Assembly (NCBI RefSeq): GCF_003966895.1
Contig: NZ_AP018449.1
Span: 1,061,424 to 1,125,423, forward strand
DNA length: 64,000 nt
Direction of reading: 5' to 3'
Origin: Methylomusa anaerophila
GTDB taxonomy: Bacteria; Bacillota; Negativicutes; Sporomusales; Sporomusaceae
The notes under the pieces: generated by a model
Databases searched by the model: none
What the model was told of the DNA's origin: nothing
Seen by the model: the letters and a program-made list of their open reading frames with translations, nothing else
Part shown: one piece after another, positions 1 to 64,000 of the stretch
Layout: every line of letters begins with the position of its first letter
How positions within the stretch are numbered: position 1 is the stretch's first letter
Made by a program: the position numbers and the translations under genes

Positions 1-140
1 ACAAGTTAACCCGCGTTGACAATACTAACGAAATCAGAATCGTGGTCCTGCGGTCCTCACTCCGGCGTACATCCCAGTACGCCTCCGTTCCGGTCCTCGT
101 CGTGCCTAGCAGCTAACGATTTCTAAGTAGTTCGTGGCAG
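1..140. repeat. Family-1 dispersed element, copy a (left end cut by window edge)
   Basis: The right arm (TTTCTAAGTAGTTCG, ending near 137) and the conserved core (TCCGGTCCTCGTCGTGCCTAG) match the other family-1 copies. The first 44 bases match an extra segment found inside copy e at about 22472-22515, so both share one insertion or a longer subtype. It lies about 15 bases past the cheW stop codon. Confidence 0.8.
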
Positions 141-156
141 TTGATGACCTTATGCT

Positions 157-651
157 TTAAGCAGTGAGTTGTTTTAGGGTTATGTTCTCTTGGGAGGTTA
201 GAATGCGGTCGATATTGAGGAGTATGAGGAGCCTGCCTTCGAGTTTGCCAACTCCCTCAATATACTGGGCATCCAGGATAAAGGTGGGCGGCGGCGGCTC
301 GACATCCGTTGTTGAGAGGCAAAGGACTTCGTTTACGGCATCAACGGTCACACCCACTGTTTGTTCGTTTACTTCCACAATAATAATCCGGGCTTCATCA
401 TTATGTTCCGCGGCGGCCAGTTGAAAGCGTTTTCTAAGATCAATCACCGGAATGATGCGGCCGCGAAGGTTAATAACTCCTTCCATAAAAGACGGAGTCT
501 GGGGTAATTTGGTTATTGGCATTAAGCGGTTGATCTCCTGAACTTTGGTAATCGGCAATGCGTATTCCTCTGTTGCCAGCCGGAAAATAACGAGTTGCAA
601 TTCCTGTTCAGACTTAACATTATCCCGATCCAGAGTAGTTATGTTTTCCAT
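157..651 (-). CDS. cheW: CheW-like chemotaxis coupling protein
   Basis: A single CheW domain of about 164 residues fills the protein. CheW proteins link chemoreceptors to the CheA kinase at the inner membrane. The typical pattern is visible: an LVIFRLATEEYALPI strand near the start, then VQEINRL, then GVINLRGRIIPVIDLRKRF, and IIIVEVNEQTVGVTVDAV. I start at the ATG at 651, because the in-frame ATG six codons upstream overlaps the ribosome binding site GGAGGTG that sits 9 bases before 651. No cheA or receptor is adjacent; a chemoreceptor lies 37 kb away. It follows cphA on the same strand after 110 bases, so cotranscription is possible but unproven. Confidence 0.9.
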   Translation of the reverse strand: MENITTLDRDNVKSEQELQLVIFRLATEEYALPITKVQEINRLMPITKLPQTPSFMEGVINLRGRIIPVIDLRKRFQLAAAEHNDEARIIIVEVNEQTVGVTVDAVNEVLCLSTTDVEPPPPTFILDAQYIEGVGKLEGRLLILLNIDRILTSQENITLKQLTA

Positions 652-762
652 ATCCCAAGACACCTCCACATAATAAAATACAAATGATTATATATATTCT
701 ACCTGTGGCGGCGTATGCCTGCAGAATTGGGAACAATTACTTTTTTTTATTTTCTATCCTTT

Positions 763-3459
763 CTATCCTTTTATGGTTACTCCGGTTAAAAGTGCCGGTG
801 ATTTGCCTGCTTTGCCCTTGACCCCGGGGGGAGAAAAATTTGCACTTCGCCCACCAAGTTTTCCATATTCCTCGATAGCGGCCATTACTACATCATATTT
901 TTCGTACATAATCACTACTAAATCATCCGGCTGCGCATCCCTGACGGCACAAGCCACAGCCTCTTTTTCCGGCAATATGGTCTTGATCCGTTCCGGCGCA
1001 ATTCCGTTTTCGATGGCGCCTTTTCTTAGCAGCGCCGCCGTTTCCCCCGGTTTTCTTCCCCGGAGATCCTGGTCCTCTTTCACATACAAGTAATCAAAGC
1101 CTTGGCCCGCGATTCTGCCTACGGACAATATAGCATCATCCCGGCGGTCGCCAGGAGCGGCAATTACACCCACCAGACGTTTGGCGCCCAACTGGCGAAC
1201 CGTATTGATTAAAGCCTGATATCCCGCCGGGTTATGAGCATAATCCACACAAACGCGAAATTCACCTAACTCGACCAGAGTCAACCGGCCCGGATTATCC
1301 AAAAAGTTGCCAAGCCCCCGCCGGATGACCCCGACGGGGACTTTACCGGCGTAACAAGCCGCAGCCGCAATAATACAGTTTTCCACGTTATGAAGAGCAA
1401 TACCGCCTAAAGTCAATGGAATGTCTTCTATTCTAATAACCGGCAACGCCAAAGCGCCGGCAGCTATGTATACAATTCCCTCCCTGACAAAAGCTGCCCG
1501 GCCGCCGGCGCCTAAATGACGCCGGACCAGGATATTATCCGGTTGGGTACTGAAGTAAAAGATTTCTCCCCTGGCGCGGGCAGCTAAGGCTGCGGCCCGG
1601 GAATCATCAGCATTTAACAGGGCCGTGCCATCGGGTTTAACTGTTTCCACGAGCAATGACTTGATATGGGCTAAATCCTCCAAATCCTCTATGCCATCCT
1701 GGCCAAGATGATCTTCCGTAATATTGGTTATCACACTAACATCCGCCTGATCATAGCCCAGTCCGCCCCGCACGATTCCGCCGCGGGCAACCTCCAGAAC
1801 AGCTAATTCAACCGCTGCATCGGACAGTACCATTCTGGCGCTGTCCGGTCCGGTGGTATCACCGCATAAAATTTTGCGGCCGCCAACAAAAATGCCCTCC
1901 GATGTAGTCATACCCACATTTTTGCCCATCTGGCCGAAAATGTGCCCGATTAAGCGGGTAACTGTCGTTTTTCCGTTTGTCCCTGTTATTGCCACAATGG
2001 GAATACAGCCGTCCGTCCCGTTAGGAAACAAATAGTTGACAATTTCCGCACCTACATCCCGCGGCTTGCCTGCTGCCGGGTAAAGATGCATTCTCAGGCC
2101 AGGGGCGGCATTAACTTCAATGACCGCCCCCTCACCGGCAACAAGCGGCTTGCCGATGTCCTGGACAACAATGTCAATTCCGGCTATATCAAGATCGACT
2201 AAACGCGCTATACGCTCCGCCAGATATACCGTTTCCGGGTGCACTTGGTCTGTAACGTCTACCGCCGTTGCCCCGGCGCTTAAATTGGCATTGTCACGGA
2301 TATAAACCGTCTGGCCGCAGTCCGGCACGGTATCCGGGGTCATGTTGTGTCTGGCCAGCACTCCTATCGATGTCGCATCAAGCCGAAGTTTAGTCAACTC
2401 TTTTGTATGTCCCTCGCCTCTTACCGAATCCTGATTGACAATATCCACCAGCTTCTTTATGGTGCGAACCCCGTCCCCGGTGACACAGGCAGGAATACGC
2501 TCGGCACAAGCAACCAGTTTGCCGTTGACAACACATAACCGGTACTGTTTCCCGGCGATGAATTCTTCCACAATTACCCGCTTGTCATGTTCACCGGCGA
2601 AAGTAAAGGCCCGCTCCAGCTCCTGCGGCTGACTGACTTGCAAAGATACCCCCCGGCCATGATTACCGGCTACGGGTTTTACGGCGACCGGCCCGCCAAT
2701 GGACTGAAAAGCCTGCAAGGCCGCTTTATAATTGTCCACGGCATAACCAAAGGGGACAGGTATGCCATGCTGGCTTAACAGCTCTTTAGTCAATTGCTTG
2801 TCACATACCAGATCTACCGCTACCGAGCTTGTCCGGCTGGTGGCGGCTGCCCACACCCGTTCCTGTTTTATGCCATATCCCAAAATCAGCATATTGGCGT
2901 CTGAGTCCACTCGCCGGCAAGGGATTCCCCGCCGCCGCGCCGCATCATATATGGCTTGCGTACTGATGCCTAATTTGCCATTCTCGCCGGCCAGGCGGAT
3001 TTTTTCTACCAGCCTGTCCACTTTCACCGGCGAATGATTCAGCAGCTCCGTGAGAAGCTCTTCGGTTTTTTGCACGGCCGTCATAACGGCGGTAAGGGAT
3101 TTATACCCGATTACCACATCGTACACCCCTGGCTGGTCTGCCCGGCGAGTCTTGCCAAACCTTGCCGCATATTCCTCACCGGCCATAAATTGAAGTTCCA
3201 GCACAACATGTTCAAATATATGGGCAAGATAAGTCCCTTCATACAAGCGTTCCACCAATCCTCCCGGCCTGCCGCGGGAACAGTTATGATTATAGAGCCC
3301 GGGCAATAAGGCCAAAAGCCCGGCAATAAAACCGGGAATACCATTGCTGGCAATCCATTCGTATTGCCCGATGCTCAGCGTAACTTTTAATACCGGGCGA
3401 TAACTATATACATTAGGTCCTTCCAGGTTACGAATCGACAAAACTTTTAAACTCCGCAT
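763..3459 (-). CDS. cphA: Cyanophycin synthetase
   Basis: CphA polymerises aspartate and arginine into cyanophycin, a nitrogen and carbon store, using ATP for each addition. At 898 residues it is a full-length CphA1-type enzyme. An N-terminal region (about 1-160) is followed by an ATP-grasp domain (about 220-470; VAVKPVAGNHGRG near 258, EVNAAPGLRMH near 448) and a Mur-ligase-like domain with the P-loop GTNGKTT at 493-499 and VDYAHNPAGYQAL near the C-terminus. The ATG at 3459 has GGAGG about 11 bases upstream. cphB lies 63 bases upstream on the same strand, so the pair forms a make-and-degrade operon. Confidence 0.96.
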   Translation of the reverse strand: MRSLKVLSIRNLEGPNVYSYRPVLKVTLSIGQYEWIASNGIPGFIAGLLALLPGLYNHNCSRGRPGGLVERLYEGTYLAHIFEHVVLELQFMAGEEYAARFGKTRRADQPGVYDVVIGYKSLTAVMTAVQKTEELLTELLNHSPVKVDRLVEKIRLAGENGKLGISTQAIYDAARRRGIPCRRVDSDANMLILGYGIKQERVWAAATSRTSSVAVDLVCDKQLTKELLSQHGIPVPFGYAVDNYKAALQAFQSIGGPVAVKPVAGNHGRGVSLQVSQPQELERAFTFAGEHDKRVIVEEFIAGKQYRLCVVNGKLVACAERIPACVTGDGVRTIKKLVDIVNQDSVRGEGHTKELTKLRLDATSIGVLARHNMTPDTVPDCGQTVYIRDNANLSAGATAVDVTDQVHPETVYLAERIARLVDLDIAGIDIVVQDIGKPLVAGEGAVIEVNAAPGLRMHLYPAAGKPRDVGAEIVNYLFPNGTDGCIPIVAITGTNGKTTVTRLIGHIFGQMGKNVGMTTSEGIFVGGRKILCGDTTGPDSARMVLSDAAVELAVLEVARGGIVRGGLGYDQADVSVITNITEDHLGQDGIEDLEDLAHIKSLLVETVKPDGTALLNADDSRAAALAARARGEIFYFSTQPDNILVRRHLGAGGRAAFVREGIVYIAAGALALPVIRIEDIPLTLGGIALHNVENCIIAAAACYAGKVPVGVIRRGLGNFLDNPGRLTLVELGEFRVCVDYAHNPAGYQALINTVRQLGAKRLVGVIAAPGDRRDDAILSVGRIAGQGFDYLYVKEDQDLRGRKPGETAALLRKGAIENGIAPERIKTILPEKEAVACAVRDAQPDDLVVIMYEKYDVVMAAIEEYGKLGGRSANFSPPGVKGKAGKSPALLTGVTIKG

Positions 3460-3522
3460 TGATTATCCCTTTCCTCCACAAGATACCTACTTACCTTCCT
3501 ATTGAATTTTATAATTAACTTT

Positions 3523-4353
3523 TTAATGCTCTTGATAGATATGAGGATGACGGCGCTTTAAATCAAAACCGAACCCATCAGGCAGAATATGCAGTATAAC
3601 ATTAGTGATGGCCAGCGGCTCACTCTGGGTAGATTCGGAAATATTGGAATGGACGATATTTTTCCCGTCAATGACGGTCACGGTTTGTGATCCTATCACC
3701 CGGAACTTTCCGCCGGGCGCGACCACAATCGCCGTGTCTTCGTCGATACCGATTCCTAATATGTGAGGATTTTGCGCCACCGCCGAAAGCAACCGGTTAA
3801 TCCGGCCGCGTTGGGCAAAATGCTGATCAATGACTACTTCGCCCAAAAAACCCATACCATGCGCCATGCTAAGAGAAGATTTCTTGGGGCTGTCATTGGA
3901 ATGTCCGCCTACAATCATGGTCTCGCTCATTACCGACGCCCCGGCGCTAGTCCCGGCTACCACTGCTCCCATCGTCAAGGAACGCCGCACGGCTGCGTCC
4001 ACCTGCGATCCACCCAATATACTGGTTATCCTCAGTTGGTCGCCGCCGGTAAAAAAAATACCGGTGGCAGTTTCCAGACTGAGAACTTGTTGCCTGTCAT
4101 TGGCCGACTGCCTGTCATCGATCAATAAAACTCTTGGTAAATCCGCGTCAAGTTCCTGAAAAAGCCGGCGGTACTCCTCCCCTACCAACCGGGGCTGCTC
4201 GGTAGCGGTTGTAATTATGGCAATCCGGCTTTCCCGCCCGCCCGCCAAATGAACAAACTCCCGCAAAACCCTGCACTGTCCCGTCTTATCCTCATTACCG
4301 CCGATGATCATTAAACTGCCCTCAGGTTTACTGTGATCCATACTATGATCCAT
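3523..4353 (-). CDS. cphB: Cyanophycinase
   Basis: CphB is a serine exopeptidase of family S51 that cuts cyanophycin into beta-Asp-Arg dipeptides. The nucleophile motif GTSAGAS is present with Ser at about residue 136, preceded by FFTGGDQLRIT and followed by VIDQHFAQRGRINRL and GIGIDEDTAIVV, all typical of the family. The chosen ATG at 4353 has GGGG 8 bases upstream; the frame is open 9 codons further but without a site. It is the first gene of the cphB-cphA unit. The upstream region to 4876 carries two dispersed repeats. Confidence 0.95.
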   Translation of the reverse strand: MDHSMDHSKPEGSLMIIGGNEDKTGQCRVLREFVHLAGGRESRIAIITTATEQPRLVGEEYRRLFQELDADLPRVLLIDDRQSANDRQQVLSLETATGIFFTGGDQLRITSILGGSQVDAAVRRSLTMGAVVAGTSAGASVMSETMIVGGHSNDSPKKSSLSMAHGMGFLGEVVIDQHFAQRGRINRLLSAVAQNPHILGIGIDEDTAIVVAPGGKFRVIGSQTVTVIDGKNIVHSNISESTQSEPLAITNVILHILPDGFGFDLKRRHPHIYQEH

Positions 4354-4397
4354 GCAATCATCCCCACTTAGACTAATCAATCCGTATCTCTACTTAG

Positions 4398-4612
4398 TAT
4401 TACTCTGCCATCTACTGCCACAAACTATCCTGAAAATCTAAAACGTCATAAGACAAAGGAACCGGAACCACAGAGACACAGAAGACACAGAGGGACACAG
4501 AAAAAGGATAACGAAGAACGTTGAAAAACGATAAATACTGAATCCCTCTGCGTTTCTCTGCGGTAAAACGTTCTCCATTTTCATTCCTTGTATTACTCTG
4601 CCATCTACTGCC
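4398..4612. repeat. 22-bp direct repeats flanking a dispersed repeat
   Basis: The 22-base word beginning TATTACTCTGCCATC occurs at 4398-4419 and again at 4591-4612, exactly bracketing the CAGAG-rich repeat at 4423-4590. This could be a long target-site duplication or the trace of a tandem duplication. Confidence 0.8.
4423..4590 (-). repeat. Family-3 dispersed repeat (CAGAG-rich), copy 1
   Basis: About 168 bases match, as reverse complement, the segment at 60052-60236. Shared landmarks are GACAAAGGAACCGGAACCA, the CAGAG runs, GGATAACGAAGA and TTCTCTGCGGTAAAACG. It has no open frame of its own and lies in the cphB upstream region. A short fragment of similar CTCTGT-rich sequence is at 46104-46137. 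Confidence 0.9.
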
Positions 4613-4614
4613 CC

Positions 4615-4734
4615 GAACTGCTTAGAAATTGTCAGCTGCTAGGCGCGACGAGGAGCACAGCGGAGGCGTACTGGTCGTACGTCGGAGCGAGCACCGCAGG
4701 AGCAACAACGCAGATGGCGGTTTATAAGCAGTTC
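4615..4734. repeat. Family-1 dispersed element, copy b (reference copy)
   Basis: About 120 bases. The outer arms GAACTGCTTAGAAAT and TTTATAAGCAGTTC are near-perfect inverted repeats. Inside are the conserved blocks GCTAGGCGCGACGAGG, a central GTAC..GTAC inverted repeat, and AGGAGCAACAACGCAGATGG. Eleven copies occur in this window, all between genes. Arms come in several sequence versions, each complementary to its own partner. A function as terminator, DNA hairpin or non-autonomous mobile element cannot be decided from sequence alone. Confidence 0.9.
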
Positions 4735-4876
4735 CCCTCTTTAAGCCGCACAACCTCTCTACTCCTATTTTTGCCAGTCCTGCCCAACCTTTATACAATT
4801 TTAACTCTTAATAACCAATTCAGCCGCCCTCGAATATACTATGCATAGAAAATGCCTAGTTAGGAGGTCGGTTGAT

Positions 4877-5374
4877 ATGCTTGTGCGAATAATTTATCCG
4901 TCTGAACCCCTGAGATTGTTAAAATCGCGCTTAACCGACGGGGAAGAGAACCATTCCCTTATTGTCTATTGCCGGCAACAGGCTGCCAAAGAAATGGAAG
5001 TATCAGCGATTCCGCGTCCCCAGGCTGTGAACCTTCCACACCGGGCCAATATTCTGATCGTTAAATCTCAGCGCCAACTCACTTTATTTGACGGTAATAC
5101 ACCCATGCACCAGTATCCGGTAGCTATTGGCAAGCCGTCCACTCCCACGCCGGCGGGAAATTACGCCATCGCCACCAAAGTCTTGAATCCGGGCGGCGTT
5201 CTTGGAAGTCGCTGGATGGGGCTCAATTACGATACCTATGGCATTCATGGCACATCGGCTCCGTGGCTGATCGGCAAAATGGTCTCCAACGGCTGCATTC
5301 GCATGCATAACCCCCATGCGGAAGAACTTTTCTTCCTAATCAGAGTAGGGACGCCCGTATATATCCGGGATTAA
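4877..5374 (+). CDS. L,D-transpeptidase (YkuD family)
   Basis: The YkuD catalytic domain fills the C-terminal two thirds of 165 residues, with HGT at 124-126 and the signature SNGCIRM holding the nucleophile Cys at about 140. Such enzymes form 3-3 peptidoglycan crosslinks or act on spore peptidoglycan. I see no signal peptide or LysM domain, which is unusual for an exported enzyme and resembles small spore-associated YkuD proteins. The start at 4877 has AGGAGG 9 bases upstream; an in-frame ATG at 4841 has no site. The last 39 bases overlap the convergent HipA-like gene. Confidence 0.88.
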   Translation: MLVRIIYPSEPLRLLKSRLTDGEENHSLIVYCRQQAAKEMEVSAIPRPQAVNLPHRANILIVKSQRQLTLFDGNTPMHQYPVAIGKPSTPTPAGNYAIATKVLNPGGVLGSRWMGLNYDTYGIHGTSAPWLIGKMVSNGCIRMHNPHAEELFFLIRVGTPVYIRD

Positions 5375-6145
5375 TCCGGCAAGACGATGGGCTATCTCCT
5401 CTGCCATCTCCCGTCGAGTTTGTATAAATTCTTTCAATGCCTCCCGTTCTCCCGTGTCCGGCAGCCACGCCAGCGGAATGGAATCAATCAGCAACCCGAT
5501 TTGAGTATCACTAATTGCTCTCACACGGGCAGCATACTCAAAAAATTGCTCCGGTTTGAGGCAATGCTTTAACAACAAGCCAAATGCCCGCAGCCGGTTA
5601 ATTGTTACACCTGCCGATAACTCTTTCAGCCCTTCAATTGTCCACGCGCCCCGCCGGAATAAATGGGAATTGTCAATAGCATAGATCTTATAGCCGGCCT
5701 TCTCCCGGCGAATGATCAGGTTCTTTCTGTTATGCGTCCGGTCCAAATTGTAAAATAAGTGGTCAAACAGTATGACCCCGGCCATCTGTTCTTTATTGAC
5801 TGCCCGAAACAGGTTATGCCGTCCCACATAAGTAGTTCCTTTTAGGTACTCAGAGGCAAAATGAAAACCTGGTTGAACCCCGGCCCGCATGAGCCGGCGG
5901 CTTCGTTTAAGAACCTCGGCGGCAATATGAATTATGCCGCCGGCCGGAAAGCACAAATCCATGATCTCACCGAATCGAGCTGCAATCAGTTCGTTGACCA
6001 ATACCTTGGCTCCGATCCGATTGTTAGCCAGCTTTACAACATAAATGCTGCAACCGGAATCCGATTCAATGTCTTTGGCCTTGAAAAGTTGCGGCGACGT
6101 TGCCCCGAGGCCAACAGGACCAAGATATTCAATAGCCTCAAACAT
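5336..6145 (-). CDS. HipA-like kinase domain protein
   Basis: A solo HipA-like kinase fold of 269 residues, similar to a family common in Firmicutes. Visible kinase-like elements are an N-terminal YVVKLANN strand (lysine near 38), DRTHNRKN around 135-142 as catalytic loop, and YAIDNSHLF with Asp at about 158 as metal-binding motif. Unlike classical HipA toxins there is no HipB-type DNA-binding partner beside it and the protein is short. The ATG at 6145 follows GGGAGGT by 6 bases; the frame runs 37 codons further into terminator sequence, which I reject. Substrate and role are unknown. Confidence 0.75.
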   Translation of the reverse strand: MFEAIEYLGPVGLGATSPQLFKAKDIESDSGCSIYVVKLANNRIGAKVLVNELIAARFGEIMDLCFPAGGIIHIAAEVLKRSRRLMRAGVQPGFHFASEYLKGTTYVGRHNLFRAVNKEQMAGVILFDHLFYNLDRTHNRKNLIIRREKAGYKIYAIDNSHLFRRGAWTIEGLKELSAGVTINRLRAFGLLLKHCLKPEQFFEYAARVRAISDTQIGLLIDSIPLAWLPDTGEREALKEFIQTRREMAEEIAHRLAGLIPDIYGRPYSD

Positions 6146-6185
6146 CCCGCCTACCTCCCATCCATGCACCCGTATAATTGCTGCG

Positions 6186-6220
6186 AAAATCCCGGCGCCT
6201 TGGAGAAGGCCCGGGATTTT
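6186..6220. terminator. Hairpin upstream of the HipA-like gene
   Basis: AAAATCCCGG and CCGGGATTTT pair, with GCCTT/AAGGC inside. It lies in the leader of the HipA-like gene and just after the terminator of the SPOCS-SH3 gene. It could be a second terminator or a leader structure. Confidence 0.55.
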
Positions 6221-6221
6221 C

Positions 6222-6270
6222 CAAAATAAACACCCAGGGACCCTGGCTTTTGCCATCCCTGGGTCTTTTT
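6222..6270 (-). terminator. Terminator of the SPOCS-SH3 gene
   Basis: ACCCAGGGA (6232-6240) pairs with TCCCTGGGT (6256-6264). On the minus strand the stem is followed by a T-rich GTTTATTTTG tract; on the plus strand it is followed by TTTTT, so it may work in both directions. Confidence 0.75.
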
Positions 6271-6293
6271 ATGAGAAAAGACTGCACGGCCAC

Positions 6294-7256
6294 CTATCCT
6301 TTGGGACTTTCCGGCACTCCCGGTCCTGATACCAGCCAACTGGCAACCCAGCCGGTTGTACCGTCATATAAGACTACATTGTACCAGCCAAAGGCCTGGT
6401 CTCTGATTACAACCGTGTCCCCCTGGTTAACCTTCGTTACAATTGGAAAATTAGTACCGGGGCCGGTTCTGATATTTACCACATTGCCGGTAATGGTAGT
6501 TTCACCGCTGGGTCCGGAAACAGGCACCCCCGCAGTCGGGGTCATCGGTCCGGTAACAATATTCTGATCATACCCTGCCAGTCCGCCGCCGCCTGTTGAA
6601 GCCGATACCGTATCGCCCAAAGTACTGGCAGATGCACTATCACTGGCAGAAGCAGTGGCGCTGGTGGTTTCCGCTGTTCCCACTTCATCAATGGGTCCGA
6701 GAGCATAAACATCCATTTCAACAGTGTTCACTACCCTGGCCCAAATTTTAAGTACGATTGTAACATGAACTTTGCGGGGATCATTTTCGTCAAAATCGTA
6801 ATCCACAAATTCCACCGTGACGTCGGAAGTGGTCTTCATATTCGCTTCTGCGCCCAGGATCTCAATATCACGGGTAAAACGGATATGGCTTTTTTCAAAG
6901 GCATGGACCGGCTGATTAGGCAGGTCGGCCACGTACATAATCTTGACCTCAAGTTCGCCGCGTATAATCACTTTATCGGGAATAACATCAACGGAAGTAA
7001 TTTCAACATCCTTCACGTAAACGTCCAACACTTGCTCAATATCAGGTTTTTGCGACGGCACAAACAGGTCCAGTTCCAGAACTCTTTGTTCCATATCCGC
7101 CCCGAGTACCTGCTCCACTTCAATTGTTTCCATGCCTGGCTCCGGGCAACCGTAAATTGCTTCGGCCTGGTCGGAAGTCTTGCTGCCGGTAGTCGATATT
7201 GTGGTCGAGCCGGAAGTTGTAGTTGATCCTGAACTTTGCCTTAGTTCATCATCCAT
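6294..7256 (-). CDS. SPOCS-domain (DUF3794) protein with C-terminal SH3 domain
   Basis: 320 residues. A Ser/Thr-rich N-terminus (1-30) precedes a SPOCS/DUF3794 domain (about 40-190; ETIEVEQVLG, KPDIEQVLDVYVKDVEI, FVDYDFDENDPRKVHVTIVLKI), a low-complexity Ser/Ala linker (195-245), and a bacterial SH3 domain (about 250-315; GNVVNIRTGPGTNFPIVTKV, GTTGWVASWLV). SPOCS domains occur in SipL and related proteins that tie the spore coat to the forespore surface; SH3 domains often bind cell wall. ATG at 7256 with GGGGGGA upstream. Its neighbour is a paralog, so the two probably act in the same spore layer. Expression in the mother cell is inferred only. Confidence 0.88.
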   Translation of the reverse strand: MDDELRQSSGSTTTSGSTTISTTGSKTSDQAEAIYGCPEPGMETIEVEQVLGADMEQRVLELDLFVPSQKPDIEQVLDVYVKDVEITSVDVIPDKVIIRGELEVKIMYVADLPNQPVHAFEKSHIRFTRDIEILGAEANMKTTSDVTVEFVDYDFDENDPRKVHVTIVLKIWARVVNTVEMDVYALGPIDEVGTAETTSATASASDSASASTLGDTVSASTGGGGLAGYDQNIVTGPMTPTAGVPVSGPSGETTITGNVVNIRTGPGTNFPIVTKVNQGDTVVIRDQAFGWYNVVLYDGTTGWVASWLVSGPGVPESPKG

Positions 7257-7297
7257 TATTCTCCCCCCCTTTTTTACAGGATAGAAATGGCAGACCG

Positions 7298-7990
7298 TTA
7301 TCCTTTAGGCTGCAGCGGTACGCCGCCACCGACGGCGCCAAGAGTTACTTGCCTGTCAGTCAAGACTTTGCCGGTAATTTTAAGCACAACCGATACATCA
7401 AATTCGCGTAAGCCCTCTTCTGCCACCACCTCGGCTACGGGATATTCCGGACAAGGCGCCGCGCACTCTTCCTCTTCGGCTTCTTCCTCTTCCTCATCCT
7501 CATCACAATGGAGGTGGTCGTAGTGTTTATATTTGTAAGCGCGAGTTTTTTCTGCCACATCATAGTCAACAAATTCCACGGATACGCTGGCGTCTGCGTC
7601 CATACCCTTGCGGGCGCCAAAAATATCAATATCCTGAGTAAACTTATAGTGTTTGATCTCCACGGCATGAACCGGCTGATCCGGCAGATAAGCCACATAA
7701 ATGGCCTTAAGCTCAAATTCACCGCGGACAACTACCTTGTCGGTAATAACATCAACACTTAGTACTTCAACGTTCTTTACAAATACGTCAATTATTTGTT
7801 CAATGGACGGTTTTCTATCGGGAACGACCACATGAATGTCCAGAACTTTTTGTTTTTCCTGCTCGCCGACTACCTGGCGAACGATGATTGTCTGCGGGCC
7901 GGTTTCCTCTCCCAGTACGCATTGGTTATATTGACTGTTATATTGGTTATATTGGTTGTTATTCACGGTTCTGGTATCTTTATCGCCCAC
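7298..7990 (-). CDS. SPOCS-domain (DUF3794) protein with acidic insert
   Basis: 230 residues, paralogous to the next gene: QTIIVRQVVG, KPSIEQIIDVFVKNVEVLSVDVITDKVVVRG and YLPDQPVHAVE align closely with it. It lacks the SH3 tail. In place of the paralog's short FDENDPRK turn it carries an insert of about 50 residues with HYDHLHCDEDEEEEE and CAAPC, a His/acidic/Cys patch that could bind metal. The N-terminus is Asn/Gln/Tyr-rich (NNNQYNQYNSQYNQ), as in many coat proteins. The GTG start at 7990 follows a GGGGGG tract by about 8 bases. It is separated from the SH3 paralog by 41 bases, so an operon is likely. Confidence 0.85.
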   Translation of the reverse strand: MGDKDTRTVNNNQYNQYNSQYNQCVLGEETGPQTIIVRQVVGEQEKQKVLDIHVVVPDRKPSIEQIIDVFVKNVEVLSVDVITDKVVVRGEFELKAIYVAYLPDQPVHAVEIKHYKFTQDIDIFGARKGMDADASVSVEFVDYDVAEKTRAYKYKHYDHLHCDEDEEEEEAEEEECAAPCPEYPVAEVVAEEGLREFDVSVVLKITGKVLTDRQVTLGAVGGGVPLQPKG

Positions 7991-8159
7991 ACCTATTCCC
8001 CCCTTTGTATATTCTAGTTATATATATGCTTGCTCTAATTTTTATGTGACAAAAAAACAGCAACCGCTGAAAATGCCAGCAGTCTGTCACAAGGCAAGCA
8101 AATTCCTAACATATAACTATGCGAAGGTTCTTAAAAACATTACTCAATAGTACGCGTTT

Positions 8160-8262
8160 AGAATAACCTCGTCTGGCCATGCCGGACTTGGAGATTTCAG
8201 CGGGGGACTACTCCCGCTGGAAAACACCGGCCCGGTGAAAAGTTATACCGTCTAATACTGTA
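8160..8262. repeat. Three-hairpin element, possible IS200/IS605-type relic (copy 1)
   Basis: Three hairpins in a row: CTGGCCATGCCGG, then CAGCGGG..CCCGCTG around a GGGACTACTCCC loop, then CACCGGCCCGGTG. The order and the GGGGGACT centre resemble the element at 35938-36030. Consecutive subterminal hairpins of this kind occur at ends of IS200/IS605-like elements. No transposase is adjacent. Confidence 0.45.
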
Positions 8263-8324
8263 AGAAAACATAACATTTTGGCTATCTTTTTCATACAATA
8301 TAGCAGATAACCCTTAAACCCAAC

Positions 8325-8429
8325 CTTGAAGTTTGAAGTTTGAAGTTTGAAGCTTGAAGCTTCAAGATTGAAGAGTTTATACCAAACAACAGGAGAACAG
8401 GAGAACAGAAGAACAGAAGAACAGGAGGT
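8325..8429. repeat. Two short tandem repeat tracts ending in a ribosome binding site
   Basis: A 7-base unit (GAAGTTT and variants) repeats about six times at 8329-8373. An 8-base unit (CAGGAGAA, CAGAAGAA) repeats five times at 8390-8429. The last unit, CAGGAGGT, supplies the Shine-Dalgarno site of the gene at 8439. Together with the three-hairpin element this accounts for most of the 448-base gap 7991-8438. Confidence 0.8.
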
Positions 8430-8438
8430 AGATAAATA

Positions 8439-8717
8439 ATGAAAAAAAAGTGTGACTGTCAGTATCCGAAATATGATGATTGCCACGATTACAAGTCTGA
8501 TTATTGCGATGACTATGAAGCGGACGACTATTGTGAAGTGTCCTGTCCTACGCCCAAAATGAAATGTCATCCGACTAAAGAATGCGTAAAAACTTACAAA
8601 TGTTACTACAGATTGTACAGAATCTCTTACTATCGTCTGTATAGAGTATGTCCCCAGTGCGGCCACGAACATGACTATTACCATCATCGCGGCGTATGCC
8701 CCAGATGCATGATGTAA
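8439..8717 (+). CDS. Cys/Tyr/Asp-rich small protein, coat-like, with C-terminal zinc-ribbon-like motif
   Basis: 92 residues with extreme composition: 13 Cys, about 17 Tyr and many Asp, Lys and His. The N-terminal half reads like a coat protein (CDCQYPKYDDCHDYKSDYCDDY), and the C-terminus has CPQCGHEHDYYHHRGVCPRC, a CxxC-x(n)-CxxC arrangement that could hold zinc. Tyr- and Cys-rich proteins are common in spore outer layers, where they crosslink. The start is certain: AGGAGGT lies 9 bases before ATG, and a strong terminator follows. It sits between SPOCS genes and yabG, the coat-processing protease, which supports a spore role. I recognise no named family. Confidence 0.75.
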   Translation: MKKKCDCQYPKYDDCHDYKSDYCDDYEADDYCEVSCPTPKMKCHPTKECVKTYKCYYRLYRISYYRLYRVCPQCGHEHDYYHHRGVCPRCMM

Positions 8718-8754
8718 GAAAGACCGTTCGTGTCTTCGGACTGGGAGGAATTTA

Positions 8755-8791
8755 AAAATCCTGCGGTTTATTAAACCGCAGGATTTTTTTT
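8755..8791. terminator. Bidirectional terminator
   Basis: AAATCCTGCGGTTT and AAACCGCAGGATTT form a 14-bp stem followed by eight T on the plus strand; the minus side also runs into T-rich sequence. It serves the Cys/Tyr-rich gene and yabG, which converge here. Confidence 0.92.
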
Positions 8792-8797
8792 ACTTAA

Positions 8798-9679
8798 TTA
8801 TATAGTTTTTATAGCTGTCTTGGGCATGCCCAGGCGAAACTTGCCTCTTGTTTCCACTCCTCCCACTCCGTCAACCCCTGTAACGGAAGCGGCAATAGCA
8901 TCGCTGACATCAACTGTTTTATTGATTGGGGTGAAAGCAACCTTTTCCGCAATAAACACAGGGTCATAAGCGTGAATAAAAACCCTGTTGGGCGAACTTG
9001 CGAAATTAGCACCGGCGCTTAGTATGGCTTCGAAATAAGATTGGCAAGCTCCGGCGAAAATAACCAGGTCGTCCCTTGACGGCTCAAATACCCGGGCCAG
9101 AGTGACCGCTGCGATAAAGTTTTTTGAATTACGGTAGTTATTAATATCACTCACATCTTTTTTCCCGTTGCCCGTTATGGCGTCATGACCGGTCAACACC
9201 AATATGTCAGGCCGGTGCTGCATCAATAAAGATGTAACAACTTCCGGTTGTTTTGTTTCCTCCACCCACAGACCGGCGGCTTGAATGTTGAGTTGCGCAT
9301 AAGTCTTCAAACACATCTGCAAATAGTCTTTATCACCATCCAAATGCAGCACCCGGCCGGGCAGATCAAAAAAAGAGAACTTTTTGGCGGATTCAGAGCG
9401 TTTCATTTCAACTTGTTCCCTGTCGATCGAGCGACGCATCATTACCCGTCTTAGTCCCTCATTGTGCATCTTCTCCATCTGCAAAATCTCTTTACGCAGA
9501 TGCTCGGCATCTATCCGTTGCAGGTCATCTATAGGGGCATCAGCCATAAGCCTAAGATGAAGTCCTCTAAGTATACAGTGGGTTTGCTGATTATCGTCAA
9601 CCAATATTTCGGTAACTTTAAATACAATATCACCGCCGTGGGATTTTCTTATCACCAAGTCGCCAATGTCAATGTCCAT
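8798..9679 (-). CDS. yabG: Sporulation protease YabG
   Basis: YabG is a cysteine-type protease that trims spore coat proteins and, in Clostridia, germination proteins such as CspBA. The N-terminal GDLVIRKSHGGDIVFKV, the ILRGLHLRLMADAP block, and the core VLTGHDAI, FAGACQSYFEAILSAGANFASSPNRVFIHAYDPV and KFRLGMP are family hallmarks; the Cys of GACQSYFEA is the expected catalytic residue. Length (about 293) is normal. I start at 9679, after a G-rich binding site. The gene ends the conserved rnmV-ksgA-yabG order seen in Bacillus, though here a glycosyltransferase intervenes on the other strand. Confidence 0.95.
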   Translation of the reverse strand: MDIDIGDLVIRKSHGGDIVFKVTEILVDDNQQTHCILRGLHLRLMADAPIDDLQRIDAEHLRKEILQMEKMHNEGLRRVMMRRSIDREQVEMKRSESAKKFSFFDLPGRVLHLDGDKDYLQMCLKTYAQLNIQAAGLWVEETKQPEVVTSLLMQHRPDILVLTGHDAITGNGKKDVSDINNYRNSKNFIAAVTLARVFEPSRDDLVIFAGACQSYFEAILSAGANFASSPNRVFIHAYDPVFIAEKVAFTPINKTVDVSDAIAASVTGVDGVGGVETRGKFRLGMPKTAIKTI

Positions 9680-9754
9680 TGTAGCCCCCCCCATCATAGC
9701 TGTAACTATTACATCCTATTCTTAAAAGACGGTAAGTGCCACCAGACTGAAAAG

Positions 9755-9892
9755 ATACTGTTAGAAAAACGCTAAAGCGTCTTTTTAATGACCGGCAGGC
9801 AAAGGACAGCCTTATTCTAAGCGGAGGTTAAGCGGCAGCGTCGCAGCGTTAATAAGGCTGTCCTGCGCCGTCCTAAACAGATACTACTTTCT
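9755..9892. repeat. Family-2 dispersed element, copy A
   Basis: Perfect 14-bp arms AGGACAGCCTTATT (9803-9816) and AATAAGGCTGTCCT (9851-9864) enclose a 34-base conserved core (9817-9850) containing GGAGGTTAAGCGGCAGCG. Weaker pairing extends outward to AGATACTGTTAG and CTAAACAGATACT. The arms are nearly identical to those of copy C. Confidence 0.9.
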
Positions 9893-9974
9893 TATATAAC
9901 AAGAAAAGAATCTTCCTTATGCCTCGGTTCTGTGACAAATGTGAGATACCTTCAATATACTATATTGAACTCCC

Positions 9975-10841
9975 ATGAGGCCGCTCATAACATCACACCT
10001 GCCACAGAACGCAACTTCAAGCGACTCCGAGGTGATGGACTTGATTTCTGTAGTTGTTCCGGCCCGAAACGAGGGAGGTCGCATCACTACCGTACTGCAG
10101 AATTTGGGTACACTGCCTATTGACCAGATTATACTGGTGGCAAACGGTTCCAGAGACAGTACGATGCATGAAGCCCTGAATATGCGTCTCCCAAAACTTC
10201 AGATCATCTACTTTCACGACAGTCTAGGCATTGACATTCCTCGTGCAATCGGCGCTAAAGCGGCTTTGGCTCTGGGCAGCGACGCAGTCGCCTTTGTAGA
10301 TGGCGATATGGTCGGAACATTCAATGAAAACTTGATGGAACTTGTCGATGGTATACTCCTCAAACACATGGATATGGCCCTTACTAATTGTTATCCTTCT
10401 CCCCCCCGTCATATCGAACGCTGCAACCCTACATTCCAATGGCGGTTGAATCTCAATAAAGAATTGGGCCTGGAAAAAAAAATCAGCATAGCTAACCCCT
10501 CCCACGGACCACATGCAGTTTCGCGCCGGTTTCTGGAAACCACTCCTTTGCGGGAGCTGGCTATACCGCCGGTTTCCATGACCCTGGCCCGGATGAATAA
10601 ACTGAGAATCGATGTGGCCACTACCATTCCCCACTACCGTCTGGGTTCATCAGTAAAAAACCAGATTCACACCAACAAGATCATTGATACAATAGTCGGC
10701 GATTGCCTTGAAGCCATAGCCGCCTTTCGCAACCATCCCCGCAACCGTCAATGGCAGAGCAAAACCTATTTAGGTTATCACATTGACCGGCGTTTTGACT
10801 TATTAGACAGTTTTTTGGATGAAAAACCCTGCTCGAAATAA
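9975..10841 (+). CDS. Glycosyltransferase, family 2
   Basis: A GT-A fold glycosyltransferase of up to 288 residues. The nucleotide-sugar-binding start LISVVVPARNEGGRITTVL and the metal-binding DGDM motif (in AVAFVDGDMVG) are clear. It has no membrane segments, so it is a soluble cytoplasmic enzyme; donor and acceptor cannot be told. The start is uncertain: ATG 9975 has no good binding site, while the in-frame ATG at 10035, directly before MDLISVVVPARN, has GAGGTG touching it. Clostridial and Negativicute genomes often carry a GT2 gene near spore genes, so a role in spore surface sugar is possible. It is inserted, in opposite orientation, between yabG and ksgA. Confidence 0.85.
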   Translation: MRPLITSHLPQNATSSDSEVMDLISVVVPARNEGGRITTVLQNLGTLPIDQIILVANGSRDSTMHEALNMRLPKLQIIYFHDSLGIDIPRAIGAKAALALGSDAVAFVDGDMVGTFNENLMELVDGILLKHMDMALTNCYPSPPRHIERCNPTFQWRLNLNKELGLEKKISIANPSHGPHAVSRRFLETTPLRELAIPPVSMTLARMNKLRIDVATTIPHYRLGSSVKNQIHTNKIIDTIVGDCLEAIAAFRNHPRNRQWQSKTYLGYHIDRRFDLLDSFLDEKPCSK

Positions 10842-10861
10842 GAGCAGGGTTTCGACTTTTT
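10824..10861 (+). terminator. Terminator of the glycosyltransferase gene
   Basis: AAACCCTGCTC (10824-10834) pairs with GAGCAGGGTTT (10842-10852), followed by CGACTTTTT. The stop codon lies within the loop. Confidence 0.88.
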
Positions 10862-10881
10862 ACCTATTCGCTTAAAGCGGG

Positions 10882-11001
10882 GAACTGCTTATAAACCGCC
10901 ATCTGCGTTGTTGCTCCTGCGGTCCTCACTCCGGCGTACGACCAGTACGCCTCCGTTCCGGTCCTCGTCGCGCCTAGCAGCTGACGATTTCTAAGCAGTT
11001 C
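10882..11001. repeat. Family-1 dispersed element, copy c
   Basis: Arms GAACTGCTTATAAAC and ATTTCTAAGCAGTTC bracket the conserved core in the orientation opposite to copy b. It lies 43 bases past the ksgA stop codon. Confidence 0.9.
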
Positions 11002-11044
11002 GTGGCAGTTGACGACAAGTAACGATAAATGATGACAAGGCAGG

Positions 11045-11923
11045 CTAAAGTTCGACTCTAGTGACGTTAAACCAGGCATTGGCGAGGGCGGCAAACTCAG
11101 CTTGGGAGAGTTGCTCGCCCCGCCGCTTGCCATCTATACCGGTGCTGTTTAATATATCGTCAACCAGGGTTTTAGTTAGCCCGGCGGCTTTGAGCGCGTT
11201 GCTCAGGGTTTTTCGCCGCTGGGCAAAGGCCGCTTTGACTACCCGGAAAAAATATTTTTCATCAAACAGCTGTACCGGCGGCTCCTGCCGCACAGTGCAG
11301 CGGATGACCGCAGACTCAACCGCCGGCGGCGGAATAAAGGACGCCGGCGGCACCACAACCATAATCTCCGGCACAGTATAATATTGTACGGCCACAGATA
11401 GCGCGCCGTAATCTTTTCCGCCGGGTTGAGCCACCATTCTCTCGGCCACCTCTTTTTGCACCATGGTTACAAGTAATTCGATGGGCAGCCTGTCTTCCAA
11501 AAGTTTCATAATAATAGGTGTCGTAATATAGTAGGGCAAATTTGCCACAACTTTATAATTTTTATAATTTCCCCCGATTATTTCCCGGGAAATGTCGATT
11601 TTCAATATATCTCCCTGCAAAATTTTGACATTTTCATAGCCCGCCAGCGTTTTTGCCAAAACAGTGAGAAGCCTGCGGTCAAGTTCCACAGCGGTAACGT
11701 CAGCCCCGGCTTCGGCAAGACCCTGGGTCAGTGTCCCAATTCCCGGCCCGATTTCCAGCACCGCATCCCCCGGGGATACTTTGGCCGCAGATACAATCCC
11801 CGCTACCACCGACCCGTCAATAAGGAAATTCTGTCCCAGCTTTTTACTCATATGAATGCCGAAAGTTTTAAGAATGTGCAGGGTGACATCCTTTTGGGCA
11901 ATACGTGGTTTAAGCATCGTCAT
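11045..11923 (-). CDS. ksgA: 16S rRNA dimethyladenosine transferase KsgA (RsmA)
   Basis: KsgA dimethylates two adjacent adenosines near the 3' end of 16S rRNA during small-subunit maturation. SAM-binding motif I is VLEIGPGIGTLTQGL, the acidic strand is VTAVELDRRL, and the catalytic motif is NLPYYITTP; the N-terminal KLGQNFL is diagnostic. Length (292) is normal. The ATG at 11923 follows GGAGG by 8 bases and overlaps the end of rnmV by 14 bases, so the two are translationally linked, as in Bacillus. Confidence 0.97.
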   Translation of the reverse strand: MTMLKPRIAQKDVTLHILKTFGIHMSKKLGQNFLIDGSVVAGIVSAAKVSPGDAVLEIGPGIGTLTQGLAEAGADVTAVELDRRLLTVLAKTLAGYENVKILQGDILKIDISREIIGGNYKNYKVVANLPYYITTPIIMKLLEDRLPIELLVTMVQKEVAERMVAQPGGKDYGALSVAVQYYTVPEIMVVVPPASFIPPPAVESAVIRCTVRQEPPVQLFDEKYFFRVVKAAFAQRRKTLSNALKAAGLTKTLVDDILNSTGIDGKRRGEQLSQAEFAALANAWFNVTRVEL

Positions 11924-12464
11924 CAAAGCTTCCCTCCAACGACTTCAAGGCAGCGGCAAACTCCTCCCGCGTTACCCCATAATTGTTGAGTCTGTATAAA
12001 AAACCTTTCACATTGGCATAACCAATCCCCAGCGCCGCACCCAGTCTGGCGCGGCGGCCGGCGGCCGCCGGCACCCCACTGAGTCCCGCCGCCAGCATAT
12101 CTTTTAAATCGAATTCTCCCGACGGTTCCCAGTCCTGCAGACGGACTTTGCTTAACGCCTCTCTTATTGCGCCGGGGGTCGCCTGTTCGACCCCAATATC
12201 GCCGGCAGCGGTAGCCTGCTCTTTCGGAACAAAAGCATGCTTGGCCTTGGGAAACCGCTTGGCAAGATATTTCCGGATGCGCTCGCCGGCATTGTCCGGG
12301 TCGGTTAGTATAATTACCCCCCGTTTTTGATAAGCTTGCTCAATGCGTTCCAAACAGCGCGGCAAAAGGTTAAATCCTTCCGTCGCAATGCACTCGGCAT
12401 CTACTGCCCGTTTGACCGCCGCAATATCCTGCTTGCCTTCAACAACTATGACTTCCTTAATCAT
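11910..12464 (-). CDS. rnmV: Ribonuclease M5
   Basis: RnmV performs the final trimming of 5S rRNA. The Toprim core is visible: EVIVVEGKQD at the N-terminus (catalytic Glu), TEGFNL, then VIILTDPDNAGERIRKYL (DxD). Length of 184 is typical. It overlaps ksgA downstream. In Bacillus the preceding gene is yabE; here an ABC transporter and lpxA lie in between. The 195 bases upstream hold nothing I recognise. Confidence 0.95.
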   Translation of the reverse strand: MIKEVIVVEGKQDIAAVKRAVDAECIATEGFNLLPRCLERIEQAYQKRGVIILTDPDNAGERIRKYLAKRFPKAKHAFVPKEQATAAGDIGVEQATPGAIREALSKVRLQDWEPSGEFDLKDMLAAGLSGVPAAAGRRARLGAALGIGYANVKGFLYRLNNYGVTREEFAAALKSLEGSFDDDA

Positions 12465-12659
12465 ACCGAATCATCCTGATCATCCTGGTAATAACCACTC
12501 TTTCCTTCACGCAACCGCAGCATCTTGGCTCAGCATCTCGCACCCGGCAGCGACCATACGCATATTTTGCCATATTGCACGATATTTATAATTCTTCCTT
12601 ATTTTACTTCACTATATTAATTTCTCCATGACATAATATCAAACAAATGTGCCACATTT

Positions 12660-14375
12660 TTAATTGAGTAAACTCCATTTTCCCGTTCCGTCCAAAGTTA
12701 ATTTTTTCTTGTGATAACTTGTCAGCGTGTTCCTGTGCCCTACGCTGACAATAGTGATATCCGGCAAGCGTTCTGTCAGCAGGGAATATAGGTAGCGCTC
12801 CGTCGGCTCGTCCAGAGCGGAAGTCGCCTCATCAAGGAACAGCCAGTTGGGTTTTGTCAGCAACACGCGGGCGAAGGCGATTCGCTGCTGCTCGCCCAGC
12901 GACAGCACATGCGACCAGTCTTCGGTTTTGTCTATCATGCCGGCGAGCTTATCCAGTTTGCACAGATTCATGACTTCCCGGATCTCCTGCGCAGAGACAT
13001 TGGTAAATTTCGGGTACAACAAGGCCTCCCGCAAAGTTCCCAGGGGCAAATACGGCTTTTGCGGCAAAAACAAAGCCTTGTAATCCGGCGGCACAGCAAC
13101 CCTGCCCGCCGCATATGGCCATATGCCGGCCAGGGTTCTCAGCAGCGTACTTTTACCGCTGCCTGACGGGCCCGCTACCAGCAGCGAATCCCCTGCCGCC
13201 AGTTCCAGATTCAGCTGTTCCAGCAGCGGCCTGCCGTCGGGAAGCTTGATATTCAGCCCTGCCGTTGCCAGGACCCGGCTCGGCGAGGACACTCTCTCGA
13301 TCTTTTCCCTGTCTGCTGCCTGACTGGTATCTGCCATGCTTTTGTCAAAGCCGGTAAGCCGGTCAACCACCGACCGCCACTGGGCCAGTTGGGAATAGGC
13401 ATCAACAAAAAAAGAAAAGGCCTCCCGTACATTATCAAAAGCGGTAGCAATCTGCATAAGTCCACCCAGTTGAATTTCTTTGGCAAAATAACGTGGCAAG
13501 GCAAGCATGATACGAATAAAAATAGAAGCTTGACCGAAGCCGGCGGTAAACCAGGTAAGTTGTTTCTGCCGCCGCATGATTTCCCAGAAATTCCCTAAAA
13601 CTTTCTGGAAACGGTTCATAAATGCTCTCTGTTCCTCCTTTTCACCACCAAAGAGAGCAATGCTTTCGCTGTTTTCCCTAAGCCGCACCAGACTGAAACG
13701 AAAGTCGGCCTCGTACCGCTGTTGTTCAAAATTCAATTTAACGAGGGGCTTGCCAATTTTATGAGTGAGCCAAGTGCCAACAATTGAATAACCTACAGCT
13801 ACCCAAACCATACTACCATAAATTGTAAACCGCTGTTGCCCCAAAGGAATGGTCATAACCCCTGACAATTGCCATAGAATAGCCACAAAGGAGATGAGCG
13901 TAACCACCGCTCTGAAAAGCCCTAGCGACAGATTGATACTCATATTGGTGAAAAGATGCAAATCCTCACTGATCCGCTGGTCAGGGTTGTCGGTCCCTTT
14001 ATCGGTAAGCTGCATACGATAGTAAGCTTTGTCTGCCAGCCAGCGCCCAACATAGCGTTCTGTCAGCCAGCAGCGCCATTTTATCTCCAGCATTTGCTGC
14101 AGATATGTCAGATAAACTACGACGATAATGTTTAAGGTCGCCAAGATGCAAAATTCCTTAAAGGCAGCTACAATTCCATTCCAGTCATACTCCTGCAGCG
14201 CGCTATAATAGTGATTAAACCATTCGTTATACAACACCTGAAGATAAACATAGCCTAAGCTTAAGCCCACAATCACCGCCAAGAGGCCCCAAGCCTGCAA
14301 TTTTTCTTCCGAACTCCAGTAACTGCGGGTCAAATACCACATTCCCCGTCCAAATCTTTTTATATCAGCTAACAT
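12660..14375 (-). CDS. SbmA/BacA/YddA-type ABC transporter, fused permease and ATPase
   Basis: A half-transporter of about 571 residues. The N-terminal SbmA/BacA-like membrane domain spans roughly 1-330 (SLGYVYLQVLYNEWFNHYYSALQEYDW and KWRCWLTERYVGRWL are signatures). The C-terminal ATPase has Walker A GPSGSGKST, signature SLGEQQRIAFAR, Walker B NWLFLDEATSALD and the switch His in SVGHRNTL. Relatives move peptides, cobalamin-like molecules or fatty acyl compounds across the inner membrane. I start at 14375 after GGAGGG, because the longer frame runs into a family-2 repeat. It is inserted between rnmV and lpxA, beside an outer-membrane gene, so an envelope role is possible. Substrate unknown. 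Confidence 0.88.
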   Translation of the reverse strand: MLADIKRFGRGMWYLTRSYWSSEEKLQAWGLLAVIVGLSLGYVYLQVLYNEWFNHYYSALQEYDWNGIVAAFKEFCILATLNIIVVVYLTYLQQMLEIKWRCWLTERYVGRWLADKAYYRMQLTDKGTDNPDQRISEDLHLFTNMSINLSLGLFRAVVTLISFVAILWQLSGVMTIPLGQQRFTIYGSMVWVAVGYSIVGTWLTHKIGKPLVKLNFEQQRYEADFRFSLVRLRENSESIALFGGEKEEQRAFMNRFQKVLGNFWEIMRRQKQLTWFTAGFGQASIFIRIMLALPRYFAKEIQLGGLMQIATAFDNVREAFSFFVDAYSQLAQWRSVVDRLTGFDKSMADTSQAADREKIERVSSPSRVLATAGLNIKLPDGRPLLEQLNLELAAGDSLLVAGPSGSGKSTLLRTLAGIWPYAAGRVAVPPDYKALFLPQKPYLPLGTLREALLYPKFTNVSAQEIREVMNLCKLDKLAGMIDKTEDWSHVLSLGEQQRIAFARVLLTKPNWLFLDEATSALDEPTERYLYSLLTERLPDITIVSVGHRNTLTSYHKKKLTLDGTGKWSLLN

Positions 14376-14430
14376 TGCTACGACCTGCCCTCCATCGACA
14401 AAATTCCGATTTTTTTCTATATATATAGTT

Positions 14431-14530
14431 TTCAAAAATGATTTACAATCGTAATGCTAGGATAAGCGTAGGTTAAGCGGCAGCGTCGAAGCGTTCCTAG
14501 CATTACGATTAATAGAAAATCATTTTTGAA
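14431..14530. repeat. Family-2 dispersed element, copy B
   Basis: Inner arms AATCGTAATGCTAGG (14447-14461) and CCTAGCATTACGATT (14496-14510) are perfect; outer arms TTCAAAAATGATTT and AAATCATTTTTGAA are also perfect. Core 14462-14495 matches the other copies, but the arms share nothing with copies A, C or D. It lies about 55 bases upstream of the ABC transporter start. Confidence 0.92.
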
Positions 14531-14670
14531 TTCCATATAGTAACCCTATGGTAACCCTATAATTCTCTGCTGCGCCGATTTATCCTGCTAAAAGCAGTCT
14601 AGAGATTTATATGCTTGGCATTGACGCGGCAAGAACCGGAAATTGGACAGGGAGACCCGAACCGTAAAAT

Positions 14671-14800
14671 AAGAAAAATGCTAACGCGCCTTTTGGACGA
14701 CCGCAGGCGCAGGACAGCCTTATTATAAGCGGAGGTTAAGCGACAGTGTCGGAGCGTTAATAAGGCTGTCCTGCGCCGTCCTAAACAGATACTTTCTTAC
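14671..14800. repeat. Family-2 dispersed element, copy C
   Basis: Perfect 19-bp arms GGCGCAGGACAGCCTTATT (14706-14724) and AATAAGGCTGTCCTGCGCC (14759-14777) surround the core 14725-14758. The arm sequence is shared with copy A. Copies B and C with the terminator at 14806 fill the 500-base gap 14376-14875; the 14531-14670 stretch between them shows nothing recognisable. Confidence 0.92.
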
Positions 14801-14805
14801 TATAA

Positions 14806-14842
14806 TAAAAAAGCAAGGCATTCATTCATAAATGCCTTGCCT
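14806..14842 (-). terminator. Terminator of lpxA
   Basis: GCAAGGCATT (14813-14822) pairs with AATGCCTTGC (14831-14840). On the minus strand the stem is followed by CTTTTTTATT. Confidence 0.9.
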
Positions 14843-14875
14843 TTATTGGTATAAGTATGTCACCCATATTACAGG

Positions 14876-15736
14876 TTACTTGTTAAGACTAATAACATCA
14901 AGCTGAATACTTTCCGCTTCGCCTGCTCCTTTTCGGCTGCGGCAGATACCTCGTCCCACATTCCGCAGGAATCGCAGCAGGTGCTCGACTTCCTCGCAGG
15001 ATTCAAGTTCCTCTTCCATAACAGCGGTAGCCTGGGCCAGGTTTAAACCGGAACAGTATAATATTTTATAAGCCTTTTTCAGATTGCGGCGGGCCAATTC
15101 GCCGATACCCGCGCGGGCTATACCAACTTTATTCAGACCGCGTACGCTGGCCGGGTGACCATCCACAGTAACAAATGGCGGCACATCCTGCACCACTTTG
15201 GAAGCTCCGCCCACCATGGCGTTGCGACCGATTTTGACAAACTGGTGCACACCGACCTGCCCCCCGATTATGGCCCGGTCTTCCACCACCACGTGGCCGG
15301 CCAGCATGGCGGCGCTGGACATAATGACATGATTGCCGATAACGCAGTTGTGGGCAACATGGGTATACGACTGTAACATACAGTTGGAACCTACCCGGGT
15401 TTCCTCCCCTTCGCCGGTAGCGCGGTTGATTGTGGCGAATTCCCGGATCTTGGTGTTGTCACCGATAAAGACGTAGCTTTTTTCGCCGCGGAACTTAAGG
15501 TCCTGCGGTTCAGCGCCGATAGATGCGCCGGGAAAGACCATACAGTTCTTACCAATTTGGGTCCACCCGTCAATAACTGCATGGGCGCCGATATGCGCAC
15601 CGTCATCAATCCGCACGTTTTCACCAATCACGGCGTATGGCCCGATCACAGCATCCCTGCCGATGCGGGCATTGGGATGAATAACCGCAGTTTCATGGAT
15701 CCGTTTAATAGGTATAACAACCGTTTCCGGCATCAT
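14876..15736 (-). CDS. lpxA: UDP-N-acetylglucosamine acyltransferase LpxA
   Basis: LpxA transfers a 3-hydroxyacyl chain from acyl carrier protein to UDP-GlcNAc, the first step of lipid A synthesis. The protein is a left-handed beta helix with hexapeptide repeats (IHPNARIG, AVIGPYAVIG, CVIGNHVIM) and a C-terminal helical domain. The catalytic His of the THVAHNC motif (about residue 129) and GGQVGVHQFVKIGRNAMVGG are family hallmarks. At 286 residues it is somewhat longer than usual, with about 15 extra at the C-terminus (CRSRKGAGEAESIQLDVISLNK). ATG 15736 follows GGGGGT. No other lpx gene is near. Its place inside a Gram-positive gene block is notable and marks a diderm host. Confidence 0.94.
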   Translation of the reverse strand: MMPETVVIPIKRIHETAVIHPNARIGRDAVIGPYAVIGENVRIDDGAHIGAHAVIDGWTQIGKNCMVFPGASIGAEPQDLKFRGEKSYVFIGDNTKIREFATINRATGEGEETRVGSNCMLQSYTHVAHNCVIGNHVIMSSAAMLAGHVVVEDRAIIGGQVGVHQFVKIGRNAMVGGASKVVQDVPPFVTVDGHPASVRGLNKVGIARAGIGELARRNLKKAYKILYCSGLNLAQATAVMEEELESCEEVEHLLRFLRNVGRGICRSRKGAGEAESIQLDVISLNK

Positions 15737-15817
15737 GATTAATCCAACCCCCTACTTAATATCCTAAATATATATGGCAATTGGCTTTTTTACATAGTAA
15801 CACTTTTATATTCCGAC

Positions 15818-15841
15818 TAAACAGTCACAAAGTGACGTTTA
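15818..15841. promoter_or_regulatory. Palindrome upstream of lpxA, possible operator
   Basis: TAAAC-A-GTCAC-AAA-GTGAC-GTTTA is an inverted repeat with one bulged base, 82-105 bases before the lpxA start. The inner GTCACAAAGTG is also found at 37308-37318 upstream of the lysine/ornithine decarboxylase. The regulator is unknown. Confidence 0.4.
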
Positions 15842-15984
15842 AAATATAGCCAAATTCAGCCTTACCAAGCTAAAATATTAAATTATGGTAATCTTTTCTT
15901 TTATAATCGACTGAATTTGTCCCTATTGCTTAAATGCAGCAAAACTATGTTGAACATCCAATTTCCGCAATATCGAAATCTTTC

Positions 15985-16030
15985 GAAATCTTTATATATG
16001 CCGCATTAAAAAATTGACATGCGGGTTGGG
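15985..16030. repeat. Half copy of a family-2 flank
   Basis: TATATATGCCGCATTAAA plus a diverged GACATGCGGGT matches the left outer flank of copy D (37431-37463). No core or right arm follows, so this looks like a decayed or truncated element. With the palindrome at 15818 and the terminator at 16038 it is all I see in the gap 15737-16088. Confidence 0.55.
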
Positions 16031-16037
16031 GGTATAA

Positions 16038-16080
16038 GAAAAAAATAATAAGCAGGGCACAATTTGAAATGCCCTGCTTA
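16038..16080 (-). terminator. Terminator of the 3D/G5-domain gene
   Basis: TAAGCAGGGCA (16049-16059) pairs with TGCCCTGCTTA (16070-16080); minus-strand tail TTATTTTTTT. Confidence 0.9.
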
Positions 16081-16088
16081 TTTATGAA

Positions 16089-17072
16089 TTATTCGAGAAT
16101 ATAAACTTTCACTGTTCGCCTGCCAAACCCCATGGCCTCGTAATAATCTTCCATGCAAAGGTCAATTTTGTTGCCTGTGACAGCAACGCCTGTGTCGGCA
16201 GCCAGAGCCAGGCCGTAGCCGTTTACATACACTCTGGTGCCAAGCGGAATTACAGCCGGGTCCACGGCCGCTATGCCCTGCCGCGCGGGTATGCCTGAAG
16301 CCGTAAGCCCTCCTGATGATCCGTCGGTAGGCAAGTAGGCGGAAGCCTCCATATATTTTATATTCCGGAAACGCAAGGTTCCCCTTGATGTTTCCACTGT
16401 ATCCCGGGTACCTACCTTAATGATTTGCGGTTTAGCGGGTATAACGTCGGTCTCCGACGATACTTCGGAACTTACCTGCGTCCCATCTTCAAACTTAAGA
16501 CGAAAAGTTACTTTCTTTAAGCCGTTTGCACCGGCTTCCACCGTTTCTTCCACTCCTTTTTCCCTGTTGGCGTCCGGTTGATGAACGATCGGATAGGGAG
16601 CGGTAATCTCTTGCTCAACAGTCTTTTCACTGAGTATGATGGCCCTGATGTTGAGCCCGGCGGTAGGTCGTACGGCATCACCAGGTTCAAGCCTGATATT
16701 CTCGTGCGGTATATTAAGCATATCGGCAACTTCGCGCACGGTTGGCTTTCCGGTGTTGAGGCTGGTGACCTTGCCTTGATAAGTAACCGTTACCGGCACG
16801 GCACGATATACTTCAATTGCCGTACCGTTTTCAAGTTTTGCTGTTGACAGCCGGTATTCATCTTCCGGATTCAAGGTTATCCCGGCTTGCTGCAATATTC
16901 TTTGCGGTTTATTATATATTGTATTTAGGGAGTAATGTCGATCATCCGCCACAATGTGTATCTGCTTTGCAGCCCAAATGAATCCGGTTGCCACCAGTGA
17001 TGTTACCACCAACGCTACAATCAGCGCCAGCTTCTTGCATCGGCATGCTTGCGCAGGCGTTTCATCGCTCAT
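16089..17072 (-). CDS. yabE: RpfB/YabE-like protein: DUF348, G5 and 3D domains
   Basis: A membrane-anchored, surface-facing cell-wall protein of 327 residues. One N-terminal transmembrane helix (about 14-34) precedes two ubiquitin-like DUF348 repeats (about 40-150), a G5 domain (about 155-235; KKVTFRLKFEDGTQVSSEV) and a C-terminal 3D domain (about 240-327). The 3D domain keeps its three aspartates: AVDPAVIPLGTRVYV, AADTGVAVTGNKIDLCM. 3D domains resemble lytic transglycosylases of the MltA type. It follows tatD as in Bacillus, where yabE sits between yabD and rnmV. ATG 17072 has a GGGGGGAC site. Confidence 0.9.
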   Translation of the reverse strand: MSDETPAQACRCKKLALIVALVVTSLVATGFIWAAKQIHIVADDRHYSLNTIYNKPQRILQQAGITLNPEDEYRLSTAKLENGTAIEVYRAVPVTVTYQGKVTSLNTGKPTVREVADMLNIPHENIRLEPGDAVRPTAGLNIRAIILSEKTVEQEITAPYPIVHQPDANREKGVEETVEAGANGLKKVTFRLKFEDGTQVSSEVSSETDVIPAKPQIIKVGTRDTVETSRGTLRFRNIKYMEASAYLPTDGSSGGLTASGIPARQGIAAVDPAVIPLGTRVYVNGYGLALAADTGVAVTGNKIDLCMEDYYEAMGFGRRTVKVYILE

Positions 17073-17178
17073 ACGTCCCCCCTTTCCACGAATTGTATAA
17101 CTTTAATACAATCCATGTATTTATTATATTCCGCGCCTCCCAAATTATTCCTTTTTCATAATTGCAAATATTTTTAAA

Positions 17179-17943
17179 CTATTTAATCCGAAATAATTGT
17201 TTTACATTCGCTGTAGCCGCCGTAGCCAGAGCTTCCAACTCCAGTCCTCTTAGTCTTGCCACTTCTTCCGCTACATAACGGACATAAGCCGGTTCATTGC
17301 GGCGGCCGCGATACGGCTGCGGCGTCAAATAAGGGCAGTCGGTTTCAACCAGCAGTCGTTCCAAAGGTACGGCTGCCGCTACCTCTTTTGTTTTCACGGC
17401 ATTGGCAAAAGTCACCGGTCCGGCAAACGAGACGTAAAAGCCAAGTTTCACTACTTCCCTGGCCATTTCCACACTGCCGGAAAAACAGTGAAACACGCCG
17501 GTTAACCCTTGGGCCTCTTTTTTAACAATACTCAATAAATCTCCATGGGCATCCCGATCATGAATAATAATTGGCAGCTTAAGCTGGCGCGCCAGGTCCA
17601 GATGGCGGATAAAGACCTGCTGCTGAACATCCCGGGGAGAAAAATCGTAATAATAATCCAGGCCAATTTCCCCTACCGCCACTACCTTAGGCCGGGCTGC
17701 CCATTCCGCCATTTTTTCATAATCGGCCGGACCGGCATCTTTGGCATCATGAGGGTGTATACCGACTGAAGCATAGACTATATCGTATTCTTCAGCCAAA
17801 GCTACCGCCTGGGCCGAAGACTCCATACAGGCGCCGGCGTTTAGTATGCCGACACAGCCGGCTTCCCTGGCCCGGCTGATGACTTCGGCCCGGTCGCTGT
17901 CAAACCTCTTATCGGTAACGTGAGCATGCGAATCAAACAGCAT
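17179..17943 (-). CDS. tatD: TatD-family metal-dependent deoxyribonuclease
   Basis: TatD proteins are TIM-barrel nucleases with 3'-5' exonuclease activity. Metal ligands are visible: N-terminal DSHAHV, EIGLDYYYDFSP, IIIHDRDAHGD, GVFHCFSGS and LVETDCPYL. Length 254 is typical. The start lies one base after the metG stop codon, so the two are cotranscribed. Position between metG and yabE is conserved with Bacillus yabD. Confidence 0.95.
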   Translation of the reverse strand: MLFDSHAHVTDKRFDSDRAEVISRAREAGCVGILNAGACMESSAQAVALAEEYDIVYASVGIHPHDAKDAGPADYEKMAEWAARPKVVAVGEIGLDYYYDFSPRDVQQQVFIRHLDLARQLKLPIIIHDRDAHGDLLSIVKKEAQGLTGVFHCFSGSVEMAREVVKLGFYVSFAGPVTFANAVKTKEVAAAVPLERLLVETDCPYLTPQPYRGRRNEPAYVRYVAEEVARLRGLELEALATAATANVKQLFRIK

Positions 17944-17944
17944 G

Positions 17945-19876
17945 TTATTTCACCTTACTGCCGGCAGGCATGTCCGCGGTAACCAAGGCCAGCTTGTCAT
18001 CACTGGAAGCCGCCAGTACCATGCCGCGGGATTCAATGCCCCGGATCTTGGCCGGTTTTAAGTTTACCACCATGACGACGTTTTTGCCGACCAGATCTTC
18101 CGGCTCATAGTGTTTGGCAATACCCGAGACAATGGTGCGCTGCTCGCTGCCCAGATCAACTGTTAACTGCAATAGCTTGTCGGCCTTTTTCACCTTCTCG
18201 GCGGCCAGCACTTTGACAACCCTAAGGTCTACTTTGGCAAACTCTTCTATGGTAATTTCAGAAATAGTCGCCGGCGTCTCCGGAGCCTTGGCAACCGCCT
18301 GGTTACTCACGGCGCCGGCGGTATTTTCCTCTTGCTCAGGCTCTTCCTCGATCCTGGGGAATAAAGGTTCCGGTTTCGCAACCACCGTACCGGCAGCTAA
18401 TCGGCCCCAGCCTTGGGCATCAACCAATTTAACAGCGGCGAAATCAGTGGCAATGCCGAGCTGTGCCCATATTCTGGGAGCCGTAACCGGCAGGAAAGGC
18501 GAAATCAGGATGGCAACAATTCTCAGTACCTCAGCCAAATTATACAAAACGGTATTCAAACGCTCTTTTTGGGCCGGGTCTTTCGCCAAAGCCCATGGTC
18601 CTGTTTCATCTATGTATTTATTGGTACGCCCGATTAGCGCCCAGACATCCTTCAAGGCGCTATTAATATCCAAATGTTCCATAGCTTTTTCATAATTGAC
18701 AGCGGTCGCCTGCGCCAGTTCCCTAAGATCACGGTCCACCTGCCCCGCTTCCCCGGGAGCCGCAATCACACCGCCGTTAAACCGCCCGATCATATTTAAG
18801 CTGCGGTGCAACAGATTGCCTAAGTCATTGGCCAAATCAGCATTAATGCGGTTAACCAAAGCGTCACGGGAAAAGTTGCCGTCTTGGCCCAGGGCAATCT
18901 CCCGCAACAGAAAATACCGGATGGCGTCAGGACCGAACTCCTCAATAAGAGCCAGCGGATCAATCACATTTCCCTTGGATTTGGACATTTTATCCCCTTC
19001 GATAACCAGCCAGCCATGTCCATATACCATCTTGGGCAAATCCACACCTAAAGCCATGAGAATGACCGGCCAGATAATACTATGAAAGCGGACAATTTCC
19101 TTGCCGACAAGGTGTATATCCGCCGGCCAGTATTTAGAAAATTTCTCCCTGTCGTTTAAATAGCCGGCGGCGGTAATGTAGTTGGTAAGGGCGTCAAACC
19201 ATACATAAACAACGTGTTTGGTATCAAAAGGAACAGGAATCCCCCAGTTGAAGGTAGTGCGGGAAACACACAAATCCTCCAAACCGCCTTTAATGAAGTT
19301 TATCATTTCATTGCGGCGCGACGTGGGCTGGATAAACTCGGGATTTTCCTCTATATATTGGAGTAACCGGTCCTGATATTTGGACATCCGGAAGAAATAG
19401 CTTTCCTCCTTGACAATCTCAACCGGACGGCCGCAGTCCGGACACTTGCCGTCAACCAACTGCCGCTCCAGCCAGAAAGTTTCACAAGGGGTACAGTACC
19501 AGCCTTCGTATTCCGCTTTGTAAATGTCGCCTTGATCATAGATTTTTTGAAACACAGCCTGGACCAGCTCATGGTGCCGGCGTTCCGTGGTGCGAATAAA
19601 GTCGTCATTGGAAATATGTAATTTCTCCCACAAATGTTTAAACGAAGCTACAATATTATCGACAAATGCCAGGGGGGTTGTACCGGCATCCTCCGCCCGG
19701 CGCTGGATTTTCTGGCCGTGTTCATCCGATCCGGTCAAAAATAACACATCATACCCGGCAAGACGCTTAAAACGGGCAACAGCGTCAGCTACTGTTGTGC
19801 AATAAGCATGACCGATGTGAAGTCGATCACTGGGATAATAAATGGGAGTAGTGATATAAAAGTTTTTTTGTTTCAT
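17945..19876 (-). CDS. metG: Methionyl-tRNA synthetase
   Basis: MetG charges tRNA-Met with methionine. The class I signatures are LHIGHAYCT at about 21 and KMSKSKGN near 298; a zinc site (CTPCETFWLERQLVDGKCPDC) is at about 128-149. A C-terminal tRNA-binding domain (about 540-643; FAKVDLRVVKVLAAEKV, GMVLAAS) completes a 643-residue dimeric-type enzyme. ATG 19876 follows AGGAGG. I see no T-box leader in the short upstream region. It is divergent from abrB. Confidence 0.97.
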   Translation of the reverse strand: MKQKNFYITTPIYYPSDRLHIGHAYCTTVADAVARFKRLAGYDVLFLTGSDEHGQKIQRRAEDAGTTPLAFVDNIVASFKHLWEKLHISNDDFIRTTERRHHELVQAVFQKIYDQGDIYKAEYEGWYCTPCETFWLERQLVDGKCPDCGRPVEIVKEESYFFRMSKYQDRLLQYIEENPEFIQPTSRRNEMINFIKGGLEDLCVSRTTFNWGIPVPFDTKHVVYVWFDALTNYITAAGYLNDREKFSKYWPADIHLVGKEIVRFHSIIWPVILMALGVDLPKMVYGHGWLVIEGDKMSKSKGNVIDPLALIEEFGPDAIRYFLLREIALGQDGNFSRDALVNRINADLANDLGNLLHRSLNMIGRFNGGVIAAPGEAGQVDRDLRELAQATAVNYEKAMEHLDINSALKDVWALIGRTNKYIDETGPWALAKDPAQKERLNTVLYNLAEVLRIVAILISPFLPVTAPRIWAQLGIATDFAAVKLVDAQGWGRLAAGTVVAKPEPLFPRIEEEPEQEENTAGAVSNQAVAKAPETPATISEITIEEFAKVDLRVVKVLAAEKVKKADKLLQLTVDLGSEQRTIVSGIAKHYEPEDLVGKNVVMVVNLKPAKIRGIESRGMVLAASSDDKLALVTADMPAGSKVK

Positions 19877-20052
19877 AACTCCGTGAGTCCTCCTAATTCC
19901 AAAACTATTGCCCCAATTATAGACATTTCGTCAGCGTTTGTCAAACAGCAAAGTTATTGACACAATATACTATTTTATGACAAAATATGATATAAGATAC
20001 GATAAAAATTTACATGTTTATAAAATTTTTACGGTAATTAGCAATTTATAGA

Positions 20053-20081
20053 TTGACAAGCTATGTAATATTTGGTATTAT
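20053..20081 (+). promoter_or_regulatory. Sigma-A promoter of abrB
   Basis: TTGACA (20053-20058), a 17-base spacer and TATTAT (20076-20081) give a near-consensus promoter, about 98 bases before the abrB start. The rest of the 303-base gap 19877-20179 is AT-rich, with no other signal I can name. Confidence 0.8.
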
Positions 20082-20179
20082 TTAGTTGGAAAGTTTTTGT
20101 CGAATCTTGTTGCCGTTTCCTGTTACCTTACTCTGATTGTTTCTTATACTCAAAATGTTGAAGGGAGAAAAAAGAGAAA

Positions 20180-20428
20180 ATGAAATCAACTGGTATTGTA
20201 CGTAAGGTCGACGAGTTAGGCAGGGTTGTAATTCCTATTGAACTACGCCGCACTCTTGATATCGAAGAAAAGGATGCTCTTGAAATTTATACGGATAACG
20301 ACCGGATTATTCTGCGCAAGTACGAGCCGGCCTGTGTATTCTGTGGTAATGCCGACGAAGTAATAAACTTTAAAAACAAGAACGTTTGCCGTACCTGTCT
20401 CGAATCTATGAGTAACAAAGCTGTATAG
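20180..20428 (+). CDS. abrB: Transition-state regulator AbrB
   Basis: The N-terminal swapped-hairpin DNA-binding domain (KSTGIVRKVDELGRVVIPIELRRTLDIEEKDALEIY) is almost identical to B. subtilis AbrB. Such regulators repress stationary-phase and sporulation genes during growth. The C-terminal part differs from Bacillus: it has a CVFCG-x(n)-CRTC pair of CxxC motifs (about residues 53-75), the clostridial form, which may bind zinc. 82 residues. GGGAGAAAAAAG precedes the ATG. Its place between rsmI and metG is the conserved Bacillus position. Confidence 0.95.
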   Translation: MKSTGIVRKVDELGRVVIPIELRRTLDIEEKDALEIYTDNDRIILRKYEPACVFCGNADEVINFKNKNVCRTCLESMSNKAV

Positions 20429-20480
20429 AGAATAGAATTAGAATTCATTTAAGGAGATGCGAATCGTCTTTAAATAATAG

Positions 20481-20554
20481 AGAAAGTAAAGTTACTTCCG
20501 GCTCTTGAGAGAAAGCCAGCGCCTTGGGCAAATCCCAAAAAACTTATACTTTCT
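20481..20554 (+). ncRNA. Candidate structured RNA downstream of abrB
   Basis: AGAAAGTA-AAGTT (20481-20493) pairs with AACTT-A-TACTTTCT at 20541-20554 with one bulge. Two hairpins sit inside: GGCT/AGCC (20500-20517) and TTGGG-CAAA-TCCCAA (20524-20538). That makes a three-way junction. I cannot match it to a known riboswitch class. It lies between the convergent genes abrB and rsmI. Confidence 0.35.
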
Positions 20555-20588
20555 GATCCGGGACAAGCTTACAGTTGTGGAATGTAGA

Positions 20589-21458
20589 CTAATCAGTTTC
20601 GTAAATAACCGACTGATACACTTCACGCTTGGGAATGCCCCGTTCGGACGCCACTTGACGGATGGCGTCCTTTTTATTTACCCCTGTTCCTATTAAATAG
20701 GCTACAGCTTGAGCCGGCGAAAGGCCTTGACTAACTGCCGGCGCAGCCGGTATCGTCGCCTCCCCTGTCAAAGGACCTGCTACGATAAGAGTAAACTCGC
20801 CCCTCGGCTGGGTCTGACGAAAGTGCGCAATCAATGTGTTTAGTGTTCCGCGGACAAACTCTTCAAATTTTTTGGTCAGTTCTCTGGCGGCTACTGCTTG
20901 TCTGTCCCCAAATATCTCTGCCAGTTCCCCCAGTGTCGCAATGAGACGGTGAGGGGATTCATAAAGTACAAGGGTATAGGGATGATTGACAAACTGGTTT
21001 AATAACTCCCGGCGTTTTTTGGCAGTTTTCGGTAAAAAGCCCAGGAAAGTAAACTGGGCGGTACTAAGCCCGGATGCAACCAGGGCAGTTACCGCCGCGT
21101 TAGCTCCCGGTACAGGCACTACCGGTACTCCCGCCTCAAGAGCAAGCATTACCAGATCCGTTCCGGGATCCGATATGCCGGGCATACCGGCATCACTCAC
21201 CACGGCAATATTTTCTCCCGCCGCCAGCTGCGCAATGAGCTCCGGACCTCGCTCAGCCTTATTATGTTCATGGTAACTGACAAGAGGAGTATGGATGTCA
21301 AAATGACTCAGAAGCTTGCGGGTATGCCGCGTATCCTCGGCGGCAATAACCGCCGCCTCCTTCAATATCCGCACCGCCCGCAAAGTCATGTCCTCAAGAT
21401 TGCCAATGGGCGTGGAACACAAATATAGCGTACCGGCTTTGGTATTTTCCTTCACCAA
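20589..21458 (-). CDS. rsmI: 16S rRNA 2'-O-methyltransferase RsmI
   Basis: RsmI methylates the ribose of C1402 in 16S rRNA. Family hallmarks are GTLYLCSTPIGNLEDMTLRAVRIL, AAEDTRHTRKLL, VSDAGMPGISDPG and VPGANAAVTALVASGLS, followed by FYESPHR-type LYESPHRL. Length 289 is normal. The GTG start at 21458 has TAGGTGA upstream. In Bacillus the gene order is yabB, yazA, rsmI, abrB; yazA is missing here. Confidence 0.96.
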   Translation of the reverse strand: MVKENTKAGTLYLCSTPIGNLEDMTLRAVRILKEAAVIAAEDTRHTRKLLSHFDIHTPLVSYHEHNKAERGPELIAQLAAGENIAVVSDAGMPGISDPGTDLVMLALEAGVPVVPVPGANAAVTALVASGLSTAQFTFLGFLPKTAKKRRELLNQFVNHPYTLVLYESPHRLIATLGELAEIFGDRQAVAARELTKKFEEFVRGTLNTLIAHFRQTQPRGEFTLIVAGPLTGEATIPAAPAVSQGLSPAQAVAYLIGTGVNKKDAIRQVASERGIPKREVYQSVIYETD

Positions 21459-21502
21459 ATCACCTACTAAACTCTTCCAATTACTTAGCTTACTTTTGCC
21501 AC

Positions 21503-21622
21503 GAACTGCTTAGAAACCGTCAGCTGCTAGGCGCGCCGAGGACCGCAGTGGAAACGTACTGGTTGTACGTTGGAACGAGGACCGCAGAAGCAACAACGCA
21601 GATGGCGGTTTCTAAGCAGTTC
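21503..21622. repeat. Family-1 dispersed element, copy d
   Basis: Arms GAACTGCTTAGAAAC and TTTCTAAGCAGTTC with the conserved core. It ends two bases from the trmN6-like stop codon (21624). Confidence 0.9.
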
Positions 21623-21623
21623 C

Positions 21624-22394
21624 CTACTTTAAGCGAAAAGCCTTTTCCCCACCGTAGAGGCGTACTATATCATTCGTATATTTGCCGCCAGCGTCATATA
21701 CAATTAACGGCGGCAAAACGTCAATACCCGGATTGGCGCCCCTAACCCCTTCAACCAGGAGCATATTGGGCTTTTTATCAATCCGGGGATATACCAGTTG
21801 CAGGCGCTTAGGTTCAATCCCTGCTTCCCGCATTGTATACATAATATCGGACAGCCGCTCCGGCAAATGAACCATAGCAAACCGCCCCCTGAACTTCATC
21901 AGAAATCTGGCGGCGTTCACCACGTCACTTAAGTTGGCAGTTACCTCATGCCGGGCCATAGCAACCCGGTCATTGGGACTGATAAAACCACCACCGACAA
22001 GACGGTAAGGCGGATTAGACACCACCAGTTCCCACTCGCCGCCAGGCAACAGCTCCCGCATCCGGCGTAAATCCCCCTGCATGATTTTGATTTGCTCACC
22101 CAATCCATTTACAGCCACGCTGCGGGCAGCCATATCGGACATCGCCGGACTGATCTCGATCCCGACCACTTTTCCCGCTCCCCGGGCATTGAGCAGCAGG
22201 CTGATGACCCCGGTGCCCGCCCCCAGGTCGACGGCAGTTCCTCCCGGCCGCAATGTGGCAAAGTGAGCTAAAAGTATGGCGTCCAGGGAAAAGCAGAACT
22301 CGGCCTCATGCTGGATAATCCGATAGCCCTTAATGATTAAGTTATCCAGACGCTCGCCGGGTTTTAGACATGTTTGAGGCAGATGCGTATCCAT
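21624..22394 (-). CDS. tRNA1(Val) A37 N6-methyltransferase-like protein (YabB/TrmN6 family)
   Basis: A class I SAM-dependent methyltransferase of 256 residues. Motif I is AVDLGAGTGVISLLL, the acidic strand is VVGIEISPAM, and the N6-adenine motif is NPPYR (in ELVVSNPPYRL). The N-terminal LDNLIIKGYRIIQHEAEFCFSLDAILLAHF is typical of the YabB/TrmN6 branch, whose E. coli member methylates A37 of tRNA-Val. Substrate here is inferred. Position after ricT matches Bacillus yabB. Confidence 0.88.
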   Translation of the reverse strand: MDTHLPQTCLKPGERLDNLIIKGYRIIQHEAEFCFSLDAILLAHFATLRPGGTAVDLGAGTGVISLLLNARGAGKVVGIEISPAMSDMAARSVAVNGLGEQIKIMQGDLRRMRELLPGGEWELVVSNPPYRLVGGGFISPNDRVAMARHEVTANLSDVVNAARFLMKFRGRFAMVHLPERLSDIMYTMREAGIEPKRLQLVYPRIDKKPNMLLVEGVRGANPGIDVLPPLIVYDAGGKYTNDIVRLYGGEKAFRLK

Positions 22395-22414
22395 AGCTAT
22401 TCACCTTAAGTTTG

Positions 22415-22605
22415 GAACTGCTTATAAACCGCCATGCTGCGGCGCCGCACCATCTGCGTTGCTGTTATCTGCGACAAGGTAACTTGCGTTGATAATACAA
22501 ACGAAATCAGAATCGTACTCCTGTGGTCCTCACTCCAGCGTACACCCAGTACGCTTACGTTCCGGTCCTCGTCGTGCCTAGCATCTGACGATTTCTAAGC
22601 AGTTC
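22415..22605. repeat. Family-1 dispersed element, copy e (long form)
   Basis: Arms GAACTGCTTATAAAC and ATTTCTAAGCAGTTC. About 70 extra bases (from about 22450 to 22520) split the core; the segment ACGAAATCAGAATCGT and its neighbours also occur at the start of the window in copy a. It separates ricT from the methyltransferase gene. Confidence 0.88.
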
Positions 22606-22637
22606 GTGACATTTGATAATTTTGCATAAATATATAT

Positions 22638-23444
22638 CTATTCTTTTTCAACTACTTCTTCCCAGGGAATGATCAACGTTTTTCCATCAGAAAGAATGAT
22701 TGTAGCCGTTTTTTTCTGCTGATTGACCAAAACAACCCGGCCTTCTCCCTCTACCGTTATCACGTCCTTGCCGACGGTGGGAGCGACAATCTTTTTGCTG
22801 CAGCCGCCGTAACAGTCGCTTTCATATTTCAGACAACACATCAGCCGTCCGCAAATACCTGATATTTTCGTCGGGTTTAGGGACAAGTTTTGGTCTTTGG
22901 CCATACGTATGGAAACAGGTTCAAAGTCTCCGAGAAAGGTGGCGCAACACAATGAGCGCCCGCAGCAGCCGATTCCGTTCATAAACTTGGCCTCATCTCT
23001 CACCCCGATTTGTCTGAGTTCGATACGGGTACGAAAAACGCTGGCCAGGTCCTTAACCAGTTCGCGGAAGTCAATCCGGCCTTCGGCCGTAAAATAAAAT
23101 ATGATTTTGTTCACATCAAAAGTGTATTCCACATCAACCAGATTCATGGGCAACCCATGAGCCTGAATTTTTTGCTCGCAGATCCGCATGGCTTCCTTTT
23201 CTTTACGCCGGTTTTCATTTACCTTGGCAACATCTTCCGCCGTTGCCTTGCGCTGCACAGGTTTTAAAGGGGATATAATCTGATCTTCGGTTACTTCCCG
23301 CGGGCCAATGACGACATCGCCAAACTCTATTCCCCGCGCCGTCTCAACAATAACGGAATCCCCAGGTTCAAGCCTAATCTCACCCGGATCAAAATAGTAT
23401 ATTTTTCCGGCTTTTTTAAACCGAATGCCAACAACGATCAACAT
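22638..23444 (-). CDS. ricT: PSP1-domain protein RicT (YaaT)
   Basis: In Bacillus RicT (YaaT) joins RicA and RicF in a complex that carries iron-sulfur clusters and promotes RNase Y maturation of transcripts, competence, biofilm and Spo0A phosphorylation. The PSP1 domain carries the conserved cysteines: GIGCCGRSLCCATFL, ISGICGRLMCCLKYESDCYGGC. 268 residues, normal length. The start overlaps the holB end by 7 bases. ricA and ricF are not in this window. Confidence 0.94.
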   Translation of the reverse strand: MLIVVGIRFKKAGKIYYFDPGEIRLEPGDSVIVETARGIEFGDVVIGPREVTEDQIISPLKPVQRKATAEDVAKVNENRRKEKEAMRICEQKIQAHGLPMNLVDVEYTFDVNKIIFYFTAEGRIDFRELVKDLASVFRTRIELRQIGVRDEAKFMNGIGCCGRSLCCATFLGDFEPVSIRMAKDQNLSLNPTKISGICGRLMCCLKYESDCYGGCSKKIVAPTVGKDVITVEGEGRVVLVNQQKKTATIILSDGKTLIIPWEEVVEKE

Positions 23445-24439
23445 GCTTGCTCTCCTTTTTCCAAACGCTTCAGTTTTATAAATAATGCTTCCATCGCCAA
23501 ACGGCTATTCGCATTGCCGGTTATCGCCCGAATTGTTTCCCGGACAACGCCAATTGCCGCCAGCAGCCCGTCCTCGTCCCATTCACCGTTCAGCGCGGCA
23601 AGTCTGTCTGTCAGATCGACATTATATATTAGTTGCCGCCCATTGCCAAGCGAAAGCAGCAATACGTCCCGCAAGATGTATATTACATAGTTCAGCAGGT
23701 CAAGCATGTCCCGCTGTCCCATTCCTTCCCAGCCGGCAATCCATTCCCATAACTCAAGTTTACTGCTTTTTGACAGCGAAGAAACCAACTGAAAAGCTTG
23801 ATCCCGCCGCGCCAGCCCGTCAGGCTCCAGCAAAGCCAGCGCCGTTCCTAAACGGCCGCCGCTTAACCTGGATGCCACAGCCGCATCTGCCTGCCCAAAC
23901 CCCCGCTTAACCAATTCATCAGTCAACAGCCCGGCAGGTAAGGCAGAAAATTTTAAGATGCGGCAACGGGATATAATTGTCGGGAGCAAAGATTCCAACG
24001 CGGAAGCGGCAAGAATAAAGTAAAAGTGCGGCGGCGGCTCTTCCAATAGCTTCAAAAGGCTGTTAGCCGCCTGAACCGTCATAAGTTCCGCGTCCTCAAT
24101 GACACATACCCGCCCCTGGCTAAGGGCGGGTGACAGAGCGGCAAAATGTTTAAGAGCGCGTATTTGACCAATCTTTATGGCCGTTCCTTCCGGCTGAACC
24201 ACTGTAAGATCAGGATGGCCGGCCCGCCGGCAGGCCATACAGGACGGACACGCGCCGCAAGGCCTGATGCCCTCGCTGCCGGCGCATAAAATTCCGGCGG
24301 CCAGTATGCGGGCAGTCAGCGACTTGCCAATCCCGGCTGGACCGGAAAACAGCAGCGCATGCGGCATAATACCCGCAGTCAGCATACTTTTGAGAGCAGC
24401 CACGATGTCGGAGTGGCCAATAATATCGTTCCAGTTCAT
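23438..24439 (-). CDS. holB: DNA polymerase III delta' subunit
   Basis: HolB is the delta' subunit of the clamp loader. The AAA+ core has Walker A SGPAGIGKS, a zinc-binding CGACPSCMAC patch, the IGQIRAL helix, ANSLLKLLEEPP and a sensor SRCRILKF, all standard. 333 residues. It overlaps ricT downstream and lies 9 bases after yaaR, which implies a single transcript. Confidence 0.94.
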   Translation of the reverse strand: MNWNDIIGHSDIVAALKSMLTAGIMPHALLFSGPAGIGKSLTARILAAGILCAGSEGIRPCGACPSCMACRRAGHPDLTVVQPEGTAIKIGQIRALKHFAALSPALSQGRVCVIEDAELMTVQAANSLLKLLEEPPPHFYFILAASALESLLPTIISRCRILKFSALPAGLLTDELVKRGFGQADAAVASRLSGGRLGTALALLEPDGLARRDQAFQLVSSLSKSSKLELWEWIAGWEGMGQRDMLDLLNYVIYILRDVLLLSLGNGRQLIYNVDLTDRLAALNGEWDEDGLLAAIGVVRETIRAITGNANSRLAMEALFIKLKRLEKGEQAC

Positions 24440-24448
24440 AAATCCCCG

Positions 24449-24901
24449 CTACATATACAAGTCTACCAGCATCCCGCGGATGGCATCGTGTTTAGCCATA
24501 ATATCCAGTTGGCGCTCCTGGCCAATCCGAACATCCTCAGCCATCTCCGCAAGCTTGTCATCAATTTTCCTGATCAGGGAAAACATTTTATGCCGCCCTT
24601 GCCTGTCCCAGCCGGTACGGGACTCCAGTGTGTACATGCGGCCTACGGCTTCGCCGATAAAAGTGCGGACCAGTTCCCGATAGGATTTGAGTTCACTATA
24701 GGTAGGGGTTACAGACAAACGGCGACCGCCTTCATCAATTTGAGCCAACATCGTCTTAAGCCGCTCAACTGATTGTTTTTCCTGAGTGCTTAAAAGATCA
24801 GAGGCGAAATACCCCCCGGATTTTTCCACCCGGTTCCCAGCATCCCGGTCAGTTAACACCGGCTGGTTGGGTATTCCCAGCTTGCCTATCTTCATACTCA
24901 T
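24449..24901 (-). CDS. yaaR: YaaR family protein (DUF327)
   Basis: A 150-residue protein of the DUF327 family. SELKSYRELVRTFIGEAVGRMYTLESRTGWDRQGRHKMFSLIRKIDDKLAEM is the conserved part. Its function is not known; it always keeps company with holB, tmk and ricT in Firmicutes. It is mostly helical with no membrane segment. The Bacillus neighbour yaaQ, a cyclic-di-AMP-binding PII-like protein, is absent; the 170-base gap to tmk has no frame that could encode it. Confidence 0.9.
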   Translation of the reverse strand: MSMKIGKLGIPNQPVLTDRDAGNRVEKSGGYFASDLLSTQEKQSVERLKTMLAQIDEGGRRLSVTPTYSELKSYRELVRTFIGEAVGRMYTLESRTGWDRQGRHKMFSLIRKIDDKLAEMAEDVRIGQERQLDIMAKHDAIRGMLVDLYM

Positions 24902-25071
24902 GCCCGGACCTCCTGATTAGGTGAAATAGAATAATCTCAGCCCGTTTTAGCAGGCTGTCCAAAATTATTAATTGGTAAATTTATCCAGGTGATAGTATTC
25001 GACACTGCCGCGAAATATCCTTTAATTCCTCTTCAATTATAATAGGTTTAAAAAAAATAATCAAATTTTCT

Positions 25072-25806
25072 CTATTTATTGGCCCCAATTATACTGGTAA
25101 CAATCCCATAGACTTCCTCATGTATATCATCAACGGATCGTATGGTGCCGTTATCGCCGCCGCTAATGCAGTTAATTCGCCGCCAGCCGTACTTCTTACT
25201 AAGGAGGCGGTAACTCTCGTAACACTTGGCCAGGTAGACCGCATTCCGCTCATGGATATCCTTTTGCGCGCCGGTCTTGACGGCGCGGTTTTGGAGCAAA
25301 CGGCAACTGTATTCCGGCGGCATATCAAGAAAGATGACGGCATCGGGCACGGGCAGGGCGAATTTAACAAACTCCAGATCCCATAACCAGTCGAGAAACT
25401 GTTCTTTTTCAGTTGCATCCGAAAATTTCACCGCCTGGTGAACCATATTCGAGGTACTGTACCGGTCTGCCAAAACAGTACCGCCGCTACGGTAAAAATG
25501 TCCCCAGTCAGTGGCAAAAGAGGCATAACGGTCAACGGCGTAAAAAGCAGAAGCGGCATACGGATTTACAGCAGTTGGATCATCACCGAACTTGCCTTCT
25601 AAATACATTTTAACCAAAGCGGACGACTGACTTTCATAATCAGGAAAAGAAACCTTCCTGACGGAATAACCTTCGCCTCCCAGCCGTTCCAGCAGTTTAT
25701 TGGCCTGCGTTTCCTTGCCGCAACCGTCGCCGGCCTCGATGACGATAAGCTTACCGCGCAAGTTGAGAACCCCCAATACTCCAGCCCTAATCGCGGCGTG
25801 TTTCAA
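25072..25806 (-). CDS. tmk: Thymidylate kinase
   Basis: Phosphorylates dTMP to dTDP. The clostridial-type P-loop IEAGDGCGKETQ (about 23-34) is present, followed by LADRYSTSNMVHQ and VIFLDMPPEYS. In the P-loop the usual Ser/Thr after Lys is Glu, with Thr next. The best start is TTG at 25806, eight bases after AAGGAGG; an in-frame ATG at 25842 lies within a family-1 element and has no site. That makes a 244-residue protein with about 18 residues before LIVIEAG. A TTGCGCGGTAAG start further in is also possible. Order with yaaR and holB is conserved. Confidence 0.88.
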   Translation of the reverse strand: MKHAAIRAGVLGVLNLRGKLIVIEAGDGCGKETQANKLLERLGGEGYSVRKVSFPDYESQSSALVKMYLEGKFGDDPTAVNPYAASAFYAVDRYASFATDWGHFYRSGGTVLADRYSTSNMVHQAVKFSDATEKEQFLDWLWDLEFVKFALPVPDAVIFLDMPPEYSCRLLQNRAVKTGAQKDIHERNAVYLAKCYESYRLLSKKYGWRRINCISGGDNGTIRSVDDIHEEVYGIVTSIIGANK

Positions 25807-25829
25807 AAAACACGCCTCCTTAATTTTAA

Positions 25830-25952
25830 GAGGCTGGTTCAAAATGCTTAGATGCTAGGCGCGACGAGGACGTGAGCGGAACAGTACAGAGAAGTACGTG
25901 CAGCGAGCGCCCACAGGAGCAACGACGCAGATGAGCGTTTTCAACCAGCCTC
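25830..25952. repeat. Family-1 dispersed element, copy f (GAGGCTGGTT arms)
   Basis: Arms AGGCTGGTTCAAAA and TTTTCAACCAGCCT are complementary but unlike the GAACTGC arms of copies b-e. The core GATGCTAGGCGCGACGAGG and GGAGCAACGACGCAGATG is conserved. The right end reaches the stop codon (25952-25954) of the decarboxylase gene. Confidence 0.9.
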
Positions 25953-27421
25953 TAATCGACAACCTTAATTGTTTTCAGTAGATAATCCTCAGGTCCTGAG
26001 ATGTGAAGGCCTGCGGCTTGCAACCGGTGGCAATAATCAATAATCTCCTGGGTAATAAGTTCCCCCGGACAAAGCACCGGGATACCCGGAGGATAAAAGG
26101 TGACTATCTCCGCGCATATTTTACCCTCGGAGTCTTCAAAAGGCACCATGACGGTATTGCCGAATAGCGCGTCCCGGGGTGAAATCACCTGTTCCGGTGA
26201 AGCAGGATAGGTGTCATGGGTATAAATGTCCGTAATACCGGAGAAGTCCCGTGTACCATGGCTGGTTACCGCCATATCCCGCAGGGCCGCCACCATTTTG
26301 ACCGCATCTTCCTTGCTGTCCCCTAGAGTGATAAGGAACAATATATTATACATATCGGATAATTCTACCTGTACCTTGTACTGGTGACGGAGAATCCGCT
26401 CCGCCTCAGCGCCTTTTAGACCCAAACCCTTGACCGTAACCGTCACTTTCGTCGGGTCAAGGCGATCCACTCCCGGATTTCCCAGCTTTTCCTCCCCGAA
26501 GCAATATAGTCCCGGAATGCCGTTAATCTCCTGCCGGGCCCAGTTGGCCAAGTCGACGGCCTTTTCCACCAGTTCCCGTCCCTGGGTAGCCATTTGCATT
26601 CTGGCCACATCCAAAGAGGCCATCAGAATATAGTTGGGGCTTGTAGACTGGACAAGCTGCAGCATGGCCTTAAGCCGGGGCACCCGGATCCGGCCCTTGC
26701 GGCAATGCACCAGGGAACACTGGGTCAGGGCGCCAATAATTTTATGGGTACTTTGGGCCACGATATCCGCACCGGCGTCAAGAGCCTGAACAGGCAACCG
26801 GTCCGAAAACTTAAGATGCGGACCATGAGCTTCATCCACTACTACCGGAATGCCGTGTTCGTGAACAATATCCACAATTTGCTTGAGATCAGTGGCAACT
26901 CCATAATATGTAGGGTTAATTACCAAGACACCTTTGGCGTCAGGGTGCTGCTTTAAAGCCTTGGCCACCGTCGCCGGCGTCACCCCCATTGCCAATCCAA
27001 GTTCATAATCCACCTCAGGCTGTATAAAAACAGGTATGGCGCCGCTTAAGATAATACCGCCAATAATGGACCGGTGGGCATTTCTCGGTACGATCACCTT
27101 TTCGCCGGGACCGGCAATGGTCAATATCATGGCATAGATACCGCCGGTGGTCCCGTTAACCACAAAATAGCTATAGTCCGCACCATACAAATCGGCCGCC
27201 AGGTCTTGTGCGGCCTTTATCGGACCATGAGGTTCATGCAAATCATCCAGCTCGGCCATTAACGCCAGGTCAAGCGCCATAGCATTTTTCCCCATAATAT
27301 TGCCTAATGCCGGGTGCATGCCTTTACCCTGCTTATGTCCTGGTGTATGAAAAGGAATGACTCCTTCCGTAACGTAGTTGTTCATTGCCGCCAAAAGCGG
27401 CGTCTTGGTCTGGTCAAGCAC
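25952..27421 (-). CDS. Orn/Lys/Arg decarboxylase, fold-type I (YaaO/SpeA family)
   Basis: A pyridoxal-phosphate decarboxylase of 489 residues, the short form without the N-terminal wing of E. coli enzymes. PLP lysine lies in AQSTHKIIGALTQ; IPFHTPGHKQGKG at the N-terminus, NGTTGG and VVDEAHGPHLKF are family motifs. Bacillus relatives are SpeA (arginine decarboxylase) and YaaO; substrate cannot be fixed by eye. Its position upstream of tmk matches yaaO. The GTG start at 27421 has AGGAAG upstream. Arginine use would link it to cyanophycin breakdown, which is inference. Confidence 0.9.
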   Translation of the reverse strand: MLDQTKTPLLAAMNNYVTEGVIPFHTPGHKQGKGMHPALGNIMGKNAMALDLALMAELDDLHEPHGPIKAAQDLAADLYGADYSYFVVNGTTGGIYAMILTIAGPGEKVIVPRNAHRSIIGGIILSGAIPVFIQPEVDYELGLAMGVTPATVAKALKQHPDAKGVLVINPTYYGVATDLKQIVDIVHEHGIPVVVDEAHGPHLKFSDRLPVQALDAGADIVAQSTHKIIGALTQCSLVHCRKGRIRVPRLKAMLQLVQSTSPNYILMASLDVARMQMATQGRELVEKAVDLANWARQEINGIPGLYCFGEEKLGNPGVDRLDPTKVTVTVKGLGLKGAEAERILRHQYKVQVELSDMYNILFLITLGDSKEDAVKMVAALRDMAVTSHGTRDFSGITDIYTHDTYPASPEQVISPRDALFGNTVMVPFEDSEGKICAEIVTFYPPGIPVLCPGELITQEIIDYCHRLQAAGLHISGPEDYLLKTIKVVD

Positions 27422-27540
27422 AGGTATTGATCACTTCCTAAAATTTTGTTTAATGCCAAAAAACGCTACTCATTCATTGTAGCATACCCCTCCCCAGGGT
27501 ACAATAAACTGATCTAAGAAAACTGAAGGCATCCCGGGCC

Positions 27541-27575
27541 ATTGTGAATTGTGAATTGTGAATTGTGAATTGTGA
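27541..27575. repeat. Heptamer tandem repeat
   Basis: Five exact copies of ATTGTGA in tandem, next to the clpP terminator. Confidence 0.95.
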
Positions 27576-27622
27576 AAAAAATTCCGGCGTCGCTCACATA
27601 ATACATGAGCAACACCGGAAAT
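27575..27622 (-). terminator. Terminator of clpP
   Basis: TGAGC and GCTCA extend into TTCCGG/CCGGAA: a 15-bp stem (27582-27596 with 27606-27620, two mismatches), followed on the minus strand by TTTTTTT. Confidence 0.88.
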
Positions 27623-27670
27623 GCCTTTTGACAGTCGCAAGTCTAACCCGCCCCTCAAACCGATGATTAA

Positions 27671-28285
27671 TTACGAATTGCCGCCAGGAATATTGGCTTT
27701 CACAGCCCGGCGGTCAATAATTCCATCCACCAGACCGTATTCTTTGGCCTGTAATCCGGACATGAAATAATCGCGTTCGGTGTCTTGACTGATTCGCTCC
27801 AGCGGCTGTCCGGTATGTTTCACCAGAATATCATTGAGAATCTCACGTAACCGGAGAATCTCCTTGGCTTGAATTTGAATATCGGTGGCCTGCCCCTGGG
27901 CCCCGCCCAACGGTTGGTGAATCATTATGCGTGAGTTGGGCAAAGACAGCCGTTTACCGGCTGCTCCGGCCGCCAGGAGCACTGCTCCCATACTGGCGGC
28001 TTGGCCGATGCATATGGTGGAAACGTCAGGTTTAATGTACTGAATTGTGTCGTAAATGGCGAGACCGGCAGTAACAACCCCGCCTGGGCTGTTAATATAA
28101 AAGTGGATATCCTTATCGGGATCCTCAGATTCCAGGAAAAGAAGCTGAGCGATAACAAGGTTGGCAACCGTGTCGTCAATAGGACCGCCCAAAAAAATTA
28201 TCCGGTCTTTTAAAAGTCGGGAATAAATGTCATAAGCCCGTTCTCCACGGCTGGACTGCTCTACTACAATAGGTACAAAATTCAA
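27671..28285 (-). CDS. clpP: ATP-dependent Clp protease proteolytic subunit
   Basis: ClpP forms the tetradecameric chamber that degrades proteins delivered by ClpX or ClpC. The catalytic triad is Ser98 (GQAASMGA), His123 (MIHQPLGG) and Asp172 (TERDYFMS). 204 residues. clpX and tig, its usual neighbours, are not adjacent, so this is a monocistronic copy or one of several. Confidence 0.96.
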
Positions 28286-28352
28286 TGTTTTTCCCTCCCT
28301 GATTTACAGTATTTACACCAACTACTGAGCGCGTAAAAATATGGCCCGCCGG

Positions 28353-28904
28353 CTAATCAATATAGACGAATACGTTTCGGTTTCTCTCGGCAGCGACAGG
28401 GTTAACTTGTTCTTGCTTGTATCCCAGACATACGGCATAGTAAGGCTCATAGCCTTCAGGGATTTGCAGCCGGACGAGAATTCGGCCGTCGCCAAAGGCA
28501 TGAGCAATCAGCCCGACCCATAAGGAACCGATGTTGAGGCTTTCGGCCGCCAACAGCATGTTCTGAATAGCGGCACAACAGTCGGCCAGAGGCGAATTGG
28601 CGCCTTTACGGCCGGAGATCACTATCACGGTAGGAGCATTATACAATATGTGTCTTTTTTTCTTCCCCAGCTTGGCAATCCAGTCCACTTGACTGGTGGC
28701 CATGACCTCTTTGGCTTTGCTACTCAGTTCATCAATAAAGCTATCGTTTTGGATAACGGAGAAAAACCAGGGTTGTTCATTGTGACCGGAAGGAGCATAA
28801 ATTGCCGCATCCAGTATTGCTTTAAGTTCTGCGTCTTTTATCTGGTCCGGCCTGAACTTCCGGATACTTCGCCGCCTTTTGATTATCTTGATTACTTCAT
28901 TCAT
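28353..28904 (-). CDS. Nitroreductase family flavoprotein
   Basis: An FMN-binding NAD(P)H oxidoreductase of about 183 residues. RRSIRKFRPDQIKDAELKAILDAAIYAPSGHNEQPWFFSVI is the FMN-binding start, and GSLWVGLIAH and LGYKQE are later motifs. Physiological substrate unknown. I start at ATG 28904 (MNEVIKIIKRRRSIRKF), 9 bases after GGAAGG. It follows degS by 15 bases, so the pair is probably cotranscribed. Confidence 0.88.
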   Translation of the reverse strand: MNEVIKIIKRRRSIRKFRPDQIKDAELKAILDAAIYAPSGHNEQPWFFSVIQNDSFIDELSSKAKEVMATSQVDWIAKLGKKKRHILYNAPTVIVISGRKGANSPLADCCAAIQNMLLAAESLNIGSLWVGLIAHAFGDGRILVRLQIPEGYEPYYAVCLGYKQEQVNPVAAERNRNVFVYID

Positions 28905-28919
28905 GAACACAAACCTTCC

Positions 28920-30062
28920 TTATATCGGAACATTTACCGTTATCTTCGTTCCACTTCCATTTTTTGACTGAATAGAAATCTCGCCCTGCAAGAGGTTAAT
29001 TCTCTCCCGCATCCCCATCAGACCAAAGCTTTCTCCACCGATGTTTTCGGAGTTGTCAAACCCTTGTCCGTCATCTTCCACAATCGCAATAACATTTGAC
29101 CGCACGAACTCGATCCGCACCCGTACCGTACCGGCTTTAGAATGTTTCTCCACATTATGGAGAGCTTCCTGAATGATACGGAACAGTCCAATCTCAATAT
29201 GGCTATCCAGCCGTTTATCTTCCCCCATGACAATCAGTTCAGGAAAGATGCCGCTGCGTTCCTTTATCATATCCAGCACCTTGCGAATGGTGGGTATCAG
29301 CCCTAAATCATCAAGGGTCATCGGCCTTAAGTCGAATATAATCTTACGGGTTTCCTGCAAAGCAATGCGTACTTGTCCCCGTAGATCCTTGAGTTCGTCT
29401 TTTGCTCTGGCAATATCAGCGTCAATTAGCTTTTCACATACTTCGGCCCGGAAAACAATATTGGCCATCGCTTGCGCGGGACCGTCGTGGATTTCTCGCG
29501 CCACCCGGCGACGTTCCTCTTCCTGGGCCCGAATAATATTGGCGCCAAAAATCTGGCTGGCTTTGAGCGATTCGATCTCGGTTACCACGCTACCCATTTG
29601 GTTGCCCAGATAACCCAGCACGGCGCCTACCTGGGATACCAGATTTTCCGCCTTTTCCACTGTCTGCTTAAGGACCTTGAGGCGAATCTCCAAGTCATCC
29701 CGCTGGTGACGCAGGGTCTGCTCCTGCAGCTTGGCCATAGCCAGCTCCAGTTGCACGTTGCTGGTATCCTCATAAGCGGCTTTAATATCAACTTCATTGT
29801 ATTCATGGAAGTTGCGGCTCACTTCCATCAGGCGCAGGCGAGACCGACGTTCCCGTTTTCCCAGCGCATCCACGCGGGAAATAATATCTGTCGTCTCTTT
29901 TTTGATCCGTTCTACATCTCGCTTTACATTTTCCATTTCACCACGGGCGGCTTCATAAATGTCGAAAATCTGTGACTTACTTTTTTCTACCACGCCAATC
30001 GTATGCTTAACAATTTTATCAAGAACGTTTATGTCTAAATTTTTCGCTCTACCTTCCCCCAT
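28920..30062 (-). CDS. degS: DegS-type cytoplasmic sensor histidine kinase
   Basis: 380 residues. A long N-terminal coiled-coil sensor (about 20-170) leads to the phosphoacceptor helix EEERRRVAREIHDGPAQAMAN with His192, then an HATPase domain (NVEKHSKAGTVRVRI, DDGQGFD, GESFGLMGMRERI). This is the DegS layout; in Bacillus DegS acts with DegU on exoenzymes, motility and competence. No response regulator is adjacent, so degU must be elsewhere. ATG 30062 follows GGGGGAAGG-like sequence. Confidence 0.9.
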   Translation of the reverse strand: MGEGRAKNLDINVLDKIVKHTIGVVEKSKSQIFDIYEAARGEMENVKRDVERIKKETTDIISRVDALGKRERRSRLRLMEVSRNFHEYNEVDIKAAYEDTSNVQLELAMAKLQEQTLRHQRDDLEIRLKVLKQTVEKAENLVSQVGAVLGYLGNQMGSVVTEIESLKASQIFGANIIRAQEEERRRVAREIHDGPAQAMANIVFRAEVCEKLIDADIARAKDELKDLRGQVRIALQETRKIIFDLRPMTLDDLGLIPTIRKVLDMIKERSGIFPELIVMGEDKRLDSHIEIGLFRIIQEALHNVEKHSKAGTVRVRIEFVRSNVIAIVEDDGQGFDNSENIGGESFGLMGMRERINLLQGEISIQSKNGSGTKITVNVPI

Positions 30063-30250
30063 TTTCCTACCTCAAATTGACTTGATTAAATTTCATTAAA
30101 TAAATTTGAATAATTGTTCTCTTTTCAATTGCTTTTGCTTTTTAATAATAGTAATACGCTACTTATTGCTCTAATCCCTGCATGTCTCGTCTACAAACAG
30201 AAAAGCGCCGGGAAATCGATGGATAATGGGTGCGAAAAACGAAGGAAGAC

Positions 30251-30311
30251 AGACCACTAGTGGTCTGTAAACCCATTTCGGGACTGATATGAATAGATAT
30301 TGCACATACTA
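30251..30311 (+). promoter_or_regulatory. Palindrome and sigma-G-like -10 upstream of the ger operon
   Basis: AGACCACTAGTGGTCT (30251-30266) is a perfect 16-bp palindrome. CATACTA (30305-30311) equals the sigma-G -10 consensus and lies 36 bases before the gerA start. The expected -35 at 17-18 bases spacing is poor; a TGAATA lies too close (30290-30295). So forespore control is likely but the promoter is only tentative. The rest of 30063-30346 shows nothing else. Confidence 0.45.
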
Positions 30312-30346
30312 TCAGCAGCCCTTTCGTTGTGAGGTAACAAGAGACT

Positions 30347-32227
30347 ATGAATAATATTTTTACCAAAAACTACCATGCACTCAAAAAACTGATAATATAC
30401 AAGCCGCCGGCCAATCCGCCGCAGTTCACACTGGCTGAAGATGAAGAGTCCCGGGCCGCGGAATCCAAAGCGCAGTTGCCCCAAGACAATCTGCACCTCA
30501 TCGCCGCTGAGCACGACTCCCTGCTTCGCTATGCCCGCCGCCTGGCCGACGCTTTGGCGAAAATAAAGGAGTGCCTGGCCCAGCCGCTTGCGCCGGAAAA
30601 GATTGCCGCCCTCAAGATGGAAATAGCGGCGCTTGAAAATCAGCAGATGTCCTTGTCGCCAATTGTCATGAGATATAACCTTGCCCAAAACCCGCTGGAC
30701 CAAGCTGTCAGCACCAGCCTGGAGGAAAACAGGCTGGCTTTGAAGCGCCTGTACAACGTGCCGGCAAACAAGGACCTGATCATCCGCAGTATAACCATTC
30801 CCGCTGAGCCTCCCGTCACCGCCACCTTAGTCTTTGTTGAAGGGCTTAGCGACAAAAAAATAATAAACCTGGCCGTCCTCCAGCCTCTCCTGCTGCTGGG
30901 AAATGTTGAGCGGCGGCTGTACGACGGCCAATTGGCAACCCGGCTGATCACCGAATACCTGCCCGGCAATCAGGTCAGAGTGGCTACTACTCTGCGGGAT
31001 GTGGTTGAGAGTCTCAATCTCGGCGATACCGCCATCTTTCTCGACGGGGTGGACGAAGCTGTCCTGGTTGAAACCAAAGGCCAGGAGCACCGCAACATCG
31101 ACCGCCCGCTGATGGAGCAGACGGTGCAAGGCGGCCAGTCGGCCTTTACGGAGACGTTACGGGTAAACACCGGCTTAGTGCGGTCCCTATTGCGGACGAA
31201 CGACCTGACTACCGAGATTTTCACCATCGGCCACCGCAGCAATACCCTCTGCGCTGTCATGTACCTGAAATCAGTGGCTAATCCGGTCCTGGTACGGGAG
31301 GTAAAGCGTCGCCTTAGCGGTCTCAAGGTGGATGCTATTACCGATTCCGGCACCTTACTGCATCATATCATCGACCACCCGGGAAATCCGTACCCCCAGG
31401 CCCTGCGCACCGAACGGCCGGACCGGGTAGCCGCCGCCCTTGCCGAAGGGCGACTGGCCATAATGCTGGATGGCTCGCCCTTTGTCCTGATAACGCCGGT
31501 CAGCCTGTTCACCTTGTTTCATACCGGCGAAGACTTCTCCGTTTACTGGGTTGCTGCCAGTTTCAGCCGGGTCCTCAGATTTTTAGGGGCATTCCTTACA
31601 TTACTGATGCCGGCCCTCTACATAGCGATCAGCTACTTCCATGAGGAAGCGCTGCCCACCAGCCTGATCATCGCCATCGCCGGCGCCCGGGAGCGGGTGC
31701 CTTTCCCGTCCATCCTGGAAATAGCCATGATGGAGTTCTCTTTTGAACTGTTGCGGGAAGCCGGCGTAAGAATTCCCGGCATGTTGGGCTCCACCATCGG
31801 CATCGTCGGCGCCATTATTCTCGGGCAGGCGGCGGTAGCCGCCGGTATCGTCAGCCCCATTACCGTAGTCATCATTGCCGTCACCGGCCTGGCCTCCTTC
31901 GGCATTCCGGACTACAGCCTCTCCCACGCCATCCGTCTAACCCGCTTTGCTTTTGAAGTTCTGGCAGCCACATTCGGACTGGTAGGGGTGGCCAGCGGCT
32001 TACTGGCGCTGACGGTGGTGCTCACCAGCATGAAATCGCTGGGAGTGCCCTATATGTCGCCAGTGGCGCCAAAGTCCACCGCCGGCTACGATATTGTGTT
32101 GCGCGGCCCCCTTAACTCCCAGGAACTGCGGCCCGACGAACTTAACCCCCTGGACAGGCAGCGCCAGGCCAGCGTGGGCGTACAGTGGCCGGCAGAACAA
32201 CCTGCCGGCGGGGAGGATGAATCATGA
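30347..32227 (+). CDS. gerA: GerA-type germinant receptor A subunit
   Basis: A subunits sit in the spore inner membrane and help sense nutrients. At 626 residues it is longer than the usual 480-540; about 130 extra hydrophilic residues (30-160, Ala/Glu/Leu-rich, likely coiled coil) precede the standard domain that begins near NVPANKDLIIRSITIP. Later comes VEGLSDKKIINLAVLQPLL, the membrane part with AISYFHEEALPTSLIIAIAGARERVPFP, EFSFELLREAGVRIPGMLGSTIGIVGAIILGQAAV, and a C-terminal tail. The end overlaps gerB by ATGA, so the subunits are translationally coupled. Confidence 0.94.
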   Translation: MNNIFTKNYHALKKLIIYKPPANPPQFTLAEDEESRAAESKAQLPQDNLHLIAAEHDSLLRYARRLADALAKIKECLAQPLAPEKIAALKMEIAALENQQMSLSPIVMRYNLAQNPLDQAVSTSLEENRLALKRLYNVPANKDLIIRSITIPAEPPVTATLVFVEGLSDKKIINLAVLQPLLLLGNVERRLYDGQLATRLITEYLPGNQVRVATTLRDVVESLNLGDTAIFLDGVDEAVLVETKGQEHRNIDRPLMEQTVQGGQSAFTETLRVNTGLVRSLLRTNDLTTEIFTIGHRSNTLCAVMYLKSVANPVLVREVKRRLSGLKVDAITDSGTLLHHIIDHPGNPYPQALRTERPDRVAAALAEGRLAIMLDGSPFVLITPVSLFTLFHTGEDFSVYWVAASFSRVLRFLGAFLTLLMPALYIAISYFHEEALPTSLIIAIAGARERVPFPSILEIAMMEFSFELLREAGVRIPGMLGSTIGIVGAIILGQAAVAAGIVSPITVVIIAVTGLASFGIPDYSLSHAIRLTRFAFEVLAATFGLVGVASGLLALTVVLTSMKSLGVPYMSPVAPKSTAGYDIVLRGPLNSQELRPDELNPLDRQRQASVGVQWPAEQPAGGEDES

Positions 32228-33330
32228 GTTACCAACCGGGGCGCCTCGGCCTGGCTGAAGGAATAGCGCTGGTCTTCGCCACCACTTTGGCGCCCATTTT
32301 CCTGACTATCTTTCCGGCCAGCGTAGATGCGGCAGGCCCCGCTGCCTGGATGCGTCCTGTCATCAGCTTTATCGAGTTTCTTGTTATCTTGTATCTACTG
32401 CTGTATGTACTCAAAAACACTACCGGCGATCTATATGCCGCCTGCCAGCAGTTGCTCGGCACTACCCTGACCCGGCTTGTCGCCCTGTATTACACCAGCC
32501 TGTATTTTCTCGACGCCGGCCTGCTGCTCCGCCAGTTTGCCGAAAACACCCTCCTCACCGCTCTGCCGCGGCTGGAATTTGAAGTGGCTATCGGCCTGTA
32601 CGCCATAATGGCTGTCTTTCTCCTCTATTTCGGCTTGGAGGCAATGGCGCGGACGTGTTATATCATTCTGCCTTTTGCTGTCGCCGGTCTGTTAGCTATC
32701 ATGGCTCTGGCCGCGCCCCGTTACGAATTCTTCCACCTTACTCCCTGGGTTGGGCCAGGACTGGGGCAGGTATTTATCTGGGGAGTGCAGGCCGGCGGCA
32801 TCAATCTCGGCGCTCTGCTGCCCTTCCTGATTGCCGCCAGCTTCCAGAATGCGCCCACCATCCGGAACGCCGTTCTATACGGGCTGGGACTCAGTACCCT
32901 TATGCGAACGCTGGCCTTCATCGCTTACACCACTGCTTTCGGGGTGTCTGTCGGCCGGGAGAAAGTCCTGCCCTTTTTCGATCTGGCCCGGCTGGTGTAT
33001 ATCAATCGCTTCCTCCAGCGCATCGAAGCCTTCTTCATCATCCTTTGGACAGCCATGGGCATGCTTAATGTGGCTATCGATATCTACGCCGGTCTCTATC
33101 TCCTTTGCCGCCTGTTCAACCTGCCTTCCCTCCGGCCCTTCATCCTGCCGACCACCCTGATCATCGCCGAGCTGGCCATGCTGCCCCACGAAATCACCGG
33201 CGTCCTCACCTTCTACAACCAGGCAATTTTCAGCTTTTATAACCTCGGCACAATAGTGATTCCGCTGATGCTATTTATCGCTGCCGTTTACCGGGCAAAA
33301 AGGGGGCGGGAAAAATGCCGATCCGTTTAG
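32224..33330 (+). CDS. gerB: GerB-type germinant receptor B subunit
   Basis: An integral membrane protein with about ten helices, 368 residues, of the APC-transporter-like spore germination family. B subunits carry the germinant-binding pocket. RLGLAEGIALVFATTLAPIF begins helix 1, and the last helices end at VAVYRAKRGRE. Starts within the gerA stop (ATGA) and overlaps gerC by 16 bases. Confidence 0.93.
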   Translation: MSYQPGRLGLAEGIALVFATTLAPIFLTIFPASVDAAGPAAWMRPVISFIEFLVILYLLLYVLKNTTGDLYAACQQLLGTTLTRLVALYYTSLYFLDAGLLLRQFAENTLLTALPRLEFEVAIGLYAIMAVFLLYFGLEAMARTCYIILPFAVAGLLAIMALAAPRYEFFHLTPWVGPGLGQVFIWGVQAGGINLGALLPFLIAASFQNAPTIRNAVLYGLGLSTLMRTLAFIAYTTAFGVSVGREKVLPFFDLARLVYINRFLQRIEAFFIILWTAMGMLNVAIDIYAGLYLLCRLFNLPSLRPFILPTTLIIAELAMLPHEITGVLTFYNQAIFSFYNLGTIVIPLMLFIAAVYRAKRGREKCRSV

Positions 33331-34595
33331 TATTGACGGCGCTGTTCCTCTCTGTCACGCTGTTGATAACCGGCTGCTTTGGCGGCAAGGAGACCGACGA
33401 TGTCGCCTACGTCCTGGTCATCGGCATCGACGCCAACGATGACGGCAATCTGAAAATAACCTACCAGATCGCTAATCCCAAAGGGGGCGGCGCCGCGAGC
33501 GGCGGGGAGGGTGGCAGCGCCACCGGCATGGGCGAGAAAGGCGGCGGCAGCCAGTCGTGGATAATTAACACCATTACCGCGCCTACCCCGGCCGAAACCC
33601 GTATGCTGCTTAATTCTTCCATGTCCCGTTTCCCCAACGTCGGCCATACCTCGGCCATTATCATCGGGGAAAGCATGGCCCGCAACGGTATCGGCTACCT
33701 CCTTTCCTTCTTTGTCCGCAACCGTGAATTCCGCGAAACCACCCTCCTGATTGTCGTGGCAGGAACAGCCGAAGACTTTATCCGGCACACCAAGCCCTCC
33801 ATGGATGCCACCATCACCAAATTCTACGAAACCTTTACGACGTCTCTTGCCGAAAGCAGCTTTTCTTTCCGCACCGATTTGCACCAATTTTACACCCGGC
33901 TGAAAAATCAGGGCGGTTCGCCTTTTATAATGTACAGCGGCACCAACCCCAAGACCGGCGAAGACCGGCCGGCCGAGTCCAAGACACCCCAGCAGAAAGG
34001 AGAAGCCTATTTGCCGGGGGGCATTCCGCGCACCGGCACTGAGAGTTCTGCCGAATTTCTGGGTCTGGCCCTCTTCCGGGGCGACAAGATGGTTGGTGTG
34101 CTCAACAGCGACCAAACCCGGGCTGTGGCCATCCTGCAGGGAAATTTCTTCCGGGGCATAATCGGCGTCGTCGACCCCCTGGATGCTAAAGAGTCCGTAA
34201 GTCTCGTTATCCGTAACGGCGGCAAGCCCCGGATAACCGCCGACTTCAGCGGCAGGGCGCCGGTATTCACCGCCAGCGTGCCGATTGAAGCCGAGATACT
34301 GGGCATCACCTCCGGCATCAACTACGAGGCCGACTCCTACCGGGAATTGCTGGAGAGCCAGGTTTCCCAAATGCTTACCGGGCAAATCAGAAGCATGGTA
34401 AAGCACACCCAGGAACTGGGCAGCGATCCGGTGGGGTTCGGCATGCACCTGCGTCCGAAATTTCCCAACTACGACGCTTTGAAGCAGGCAGATCTGACAA
34501 CACTGTATCAGGCGGCCGATATCCAAATAAGTGTCACAACCAAAATCCGCCGCACCGGCCTAATTTGGCGGACATCACCTGCACAACAAAATTAA
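33315..34595 (+). CDS. gerC: GerC-type germinant receptor lipoprotein subunit
   Basis: 426 residues. The signal peptide ends in a lipobox LLITGC (Cys about 21), so the protein is lipid-anchored. The Ger(x)C fold follows: YVLVIGIDANDDGN, then a Gly/Ser-rich insertion (GGGAASGGEGGSATGMGEKGGGS at about 55-77, broken only by a few residues), and the conserved YRELLESQVSQMLTGQIRSMVKHTQELGSDPVGFG helix near the C-terminus. The Gly-rich insertion follows the first strand and is longer than I would expect. Confidence 0.93.
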   Translation: MPIRLVLTALFLSVTLLITGCFGGKETDDVAYVLVIGIDANDDGNLKITYQIANPKGGGAASGGEGGSATGMGEKGGGSQSWIINTITAPTPAETRMLLNSSMSRFPNVGHTSAIIIGESMARNGIGYLLSFFVRNREFRETTLLIVVAGTAEDFIRHTKPSMDATITKFYETFTTSLAESSFSFRTDLHQFYTRLKNQGGSPFIMYSGTNPKTGEDRPAESKTPQQKGEAYLPGGIPRTGTESSAEFLGLALFRGDKMVGVLNSDQTRAVAILQGNFFRGIIGVVDPLDAKESVSLVIRNGGKPRITADFSGRAPVFTASVPIEAEILGITSGINYEADSYRELLESQVSQMLTGQIRSMVKHTQELGSDPVGFGMHLRPKFPNYDALKQADLTTLYQAADIQISVTTKIRRTGLIWRTSPAQQN

Positions 34596-34610
34596 CGGAA
34601 GGGTGTTCAT

Positions 34611-34775
34611 ATGATTCGTATCATCTTCCTCGTCGCCGGCATTGTCGCCGGCATCCATGTCTATACCTACGGCCGCTGGCTGAAACAGCAGGGCAATATC
34701 CCCGGAGCCATCCTGGCCTTCATCTTCGCCGCTCTTGCCGCAGTCCTGCCGGCTTGGGACATGCTCACACAATGA
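34611..34775 (+). CDS. Small two-helix membrane protein, possible GerD-subunit-like gene
   Basis: 54 residues: MIRIIFLVAGIVAGIHVYTY, a short polar turn GRWLKQQGN, then IPGAILAFIFAALAAVLPAW. Two hydrophobic helices with a positively charged loop. It starts 15 bases after gerC, with a GGAAGGG site, and ends 19 bases before the convergent corA. Some gerA-type operons in Bacillus carry a small fourth D gene with two membrane helices; this fits in size, topology and place. No sequence motif proves it. Confidence 0.7.
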   Translation: MIRIIFLVAGIVAGIHVYTYGRWLKQQGNIPGAILAFIFAALAAVLPAWDMLTQ

Positions 34776-34793
34776 AACAGCGGCTAAATCCCA

Positions 34794-35873
34794 TCAAAGC
34801 CAGCCGCGGCGGTAAAAGTACCTTATCATATAAAGGCTGATCCCCAGCATGACTACCCACACCAAATAATAACCATATTCCCATTGGAGTTCCGGCATAT
34901 TTACAAAATTCATGCCATACACCCCGGCGATGAAGGTTAGCGGAATAAAAATGGTGGATATAATGGTCAGCATTTTCATTATTTCACTCATCCGGTTGCT
35001 GATGCTCGACAAGTAAATATCCAGCATGCCGGAAAGCATATCCCGGTAGATCTCCACCGTCTCCAAGACCTGGATGGTATGGTCATAGACATCCCGCATA
35101 TAAATATGGGTACTGTCTTGAATCAATGCCGCTTCCTCCCGGTCCAGCGAGCCGATTACTTCCCGCAGCGGCCACACTGCCCGGCGGATGGTCAGCATTT
35201 CATGTTTCAAATCATAAATACGCCGCAAAAGCTCAGGTCCGGGGGAATTTACGATTATTTCCTCCATTTCTTCTATGTTGTCTCCTATATGCTCCAAGAC
35301 CACATAATAGTGGTCAACCACCGTATCCATCAGGGCGTATAACAAGTAGTCCGGACCGAAACGCCGGAGCCTCCCCCGCCCGCCGTCAATCCTTTCTTTG
35401 ATGGAATTAAATATATCCGGTTGTTCCGGACCTGTTTCCTGAAAGGAAATGAGGAGATCTTTCCCGAGAATCAAACTAATTTGCGCGGACTGTAATACCC
35501 CCTGAGCGGTTACCCCGGTCAGGGATTGGAGAACAACGTACAGGTAATCACCATAGTCTTCCAGCTTGGGCCGCTGGTTGGTATTTACAATATCTTCCAA
35601 TACGAGTGGATGAATGCAAAATACTTGCCCAATTTGTTCAATCATCTTCACATTACTAAGACCGTCGACTTTAATCCATTTTATTAAACCGCTGTCTGAA
35701 TTCTTGATGCTTTCCAGATCTTTTACGGTGTGAATTGGGTAGTCTTTTACCTGATCTGCCGAGTACTCAATAACATGGATATGTACTTGTTCCGACCGGG
35801 TGTCACCGACATAGAGCATCGTCCCCGGCGGCAGCCCTACTTTTCGCGCTAACGGCTTTCTATTTCCGGCCAT
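34794..35873 (-). CDS. corA: CorA-family magnesium/cobalt transporter
   Basis: 359 residues. Large N-terminal cytoplasmic funnel domain, then two C-terminal helices with the selectivity motif YGMNF (in FIAGVYGMNFVNMPELQWEYGYY). The IKVDGLSNVKMIEQIGQVFCIHPLVLEDIVNTNQRPKLEDYGDYLYVVLQ block is standard. The C-terminal RYFYRRGWL supplies the positive ring. Single gene with a GGAGGC site. Confidence 0.94.
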   Translation of the reverse strand: MAGNRKPLARKVGLPPGTMLYVGDTRSEQVHIHVIEYSADQVKDYPIHTVKDLESIKNSDSGLIKWIKVDGLSNVKMIEQIGQVFCIHPLVLEDIVNTNQRPKLEDYGDYLYVVLQSLTGVTAQGVLQSAQISLILGKDLLISFQETGPEQPDIFNSIKERIDGGRGRLRRFGPDYLLYALMDTVVDHYYVVLEHIGDNIEEMEEIIVNSPGPELLRRIYDLKHEMLTIRRAVWPLREVIGSLDREEAALIQDSTHIYMRDVYDHTIQVLETVEIYRDMLSGMLDIYLSSISNRMSEIMKMLTIISTIFIPLTFIAGVYGMNFVNMPELQWEYGYYLVWVVMLGISLYMIRYFYRRGWL

Positions 35874-35937
35874 TTATCCAGCCTCCTTAAAGATTGCACA
35901 TTAGGAATGAATTTTGGAATTTCTTAAGTGAACTCGT

Positions 35938-36030
35938 TTAGCTTCTGCTAAACTTCGGGGCTTCGGTGGGGGACTCTACCCCCACCGAAGTTTGGAAGTG
36001 GTAACACCCACTTATAGAAGTGGGTGTCTT
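35938..36030. repeat. Three-hairpin element, possible IS200/IS605-type relic (copy 2)
   Basis: Three hairpins in a row: GTTTAGCTTCTGCTAAAC, CTTCGGTGGGGG-ACTCTA-CCCCCACCGAAG (12-bp perfect stem), and ACACCCACTT-ATAG-AAGTGGGTGT (10-bp perfect stem). Same order and the same GGGGGACT loop as the element at 8160. No open frame for a transposase is nearby. It separates corA from the decarboxylase terminator. Confidence 0.5.
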
Positions 36031-36039
36031 CGAAATTGG

Positions 36040-36086
36040 ATAAAAAGATGCTATTAAAGCAATAATTCGCTTTAATAGCATCTTTC
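36040..36086 (-). terminator. Terminator of the lysine/ornithine decarboxylase gene
   Basis: AAAGATGCTATTAAAGC (36044-36060) pairs perfectly with GCTTTAATAGCATCTTT (36069-36085), followed on the minus strand by TTTTTATCC. Confidence 0.93.
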
Positions 36087-36098
36087 CCTCCGACGCAA

Positions 36099-37265
36099 TT
36101 ATCCGGCAGTTGCCAATTCCAGTTTTGGTTTGATTGCTTCATATACCTCTTCCCACACTACTATGGGCGTTTTGGCAAAGCCGTTAAACTCAGTGGCGGA
36201 TGCCGAAGTATAGGCCCCGCAGTTGGGCACCAGAATGAGGTCGTCGATATCTAGCGGCACTGTAAGTTTTTCCTTAAACATAATATCCAAAGAGTCGCAG
36301 CTTGGTCCGGCAAAAGTAGCCGACACCCGTTTTCCCGTCTTAAAGGTTTCCAGTTCATAGTCCCAGTGGTCAAATATCACCCCGGAGAAAGAGCCGTACA
36401 AGCCGTCATCCAGAAAGTACCATTGCTGATTATTGCGCAGCTTGGTCCCAATTACCCGCGTAATCAAATTTACAGCTGTGCCGCAAATATACCGGCCGGG
36501 CTCAGCCCAGATTTCTGTTGCGGGGAAGTATTCCTTAAAAGCAGCGTTGATAGCGTCAGCCATCGCCGCAACATCAGGCTTTTCGGTTCGGGTAGGCATG
36601 GGGAAACCGCCGCCGATGTCGAGAACGCTAAGATTCATTCCCGCTGCCGCCGCTTCCTTAAACAACTTGCGGCAAATCTTGAGAGCATTGAGATAAGCGC
36701 CCACATCGGTAGATTGACTGCCTACATGAAAACACAGCCCGACAACATTAAGGCCGGCAGCATGAGCCTTGTGCAAAAGGGCTAGAGCCTCGGCAGGATA
36801 GGCGCCGAATTTCTTATTCAGGTCAACCAAAGCCTTAGGATTATCCACCCGAATCCGGAGAAGGGCATTGCCGCCGGGAACAGCTGCTGCCATTTTGGCG
36901 ATCTCGCTTTCGCTGTCAAAAGTAAATTTGTTGACCCCAACTTGGCCGGCCACTTTGAGACCGTTGGGAGTCTTAACGGGGTTGGCATAAACCATCCGCT
37001 CCGGCGCAATGCCAATGCGGCTCAGCAACCGCATTTCGCCGTCGGAGGCAACGTCAAAATACCCGCCTAAAGCGGCCAGTTTCCGAATAATCCGTTCATC
37101 AGGGTTGGCTTTAACCGCGTAGTATATTTTCGCCCCTGGCAAATGTTCCAGCAGCAGGTTATAGTTTCGTTCAATTTGCTCCAACGACACGACGAGCAGC
37201 GGTGTACCGTAGCAATCGGCCAGAGCCGCAACGGCTTCCTGGGATAATCTAAAATAATTCACCAC
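36099..37265 (-). CDS. ldc: Lysine/ornithine decarboxylase, fold-type III (Selenomonas type)
   Basis: PLP enzyme of the alanine-racemase-like barrel, 388 residues. PLP lysine is in YYAVKANPDE (about 52); VGLCFHVGSQS, LDIGGGFPMP, WAEPGRYICGTAVNL, GLYGSFSGVIFDHW and GPSCDSLDIM (active-site Cys) follow. The whole pattern, including MVNYFRLS at the start, closely resembles the Selenomonas ruminantium lysine/ornithine decarboxylase, which makes cadaverine and putrescine that are attached to peptidoglycan and hold the outer membrane. The GTG-GTG start follows AAAGGGG. Single gene. Confidence 0.93.
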   Translation of the reverse strand: MVNYFRLSQEAVAALADCYGTPLLVVSLEQIERNYNLLLEHLPGAKIYYAVKANPDERIIRKLAALGGYFDVASDGEMRLLSRIGIAPERMVYANPVKTPNGLKVAGQVGVNKFTFDSESEIAKMAAAVPGGNALLRIRVDNPKALVDLNKKFGAYPAEALALLHKAHAAGLNVVGLCFHVGSQSTDVGAYLNALKICRKLFKEAAAAGMNLSVLDIGGGFPMPTRTEKPDVAAMADAINAAFKEYFPATEIWAEPGRYICGTAVNLITRVIGTKLRNNQQWYFLDDGLYGSFSGVIFDHWDYELETFKTGKRVSATFAGPSCDSLDIMFKEKLTVPLDIDDLILVPNCGAYTSASATEFNGFAKTPIVVWEEVYEAIKPKLELATAG

Positions 37266-37289
37266 AAGTCACCCCTTTCCCAAACATGA

Positions 37290-37318
37290 TATGATTTTAT
37301 CATAACTGTCACAAAGTG
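37290..37318. promoter_or_regulatory. Palindrome and shared 11-mer upstream of the decarboxylase
   Basis: TATGAT-TTT-ATCATA (37290-37304) is an inverted repeat 25 bases before the start. Next to it GTCACAAAGTG (37308-37318) repeats a word found in the lpxA upstream palindrome. Confidence 0.35.
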
Positions 37319-37426
37319 CAAGAAAATTTTTGTTAAATAACCATTAGCGTCTGTTTCCAGATACTTAATTATTGTTCACTGACGCCCGCCATTTTCATGC
37401 ATAAGAAAAAAGGCCCCCTGAACGCC

Positions 37427-37560
37427 ATCTATATATGCCGCATTAAAGAGTAACATCCGGGTATTAGGATAAGCTGAGGTTAAGCGACAGCGTCGAAGCG
37501 TTCCTAATACCCGGATATCATTTCAATTCTTTAATGCGCTCCATATATGCGGTTCAAGGG
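37427..37560. repeat. Family-2 dispersed element, copy D
   Basis: Perfect 14-bp arms ATCCGGGTATTAGG (37455-37468) and CCTAATACCCGGAT (37503-37516) enclose core 37469-37502. Outer pairs GCATTAAAGA/TCTTTAATGC also match. Arm sequence is unique to this copy. It fills most of the gap 37266-37590. Confidence 0.92.
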
Positions 37561-37590
37561 GGGGTTATCCTAGATTTATTCCAGTTTATT

Positions 37591-39339
37591 CTAGAAGCGG
37601 AAATTCCCAATTGCATTTTTTAGTTCTTCGGACATTTGGTGCAGCGTTTGACTGGATGAAGCGATTTGCTGCATGGAAGCCGACTGTTCCTGGGCAGCGG
37701 CGGAAATTGTTTGCGTGCCGACCGCCGTCCTCCCGGCCGCCTGTTTCACACTTTCCACCGCAACCAGGACACTGTCGCCGGAAGCCGACAGTTGTTCGGC
37801 CGCCGCGCTAATCTCCTGGATTTGGCGGTTGAGTTCCTGCACCAGATTGATAATGTGTTTAAATTGTTCTCCGGTGGATGCAATTACTTCCGTGCCCCGG
37901 GCTACATCCTGAGTTCCCTGGGTCATCACAGCCGCCGCGTCCCCTGACTCCTGCCGGATTTCCGCAACAATGCGGCCTATCTGTTCGGCGGCTTGCCTGG
38001 ACTCTTCCGCCAGTTTACGGACTTCATCGGCGACCACGGCAAAACCCCGGCCCTGTTCGCCGGCCCGCGCCGCTTCTATCGCCGCATTTAAAGCCAACAG
38101 GTTGGTCTGTCCGGCAATGCCGCTGATAACACCTACGATCTCACCGATTTGACGGGAACTGTTTCCTAACTTTTCCACCACTTGCGCCGAATGCGCAACC
38201 GAACGATTGATGGCTTGCATTTGGGCCGTGGCTTCATTGCCGGCCAGTTCTCCCTCAGACGCCGCTTTGGCCGCCTCCTCCGACTTAAAAGACACCTGCC
38301 CGGCATTATCAGCAATGTGCCGCACGGCAGTTGTCATCTCCCGCACAGCGTTGACCGCTTCCTCCACTGCCGCCACTTGACGGGCAGTACCTGCGGCCAC
38401 TTCCGCCACCGTCTCGGCTACCTGCACCGCTGCTTGCGCCGAATTGCCGGCGCCTGAAGTCAGTTCTTGCGCCGAACCGGCTACCTGGTCCGATGCGCCG
38501 GCAACCTGGGTAACCAGTTTTTTCAGGTTCTCCGCCATACGGCTGAAAGCTTTGGTAAGATCGCTGATTTCATCATTGCCATGGTAGCTGATACTTTTAA
38601 ATCTGAGCCCGCCGTCGGCGATTTCATCCGCCGCCGCAACAGCTTCGGCCAGCGGCCGGGATAGCCTGCGTTCAAAGAAAACGGCTATTCCCACTACAAT
38701 TACGAAAATAATTATATTGAGTAAAACAATTACTTTATTGGTATTTCCCACTGCCAAATCGTTTTCCTGCATCCGTTTGCGCATTTGATCATTAAGGAAA
38801 TTAGCGTAATGATAAATCTGATTGTCGACAGCCGCCAGACTCTGCTGCTCTTCAGCCAGAACTTGCATCGCCGCCTCCAAACCTTTTTCGCCGCGGACGG
38901 CAATTACCCGGTCCATGGTACTGTAAAAGGAATTGACCACCTGTTTTAAATCGGCAAACTGTTTTTTCTCTTCTTCACCGGTCAGTTTTTGCTCCAGGCC
39001 GGCCAATTTGGCATTCATATTTTGCCGGGATATAATATAAGATTGCACATAACTGGGGTTAACTGCTATGAGATAGCTCCGCATCTGAGCGTTTTGTGTC
39101 TTAAGTTCGGCATTAATATCTTTGATGTCAAATACCAACGGCACATCCACCGAAATAATGGACTGGTAATTTTTTTCCACCGCTTGCATTTTGAAATGGG
39201 TATAAATGCTGATACCGGAAAACATTAAGGCCACCAATATGCAAATGGCAATGATCTGGCGGCCGATTGTAAAGCGCAATCCCTTACCCTTCTTAATTCC
39301 TGATCCCTGTTCCCTGCTGTCGCGGGCAGGCGTCAACAA
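37591..39339 (-). CDS. Methyl-accepting chemotaxis protein
   Basis: A transmembrane chemoreceptor of about 560-610 residues. First helix ([18 protein letters not shown]), a four-helix-bundle periplasmic domain (about 50-200), second helix ([20 protein letters not shown]), HAMP, and the cytoplasmic signalling tip [30 protein letters not shown]. The start is unclear: no ATG is available. TTG codons at 39339 and 39279 (after AAGGG) are possible, and the frame is open to 39430, where AGGAG stands 9 bases before a CTG at 39417. The ligand is unknown. Confidence 0.9.
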
Positions 39340-39610
39340 CGGGAATAATTGAGAAAAAAGAGAGCCGGGCTTTTTTATCGCTGGCAGTTTAAGCTTGAAC
39401 TTAGAGTTGAACTTCAGGTTGACCCACTCCTATTAAGAAAACGTGAAGCATTTTCGAACTGTGAGGCTTAGAGGCTTTTAAAGGCTTAATTGATTATAAT
39501 ATACATTCACATTCGATTCGACAACGTTCCGCAAAATCCTTTCTACGCTACGAAAATTTAACAAAATGTTCCTGTTTACAGCTTTTGGGTTGTTGCCTGT
39601 GGACAAGACA

Positions 39611-40237
39611 CTAGGCAGTTTGCTCATAATAACCCAAAAGAATATTATGTGGATTCACCCCGTTTTGCAATATTTCCGCCACTACCCGTTTACTGTCGTT
39701 AATTTTCCGCATCAAGGTCAGGGAAAGCTCCGGGTCGCCGTAGATACACCATAAACCCTTGCAGCTGCAATATTCTTTACTAATACCCATAAATCCCAGA
39801 ACATCTTTCAACGGGATTCCCAGCCATAACCCAATTTCGTGGGGACATTCTCCCTGATAACGCTTTTTCAGGTAAGCCATATTCTCACTTAAAGAACATT
39901 CGGGTTTATAACCGTGAGCAGCTAAAAAGCGGCAGTTCTCACCTTTCTTTAGCCATTCCTCCAGCAATTGCGGCCGATAAAACAGGATTACCCTCTTGCG
40001 GGCGCATTCCCGCAAAACCACCCATTCAATTCCCGACCGACGAAGAAAACCGGGCCCATATTGCTGCCAAAAAGACAGCCGGGGAAAACTGAAACTATCA
40101 GACAGTGAAAGTAATGTTGCCGGTTTATAGCCGTGAATGGTCGGCGCCAATTCCACAACCAGCCACCGAAAGAAATAGGCGGGACACTTTCGGCTTTCGC
40201 CCTTTAATAACGTTTCACCGGTATGCATGTTCTTCAT
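39611..40237 (-). CDS. DUF3793 family protein
   Basis: 208 residues, soluble. The family signature is CPHEIGLWLGIPLKDVLGFMG, with a C-terminal KGLWCIYGDPE and NPHNILL. Function is unknown; in Clostridia and Negativicutes it tends to lie with ferrous iron transport or DUF2325 genes. Here it is the third gene behind a Fur box, 74 bases after ynfA, so an iron-related role fits. RBS is G-rich but distant. Confidence 0.85.
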   Translation of the reverse strand: MKNMHTGETLLKGESRKCPAYFFRWLVVELAPTIHGYKPATLLSLSDSFSFPRLSFWQQYGPGFLRRSGIEWVVLRECARKRVILFYRPQLLEEWLKKGENCRFLAAHGYKPECSLSENMAYLKKRYQGECPHEIGLWLGIPLKDVLGFMGISKEYCSCKGLWCIYGDPELSLTLMRKINDSKRVVAEILQNGVNPHNILLGYYEQTA

Positions 40238-40311
40238 ACTGAAACTAGGCCCCCTTTCCCCTATACTCTACTTCACTCTGTTATAGTCATATGTAAATAA
40301 ATACCGATTGG

Positions 40312-40644
40312 TCACCCTCTGGGCCACCACATTATGATTACCACCCCGATAAGCGCTATTGCGCCTCCCAACAGGTCGTACCGGTCCGGGGTTACCTTAT
40401 CTACCGCCCATCCCCAGAAGATGGACAGTACAATGAAAATACCGCCGTAAGCCGCGTACACTCTCCCAAAGCCGGGCGCCTGCAAGGTTGGAATTATTCC
40501 GTAGACCGCAAGAATTACAGCGCCGAGCAGGCCATAATACAAGTCCTTTCCTTCCCGCAGCCACAGCCAGATTAAATAACCGCCGCCGATTTCGCATAAA
40601 CCGGCCAATATAAAATATAGGAGCGATTTTATTATTTCCATCAC
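40312..40644 (-). CDS. YnfA family small membrane protein
   Basis: 110 residues with four helices, an EmrE-like size and layout. Family hallmarks are [21 protein letters not shown] and [22 protein letters not shown]. Some relatives have been linked to small-molecule efflux, but its normal substrate is not known. It starts 6 bases after DUF2325, so both are cotranscribed. Confidence 0.92.
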
Positions 40645-40650
40645 AATCTC

Positions 40651-40944
40651 CTACCTGCCGATAATCCCCTCGGACTTCAGTTTTTCCGCAACTGAAGTCC
40701 ATGATCGCTTGGCGAAGATCAAGGGAATAGAGTGGGCTTTAGCCAAATTCTTCGCCATAGCTGCAGTATTATGATTTATATAGTCTGTCAAAACTAATAC
40801 CGCGTCAGTTTTCTTGGAAATTGCCAATTTCGCTTTCGCCGGTGAATTGCGCCCGGAAATATGGGTCAACTCCTGGACCCCGACAGCATATAAATTTTTC
40901 TCAATGGAACCTAAATGATCACCGCCAATAACCACAATCGACAT
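40651..40944 (-). CDS. DUF2325 domain protein
   Basis: 97 residues; the whole protein is one Rossmann-like DUF2325 domain (IVVIGGDHLGSIEKNLYAVGV, VLVLTDYINHNTAAMAKNLAK, IPLIFAKRSW). Function unknown. It is the first gene behind a strong promoter that is overlapped by a Fur box, so it should be induced when iron is low. GGAGG precedes the ATG. Confidence 0.9.
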   Translation of the reverse strand: MSIVVIGGDHLGSIEKNLYAVGVQELTHISGRNSPAKAKLAISKKTDAVLVLTDYINHNTAAMAKNLAKAHSIPLIFAKRSWTSVAEKLKSEGIIGR

Positions 40945-41008
40945 AATTAACCTCCACTACAATTAAGTAATTTTCCCTTGCCCATAAAACACGGTTGGTT
41001 ATCGATAT

Positions 41009-41023
41009 TGATAATTATTATCA
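41009..41023. promoter_or_regulatory. Fur box (7-1-7)
   Basis: TGATAAT-T-ATTATCA matches the Bacillus Fur 7-1-7 consensus with no mismatch. It lies just downstream of the -10 region of the DUF2325 promoter, where bound Fur would block initiation. Confidence 0.85.
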
Positions 41024-41032
41024 TTTATTTTT

Positions 41033-41062
41033 ATTGTAACCCGGTGCGAGCCGGATTGTCAA
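41033..41062 (-). promoter_or_regulatory. Sigma-A promoter of the DUF2325-ynfA-DUF3793 operon
   Basis: On the minus strand TTGACA (41062-41057), an 18-base spacer and TACAAT (41038-41033). Transcription would begin about at 41026, at the Fur box. Confidence 0.75.
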
Positions 41063-41152
41063 TACTGATACTATCAATTTCATCAAAGGAATTGCTTTGC
41101 AGCAGCTGAATCCGCCGAATCTCTGCCCCTTTTGGCGCAGGGGATGCACCTC

Positions 41153-42331
41153 CTAACCAGTCAGGTCAGCCAATATTTTAAGAGTCGTTCGCAGTAAGAT
41201 CTCTGCGCCATGAATCATTGCTGTCTCGTCAAAGTCAAACTGCGGGTGGTGATGAGGACTGACAATACCCTTCGCGGCGTTGCCTGCGCCCACCAACCAG
41301 AATGCTCCCGGCACTGTTTCAAGGTAGTAGGAAAAATCCTCACCGGCCATTACCGGCTTGATCATCCAGACATTTTCCTCCCCCAGCGCCTCCTGTCCGG
41401 CGGCGGCGGCGATTGCCGCAATTTCCGGATGATTAATAACCGGCGGATATCCCCGGTAAAATTCCAACTTATGGTTAGCGCCATACGCCGCGCATATGCC
41501 TTTCACCATTTCCTCGATCCGGCAAAAAATTGTCTCTCGGAGCTCCAGGTCAAACACCCGTACAGTTCCTTTGATCACGGCGTTATCGGCTATAATATTG
41601 TAAACCTTCCCGGCTTGAAACACTCCCACCGACACAACGGCGGCTTCCTGCGGGTTAATATTCCGACTGACAATGGTGTTGAGAGCGTTGACAATCTGTG
41701 CCCCTACCAGAATTGCGTCCACTGTCTGCTGCGGCATGGAGGCATGACCGCCTTTGCCTAAAACGGTAATGCAAAATTCGTTGGCGGATGCCATAATGGG
41801 CCCGTAGGTTATGCCCATTACTCCTAACGGCAACGGCTGCCAAAGGTGTATTCCCAATATGGCGTCAACACCGCTAAGTCCGCCCGCATTAATCATATTT
41901 AGCGCTCCTCCGGGCAGATGCTCTTCACTGGGTTGAAACAGAAAACGGACGTTACCGCTAAGCTCCCCTTTTCGATCAGACAGTACCTTAGCTACCCCAA
42001 GCAATGTGGCCATGTGACCGTCGTGACCGCAGGCATGGCAAACACCGGGAACTTGAGAGCAGTATGGCTTATCCAGTTCATCATGCAAGGGGAGAGCGTC
42101 CATATCGGCCCGCAGCGCCACGGTTTTCCCCGGCCTGCCGCCGGTTAGTTCGGCGACAATGCCCGTGCCGCCGCATTTGCGGGGCTCAAGTTCCAGTTTC
42201 CGCAGTTCATCCATAATCTTCGCCTGGGTTTTTTCCTCCTGCCCGCTGAGTTCAGGATTGATATGAAAGTAGCGCCGCATTGCCACCATGTATTCAAATT
42301 GGTTGTTTATCTGCTGTAATAAATCTAACAT
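41153..42331 (-). CDS. M20 family amidohydrolase (amino acid or N-acyl-diaminopimelate deacylase type)
   Basis: A zinc hydrolase of 392 residues in the M20D group (hippurate hydrolase, IAA-amino-acid hydrolase, DapE-like deacetylases). Metal ligands: CHACGHDGHMA, QPSEEHLPGGA, GIHLW and the C-terminal HHHPQFDFDE. The dimerisation domain is in the middle (GKGGHASMPQQTVDAI). The start at 42331 follows GGGGGAGGG; the longer frame lies in a family-1 repeat. Substrate cannot be assigned. Monocistronic. Confidence 0.9.
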   Translation of the reverse strand: MLDLLQQINNQFEYMVAMRRYFHINPELSGQEEKTQAKIMDELRKLELEPRKCGGTGIVAELTGGRPGKTVALRADMDALPLHDELDKPYCSQVPGVCHACGHDGHMATLLGVAKVLSDRKGELSGNVRFLFQPSEEHLPGGALNMINAGGLSGVDAILGIHLWQPLPLGVMGITYGPIMASANEFCITVLGKGGHASMPQQTVDAILVGAQIVNALNTIVSRNINPQEAAVVSVGVFQAGKVYNIIADNAVIKGTVRVFDLELRETIFCRIEEMVKGICAAYGANHKLEFYRGYPPVINHPEIAAIAAAAGQEALGEENVWMIKPVMAGEDFSYYLETVPGAFWLVGAGNAAKGIVSPHHHPQFDFDETAMIHGAEILLRTTLKILADLTG

Positions 42332-42345
42332 TTTAACCCTCCCCC

Positions 42346-42543
42346 GAGGCTGGTTGAAAACGCCCATCTGCGTCGTTGCCTAAGCTTCCGCCGGTCTGTT
42401 AATGTCAGCTTATCTTATAGTAGGCAGCTAATTGGCACGATGAAGGCCGCATATGCAACGGTGGTCCTCACACGTACACAATTCGTACGCCTCCGGCCTC
42501 GGAATCCCAGGCGCCTAGCATCTGAACATTTTGAACCAGCCTC
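42346..42543. repeat. Family-1 dispersed element, copy g (GAGGCTGGTT arms, long form)
   Basis: Arms AGGCTGGTTGAAAA and TTTTGAACCAGCCTC. About 70 bases are inserted after CATCTGCGTCGTTGC. It ends 8 bases from the stop codon of the XPB partner gene. Confidence 0.85.
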
Positions 42544-42550
42544 CCTAATT

Positions 42551-44347
42551 TTAGGATTTTTTGTCTCTATTTTGCAGCCACTCGATGATCTCGGCCCCGC
42601 CTGCCACTCCCGGCGGCGGCACTCGTCCCTTTCTCTCCAGCCATTTGCGCACCACCGCTTCACCCTCTTCCTTTATAAGAATGGTCCGCAGCCCGACCTG
42701 GCCCAGAATCACCCCGGCCAATCTGGTTTGAACAGCCAGTTCGGCCGCGTCTTCCGATGTGTCACAGGCAACTATCATACTCTTGCCGACTATTGCCCGG
42801 CCATAGGAGGCGCCCCATTCTTCCAGCATACTCAGGAGAATGCCCGGCGGCGGCGATTTGCTTTGAGCAGTGATGGCCTGTTGCAAATTATCCAGCTTAA
42901 TGCCGGCTTTTAAGGCCCGAACCACGGTTTCTTTTTGAAACTTACCGATAATAACATACTGCTGATTTTCACCACTGCCAAAAACGGAAAGCAGCCAAAT
43001 CAGTTCCGGCGGCGCATTTTGCGGAACAATAAAAGTCATATCGTTTTGCAAAATCAGTTCATTGTCAAGACACGGCGGCAATAAAGCTTCCCAACTGCTG
43101 ACCAGCCCTTCGCCGGCATTTGTCAGTTTCCCTTCCATCACCTCGTCGATAACTCCGAAGTATTGACTGAAATGCTGTTCAACCGCTTTTTTGTCCCTGG
43201 CTTTAACTATCCGGCCCGCTACTTTCCCTAAATCGGTCAAGTACCACAACGATCGCAGCCTCTCCTGTTGTTTGGCCCAAGGGGTGGGCAGGCTAACCTC
43301 CCAGCTTGCATACAACCCCAAAGACCGTAACGGTTCCATAAACCAGGCCGACAAATACTGCTCCTGGCGGTCATAGTCGCCATAAGCCATATTTGACAGG
43401 TTATCGAGCTGGCTAATACGTTTATACAAGCTTACAGGCGATACACCGTGTCCCTTGATGTAAGTTGACTCCTGAATAAGCGCCAGCGCTAAACGAACCC
43501 CGCCGAAGCCCGCATAGCGGTGCACCACATTGAGATAGGCCAAAAAAGCCGCCAATAGCCTGAGATGAAAAGGTATTCGCAGAAAATCCAGCCATTTATC
43601 CACATTTAAGTTTAACCACCTGGCATTGCCGTCAACTTGTTCCGTCAAAGCGCCGACCGCCTGCAGCAAGTAAAGCAGCATCCACAAAGGTACGGGATAA
43701 CGATTATTTAATAAAGCCGACTCCCATCCCTGGGCAGCTGCCGGATTCAAACGGGTTAGCAGCCGTTTTAAGGCTGATTTGTTCATAAGTCTTTGATTGG
43801 TTAATTTCGGTTTTTCTGTGAGAATAAAAGCTGCCGTCTCAATTAGATCTTGCTGCCAGACCGGAGCCGCCGCCGAAGTGCAGGATAAAACCGGCTGCTC
43901 TGCCAGAAAAAACCGCTCATAATCCGACAGCCACCTAATTTGCCTGGCTATTTCGGGCAAAAGCAGAACCACCTGCTCGCCCTCATCGGCTCCCTCAATT
44001 AACCAGCCTTTATTGATAAGAATACGAACGGCTTTTTCCACTTTGGCCGGCTGTTCCTCCCCCAGCTTGCCGGACAAATCTTTTACCTGGACAGCTTTGC
44101 CGGGTTGGGAGGATAAACTGGCCAGCACCGTTTTAGAAATTGGTTCCAAACGGCTAAACGGTGCGAAGAAGGCGGCATAATCATTTATGCCGGCCCGCAG
44201 GCACTCAATCAAATTGGGGGACCGGTACCAGTCAAAACCGCAAAATAGATAGGCTATATTCCCCAGAGCATTCATATTGGTTTTAGCAAGCATTTCGATG
44301 GTATAAATGCCGCCGGTTTTCAGCGCTACAACTTTCTTCGGTTGCAC
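42551..44347 (-). CDS. Helicase-associated protein (XPB partner, beta-barrel domain)
   Basis: About 598 residues. The N-terminal half is helical with winged-helix-like parts; the C-terminal part (from LILQNDMTFIVPQNAPPELIWLLSVFG) is the conserved beta-barrel domain seen in proteins encoded beside bacterial XPB helicases. It ends with DTSEDAAELAVQTRLAGVILGQVGLRTILI. It lacks helicase motifs, so it is likely a partner or substrate adaptor. I use GTG 44347, since AGGAGG lies 10 bases upstream; GTG 44374 is also in frame. It begins 33 bases after xpb. Confidence 0.82.
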   Translation of the reverse strand: MQPKKVVALKTGGIYTIEMLAKTNMNALGNIAYLFCGFDWYRSPNLIECLRAGINDYAAFFAPFSRLEPISKTVLASLSSQPGKAVQVKDLSGKLGEEQPAKVEKAVRILINKGWLIEGADEGEQVVLLLPEIARQIRWLSDYERFFLAEQPVLSCTSAAAPVWQQDLIETAAFILTEKPKLTNQRLMNKSALKRLLTRLNPAAAQGWESALLNNRYPVPLWMLLYLLQAVGALTEQVDGNARWLNLNVDKWLDFLRIPFHLRLLAAFLAYLNVVHRYAGFGGVRLALALIQESTYIKGHGVSPVSLYKRISQLDNLSNMAYGDYDRQEQYLSAWFMEPLRSLGLYASWEVSLPTPWAKQQERLRSLWYLTDLGKVAGRIVKARDKKAVEQHFSQYFGVIDEVMEGKLTNAGEGLVSSWEALLPPCLDNELILQNDMTFIVPQNAPPELIWLLSVFGSGENQQYVIIGKFQKETVVRALKAGIKLDNLQQAITAQSKSPPPGILLSMLEEWGASYGRAIVGKSMIVACDTSEDAAELAVQTRLAGVILGQVGLRTILIKEEGEAVVRKWLERKGRVPPPGVAGGAEIIEWLQNRDKKS

Positions 44348-44380
44348 CGCTTTTCCGCCTCCTTCCGCAAGCACAGGCCC

Positions 44381-46096
44381 TTAACTTAAATCAATAATCT
44401 CATACCGGTATCCCTGCTCCGCCAGAAACAATTGACGATGATGGGCAAATTCCTGTTCCCGGGTATCCTTGGACACTACGCTGTAAAAATACGCGCCCCG
44501 GCCATTCGCTTTGGGCCGGAGGATACGTCCCAAGCGCTGGGCTTCTTCCTGCCGGGAGCCGAAAGCGCCGGAAACCTGAATGGCTACCCCGGCGTCCGGC
44601 AAATCGATGGCGAAATTAGCCACCTTGGATACAACCAGCACCGGAATTTGGCTCTGCCGGAACCTTTCATACAGTTCATCCCGTTTGGCGTTTTTGGTTT
44701 TACCTGTAATCAATGGCGCGTTCAGATGGGCGGCGATTGTCTCCAACTGCCTGATGTATTGGCCGATAATCAATACCCCTTCCGCCGGATGCCGGGCGAG
44801 GATGTCCTCGATGGCCCTCAGCTTGGCCGGGTTTTCGGCTTCCAGCCGGTAGGCGGTTTTTTCCGGTGACTGGGCGCATTCCATACGCAGGGCGAAATTC
44901 AACGGCACCCTTACTTCAGTGCAGACGGCTTCGGCTATCCAGCCGGCTGCTTCCAGTTCCCGCCAGGGTATATCCAGTTTTTTCGGTCCAATCAATGTAA
45001 AAACATCGGTTTCCCGCTTATCTTCCCGCACTAATGTGGCAGTAAGCCCCAAACGCCGCATGGTCTGAAGCTCGGCCGTAACCTGAAACACCGGCGCCGG
45101 TAAGGTGTGCACCTCGTCGTAGATAATCAGTCCCCAGGAACGGGCGTTAAAAAGCTCAAAGTGGGGAAAAGGTCCGTCGGAGCTGGGGCGGTAGGTGATC
45201 ATTTGGTAGGTGGCAACAGTAACCGGCAGAATATTCTTCGTCTCGGACGAATACTCCCCCACCTGATCTTCCGTCAATCCAGTCTTATCAAGGATTTCCC
45301 GCACCCATTGACGCACCGCGGTAGTGGAAGTGGTCAGAATGAGGGTATTCATGTTAATCAAACTCATAATTCCCAGACCAATGATGGTTTTACCGGCGCC
45401 GCAGGGAAGAACCAAAACACCGCTGCCGCCTGTTTCCCGCCCGTTGGCGTAAAAAATATCCGCCGCCTGCCGCTGATAATCCCTAAGCGCAAAAGGACGT
45501 CCGGCAGAGGTTGTGCCGGCGAGGCGTATATGTAACGGCTCACCGTCGATATAACCGGCTAGGTCCTCCACCGGAAAACCAACCTTAACCAGCGCCTGCT
45601 TTACCATCCCCCGCCTGCCGGCAGCCACCAGCAGCGTATAGTCGTTAAATCGCGAAGCGAAAAGGTGTTTGGTCTCCTTGTGTCCGGCAATTGCGGTGAT
45701 GGTAGGCAGGTCATGGGAATAAAGATATAAATAATCGCCGGGAACGAAAGACCTGCCCTTGCCGGCTGCCGACAGTTCCGGCGGCGCCGCCAGCAGTTTT
45801 ACCAGGCCGTATCTCCCCATGTAGGATGCAATATCCCGTCGTACATTATCCGGTAAGGGAAACTTCACATACTCATCCAGAAAGGCTATCACCTGGCCGG
45901 CTTTCAGTCCAATCGCCGCCGCATTCCAAAGGGACAGCGGCGTAATACGGTAACTGTGAATATGCTCCGGACTTTTTTCCAGATCGGCAAATTGCGCCAG
46001 TTCAGCTCTGACTGTCTCAAACTTCGGATGATACGCCTCCAGCAGTACGGAAAAATCACCTTGCACAATTAACGGGTTGTCGGCTCGATATTGCAT
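44381..46096 (-). CDS. XPB-like DNA repair helicase
   Basis: A superfamily 2 3'-5' DNA helicase of 571 residues. The N-terminal domain (1-195) is XPB type, with motif Q before Walker A PCGAGKT (232-237), the DEVH box at 327-330 (IIYDEVHTLPAPVF), GLTATLVRED and the C-terminal helicase domain with EAQRLGRILRPK. Archaeal and mycobacterial XPB act in DNA repair. Here it forms an operon with its partner gene. Confidence 0.93.
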   Translation of the reverse strand: MQYRADNPLIVQGDFSVLLEAYHPKFETVRAELAQFADLEKSPEHIHSYRITPLSLWNAAAIGLKAGQVIAFLDEYVKFPLPDNVRRDIASYMGRYGLVKLLAAPPELSAAGKGRSFVPGDYLYLYSHDLPTITAIAGHKETKHLFASRFNDYTLLVAAGRRGMVKQALVKVGFPVEDLAGYIDGEPLHIRLAGTTSAGRPFALRDYQRQAADIFYANGRETGGSGVLVLPCGAGKTIIGLGIMSLINMNTLILTTSTTAVRQWVREILDKTGLTEDQVGEYSSETKNILPVTVATYQMITYRPSSDGPFPHFELFNARSWGLIIYDEVHTLPAPVFQVTAELQTMRRLGLTATLVREDKRETDVFTLIGPKKLDIPWRELEAAGWIAEAVCTEVRVPLNFALRMECAQSPEKTAYRLEAENPAKLRAIEDILARHPAEGVLIIGQYIRQLETIAAHLNAPLITGKTKNAKRDELYERFRQSQIPVLVVSKVANFAIDLPDAGVAIQVSGAFGSRQEEAQRLGRILRPKANGRGAYFYSVVSKDTREQEFAHHRQLFLAEQGYRYEIIDLS

Positions 46097-46103
46097 AACT
46101 ACC

Positions 46104-46137
46104 TCTCTGTATGTTCTCTGTTTCTCTGTGGTTTCGT
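46104..46137. repeat. Fragment of family-3 repeat
   Basis: CTCTGTATGTTCTCTG and TTTCTCTGTGGTTTCGTC recall the CTCTGTG-rich part of the repeat at 60052-60236, over about 30 bases only. Confidence 0.4.
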
Positions 46138-46143
46138 CATACC

Positions 46144-48288
46144 TTATTCTGTACTAGTCAATCTGTTGCGGTGCTTTATGATAACGGCTTTGATGTTCAA
46201 ATAGCTGACTTCTTCCGGCAGAGCGTCTTTCAGCGGCCTGAGCCGGTCGGCGCCAAGCTCGTTAATTTTCGCCAGTATCATCGGCTCATACTGCAACGGA
46301 ATAAAATCATCCCAGTTTAAACACTGGCCTTCCGCAGCACACCGCATGAGATGATCCTCAATCGTAACAGCTTTCAGCCCCCGCGATTTTGCGATTTCCG
46401 CCAGCGGGATCCCTTGCCGGTACATCTCTAATGTGACCAGGTGACTGGGGGTTTTATCCGCCTGTTTTTCGCTAATGTCATCCTCCCGGCTGACTTGCGG
46501 CCGGACCAGGCCGTGGCCGGCGGCGTAATCCCGGATAACAGCCAAAAACCGTTCGCCATAGCGGGCCGCTTTCATTTCCCCCACCCCTTTGACTTGCCGC
46601 AGAGCCGTCATATCCGCAGGCAGTTGCTCGCCCATCTCTCTTAAGGTGCTGTCGGGAAATACGATATAGGAAGGTATGCCTTCGCCGGCGGCAATCTCCC
46701 GCCGCAGGGCTTTGAGCTTGTCAAACAGGGTATTCTCGCTAACTGGTTTTACCCTCCGTCGCAAAATCTTTTGGGTCACCGCAGCCTGACCTTTCAGTAC
46801 AGGTATTGCCTTGGCTTTGATCTTAACGACCGGGTATTCCCCCTCGGCCAGACCTAGATAGCCTTCGGCAATCAACAGATTAATCAGATCCTTAATCTCC
46901 TCAACTGAGCGATCCTTGAGCAAACCATAAGTTGACAAACTATCAAATTTCAATTGCAGCACCCGCTTATTTTTTGAGCCTTTTAAAACATCCGCGACCA
47001 GTGTTACGCCGTAACGCTCCTTCATTCTTATGATGCAGGAAAATATTTTTTGCGCGTCCACAGTAATATCCACTGCTTCCCGGTCGTCGCTGCAGGTGCC
47101 GCAATTGCCGCAATAAGCCGGAACGTCGGTCTCGCCAAAGTAATGCAGGATATATTGCCTGAGACAACGGGTAGTATGGCAGTAATCCATCATGTCATGC
47201 AGCCGCCGGTATTCATAAGTTTTCCTTTCCTCAGTGGCGTTTTGCGATTGCTCGATGAGGAATTTCTGTACTTGCACATCCTGCGCTGAATAGAGGAGGA
47301 TACACTCCCCCGGCTCACCGTCCCGGCCGGCCCGGCCGGCTTCCTGATAATAGGCTTCCAAGTTCTTGGGCATATTATAATGCAGCACATAACGCACATT
47401 GGATTTGTCAATACCCATGCCGAAGGCGTTGGTGGCCACCATCACCTTGATATTGTCATACACGAATTCATCCTGCGCCCACGTTCGTTCCTCATCGGTC
47501 ATGCCGGCATGATACCTGCCGGCAGCCAGCCCCTGGCTGCGCAAAAATGCGCACACACTGTCCACTTCCTTACGGGTGGCGGCATAAATGATACCGGACT
47601 GATCGACATGATCGGCCGCGTAATTTTTCACAAAAGCAAGCTTATTTTCGCCCCGCAGAACGGTAAAAGACAAGTTCTCCCGGTTAAAGCCGGTAATGAA
47701 GATGCTAGGATTGGCAAGTTCCAGCAGCGATACCATGTCGGCGCGGACAGTCCGGGTTGCCGTGGCCGTAAATGCCGCTACTACCGGCCGTTGGGGCAAA
47801 GAACTGATAAAAGGCCTGATCCCCCGGTAGCTTGGCCGGAAATCATGCCCCCAGGTCGAGACACAGTGGGCTTCATCAACCGCTACCAACGACAGCCGCA
47901 AAGGCGCCAACAGGCGGCAGAACTTCTCTGATTCCAGCCGCTCAGGCGCCACATAGATCAACTTAAAATCTCCCCGCCGGGCCCGGAAAATGCGTTCATC
48001 CGTCTCCCGCTGACTGAGGGAACTGTTGATAAATGCAGCCGGTATGCCCAGTCCGCTCAAATCATCCACCTGATCTTTCATCAGGGAAATAAGCGGTGAA
48101 ATAACCAGGGTTATCCCCGGAAACATCAGGGCCGGGATTTGAAAACATACGGATTTGCCGGCCCCGGTAGGCATGATGGCCAAAGTATCCCTGCCGTTTA
48201 ATATGCTGTCAATAATTTTCTCCTGACCACTGCGGAACTCAGGATAACCATAGTATTTTTGCAATAAATTTTGTGCTTGTTTCAACAT
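46144..48288 (-). CDS. recQ: ATP-dependent DNA helicase RecQ
   Basis: 714 residues. Motif I is MPTGAGKSVCFQIP, box II DEAHC (AVDEAHCVSTWGHDFRP), and motif VI QEAGRAGRDG; the zinc-binding RQC part (CRQYILHYFGE..CGNCGTC) follows, then an HRDC domain (RREIAAGEGIPSYIVFPDSTL) and a C-terminal helix-turn-helix (TPSHLVTLEMYRQGIPLAEIAKSRGL). This is full-length RecQ with the Firmicute C-terminal extension. The ATG at 48288 follows AAGGGG; the 30 codons upstream run towards a family-1 repeat. Confidence 0.95.
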   Translation of the reverse strand: MLKQAQNLLQKYYGYPEFRSGQEKIIDSILNGRDTLAIMPTGAGKSVCFQIPALMFPGITLVISPLISLMKDQVDDLSGLGIPAAFINSSLSQRETDERIFRARRGDFKLIYVAPERLESEKFCRLLAPLRLSLVAVDEAHCVSTWGHDFRPSYRGIRPFISSLPQRPVVAAFTATATRTVRADMVSLLELANPSIFITGFNRENLSFTVLRGENKLAFVKNYAADHVDQSGIIYAATRKEVDSVCAFLRSQGLAAGRYHAGMTDEERTWAQDEFVYDNIKVMVATNAFGMGIDKSNVRYVLHYNMPKNLEAYYQEAGRAGRDGEPGECILLYSAQDVQVQKFLIEQSQNATEERKTYEYRRLHDMMDYCHTTRCLRQYILHYFGETDVPAYCGNCGTCSDDREAVDITVDAQKIFSCIIRMKERYGVTLVADVLKGSKNKRVLQLKFDSLSTYGLLKDRSVEEIKDLINLLIAEGYLGLAEGEYPVVKIKAKAIPVLKGQAAVTQKILRRRVKPVSENTLFDKLKALRREIAAGEGIPSYIVFPDSTLREMGEQLPADMTALRQVKGVGEMKAARYGERFLAVIRDYAAGHGLVRPQVSREDDISEKQADKTPSHLVTLEMYRQGIPLAEIAKSRGLKAVTIEDHLMRCAAEGQCLNWDDFIPLQYEPMILAKINELGADRLRPLKDALPEEVSYLNIKAVIIKHRNRLTSTE

Positions 48289-48378
48289 ATATAAATTCCC
48301 CTTGTGAAAGGATTTTTCCCTCAAAACGGGAATACCATTACTAATGAGTGGTATTTTGCTCAGATCTTGGATTGCCAC

Positions 48379-48499
48379 GAACTGCTCAAAAATCGTCAGA
48401 TGCTAGGCGTGACGAGAACCGGAGCGTAGGCGTACTGGCAAGTACGTTGGAGCGAGGATCGCAGGAACAACGACGCAGATGGCGGTTTTTCAGCAGTTC
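48379..48499. repeat. Family-1 dispersed element, copy h
   Basis: Arms GAACTGCTCAAAAAT and TTTTTCAGCAGTTC; the third arm type. Lies between recQ and the divergent flavin reductase gene. Confidence 0.9.
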
Positions 48500-48551
48500 C
48501 CGCCTTTAAGGCTGAGTTACTATTATTTTAACACATTAGGAGGGTAATAGC

Positions 48552-49055
48552 ATGTCCGAACAACTATCCTATGGGACTTACGCCGCTAAAGCGGCCGAAT
48601 TGATGGCCAAAAATGCTTTTATGACCACATCCTATGGCGGCAAGCACAATACCATGACCATTGGCTGGGGTACGGTAGGCATCGTCTGGCAGAAACCCAT
48701 TTTTATCGCCCTGGTGCGCCAGTCCCGGTTCACCAAGGGACTGGTGGAAAAAAGCGGCGAATACACCGTAACCTTTCCCCTTGCCGACATGAAGGAAGCT
48801 CTGGCCTTCTGCGGCGCCAATTCAGGACGGGATATGGATAAGCTGGCTGCCGCCAAGCTGTCGGTAAAACCCGGGCAAGCCCAAGGTACCCCCATCATTG
48901 ATATCCCCGGGCTCCAGCTGGAGTGTAAGGTAGTTTACAGGCAGACCATGGACCCGGCCGCCCTTAACGCCGATTATAACGCCAAAATGTATCCGGGCGG
49001 GGATTATCATACTTTGTATTATGGTGAAATCGTTGCCGCATACATAACCAAATAG
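48552..49055 (+). CDS. Flavin reductase family protein
   Basis: 167 residues of the FMN-binding split-barrel family (LMAKNAFMTTSYGGKHNTMTIGWGTVGIVWQKPIF, SGEYTVTFPL, GTPIIDIPGLQLECKV). Members reduce flavin or bind FMN in electron transfer. AGGAGGG precedes the ATG by 8 bases. Single gene with its own terminator. Confidence 0.9.
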   Translation: MSEQLSYGTYAAKAAELMAKNAFMTTSYGGKHNTMTIGWGTVGIVWQKPIFIALVRQSRFTKGLVEKSGEYTVTFPLADMKEALAFCGANSGRDMDKLAAAKLSVKPGQAQGTPIIDIPGLQLECKVVYRQTMDPAALNADYNAKMYPGGDYHTLYYGEIVAAYITK

Positions 49056-49060
49056 GCGGG

Positions 49061-49099
49061 AAAAAGGGCGGCCCGCAAAAACGGAAGCCGCCCTTTCAT
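49061..49099 (+). terminator. Terminator of the flavin reductase gene
   Basis: AAAGGGCGGC (49063-49072) pairs with GCCGCCCTTT (49087-49096). Confidence 0.85.
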
Positions 49100-49113
49100 T
49101 CAGTATATCTATG

Positions 49114-49326
49114 GAAAAGACCAGCGCATTTTGAATTGCGTTGGTCTTTTCAGCTTGTCGACAAACCCCAGGCTGTTCAAAAACGAGCATAGCTAGGCGC
49201 ACCGGAAGAGCCCGCCGCGCCACGTACTCAGGGGTACGCAAGCAAGGGCTCTGAGGAGCAACGACGCTAGGCGAAGTTTTTCAACAGCCTGAAAAGACCA
49301 ACGCATTTGAATTGCGCTGGTCTTTT
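49114..49326. repeat. Paired terminator-like hairpins flanking a family-1 element
   Basis: GAAAAGACCAGCGCAT..ATTGCGTTGGTCTTTTC (49114-49151) recurs almost exactly at 49291-49326. The two copies bracket family-1 element i, so either the hairpin was duplicated when the element arrived or the two were copied together. Both can act as terminators for the converging genes. Confidence 0.85.
49169..49291. repeat. Family-1 dispersed element, copy i (CAGGCTGTT arms)
   Basis: Arms CAGGCTGTTCAAAAA and TTTTTCAACAGCCTG, complementary and unlike other copies. The core is more diverged (AGCTAGGCGCACCGG; GGAGCAACGACGCTAGG). Confidence 0.85.
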
Positions 49327-49334
49327 GCGTTCAC

Positions 49335-50030
49335 TCACTTCGCCATAGTATTGACTTTTTCCCGGTCCGCCCGCATTTGCTGCCACGCCTCCCGGGCCAG
49401 AGCGGCAATGCGGGGTTCCTGCTTAACAGCCGGATTTCCCACCACTTTATTTAAATAGGCTGATGCTTTGCCGTATTGACCGGTCCTGTGGGCCAACTCC
49501 CCAATAAGATAAGTTACCGCCATTTCCGACAGCGTCCCGCCAATTGGCAGCCGCTCCCGGGCTAATGCCAGCTCATATAGTTCACAGGCCTTGGTGAGCG
49601 CCGCCATTTCTTCCGCTGCTTGTTCAGACTCGCGGTAAATCCAGCCTAGTTTCAAATACAAATCAGCTTGCCAGCTATACGGGCTGGCGATCAACTCGGC
49701 ATAAAAAATTGCCAACTTGTAAGCGTTAATCGCCTGCTCGCGCGTACGCTCGCCGCAGAAGTTGACATTAACTTGCCTCGCCGCCAGAAATTTTTGAATT
49801 TGGTCTTTCGCCGCTGCGGACATCATCTCGCCGAAACGGGCTTCGCCGGCGGCGTAGCCACAGTGGGGGCAAACCCAAACAGTATAATAATAAGGGTTAA
49901 TATCTTTAAAATGAGCGCAAAAATCAGCGTCCTGACTGACCATGACCTGTCTGCTTCGCACCTTGGTAACCCGGAAGTTCTTTTCACAAACCGGGCAGTT
50001 CTTTTCTGCTTCATAAGTTGGTGCTACCAT
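49335..50030 (-). CDS. DUF2225 family protein
   Basis: 231 residues. Two zinc-like cysteine pairs mark the N-terminus (CPVCEKNFRV at about 12 and VCPHCGYAA at about 54); the rest is TPR-like helical (AYLNKVVGNPAVKQEPRIAALAREAW). Function unknown. GGAGGC lies 8 bases before the ATG. Confidence 0.88.
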   Translation of the reverse strand: MVAPTYEAEKNCPVCEKNFRVTKVRSRQVMVSQDADFCAHFKDINPYYYTVWVCPHCGYAAGEARFGEMMSAAAKDQIQKFLAARQVNVNFCGERTREQAINAYKLAIFYAELIASPYSWQADLYLKLGWIYRESEQAAEEMAALTKACELYELALARERLPIGGTLSEMAVTYLIGELAHRTGQYGKASAYLNKVVGNPAVKQEPRIAALAREAWQQMRADREKVNTMAK

Positions 50031-50110
50031 GTATACCGCCTCCGTGCTAACATGCCTATCACTCCATAAATATACATTATCACAAAATTCGACAAGGTCA
50101 AGCTTTTATT

Positions 50111-51886
50111 TCAAGTTTTTCTGTCAAATTCAGCCTCGCTGACCCCGTCAGCCAATACGTTCTGTTGCAGCGACCACATACGATAGTAAATGCCTTTTGC
50201 CGCCATAAGCCGGTCCCATGTGCCCCGTTCAGCCACCTGTCCGCCGTCAAGCACCAATATCTCATCCATTGTTTCAAGGCCGGCCAAATGGTGGGTTATC
50301 AGCATTGTCGTCCGCCCAGCCATTACCTGCAGTATGTTATGCATCGCCTTTTGGGCTGTTGCGGCGTCAAGAGCGGCGGTGGGTTCATCCAAAAGAAGAA
50401 TTGGACTGTTTTTTAGCAGCACCCGGGCCAGAGCTATGCGCTGCCGCTCGCCCCCTGACAGGGCCAGTCCGTTGCGCCCAACCATGGTATCCATATTTTT
50501 CGGGAGAGTGCGCAGCCAATCCGTTAATTCCGCCGCGCGAACGGCTGCAGCCAGTTCAGCAGGCTTAGCCGCCGGCCTGGCCAACAAAATATTATCGCCA
50601 ATGCTGGCGTTAAATAAGTAGGTATCCTGTCCAACATAGCCAACCAGGTCGCGCACCGTCGCCGCCGGTATTGCGTTCAAAGACCGTCCGCCCAGCAATA
50701 TTTCTCCCTGGCGATACTGCCACAATTTCAGCACCAACCCGGCCAGAGTGCTTTTACCCGCACCGCTTGCCCCCACAATCGCCAGCCGTCTTCCCGGCGG
50801 CAGGGAAAAAGAAACGTTGTTAAGAACACGCTTGGATTGCGGTTGATAAGAGAAAGCAAGGTTTCTCACTTCAATAGATGGGACCAGGTTCTCAACCGCT
50901 GCCATCTCCCGTGATTCAGTTACCGCCGCCTGAGTATCGGCTACCTCCAGCAGCCGCCTGGCAGCCGCCAGACTTTCTTCCAGGTGATAAACCACAGACG
51001 GCAGCGGTAATACAGCCTCAAAAGCACTCTGCACCGCCAGGGCCAGCGCCGCCAGCCATACACCGGGCAATTCGCCGCTCCGCACCAACTGAATACCCAG
51101 CACGACGGTAACAACCATGGTAATATTCATACCCAGAAAGCCGGCTGACTCTGCTAATACATTTGCCTGATTTGCTTTATCCTGCCTGCTTGCCAGGCGC
51201 TCGCTCAAAGCGGTTATTTTATTCATCTGGCCACTTATCCGGTCAAAGGCGGCCAAATCGCCCATTCCCTGGATGGTGTCAGCCAACGCCGCATTGAGAG
51301 CAGCCCTCGCCGCCACCGCTTCCTTGCCTGCCTGCCCGCCCCACCGGCTAATGATCGCCGGTCCCAGCAAACCGAAGAAAATCATCAGGGCAATAATCAC
51401 CCCGGTTAGACCGGCGGCAATATACAGGGTAAAAAAAACAACCCCGGCCAGGGACAGGATGGCAACCAGCGGCGGATACAGGACCCGGAGAAAGAAGTAT
51501 TTCAGGGTCTCTACATCGGCCACCATTCTGGTAAACAGATCACCCGACCTATAGCCTGCAAGACCTGCCGGCGCCAGCGGCTCGACCGCCTTATACAGCC
51601 AGACGCGGATACAAGTGAGCATCCGGAAAGTAGCGTCATGGGTCACCCATCTTTCCATATACCGGAAAACCGCCCGGGCTATACCGAAAAATCGTACGCC
51701 AACTATAGCTATGGACAACTCGGAAACTGCCGGCTGGAGGGCCGCCGCCGCAATCAGCCAGGCCGACACTGTCATTAAGCCGACATTAGACCAGATGGTC
51801 AGGCAGCCCAGCAAGGTCGAAACAATAACGAGGCTCACTATACTATGGCTGCTCGCAATTATTTTCAAAAGCCGCCATATACTCAT
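50111..51886 (-). CDS. cydC: CydC, thiol/heme ABC exporter subunit
   Basis: CydDC exports cysteine and glutathione and is needed to assemble cytochrome bd. This is the CydC half: SAWLIAAAALQPAVSELSIAIVGVRFFGIARAVFRYMERWVTHDATFR is its signature, followed by six helices and an ATPase (Walker A GASGAGKST, signature LSGGERQRIALAR, Walker B PILLLDEPTAALD). 591 residues. It follows cydD after 249 bases that hold a family-1 element. cydAB are not in this window. Confidence 0.93.
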   Translation of the reverse strand: MSIWRLLKIIASSHSIVSLVIVSTLLGCLTIWSNVGLMTVSAWLIAAAALQPAVSELSIAIVGVRFFGIARAVFRYMERWVTHDATFRMLTCIRVWLYKAVEPLAPAGLAGYRSGDLFTRMVADVETLKYFFLRVLYPPLVAILSLAGVVFFTLYIAAGLTGVIIALMIFFGLLGPAIISRWGGQAGKEAVAARAALNAALADTIQGMGDLAAFDRISGQMNKITALSERLASRQDKANQANVLAESAGFLGMNITMVVTVVLGIQLVRSGELPGVWLAALALAVQSAFEAVLPLPSVVYHLEESLAAARRLLEVADTQAAVTESREMAAVENLVPSIEVRNLAFSYQPQSKRVLNNVSFSLPPGRRLAIVGASGAGKSTLAGLVLKLWQYRQGEILLGGRSLNAIPAATVRDLVGYVGQDTYLFNASIGDNILLARPAAKPAELAAAVRAAELTDWLRTLPKNMDTMVGRNGLALSGGERQRIALARVLLKNSPILLLDEPTAALDAATAQKAMHNILQVMAGRTTMLITHHLAGLETMDEILVLDGGQVAERGTWDRLMAAKGIYYRMWSLQQNVLADGVSEAEFDRKT

Positions 51887-51940
51887 AAACCCACCTCATT
51901 TTTTTCTCAATCTATAAAGATGCAGGTTATCAGCAGCCAC

Positions 51941-52130
51941 GAACTGCTCAAAAATCGTCAGATACCGTTGCATATGAAAAAGACTTATTGTGATCATATT
52001 TGCTAATTACAGATCGACTATCATAGTCAGACCGCCGAGGCGACGAGTACTGGAACGCAAGCGTACTGGGATGTACGCTGGAGTGAAGCACGCAAGAACA
52101 ACGACGCAGATGGCGGTTTTTCAGCAGTTC
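51941..52130. repeat. Family-1 dispersed element, copy j (long form, interrupted)
   Basis: Arms GAACTGCTCAAAAATC and TTTTTCAGCAGTTC. About 70 unrelated bases (51966-52030) replace part of the left core. It ends 5 bases before the cydD stop codon. Confidence 0.85.
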
Positions 52131-52135
52131 CCACC

Positions 52136-53872
52136 TTAATGTAAATCGTAATCCCCTTTAAAAGCTGTAACCAGTTGATAGTACAACCCCTTATACGCCA
52201 TCAGCTCCCGGTGACTGCCGCTCTCGGCTATTTTTCCCTCTGACACCGCCAGAATGCGGTCAACCTGCCGCACCGTTGTCAGCCGGTGGGCGATAATAAG
52301 TGCCGTCCGACCGACCAGCAGCTTGTCCATTGCCGCCTGAACCGCGCTTTCGGTGGCTGGGTCAAGACTGCTTGCCGCTTCGTCCAAAATAATAACAGGC
52401 GCATCCTTTAAAAAAGCCCTGGCAATAGCCAAGCGCTGTCCTTCCCCGCCGCTTAAACCTCTGCCGCCTTCTCCCACCACGGTATCATACCCCTGGGGCA
52501 AATCAAGAACAAAGTCGTGAACTCCGGCCAGCCGGGCGGCTGCCATCACCTCATCCATGGCGGCCGCCGGCTTGCCAAGCCGGATGTTTTCCGCCACTGT
52601 TCCAAAAAACAAATGGGGCCGCTGGGGTACCACCGCCACGTTCTTTAACCAGTCGGACCGATTCATGTCACTCAGCCTGATATTGTTAACCGTAATCATG
52701 CCGGCATCCGGGACAATAAAGCCTAGCAACAGGCTAATCACCGTGCTTTTCCCCGCTCCGCTGGGCCCAACCAGGGCAACCTTCTCCCCCGGCTCCAGAT
52801 GGAAAGACAGTCTTTCTATGGCCGGACGGTCTTTTCCCGGGTAGGTGAAACTAACCTCCCGGAAACCGATACTTACCTTTTCCCGTACCGGTAAAGACGC
52901 GCTGCCGCCTGTTAAGCCGCCACCCGTTAACGACAACAGGCGGAAAATATCCGCCGCTGAAGTTTTACCCGCCAGGCCGGCGTGGAAATGGGTTCCTAAC
53001 TGCCGCAAAGGCAGGTAATATTCCGGCGCCAGCAGTAGTACAAAAAAGGCGCTGTAAAAGGTAATATCCCCGTAAAGCAGTCTGATTCCCATGGTCACCG
53101 CCACCAGCGCCGTACTGATGGTGGCCAGCAGCTCCAACGCCAGCGCCGACAAAAACGCCACTTTGAGAACCTCCATGGTGGCGTCCCGGAACTGGCCGCT
53201 CAGGCGGGCGATGACTTCGGCTTGCTCCCGGCTGCGGTTGAACACTTTCAAAGTCAGCAAACCGTTCAGCACATCCAAAAAATGAGCAGACAAATATTGC
53301 ATGACCGCCCACTGCCTGACATTCATCCGCTCGGCCAGGCGGCCGATAAGGATCATAAAGACCGGAATCATCGGCGCTGTGACCAGCATAATCAAAGCGG
53401 AAGTAATGTCCAGCGGCCCAACTACCAGCAAAATCAGTGCCGGGATGATGGCCGCCCGGACCAGTTGCGGCAGGTAGCGGGAAAAATATGCCTCCAGGTT
53501 TTCCACTCCCTCGCCTAAAACATTGATCAGCTCACCGCCGGATTGGTGCGAAAGCGCCACCGGGCCAAGATGCAAAATATGGCTTGCCAGGCGCTGCCGC
53601 ACCGCCACTTTTATCACCGTTGCCAGGCGGAAAGCCAGCACTCCCTCCAACCAGACCGATCCGGCCCTGATAAATATAATTGCCGCCAGTACAATCAGCA
53701 GTTGCCGGACAGCGGCCAGGTCTTTTGCCTCTAAAAAAACGCCGTTAATGATTTGGCTTAAAAATGCGGCCTGAAGCACAGCCAGTATGCCGCCGGCCAT
53801 TCCCAACCCCGCCACAATGGCGGTCAACCGCCACTGTCCCATCGCTTCCCGTCCCAAATTCCGGTCAATCAC
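52136..53872 (-). CDS. cydD: CydD, thiol/heme ABC exporter subunit
   Basis: 578 residues; first gene of the cydDC pair. LSHQSGGELINVLGEGVENLEAYFSRYLPQL is the CydD signature; six membrane helices are followed by the ATPase (GPSGAGKST, GLSGGEGQRLAIAR, VIILDEAASSLD). GGAGGT precedes the ATG. Divergent from the small secreted protein at 54064. Confidence 0.93.
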   Translation of the reverse strand: MIDRNLGREAMGQWRLTAIVAGLGMAGGILAVLQAAFLSQIINGVFLEAKDLAAVRQLLIVLAAIIFIRAGSVWLEGVLAFRLATVIKVAVRQRLASHILHLGPVALSHQSGGELINVLGEGVENLEAYFSRYLPQLVRAAIIPALILLVVGPLDITSALIMLVTAPMIPVFMILIGRLAERMNVRQWAVMQYLSAHFLDVLNGLLTLKVFNRSREQAEVIARLSGQFRDATMEVLKVAFLSALALELLATISTALVAVTMGIRLLYGDITFYSAFFVLLLAPEYYLPLRQLGTHFHAGLAGKTSAADIFRLLSLTGGGLTGGSASLPVREKVSIGFREVSFTYPGKDRPAIERLSFHLEPGEKVALVGPSGAGKSTVISLLLGFIVPDAGMITVNNIRLSDMNRSDWLKNVAVVPQRPHLFFGTVAENIRLGKPAAAMDEVMAAARLAGVHDFVLDLPQGYDTVVGEGGRGLSGGEGQRLAIARAFLKDAPVIILDEAASSLDPATESAVQAAMDKLLVGRTALIIAHRLTTVRQVDRILAVSEGKIAESGSHRELMAYKGLYYQLVTAFKGDYDLH

Positions 53873-54063
53873 AACGAACCTCCGAATTCGAATTACGTAA
53901 AAATCCGTAAAATCCTAAGCAATTCCTTGCCTTCCTTGCCTTATAGTATACTACAGTGCTGCCTGAATTTCGACATATCCCGGAATTAACGCAATTATTA
54001 AGATTCCGTGATAGTTTTGTAACAATCAGCAGCTAAAATTAAAAACAAAAGGAGGGGTTATCT

Positions 54064-54426
54064 GTGAGAAGTATGGTAAAGAAAATAATTATTTACTCAA
54101 TGGTGGGTATTATGCAACTGGGGTTAGGCACAGCTATAGTGAAAGCAGCACCCGGACCGGGCGGCCCGCATCCGGAACAATATCAGCAAGGCCGGGATCG
54201 GGACCGGGATCAGGACCGTCGGATACAGGAAGAAAAAGCCCGGCGTGAACAGGAGCGGGAGCGTCGGATACAGGAGGAAAAACTCCGCCATGAGCGGGAA
54301 ATGCGGCGACGTGATCATGAGAATGAGAAAGAATGGCATGAACGGCAGCAGCGGGAAAATGACCTGCATCAAAAGAGACTTAATGAGATTGACAAAGCGG
54401 TATTGCTATATCTGCTGCTGAAATAA
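54064..54426 (+). CDS. Secreted, highly charged helical protein
   Basis: 120 residues. A signal peptide (KKIIIYSMVGIMQLGLGTAIVKA) is followed by a Gly/Pro linker and a long Arg/Glu/Gln-rich stretch in which RDRDRDQDRRIQEEKARREQ and RERRIQEEKLRHERE repeat. It ends with the hydrophobic KAVLLYLLLK. Charged single helices of this type may bridge the envelope, but I recognise no family. The GTG at 54064 has GGAGGGG 6 bases upstream; the ATG three codons later is less well placed. Strong terminators follow. Confidence 0.75.
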   Translation: MRSMVKKIIIYSMVGIMQLGLGTAIVKAAPGPGGPHPEQYQQGRDRDRDQDRRIQEEKARREQERERRIQEEKLRHEREMRRRDHENEKEWHERQQRENDLHQKRLNEIDKAVLLYLLLK

Positions 54427-54444
54427 ATAATTTAAAAGAACCGT

Positions 54445-54490
54445 AAAGAACCAGTAGAAATAATAAATCTATATGGTTCTTTTATTTTTA
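54445..54490 (+). terminator. Terminator of the charged secreted protein gene
   Basis: AAAGAACCA (54445-54453) pairs with TGGTTCTTT (54474-54482), then TATTTTT. Confidence 0.8.
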
Positions 54491-54546
54491 GATATAATAA
54501 AACCATAAATAACACCGCCGGTGACTGATTGTTTAACCCCCATAGG

Positions 54547-54583
54547 AACGGCCCTTTGCCACCAGGCAAAGGGCCGTTTTTTC
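54547..54583. terminator. Terminator between the converging genes
   Basis: AACGGCCCTTTGCC and GGCAAAGGGCCGTT pair perfectly, followed by TTTTTTC on the plus strand; placed 3 bases past the mscS stop codon. Confidence 0.88.
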
Positions 54584-54585
54584 AT

Positions 54586-55677
54586 TTATATCGGTTCTTT
54601 TTCCATATCTGTTGGTTCTTTTTCCCCATCAGCCAGATAAATATTGCGGACAGGGTAGGATATGACTATCCCTTCATCCCGGTAGCGCATATGCAGCCGC
54701 CGCACCAATTCATGCCGCAGGATAAACTGATCCGTATACTCTCTGGCCCGTATAATTATGTTAAAATTAATATTGGAATCACCAAAACCGGAAAAGCGGA
54801 CTACAGGCTCATACTCAGGAATTCCGCCGTCCACTTCCCGCATAACCTGCGCGGCTACTTCCCTGGTTACTGTTTCCACATGGTCAAGGTCGCTGTCATA
54901 ACTTACCCCGGCCGGTATAATCAGGCCAATTTCCTTGTCCGGCAAAGCATAATTGGCAATGATCGCGGAAGCGATTTTGGAATTGGGAACGACAATCACG
55001 TGGTTGCCCAAATTTCGCAGCGTAGTATCCCGCCAGGTAATATCCTCAACAACCCCTTCTTCGCCGGAACTGATACGGATGTAATCGCCGGGCCGCAATT
55101 TCTTGGACAATAGAATATGCAAACCGGAAAACAAATTGGATAACGTATCCTGCAGCGCCAGCGCCACCGCGACACCGCCCACGCCTAAAGCGGTAAGGAT
55201 CGGGGTAACGGAAATGCCAATGGACTGGAGGATAATGAGCAAGCCGATTGCGTAGGTTACGAATTCAGCAACGTTGATAAAAATTGACGTAGAGGGAAAG
55301 ACCCCGGCCGCCTTTTGGGCGTTGATGGCGACAAGGCCTACCACCGTCCGGGCGCACACCATGGTAAGGGAAAACAGTACCAGAACCAGCAGCGCTTTTT
55401 CCATCAACCCTAACAGGTTGGGCCCCAGCGGCACTGTATTGATGGCGGCATAAATGCCTATCATCGTGACCCAGAATACCGGTATCCCGTGCAGCGATTT
55501 GATGAACAACTCCGAGAGCGACCCGGGAGACTGGGATACGATGTGTTTTAATCTGCCGAAAACCATCCGGTTAACCGCCAGTCCGATAGCAAACGCTACT
55601 AAGATAAACAGCAGCGGCAATGCCAAATACTTTATTTGGTACCAAAGCTTCGCCATCTCAGACCATCCAGCGTACAA
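54586..55677 (-). CDS. Small-conductance mechanosensitive channel (MscS family)
   Basis: 363 residues. Four or five helices; the pore helix is GVGGVAVALALQDTLSNLFSGLHILLSKKLRPGDYIRI, then the beta domain (GVVEDITWRDTTLRNLGNHVIVVPNSKI) and C-terminal vestibule. Longer than E. coli MscS by one or two N-terminal helices. It relieves turgor under osmotic downshift. A TTG start at 55677 has AAGGAGGG about 7 bases upstream. Confidence 0.92.
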   Translation of the reverse strand: MYAGWSEMAKLWYQIKYLALPLLFILVAFAIGLAVNRMVFGRLKHIVSQSPGSLSELFIKSLHGIPVFWVTMIGIYAAINTVPLGPNLLGLMEKALLVLVLFSLTMVCARTVVGLVAINAQKAAGVFPSTSIFINVAEFVTYAIGLLIILQSIGISVTPILTALGVGGVAVALALQDTLSNLFSGLHILLSKKLRPGDYIRISSGEEGVVEDITWRDTTLRNLGNHVIVVPNSKIASAIIANYALPDKEIGLIIPAGVSYDSDLDHVETVTREVAAQVMREVDGGIPEYEPVVRFSGFGDSNINFNIIIRAREYTDQFILRHELVRRLHMRYRDEGIVISYPVRNIYLADGEKEPTDMEKEPI

Positions 55678-55757
55678 AAATGTCCCTCCTTCTGCTCCAA
55701 AGCCAGTTTATAATCATTATAACATAGTACCGTCATGGAGGCCGGTGCCAAAATACG

Positions 55758-56915
55758 TTAAGTAATTTTTATATCCCGCGTCAAACTCCTTATAACTTTA
55801 TTGGCAATGGCCGGGTATGCTTTATGGAATTTTCTAAAATAATGAAAGGACAATACCAATATTTCCGCGTCGGTGGCGGCGAAAATACTCCCGCTATGCT
55901 TGGCGCGGTTCACCAAGCCGATTTCACCGCAATGCTGACCCGGCAAAATGTTGCGCGGCTGTAAAGACTGTACTTTTCCGGAAAGCAATATATTAAGTTC
56001 CTGGCTTACATCATCGCGGCTTGTAATATAATCGCCGGCGTCACACTGGACAATAACGCCGCAGCCGTGGAGAAATTTCCTGGCTTGCGCCTCAGATAAT
56101 CCATGCAGTACAGATATATATTGATTGGGCTTATGCCCTAAACGGCCGCAGAGAAGGTTCCATAACTCCGCGCCGCTTACCAATTGGCTGTTGACGGTAC
56201 TGTTTAGGGTGCCGGCAAATTCTTTATAAAACCATTCGACACTTTGACGGTTTAATGCTTTTCTTTTAACAGCCAGGTGAAATAAAGGCGAACCTACCGC
56301 CCGCAAATGCCGCACATCGTCTACCAGCAGGACGAAGCTGGCCATTGGGCCAAGGTTCGGGTCCAAGATATTCTTTCCTAACCGGCGGCTCCCGTAGTGC
56401 TCATGGAACGGAATTAAATGAAAATTACAATCGACAAAAGCAAATTGTACATTTTTATTACAGTAAAGTTCATAAATTTTCCCTATTAAAAGATTATGTA
56501 CCGGTGAACTGCGATAGGCCGGCGCAATCATACCCTTGGAAGCAAATCCGAAATTGTAATGGTTTTGTCCGTTTTTTTCTTCATAAAACTTTTCAAATCT
56601 TTTCATAAAAAAAGCTTCGACCAAATCGGCGGGAAAATCTGTAAGCCGCCCCATGTTTACCCTGGCAGTGCCAATAAGTTCCTTACCTAATTTGGCATAC
56701 AGCAGCGAACCCCAATCATCCAGTTCATCAGCTAAAAGCTTGTTGCCGTGATCGGCGGCCACAAGCTTAAAGCCTATTTCTTCGGCATAAATTTGATAAC
56801 GGAAACGGTAGATTTCCTGTTTTTCTTTCTCAGTTGCAGCGATACCGATATTTATTTGTTTCGCCAATAGTTCTTTGGCGTAAGCCGGTGCTATGGCAGA
56901 AGTATTCTTATTCAT
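55758..56915 (-). CDS. FeeM-like N-acyltransferase fused to a cyclic-nucleotide-binding domain
   Basis: 385 residues. The N-terminal part (about 15-240; INIGIAATEKEKQEIYRFRYQIYAEEIGF, then GTARVNMG and AFVDCNFHLIPFHEHYGSRRLG) resembles N-acyl amino acid synthases of the FeeM/autoinducer-synthase group, which use acyl-ACP. The C-terminal part (about 260-385; CGVIVQCDAGDYITSRDDVSQELNILLSGKV, GQHCGEIGLVNRAKHSGSIFAATDAEILVLSFHYFRKF) is a cNMP-binding fold. The fusion suggests a nucleotide-controlled acyltransferase. It begins 22 bases after the kinase gene and is probably cotranscribed. ATG 56915. Confidence 0.82.
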   Translation of the reverse strand: MNKNTSAIAPAYAKELLAKQINIGIAATEKEKQEIYRFRYQIYAEEIGFKLVAADHGNKLLADELDDWGSLLYAKLGKELIGTARVNMGRLTDFPADLVEAFFMKRFEKFYEEKNGQNHYNFGFASKGMIAPAYRSSPVHNLLIGKIYELYCNKNVQFAFVDCNFHLIPFHEHYGSRRLGKNILDPNLGPMASFVLLVDDVRHLRAVGSPLFHLAVKRKALNRQSVEWFYKEFAGTLNSTVNSQLVSGAELWNLLCGRLGHKPNQYISVLHGLSEAQARKFLHGCGVIVQCDAGDYITSRDDVSQELNILLSGKVQSLQPRNILPGQHCGEIGLVNRAKHSGSIFAATDAEILVLSFHYFRKFHKAYPAIANKVIRSLTRDIKIT

Positions 56916-56937
56916 GGATTCGTTTTCTCTTTTCTCC

Positions 56938-58626
56938 TTACGCGGCAGCGCCGGCCGCAAAGTAAACAAAAAATGTAGTGCCTTGCTTGCCGGTTTTAAC
57001 ATTAATCGTAGCATTGTGCCGGGTGGCAATTCGGTAACACATGGGCAAACCCAAACCTGTGCCGGTATTTTTCGTAGTCAAAAAGGGCGTGCCCAAATTT
57101 TCCAGTATATGGGCCGGAACTCCGCTGCCTTGATCTCCCACAGCTAGAACAACCTTATTTCCCCCCAGGCTTGTGCTGATAGTAAGCTCCCCTCCCTGGG
57201 GCATGGCTTCCACGCCATTCCTAACCAGATTAAGTATCAGCTGGCGGATTTCATTCTCATCCAGATTAAGCTGCGGGATATTTTGCAGGTCAAGACTTAT
57301 AGCCACATTGGCAGTAGCAGCATCGGCCTGCATTAAAGGGAACAGTCTTTCAATGATAGTATTCAGGCAGCAGTTTTTCAGTTCGGCCCGCTTATCTTTG
57401 GCCAATAAAAGGTATTCGCTGACAATGGAGTTGGTTCTGTCCAGTTCTTCGATCATCAAATCGAAACGGCCTGTATAGTCGCTGAATTCAGCTTTTCCCT
57501 GCATCATCTGCAGGTAGCCGCGCACCGTTGTTAAAGGGTTGCGTATTTCATGGGCAACACTGGCCGCCATTTCGCCCACCAGATTCATTTGGTCGGCCCG
57601 GGCGGCAAGCTGCTCCAGTTCTTTACGGGCGGTAACATCCCGGATGATACCTTCCAGGCACAGCAAATTGCCTTTTTCGTCATAGGTTGGGATGCACTTT
57701 TTTTCAATCCATATGATCTTATTGTTCTTACGAATCAAACGCAGAGTAAGGGGTAAACGACTGTATTTCCAGGGGTTGGCAACAAAATCGTCATGCAGCG
57801 GCAGATCATCCGGATGGGTCAAATTGCGCATCAATTGAGCGTTCTCATAATATTCAGCCGGGGAATAGCCTGTGACCTCAAGCATGGAAGGACTGATATA
57901 CTCAAATTCAGGCTCCGGCAGCAAATTATAGCGGTAAATTACATCAACAGCATTTTCCGTTAATAGCCGGTAGTAAGATTCTCTGCTAAGCAAATCCGCC
58001 CGGGTTTTCTCAAAATACACCAGTAAGGTGCCGGAAGCAATAATCAGCCGTATAATACCGGCAATGGTATAATGCAATGAAACTACCCAACCTATGCCTG
58101 CGCCAAGGGTATAAGGAGTAGCCGCGGTAAGAAGGCCCCAGAGGATAAAGGCATAGCCCGTAATGTAATTGCCTGCCCCTTTTATCTTTAAATCATAGAT
58201 AAAAGATAAGCCTATATTTATAAGTATGCTAGTGGCAAACAATGCCGGCAGGATGTGTTGTAAAAGAAACGGCAATTCCACAAAAGCAGATGTAAGACTT
58301 AACATGAAAATGCTGCCGGCGCCATAAAGCCACCGGCGATTAAGCTTCCTGCCGATAAAAAGATAATGCCCCCATAAAAATAGGATAATTGTGCTATTGT
58401 ACATCATTTGATAAATAACGAAGATTAACAGGGATTGCTTCCAGTCGAATAATCCGGAGTCAAAAAGGGCCAGCCGCAAAGAGAAGCTGAGCCAGCTTAT
58501 TATCCAGACTCCCATATACCGCTCACGGTACAGACTGAAAAGATATATATAGAGGAGTATAATTGAAAGCGTACCGGCCATCGCACACAAAATAGACAGC
58601 GAAAAATAATCCATATTTATCCTCAT
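56938..58626 (-). CDS. Membrane PAS sensor histidine kinase, sporulation-kinase-like
   Basis: 562 residues. About seven N-terminal membrane helices (1-215), a PAS domain (about 225-345; YRLLTENAVDVIYRYN, YISPSMLEVTGYSPAEYYE, CLEGIIRDVTARKELE), a HisKA helix AASVAHEIRNPLTTVRGYLQMMQ (His about 360), and an HATPase (LIVLNLVRNGVEAMPQGG-like, GDQGSGVP, TGLGLPMCY). KinB-like kinases that feed Spo0A look like this. No response regulator is adjacent. What it senses is unknown. Confidence 0.9.
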   Translation of the reverse strand: MRINMDYFSLSILCAMAGTLSIILLYIYLFSLYRERYMGVWIISWLSFSLRLALFDSGLFDWKQSLLIFVIYQMMYNSTIILFLWGHYLFIGRKLNRRWLYGAGSIFMLSLTSAFVELPFLLQHILPALFATSILINIGLSFIYDLKIKGAGNYITGYAFILWGLLTAATPYTLGAGIGWVVSLHYTIAGIIRLIIASGTLLVYFEKTRADLLSRESYYRLLTENAVDVIYRYNLLPEPEFEYISPSMLEVTGYSPAEYYENAQLMRNLTHPDDLPLHDDFVANPWKYSRLPLTLRLIRKNNKIIWIEKKCIPTYDEKGNLLCLEGIIRDVTARKELEQLAARADQMNLVGEMAASVAHEIRNPLTTVRGYLQMMQGKAEFSDYTGRFDLMIEELDRTNSIVSEYLLLAKDKRAELKNCCLNTIIERLFPLMQADAATANVAISLDLQNIPQLNLDENEIRQLILNLVRNGVEAMPQGGELTISTSLGGNKVVLAVGDQGSGVPAHILENLGTPFLTTKNTGTGLGLPMCYRIATRHNATINVKTGKQGTTFFVYFAAGAAA

Positions 58627-58833
58627 CTTTTATTCCTGGTAAGAATTTATAGCTTTGCAGGAAGGTATAACCAGTTGCCGCGCCGTTTTTTACAATAACT
58701 CTAAAAAAATTCGATATGAACTGTCAAATTCCTCTTTTAAGTTAAATTTGTATTTCTAAAATATTGCCATCTTTATATAAAAACCAACCTGAAAAAGAAA
58801 TAAAAAATATATAATATGATATATATAATATAA

Positions 58834-58858
58834 GAAAAAACTTGGCTTTTGCCAAGTC
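58834..58858 (-). terminator. Terminator
   Basis: ACTTGGC-AAAA-GCCAAGT, followed on the minus strand by TTTTTTC, 22 bases past the stop codon of the small gene at 58881. The rest of the 58627-58880 gap is AT-rich. Confidence 0.88.
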
Positions 58859-58880
58859 CCAATACCAACCATACGGCGTT

Positions 58881-59087
58881 TTAACGGCCGGCAAGTTTTT
58901 CCTCCAAATGACGCACACGGGCTTCCAAATCCTCCAGCCTTTTTATTACCCGGTTAGACTCGTTGTCTTTTTCCGTACAGTCTTTCCGGTCCTCTTCCTT
59001 AATCCGGTCATGCAGTTCCAGCGTCAGCAGACTTGATATAATGCTTAACCAAATGATGGTAATTTCAAGTTCGTCGGTCGAGGCCAT
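58881..59087 (-). CDS. Small protein with hydrophobic N-terminus and coiled coil
   Basis: 68 residues: an N-terminal hydrophobic stretch (LEITIIWLSIISSLLTLEL, about 7-25) followed by a charged helix, with VIKRLEDLEARVRHLEEKLAG showing heptad spacing. AGGGGGA lies 6 bases before the ATG and a terminator follows, so it is likely real. It ends the minus-strand run after the radical SAM gene (71-base gap) and may belong to that transcript. No family recognised. Confidence 0.68.
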   Translation of the reverse strand: MASTDELEITIIWLSIISSLLTLELHDRIKEEDRKDCTEKDNESNRVIKRLEDLEARVRHLEEKLAGR

Positions 59088-59158
59088 ACCAAATCCCCCT
59101 ACAACACCCGCTTCATCCTATTTAATCTTATACATGGCGGCAAGGTTTCATGATTACA

Positions 59159-59770
59159 TTAATACTTAGTAAGGCTTCGGCGCTGTTCTTTTACAATTCC
59201 CGTAACAATTATTCTTCCCTGCCCATCAATGGTAAACTCCACCAATGATCCCGCCAATTTTTCCACCTGCGGGTGAGCTTGCAGCCGGTCTGTCAAATAA
59301 ACAGCTTCCTGATTGTCCGAACCGCACAGATACCGGTCGGACGGGCGATCCTGGAGATACGGTCCGGCAACCAGCAAGTCGGTAACCGCTAACAGTTGCG
59401 ACCAGGCAGGATTGTCGCCGGCGGTCAGTTCAGCAAGAGTATAGCCGCTGAACGCCACCACCGTTAATCCCTTTGCGTGCAAAATCTTTCCCAGTTCCCC
59501 CAGTGCCGCCGCCTGTTCAAACGGCTCGCCGCCGGAGAAGGTCACCCCTTCAATGCCGTTGATGCCTAAAATCCTGTCGGCAAGTTCCCGGACACCAATC
59601 AATTCCCGTTCGGTGAAAGGCTGCATGTCCTGGTTGAAACAGCCCGGGCAGCGCCGGTCACACCCTTGCACCCATACAACCGCCCTTAAGCCGGGACCGT
59701 TAACCCGGGAACGGGGTAAAAAGGCGGCCATATTGATGATCCGGGCGCCTAAATCGCGTATCCGGCTCAT
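59159..59770 (-). CDS. NrdG-like radical SAM activating enzyme
   Basis: 203 residues of the single-cluster radical SAM type. The cluster motif is C37-x3-C41-x2-C44 (VQGCDRRCPGCFNQ), then GVTFSGGEPFEQ and VAFSGYTL. It resembles anaerobic ribonucleotide reductase activators, but no nrdD is near, and it has its own C-terminal extension (VEKLAGSLVEFTIDGQGRIIVTGIVK). It overlaps DUF2997 by ATGA, so the two products are made together. A role in modifying or activating something in this cluster is inferred. Confidence 0.88.
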   Translation of the reverse strand: MSRIRDLGARIINMAAFLPRSRVNGPGLRAVVWVQGCDRRCPGCFNQDMQPFTERELIGVRELADRILGINGIEGVTFSGGEPFEQAAALGELGKILHAKGLTVVAFSGYTLAELTAGDNPAWSQLLAVTDLLVAGPYLQDRPSDRYLCGSDNQEAVYLTDRLQAHPQVEKLAGSLVEFTIDGQGRIIVTGIVKEQRRSLTKY

Positions 59771-59967
59771 CGCCGATTGGTCCGGATCTTATTGCCGTCA
59801 GCCGGGGCCTGGTAGTATTCGGGCGTAAACTCCCGCCGCTCCACTTCGCCCAGGGCTTCCTCCAGGTTTTTGGTGATATCAAGGCACTCACCGCCTTTGG
59901 CTCCGGCCACTTTTATCGATACTTTGCCATTGGCGTCAATGGTGATTTCAAGCTCCTGCTGATCCAT
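59767..59967 (-). CDS. DUF2997 family small protein
   Basis: 66 residues (LEITIDANGKVSIKVAGAKGGECLDITKNLEEALGEVERREFTPEYYQ). The DUF2997 fold is small, with one conserved GGECLD-type Cys. Its homologs occur with DUF1257 in cyanobacteria. Function unknown. AAAGGAGGG precedes the ATG, and the stop codon overlaps the radical SAM start. Confidence 0.86.
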   Translation of the reverse strand: MDQQELEITIDANGKVSIKVAGAKGGECLDITKNLEEALGEVERREFTPEYYQAPADGNKIRTNRR

Positions 59968-60051
59968 TAACCTTTACCCTCCTTTTTCTTCGGTAATAGC
60001 TCAACTTAGACAATTTCTAAGCAGACTTCCATGCCAATATATTAGGCACCA

Positions 60052-60236
60052 CAAGGAATGAAAATGGAAAACGTTTTACCGCAGAGGCGCAGAGGGCGCA
60101 GAGAAACGCAGAGGGATTCATTATTTATCGTTTTTCAACGCTCTTCGTTATCCTTTCTCTGTGTCCCTCTGTGTTCTCTGTGTCTCTGTGGTTCCGGTTC
60201 CTTTGTCTTACGGCGTTTTAGATTTCCAGGATAGTT
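60052..60236 (+). repeat. Family-3 dispersed repeat (CAGAG-rich), copy 2
   Basis: Reverse complement of the segment at 4423-4590, with about 15 extra bases in the CAGAGG run. It occupies most of the gap between the AAA ATPase gene and DUF2997 (59968-60262) and thus splits an otherwise tight gene cluster. Confidence 0.9.
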
Positions 60237-60262
60237 CGAGCCAATCCAATATCCGTCGTAAA

Positions 60263-61807
60263 TTATACTTCCTTGATTTCAAGCAGTACTTGACTGGCGC
60301 CTTCCTCGCCGGTCACTTCGCCGGGATAGGATGCCGACTGGGCCCGTCCTTCCTGCAGCCACTGGCGCAGATACTGGACAACTTCCCGCTGGGATACGGA
60401 TAAAGGAACCTGGCGTTTGAGACACAAGGCAATATCATCCGTCGTAATTTCCCGCATGCTGTCACTAAAGGCGAGATACATGGCATCAATAATGGATTGT
60501 TCGATTTCCGCCCCCACATAACCGTCTGATTCCCGCGCCAGCCGGTTGAGGTCGAAATCCCGGGGGGAACGGTTGCGCCGCCGCAGGTGAGTGGCGAAGA
60601 TCTCCCGCCGTTCAGACAGGTGGGGCAAATCCAGGAAAAAGATTTCGTCAAACCGTCCCTTGCGCATCAGTTCCGGCGGCAGGGCGGCAATATTGTTGGC
60701 GGTGGCGACGACAAAACAAGGGGCCTTCTTGTCCTGCATCCAGGTAAGTAAGGTAGCAAACACCCTTTGGCTCGTCCCGGCGTCGCCGGCGCCAAAAGCA
60801 AAGGCCTTTTCAATTTCATCAACCCATAAAATGCAGGGGGCGATAGTTTCAGCGATATGCAGCGCCCGCCGCGCCCGGTCCTCCGACTCGCCCACGTAAC
60901 TGCCGAACAGCGCTCCCACATCCAGGCGGAGCAGCGGCAGCTGCCACAGACTGCTGATCATCTTGGCGGTAAGGCTTTTGCCGGTACCGGGAATACCAAA
61001 GAGAGCAATGCCCTTGGGCGCAGGCAGGCCATAATCCCGGGCATCCTTGGTAAAGGCCTTCTCCCGCAGCCTGAGCCAGTCTTTCAAGACCCCCAGTCCG
61101 CCTACATTTTCCGGCTGCTCGGCTCCGCTCAGAAATTCCAAAGCTTCGCTTTGGCGAACCATCTCCGCCTTTTCTTCCGTTATCATGGAAATGCTGCGGT
61201 CATCCAGACAGCCGCAGGTAACAATGGCTTTGGAAAACACGCGGCGAGCCTGTCCGGCAGTCATGCCCATAGCGGCCTGAACCACTTTTTCCCGCCCGGC
61301 TTCGGTTAAGTTAAGCTTGACATTTGCCCCTTTAATGAGGCCATCCAATACGTTATCCAGTTCTTCACTGCCGGGCCGGCGCAGACGGACCACCACCGCT
61401 TCGTCCTGAAGCTCATCGGGAAGCTGGGAGGTAGGAGTGGTGATAATGATGGAAGTCCGGGTCTGGGTCAAGCGCTGGGCAATACTTCTGAGTTTACGCC
61501 GGATAGGCGGATTGGTCCAAAAATCGTGAAAATCCTTGCATATAAAAATTACGCCGCTGTTCTCAAGGCCGGTCTTTTCCATGAGATCCAAAGCCACCAG
61601 CGGGTCTTTGCATTTTAAATCCAGGGAAGTCCGGCCGGTCAGCACAGTAAAGCCGTCAGCCATATCCCAGGACAAGCAGGTGCGGTTTTTTTCCTGGCAC
61701 ACTGTTTTTACATTCTCGATAGCCCGCTCCTCTTCCGGGGTAACGATGACGATTAAGGTAAACCGGGCCCGGATATAGGTATCAAATTGCTCGGTGAAGT
61801 TTTCCAT
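60263..61807 (-). CDS. Ycf46-like AAA ATPase
   Basis: 514 residues. The N-terminal 230 are a degenerate AAA-like domain with no P-loop; the C-terminal half is an active AAA+ module with Walker A GIPGTGKS (271-278), Walker B ILWVDEIEKAF (326-336), sensor ATANN and arginine finger MRKGRFDEIF. This two-part layout is that of Ycf46 of cyanobacteria and algal plastids. GGAGAGG precedes the ATG. It follows DUF1257 after 25 bases, so both are in one transcript. Target unknown; by family it should remodel a protein complex. Confidence 0.9.
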   Translation of the reverse strand: MENFTEQFDTYIRARFTLIVIVTPEEERAIENVKTVCQEKNRTCLSWDMADGFTVLTGRTSLDLKCKDPLVALDLMEKTGLENSGVIFICKDFHDFWTNPPIRRKLRSIAQRLTQTRTSIIITTPTSQLPDELQDEAVVVRLRRPGSEELDNVLDGLIKGANVKLNLTEAGREKVVQAAMGMTAGQARRVFSKAIVTCGCLDDRSISMITEEKAEMVRQSEALEFLSGAEQPENVGGLGVLKDWLRLREKAFTKDARDYGLPAPKGIALFGIPGTGKSLTAKMISSLWQLPLLRLDVGALFGSYVGESEDRARRALHIAETIAPCILWVDEIEKAFAFGAGDAGTSQRVFATLLTWMQDKKAPCFVVATANNIAALPPELMRKGRFDEIFFLDLPHLSERREIFATHLRRRNRSPRDFDLNRLARESDGYVGAEIEQSIIDAMYLAFSDSMREITTDDIALCLKRQVPLSVSQREVVQYLRQWLQEGRAQSASYPGEVTGEEGASQVLLEIKEV

Positions 61808-61832
61808 ATCCTACCTCTCCTCTCCTTTTCTG

Positions 61833-62213
61833 TCACACCCAGCGGCGGACAACCAGGCGAATGGCCCCGTTGGCATCCCGCTCTTGCTCCACCAGATTAA
61901 ACCCCTGGCGATTTACCTGATCCATAACGGTAACCAAGGCATATTGCTGGTAAACCTTGGCGACAAAATCCTGTTCATTGGTTCCCTGGACTCCGAACCA
62001 GTCGGCAACAAAACTGTAGGTGCCGCCGGCGTCCAACACAAAACCCACGTCATACCCCTGGCGCATTCGTACAGCGATATCCACCCGGGTTTCCTGCCCC
62101 CGATACCCACGAATGGCTGCTTGTTCCTCAACCTCATAACCCAGGTCTTGTAAACACCGGATAAGCATTTCCTTATTGGCGATCTTGGTTGCCACCTGAC
62201 TAAAATGCGACAC
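61833..62213 (-). CDS. DUF1257 (Ycf35) family protein
   Basis: 126 residues: MSHFSQVATKIANKEMLIRCLQDLGYEVE, then VDIAVRMRQGYDVGFVLDAGGTYSFVADWFG and VYQQYALVTVMDQVNRQGFNLVEQE. These are clear Ycf35 marks. Function is unknown; the gene is found in cyanobacteria, plastids of red algae and some Firmicutes. It lies 17 bases after the Hsp70-like gene and 25 before the AAA gene. Confidence 0.9.
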   Translation of the reverse strand: MSHFSQVATKIANKEMLIRCLQDLGYEVEEQAAIRGYRGQETRVDIAVRMRQGYDVGFVLDAGGTYSFVADWFGVQGTNEQDFVAKVYQQYALVTVMDQVNRQGFNLVEQERDANGAIRLVVRRWV

Positions 62214-62230
62214 AAACTTTCCCTCCTGTC

Positions 62231-63754
62231 TTAGATTAACTGTGCCAAGGGTACATTATCAGCCAGAATTTCCCGACTTAGGAAGTCCCTCGCCGTGATG
62301 GTAAGCCTCCTGGCCCCGTCCAGGCCGAACTCAACTTCCACCGCCGGCTGCCCTTGTTTAAACGGCTGGGAACCGATCAAAATCAAAGGTTCATCTTTGT
62401 TAATGCAACTGCCTCCCTGTTCTTCCAGACGGTACGCCAGCAGAGCAAACTCCTGCTGGCCGTTGTAGCTGGCTCTGATAATTGCTTTGGCAACCAGGCC
62501 GTCACTGGGAAAAAACGTACCGCCGGCGACTACGGGAAGGTATTCATATATATCTCCCTGTAAATATCTTAAACCATAATCATACCGGATATAACCGCAG
62601 GTGTCTACTCCCGCCGCCAGAGTTGCCGCCCCGCAGGCAACCGCATCCAGCGGCCGTTGGTCGTAAACCGGGATGCCGGCAAAATACTCCCTGACCCAGG
62701 AGCGAATGCAAGGTATCAGGGCGGTTCCCCCCACCATAACCACTCCGTCCAGGGAGGAAATACCATGCCCCAGATGCTCACAGCGGCGCAGAGCCTGCCT
62801 TATATTATCTTCAATACGACTGAAGAACCGGTTATCCTCCAATAATTTTAGCAGCATTTCCCGCCTGATTACCGCCTGTAACTCGAAATCAGGCAGTGAG
62901 ATATTCACATCTGTTTCCGTTTGTACTGTCAGCCGCTCCTTGACCTTATTACAAATATCGACGATTTGACCGCGAACGGCTTCAACCGCCGCCGGGTTCA
63001 AACCCTGCGGTTTAATAAATTCGTCCGCCAGCCAATTGTCAATATCTTCTCCGCCCAGTTCGTCCTTAACCAAACCGATAATCCGGAAAAAGCGTTCTTC
63101 CCCTGTTTCCGACCTGGGTTCCGCCGTTACTACCGCGGTGTTAAGATTTCTACTCTCAATGTCAATAAACAGATAGGTACGGTACGGTTTCACCAGGCAG
63201 CCCGAGCCCCAGGCCGCCGCCAGCGGCTCCTCAACAAAGAATACCCGCCTTATACCGGCCTGCCTGGCCGCGCTTTCCAGCCACTGACGATATTTTTTTT
63301 CTAAAGCCGGATTGGCCAAAACCGTTACCGGCAGGGTAATTGTCATTCCCTTTTCCTGATTGGCCAGGCCCAAGGTGCTGGCGGCGTCGCCAATCACCCG
63401 GGTCAGGTAATCCATTGCTGCCTGAATCCGGCTGATCTGCCTGCCGCCAATTCGGCAATATACCTTTTTCCCAGTCGTCAAATCATACTTGAAATTGCGC
63501 AAAACCTGGCTTTGCGGCTCCAAATCCGCCAGGGAGTTATCAATTTCTTGCCCCACTTTGCAGCCGTCCGCGGCGTATTGAATGGTCGACGGGATGAGAA
63601 AAACTCCCGGCGAAGGGTCGGGTCCCTCGGTCCAATAGCGGGCCGGGTAGGAAATATCCGGTATAAATAAGGACTTAGCCCGCTGTTCTCCCTTATGCCA
63701 GTAGGCTACAACCGTATTTGCCGCCCCGAAATCCAAGGCAATTGTGCCAGTCAC
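62231..63754 (-). CDS. Hsp70-like actin-fold ATPase
   Basis: About 507 residues. Actin/Hsp70 ATPase: phosphate-1 motif TIALDFGAANTVVAYW (Asp about 8), FFVEEPLAAAWGSG, and the adenosine motif VVMVGGTALIPCIRSWV. The phosphate-2 loop, normally DxGGGT, reads FIDIESRNLNTAVV and lacks the glycines. The C-terminal part (from about 400) is a short beta-sandwich-like substrate domain (ADNVPLAQLI at the end) shorter than in DnaK. I start at GTG 63754, 11 bases after AAGGG; GTG 63763 is an alternative. The longer frame runs into a family-1 repeat. First gene of the cluster. Confidence 0.85.
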   Translation of the reverse strand: MTGTIALDFGAANTVVAYWHKGEQRAKSLFIPDISYPARYWTEGPDPSPGVFLIPSTIQYAADGCKVGQEIDNSLADLEPQSQVLRNFKYDLTTGKKVYCRIGGRQISRIQAAMDYLTRVIGDAASTLGLANQEKGMTITLPVTVLANPALEKKYRQWLESAARQAGIRRVFFVEEPLAAAWGSGCLVKPYRTYLFIDIESRNLNTAVVTAEPRSETGEERFFRIIGLVKDELGGEDIDNWLADEFIKPQGLNPAAVEAVRGQIVDICNKVKERLTVQTETDVNISLPDFELQAVIRREMLLKLLEDNRFFSRIEDNIRQALRRCEHLGHGISSLDGVVMVGGTALIPCIRSWVREYFAGIPVYDQRPLDAVACGAATLAAGVDTCGYIRYDYGLRYLQGDIYEYLPVVAGGTFFPSDGLVAKAIIRASYNGQQEFALLAYRLEEQGGSCINKDEPLILIGSQPFKQGQPAVEVEFGLDGARRLTITARDFLSREILADNVPLAQLI

Positions 63755-63772
63755 CGTCGCCACCGCCCTTTT

Positions 63773-63899
63773 TGAGAGTGTTGAAAAAGCGCATCTGCGT
63801 CGTTGACACTCCGGTTGCTTTGCTTGCGTACAAACCACGTACGCGGCGCGGCGCAATCCTCGCGTCGCCTAGCATATGCATCTTTTTGAACACTCTCAA
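63773..63899. repeat. Family-1 dispersed element, copy k (GAGAGTGTT arms)
   Basis: Arms TTGAGAGTGTTGAAAAAG and CTTTTTGAACACTCTCAA, unlike any other copy. The core CATCTGCGTCGTTG and CGTCGCCTAGCATATG is conserved, the middle diverged. It reaches to 5 bases from the stop codon of the partial gene at 63904. Confidence 0.85.
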
Positions 63900-63903
63900 G
63901 ATA

Positions 63904-63999
63904 TTAGAACATTATATCCCGCCGGAATTTGGCCGTCAGCACAGTATTAAGAAATTGACAGATTTGTCGCTGCTCATTATTTAACTCGCCAGACGCATC
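63904..63999 (-). CDS. Partial C-terminus of an unknown gene (cut by window end)
   Basis: A minus-strand frame stays open from the window end to a TAA at 63904-63906. It gives 31 residues (GELNNEQRQICQFLNTVL, then TAKFRRDIMF). Family unknown. The position just before a family-1 element, as at other gene ends here, supports a real gene end. Confidence 0.35.
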   Translation of the reverse strand, partial: DASGELNNEQRQICQFLNTVLTAKFRRDIMF

Positions 64000-64000
64000 C

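Follow-up and report, generated by a model that had tools for sequence, protein, structure and literature searches.

A Ycf46-type AAA ATPase, DUF1257 (Ycf35), DUF2997 and an NrdG-like radical-SAM enzyme form the core of a gene cassette that occurs in anaerobes, plasmids and phages and whose genes are nearly certain to constitute one functional unit. Most of what is known of ycf35 and ycf46 comes from cyanobacteria and the plastids of algae, and in plastids they have no defined function. Their place here, in one module with DUF2997 and a new radical-SAM clade, separates them from photosynthesis and gives them concrete partners for testing. A published description of this gene set was not found in the literature. 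We describe the cassette from a 64-kb stretch of Methylomusa anaerophila DNA (the window), in which the five genes lie in a row on the minus strand (Table 1).

Gene content and conservation of the locus

The first-pass annotation had described five genes in a row on one strand, closely spaced and with an ATGA overlap; the coordinates, strand and gaps were all reproduced, with 17 bases between the Hsp70-like and DUF1257 genes, 25 bases between DUF1257 and the AAA gene, and a 4-base ATGA overlap between DUF2997 and the radical-SAM gene. Its family assignments also held for all five proteins, each of which scores above the Pfam cut-off (20.6 bits for PF00012, 22.2 for PF06868, 24.1 for PF11211 and 22.0 for PF13353) or, for PF00004, gives 100.5 bits together with the lid domain. 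The Hsp70-like gene has an alternative upstream TTG start at 63856. The AAA and DUF2997 genes are 295 bases apart in M. anaerophila, compared with 3 to 31 bases or a short overlap in its relatives, and the gap holds a repeat element with 36 matches in the same genome at up to 93% identity; the repeat is an insertion at this site in M. anaerophila only. The first-pass annotation made no mention of this gap. A 68-aa open reading frame at 58881-59087 was considered as a sixth member and rejected, being absent from all relatives searched.

Table 1. Features of the cassette locus, in window coordinates
Feature	Position	Strand	Description
HEAT-WD40 gene, 3′ end	63904..64000	-	725 aa; runs to about 66081, beyond the window (converted from L011:9328-11505)
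Hsp70-like actin-fold protein	62231..63754	-	507 aa, GTG start; PF00012, 60.6 bits
DUF1257 (Ycf35)	61833..62213	-	126 aa; PF06868, 99.0 bits
Ycf46-type AAA ATPase	60263..61807	-	514 aa; PF00004, 100.5 bits, and AAA_lid_3
Genome-wide repeat element	60030..60230		Between AAA and DUF2997; outside the system
DUF2997	59767..59967	-	66 aa; PF11211, 69.7 bits
NrdG-like radical SAM protein	59159..59770	-	203 aa; PF13353, 98.5 bits

The operon begins outside the window, where the five genes are preceded by the HEAT-WD40 gene and then by cydB and cydA, which encode cytochrome bd oxidase. The full cassette was present in identical order in all ten genomes of the family that yielded DUF1257, with the Hsp70-like protein in the same position throughout and the whole set behind cydAB; in one relative, an Rrf2 regulator lies upstream of cydA. 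Adjacency confined to M. anaerophila, or random loss of parts among relatives, had been named at the outset as grounds for rejecting a system, and neither was seen: all ten DUF1257-bearing relatives keep the full cassette. The five genes are more than chance neighbors. The linkage to cyd is confined to the Sporomusa family and places the module in a cytochrome bd operon of acetogens. Because the unit shares one operon with this oxidase, its probable role in that family is to help the cell withstand oxygen or iron stress.

Recurrence in unrelated genomes, plasmids and phages

The cassette families recur in scrambled order in non-photosynthetic Cyanobacteriota, Bacteroidota and another phylum (unrelated genomes at loci L257, L258, L259, L238/239, L249-251, L074, L072, L255 and L261), and their carriers include plasmids of Paenibacillus, Treponema and Pseudanabaena as well as phages. 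As annotated, the Paenibacillus polymyxa M1 plasmid (NC_017543) encodes AAA-DUF1257-DUF2997-[4Fe-4S] protein, the Treponema plasmid radical SAM-AAA, and the Pseudanabaena plasmid GrpE-Hsp70-DUF1257-DUF2997-AAA. Plasmid-borne four-gene versions such as that of P. polymyxa M1 are convenient for biochemistry. Phage contigs were found with AAA, DUF2997, radical SAM and DUF1257; both DUF1257 and DUF2997 lie within about 8 kb of 20 of the 80 phage AAA genes, and many have neither nearby. A viral scan with the single protein P0002 gave no match. In bacteria, most of the larger versions also encode a HEAT-WD40 protein and an Hsp70-like protein accompanied by GrpE. The radical-SAM gene is missing from L252, L254, L260, L261 and the cyanobacterial plasmids despite the presence of AAA, DUF1257 and DUF2997, so this gene is either not always needed or located elsewhere. 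The proposal that these genes form a shared machine not tied to photosynthesis is supported by the conservation among relatives and by the recurrent linkage of these families in other phyla and on plasmids and phages. The first-pass annotation had overlooked the HEAT-WD40 gene, cydAB, the GrpE partners in other lineages and the carriage by phages and plasmids.

Two further observations bear on whether the genes work together at all. DUF1257 and DUF2997 are fused in two Bacillota, a fusion that was searched for in phages and not found there, and the distances among AAA, DUF1257 and radical-SAM sequences correlate across 14 loci (r 0.75-0.80, P 0.0001). That separate genes were simply joined by operon growth would suit the variable gene order across phyla and the parts missing at some loci, but it is strongly disfavored, and indeed very improbable, given that the same families have been re-linked repeatedly in unrelated genomes, plasmids and phages and that their fusion and correlated divergence point the same way.

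The patchy distribution (DUF1257 in 4/348 Bacillota and 3/296 Bacteroidota genomes, one of the latter strong), the plasmid and phage carriage and the mobile-element neighbors at cassette loci raise the question of whether the cassette is an anti-phage or inter-element conflict system, in which the HEAT-WD40 and Hsp70-like proteins would sense, the AAA protein would act as a switch and the radical-SAM enzyme as effector, and the partial sets of phages would be counter-measures. We consider this unlikely. The Sporomusa-family copy is fixed in the cydAB operon in 10/10 cassette-bearing members, photosynthetic cyanobacteria conserve DUF2997-DUF1257-fed7 (PMC4284462), and the sets showed no effector domain that varies, the core genes being the same in phage and bacterial sets. 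Assignment to a known conflict or defense system was rejected: PADLOC 2.0.0 matched window proteins only to generic AAA (IetA) and WD40/HEAT models, gave one weak match, to the Pseudanabaena GrpE, and reported no specific anti-phage system, and DUF1257 and Ycf46 go unmentioned in the closest survey of conflict systems (PMC7159879).

Features of the encoded proteins

The AAA protein is recognized by the model of the classical AAA domain and by models of the CDC48/FtsH type, and its C-terminal half retains Walker A (GIPGTGKS), Walker B and the GRFDE region. The N-terminal half has no Walker A, and its profile is collinear with that of the C-terminal domain in a weak match (probability 1.6%, E 0.03); a dead ATPase-like domain is plausible here. 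The protein matches phrog_8638 over nearly its whole length and is 40-45% identical to the best cyanobacterial copies over residues 3-497, N-terminal half included. From what is known of the family, we take these cyanobacterial copies to be the genes named ycf46.

Binding of ATP by Hsp70 requires the phosphate-2 motif, D-L/F-G-G/A-G-T/S. In the motif alignment this element is degenerate in the M. anaerophila protein, where DIESRN replaces DFGGGT, and it is lost in all aligned Sporomusa-family Hsp70-like proteins and kept in other lineages; the adenosine motif is also lost in most Sporomusa-family relatives. With phosphate-2 and mostly the adenosine motif gone, the chaperone arm of this family may not cycle ATP, and the protein may be a pseudo-ATPase; a working Hsp70-like ATPase is not supported in the Sporomusa lineage. 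GrpE often accompanies the Hsp70-like protein in non-Sporomusa cassettes and is absent from the Sporomusa-family cassette. No J-domain partners were found by Pfam near L258 and L262. The HEAT-WD40 protein (Pfam WD40 match, E 9.7e-30) is homologous to those in the Pseudanabaena plasmid and Bacteroidia cassettes.

The AlphaFold2 model of DUF1257 has a mean pLDDT of 90. Its best Foldseek match in the PDB has an E of 0.076 and its VIA-align Z scores reach at most 7.0 (KA1-like domains), in the range of common arrangements; KA1-like, phosphoglucomutase and BamC folds were rejected as matches within noise. The C-terminus bears a weak TusA-like resemblance (E 0.05). DUF2997 is modeled as a beta-hairpin and a helix (mean pLDDT 72), and against the PDB its profile found the CopA metal-binding domain alone (E 0.06). 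The suggestive likeness to that domain in a beta-loop-Cys-helix arrangement falls short of evidence.

Residues G14, C28, L39 and G40 of DUF2997 are invariant, and Cys28 begins the one helix that is well formed in the model. The gene stands immediately ahead of the radical-SAM gene, overlapping it by 4 bases, in 10/10 family members and lies close to it in several other loci. These features would suit a scheme in which the radical-SAM enzyme modifies DUF2997 as a carrier or RiPP-like substrate, which would mature in an AAA/DUF1257 complex and afterwards serve as a redox or radical cofactor. We doubt that this is so, since Cys28 is equally invariant in cyanobacterial and viral DUF2997 that have no radical-SAM gene alongside and therefore need not be the target of that enzyme.

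The radical-SAM protein resembles NrdG in its radical-SAM core, intact CxxxCxxC and SGGEP motifs and small size, and among PDB sequences the closest to it is that of pyruvate formate-lyase activase. It could accordingly be read as a conventional activase, acting on class III ribonucleotide reductase or some other glycyl-radical enzyme, with its neighbors as helpers, a part that BssE may play for benzylsuccinate synthase; in bss operons, an activase is indeed encoded with an AAA protein whose function is uncertain (PMC7285207). This reading is improbable. Unlike NrdG, the protein falls below the TIGR02491 cut-off (81.4 against 126.1 bits) and groups with cassette proteins of other phyla and phages in a clade of its own, separate from the NrdG sequences sampled. 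A canonical NrdG lies beside NrdD elsewhere in the M. anaerophila genome, and NrdD was not found in eight cassette genomes of other lineages, several of which are MAGs, which disfavors activation of class III ribonucleotide reductase as the common role. Inspection of the genes listed for the cassettes turned up no evident gene for a glycyl-radical enzyme.

Proposed function

We give roughly even odds to the cassette being an ATP-driven protein-remodeling machine coupled to iron-sulfur or radical chemistry and used, in the Sporomusa family, against oxygen or iron stress. Gene content, conservation, joint inheritance, the state of the motifs and the linkage to cyd are established by the data, from which we infer for this machine a physical complex, an order of events, a client and a reaction. 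Its core would combine a Ycf46-type AAA ring with the DUF1257-DUF2997 pair, serving as adaptor or as core subunit, and with a radical-SAM enzyme of the NrdG clade dedicated to it. The HEAT-WD40/Hsp70 part would recognize a client, with HEAT-WD40 as the scaffold that brings it in; the DUF1257-DUF2997 pair would pass the client to the AAA ring, which would open it; and the radical-SAM enzyme, or Fed7 in photosynthetic cyanobacteria, would modify, activate or re-reduce the client or DUF2997 itself. A role in assembling or repairing a metalloprotein or cluster fits the cydAB operon, the Fe-S partner and the published fed7 and ycf46 stress data (PMC4284462, PMC7496141), a fit that is circumstantial.

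Possible, though clearly less favored, is a mobile protein-modification machine in which the AAA unfoldase, the Hsp70/GrpE arm and DUF1257-DUF2997 would present a folded client to a dedicated radical-SAM enzyme, whose radical chemistry would act on protein sites laid bare by ATP-driven unfolding. The plastid and cyanobacterial Ycf35 and Ycf46 would then be its surviving half, with a ferredoxin replacing radical SAM. The make-up of the module also suggests a tie between AAA/Hsp70 remodeling and radical chemistry.

Comparison with known systems

The MoxR-vWA and Hsp70/GTPase conflict systems (PMC7159879) resemble the cassette in combining chaperone ATPases with HEAT/WD40 scaffolds and sometimes Hsp70-GrpE, but they belong to another AAA clade, and no vWA, MoxR or GTPase was seen in the cassette; no vWA protein was identified among cassette genes, with flanking genes scanned in part. 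The BssD/BssE pair (PMC7285207) is similar in that a radical-SAM activase is encoded with a chaperone-type AAA ATPase. The bss operons, however, carry their own glycyl-radical enzyme and the vWA protein BssF, neither of which was seen in the cassettes, and the described set has no DUF1257 or DUF2997.

Ycf46 of Synechocystis (slr0374) and algal plastids (PMC7496141; PMC5940233) is alike over the full length of the AAA protein, and its operon is stress-induced (PMC7496141); the plastid genes that freshwater red algae lack include both ycf35 and ycf46 (PMC7496141; PMC5940233). Ycf46 differs in that work on it has been confined to phototrophs and to CO2 use and light, with no known radical-SAM, DUF2997 or Hsp70 partners. 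Of 72 genome loci, nearly all cyanobacterial, 64 have a ferredoxin after DUF1257, and in photosynthetic cyanobacteria Fed7 usually replaces radical SAM beside DUF2997-DUF1257. These organisms keep duf2997-ycf35-fed7 as a conserved cluster, cluster g (PMC4284462), which differs from the cassette in having a ferredoxin for radical SAM, the Ycf46 AAA gene elsewhere and no Hsp70, GrpE or HEAT-WD40 genes. Like the cassette, it joins DUF2997 to DUF1257 and adds a [4Fe-4S] protein. A functional tie of this cluster to stress has been published: Fed7 binds a DnaJ protein, and cells that lose fed7 become sensitive to oxidative stress and to a shortage of iron (PMC4284462).

Results

The operon extends beyond the five genes first noted. 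In Methylomusa anaerophila the Hsp70-like gene is directly preceded by the gene for a 725-aa HEAT-WD40 protein, which is itself preceded by cydB and cydA (cytochrome bd oxidase), and the order cydA-cydB-HEAT/WD40-Hsp70-DUF1257-AAA-DUF2997-radical SAM is common to the ten Sporomusa family genomes with DUF1257; the adjacency is not peculiar to this genome, the outcome that the first-pass annotation had named as refuting a system. The relatives known by name are Sporomusa species, and in at least one an Rrf2-type regulator lies upstream of cydA. Close Ycf46-type AAA proteins (86-87% identity) were found in the same ten genomes, two further genomes have diverged AAA genes only, and DUF1257 was not found in any genome sampled from other families in the same order or class. 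The spacing first reported (17- and 25-base gaps plus an ATGA overlap) agrees with the gene coordinates and had omitted a 295-base gap between the AAA and DUF2997 genes, which in relatives are separated by 3-31 bases or overlap shortly. Inserted in this gap of an otherwise compact operon is a repeat of ~200 bp, rich in CACAGAG/CGCAGAGG, for which the genome has 36 matches, several of them at >90% identity. Upstream of the Hsp70-like gene, an 18-nt near-perfect inverted repeat with arms 92 nt apart may be a further repeat element or else act as an attenuator. A 68-aa ORF had no counterpart in the relatives compared; its product is hydrophobic near the N-terminus and charged towards the C-terminus, and matches PspB weakly (E 0.025).

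Features of the cassette region, in window positions
Feature	Position	Strand	Remark
HEAT-WD40 gene	63904 (stop)
Inverted repeat	63772-63789 and 63882-63899		between HEAT-WD40 stop and annotated Hsp70-like start
Hsp70-like protein	63754-62231	minus	first in transcription order; near window end
DUF1257/Ycf35	62213-61833	minus	second
Ycf46-type AAA ATPase	61807-60263	minus	third
Repeat	60030-60230		between AAA and DUF2997
DUF2997	59967-59767	minus	fourth
Small NrdG-like radical-SAM protein	59770-59159	minus	fifth
68-aa ORF	58881-59087

Searches with DUF1257 and AAA, combined with direct reading of neighborhoods, showed members of the same gene families side by side in non-photosynthetic Cyanobacteriota, in Bacteroidia, in genomes of another small phylum and on plasmids. 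Among 24 representative loci, AAA was present in 22, DUF2997 in 20 and radical SAM in 10, with Hsp70-like (9/24), GrpE (8/24) and HEAT (5/24) genes as accessories.

Gene orders outside the Sporomusa family (L-numbers are locus handles)
Source	Order
Ca. Obscuribacterales, L072	AAA-DUF1257-DUF2997-radical SAM
Ca. Obscuribacterales, L238 and L239	GrpE-Hsp70 divergent from DUF2997-radical SAM-AAA-DUF1257
Same class, L257 (further cassette loci L258, L259, L261)	two DUF1257 genes-DUF2997-radical SAM-AAA-HEAT-GrpE-Hsp70
Bacteroidia MAG, L074	HEAT-GrpE-Hsp70-DUF1257-DUF2997-radical SAM; AAA on separate contig
Another small phylum, L249-251 (further cassette locus L255)	DUF1257-DUF2997-Hsp70-HEAT-AAA-radical SAM
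Paenibacillus polymyxa M1 plasmid (annotated)	AAA-DUF1257-DUF2997-[4Fe-4S] protein
Pseudanabaena galeata plasmid (annotated)	GrpE-Hsp70-DUF1257-DUF2997-AAA, flanked on both sides by HEAT proteins
Treponema succinifaciens plasmid pTRESU01 (annotated; L023, L383)	radical SAM-AAA directly before baseplate V gene; DUF1257 elsewhere on plasmid

DUF1257 and DUF2997 are fused into one 222-aa protein in two Bacillota genomes (L190:1438-2106, L191), the fusion gene lying downstream of a TnpB-like gene. At L073:6881-9100 an N-terminal Ser/Thr protein kinase domain is fused to the Ycf46-type AAA, with DUF1257 next. On pTRESU01, DUF1257 sits in a contractile tail gene cluster.

The Ycf46-type AAA is also common in viral contigs, some several hundred kilobases long. 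Both DUF1257 and DUF2997 lie within ~8 kb of it in 20 of 80 viral loci, ten of which (two cut by the contig end) also have a radical-SAM match, and cyanophages carry the DUF2997-DUF1257 pair alone. Marine viral pairs (L110-L189) stand beside structural protein genes, a P-SSM5 DNA polymerase region and a psbA-like gene, varied neighbors that resemble the setting of auxiliary host-derived genes. A rival reading takes the cassette as a conflict system. Three phage cassettes with radical SAM have neighbors reminiscent of ubiquitin-like systems: a ThiF/E1-like gene (L267, L277), a JAB-like gene (L287) and a small protein with a Gly-Gly-Phe end (L267). In L267 and L277 the AAA gene is followed by one for a RecA-like ATPase.

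Discussion

AAA, DUF1257 and DUF2997 almost certainly form a functional unit, which radical SAM often joins as a fourth member and to which Hsp70/GrpE and HEAT-WD40 are added modules. Pairwise distances of AAA, DUF1257 and radical-SAM proteins correlate over 14 loci (r 0.75-0.80, Mantel P 0.0001) and over a reduced set of ten (0.55-0.66, P at most 0.002). The parts are best read as an ATP-driven remodelling machine with a coupling to Fe-S or radical chemistry, a reading to which we give about an even chance.

The radical-SAM protein raises the rival possibility of a glycyl-radical activation set. Bacterial and phage cassette proteins form one clade apart from canonical NrdG (98/98) in a tree that sampled few NrdG and has some long branches. 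The M. anaerophila protein scores under the NrdG cut-off and is likely catalytic, judging from its retained CxxxCxxC and SGGEP motifs. Canonical NrdG adjoins NrdD at another locus of the same genome, and NrdD was not found in eight cassette genomes of other lineages, several of them incomplete MAGs; these findings together exclude ribonucleotide reductase activation as the general role. A high-confidence model (pLDDT 90) shows DUF1257 as a mixed alpha/beta domain, for which no PDB entry stands out. The DUF2997 model, of moderate confidence, has a beta-hairpin followed by a helix, with an invariant Cys28 at the helix start. DUF2997 has the rival interpretation of a modified carrier; Cys28 is invariant also at loci with no radical-SAM gene nearby, indicating that it is a core DUF2997 feature and need not be modified by the radical-SAM enzyme.

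In cassettes of other lineages, the Hsp70-like protein has three intact ATP-binding motifs and GrpE usually adjoins. Every aligned Sporomusa family member has lost the phosphate-2 motif and most have lost the adenosine motif, which the M. anaerophila protein keeps; the family cassette also lacks a GrpE gene. In this family the protein may thus be a pseudo-ATPase, perhaps still with a function in binding.

In photosynthetic cyanobacteria a ferredoxin usually stands where the cassette has radical SAM. Of 72 loci that the DUF1257 scan gave in genomes, almost all of them cyanobacterial, 64 have a ferredoxin gene with a CxxCxxC motif next after DUF1257, the arrangement published as duf2997-ycf35-fed7 (PMC4284462). 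Fed7 has a DnaJ-domain partner, and loss of fed7 sensitizes cells to iron limitation and oxidative stress (PMC4284462). Cyanobacterial clusters and the cassettes of other lineages thus each involve a [4Fe-4S] protein and a partner related to Hsp70, though not the same ones, and the radical-SAM gene and fed7 may be functionally interchangeable. The ycf46 operon of Synechocystis is responsive to high light and oxidative stress as well as to a shortage of iron, sulfur or nitrogen (PMC7496141), and in one study freshwater red algal plastids lacked both ycf35 and ycf46 (PMC5940233). Together with the cyd operon, the cyanobacterial stress data suggest that the client in the Sporomusa family would be tied to oxygen respiration or oxygen defence. 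A superoxide dismutase-like gene, read by eye, adjoins one Ca. Obscuribacterales cassette (L239:6235-6951), a second oxygen-related neighbor.

A literature search, with many subscription papers beyond its reach, found no paper joining Ycf46, Ycf35, DUF2997 and a radical-SAM enzyme. Since none of the known systems compared fits as its home, the set is new as a system and not in its parts: its protein families have been described before, as has the three-gene cluster of cyanobacteria.
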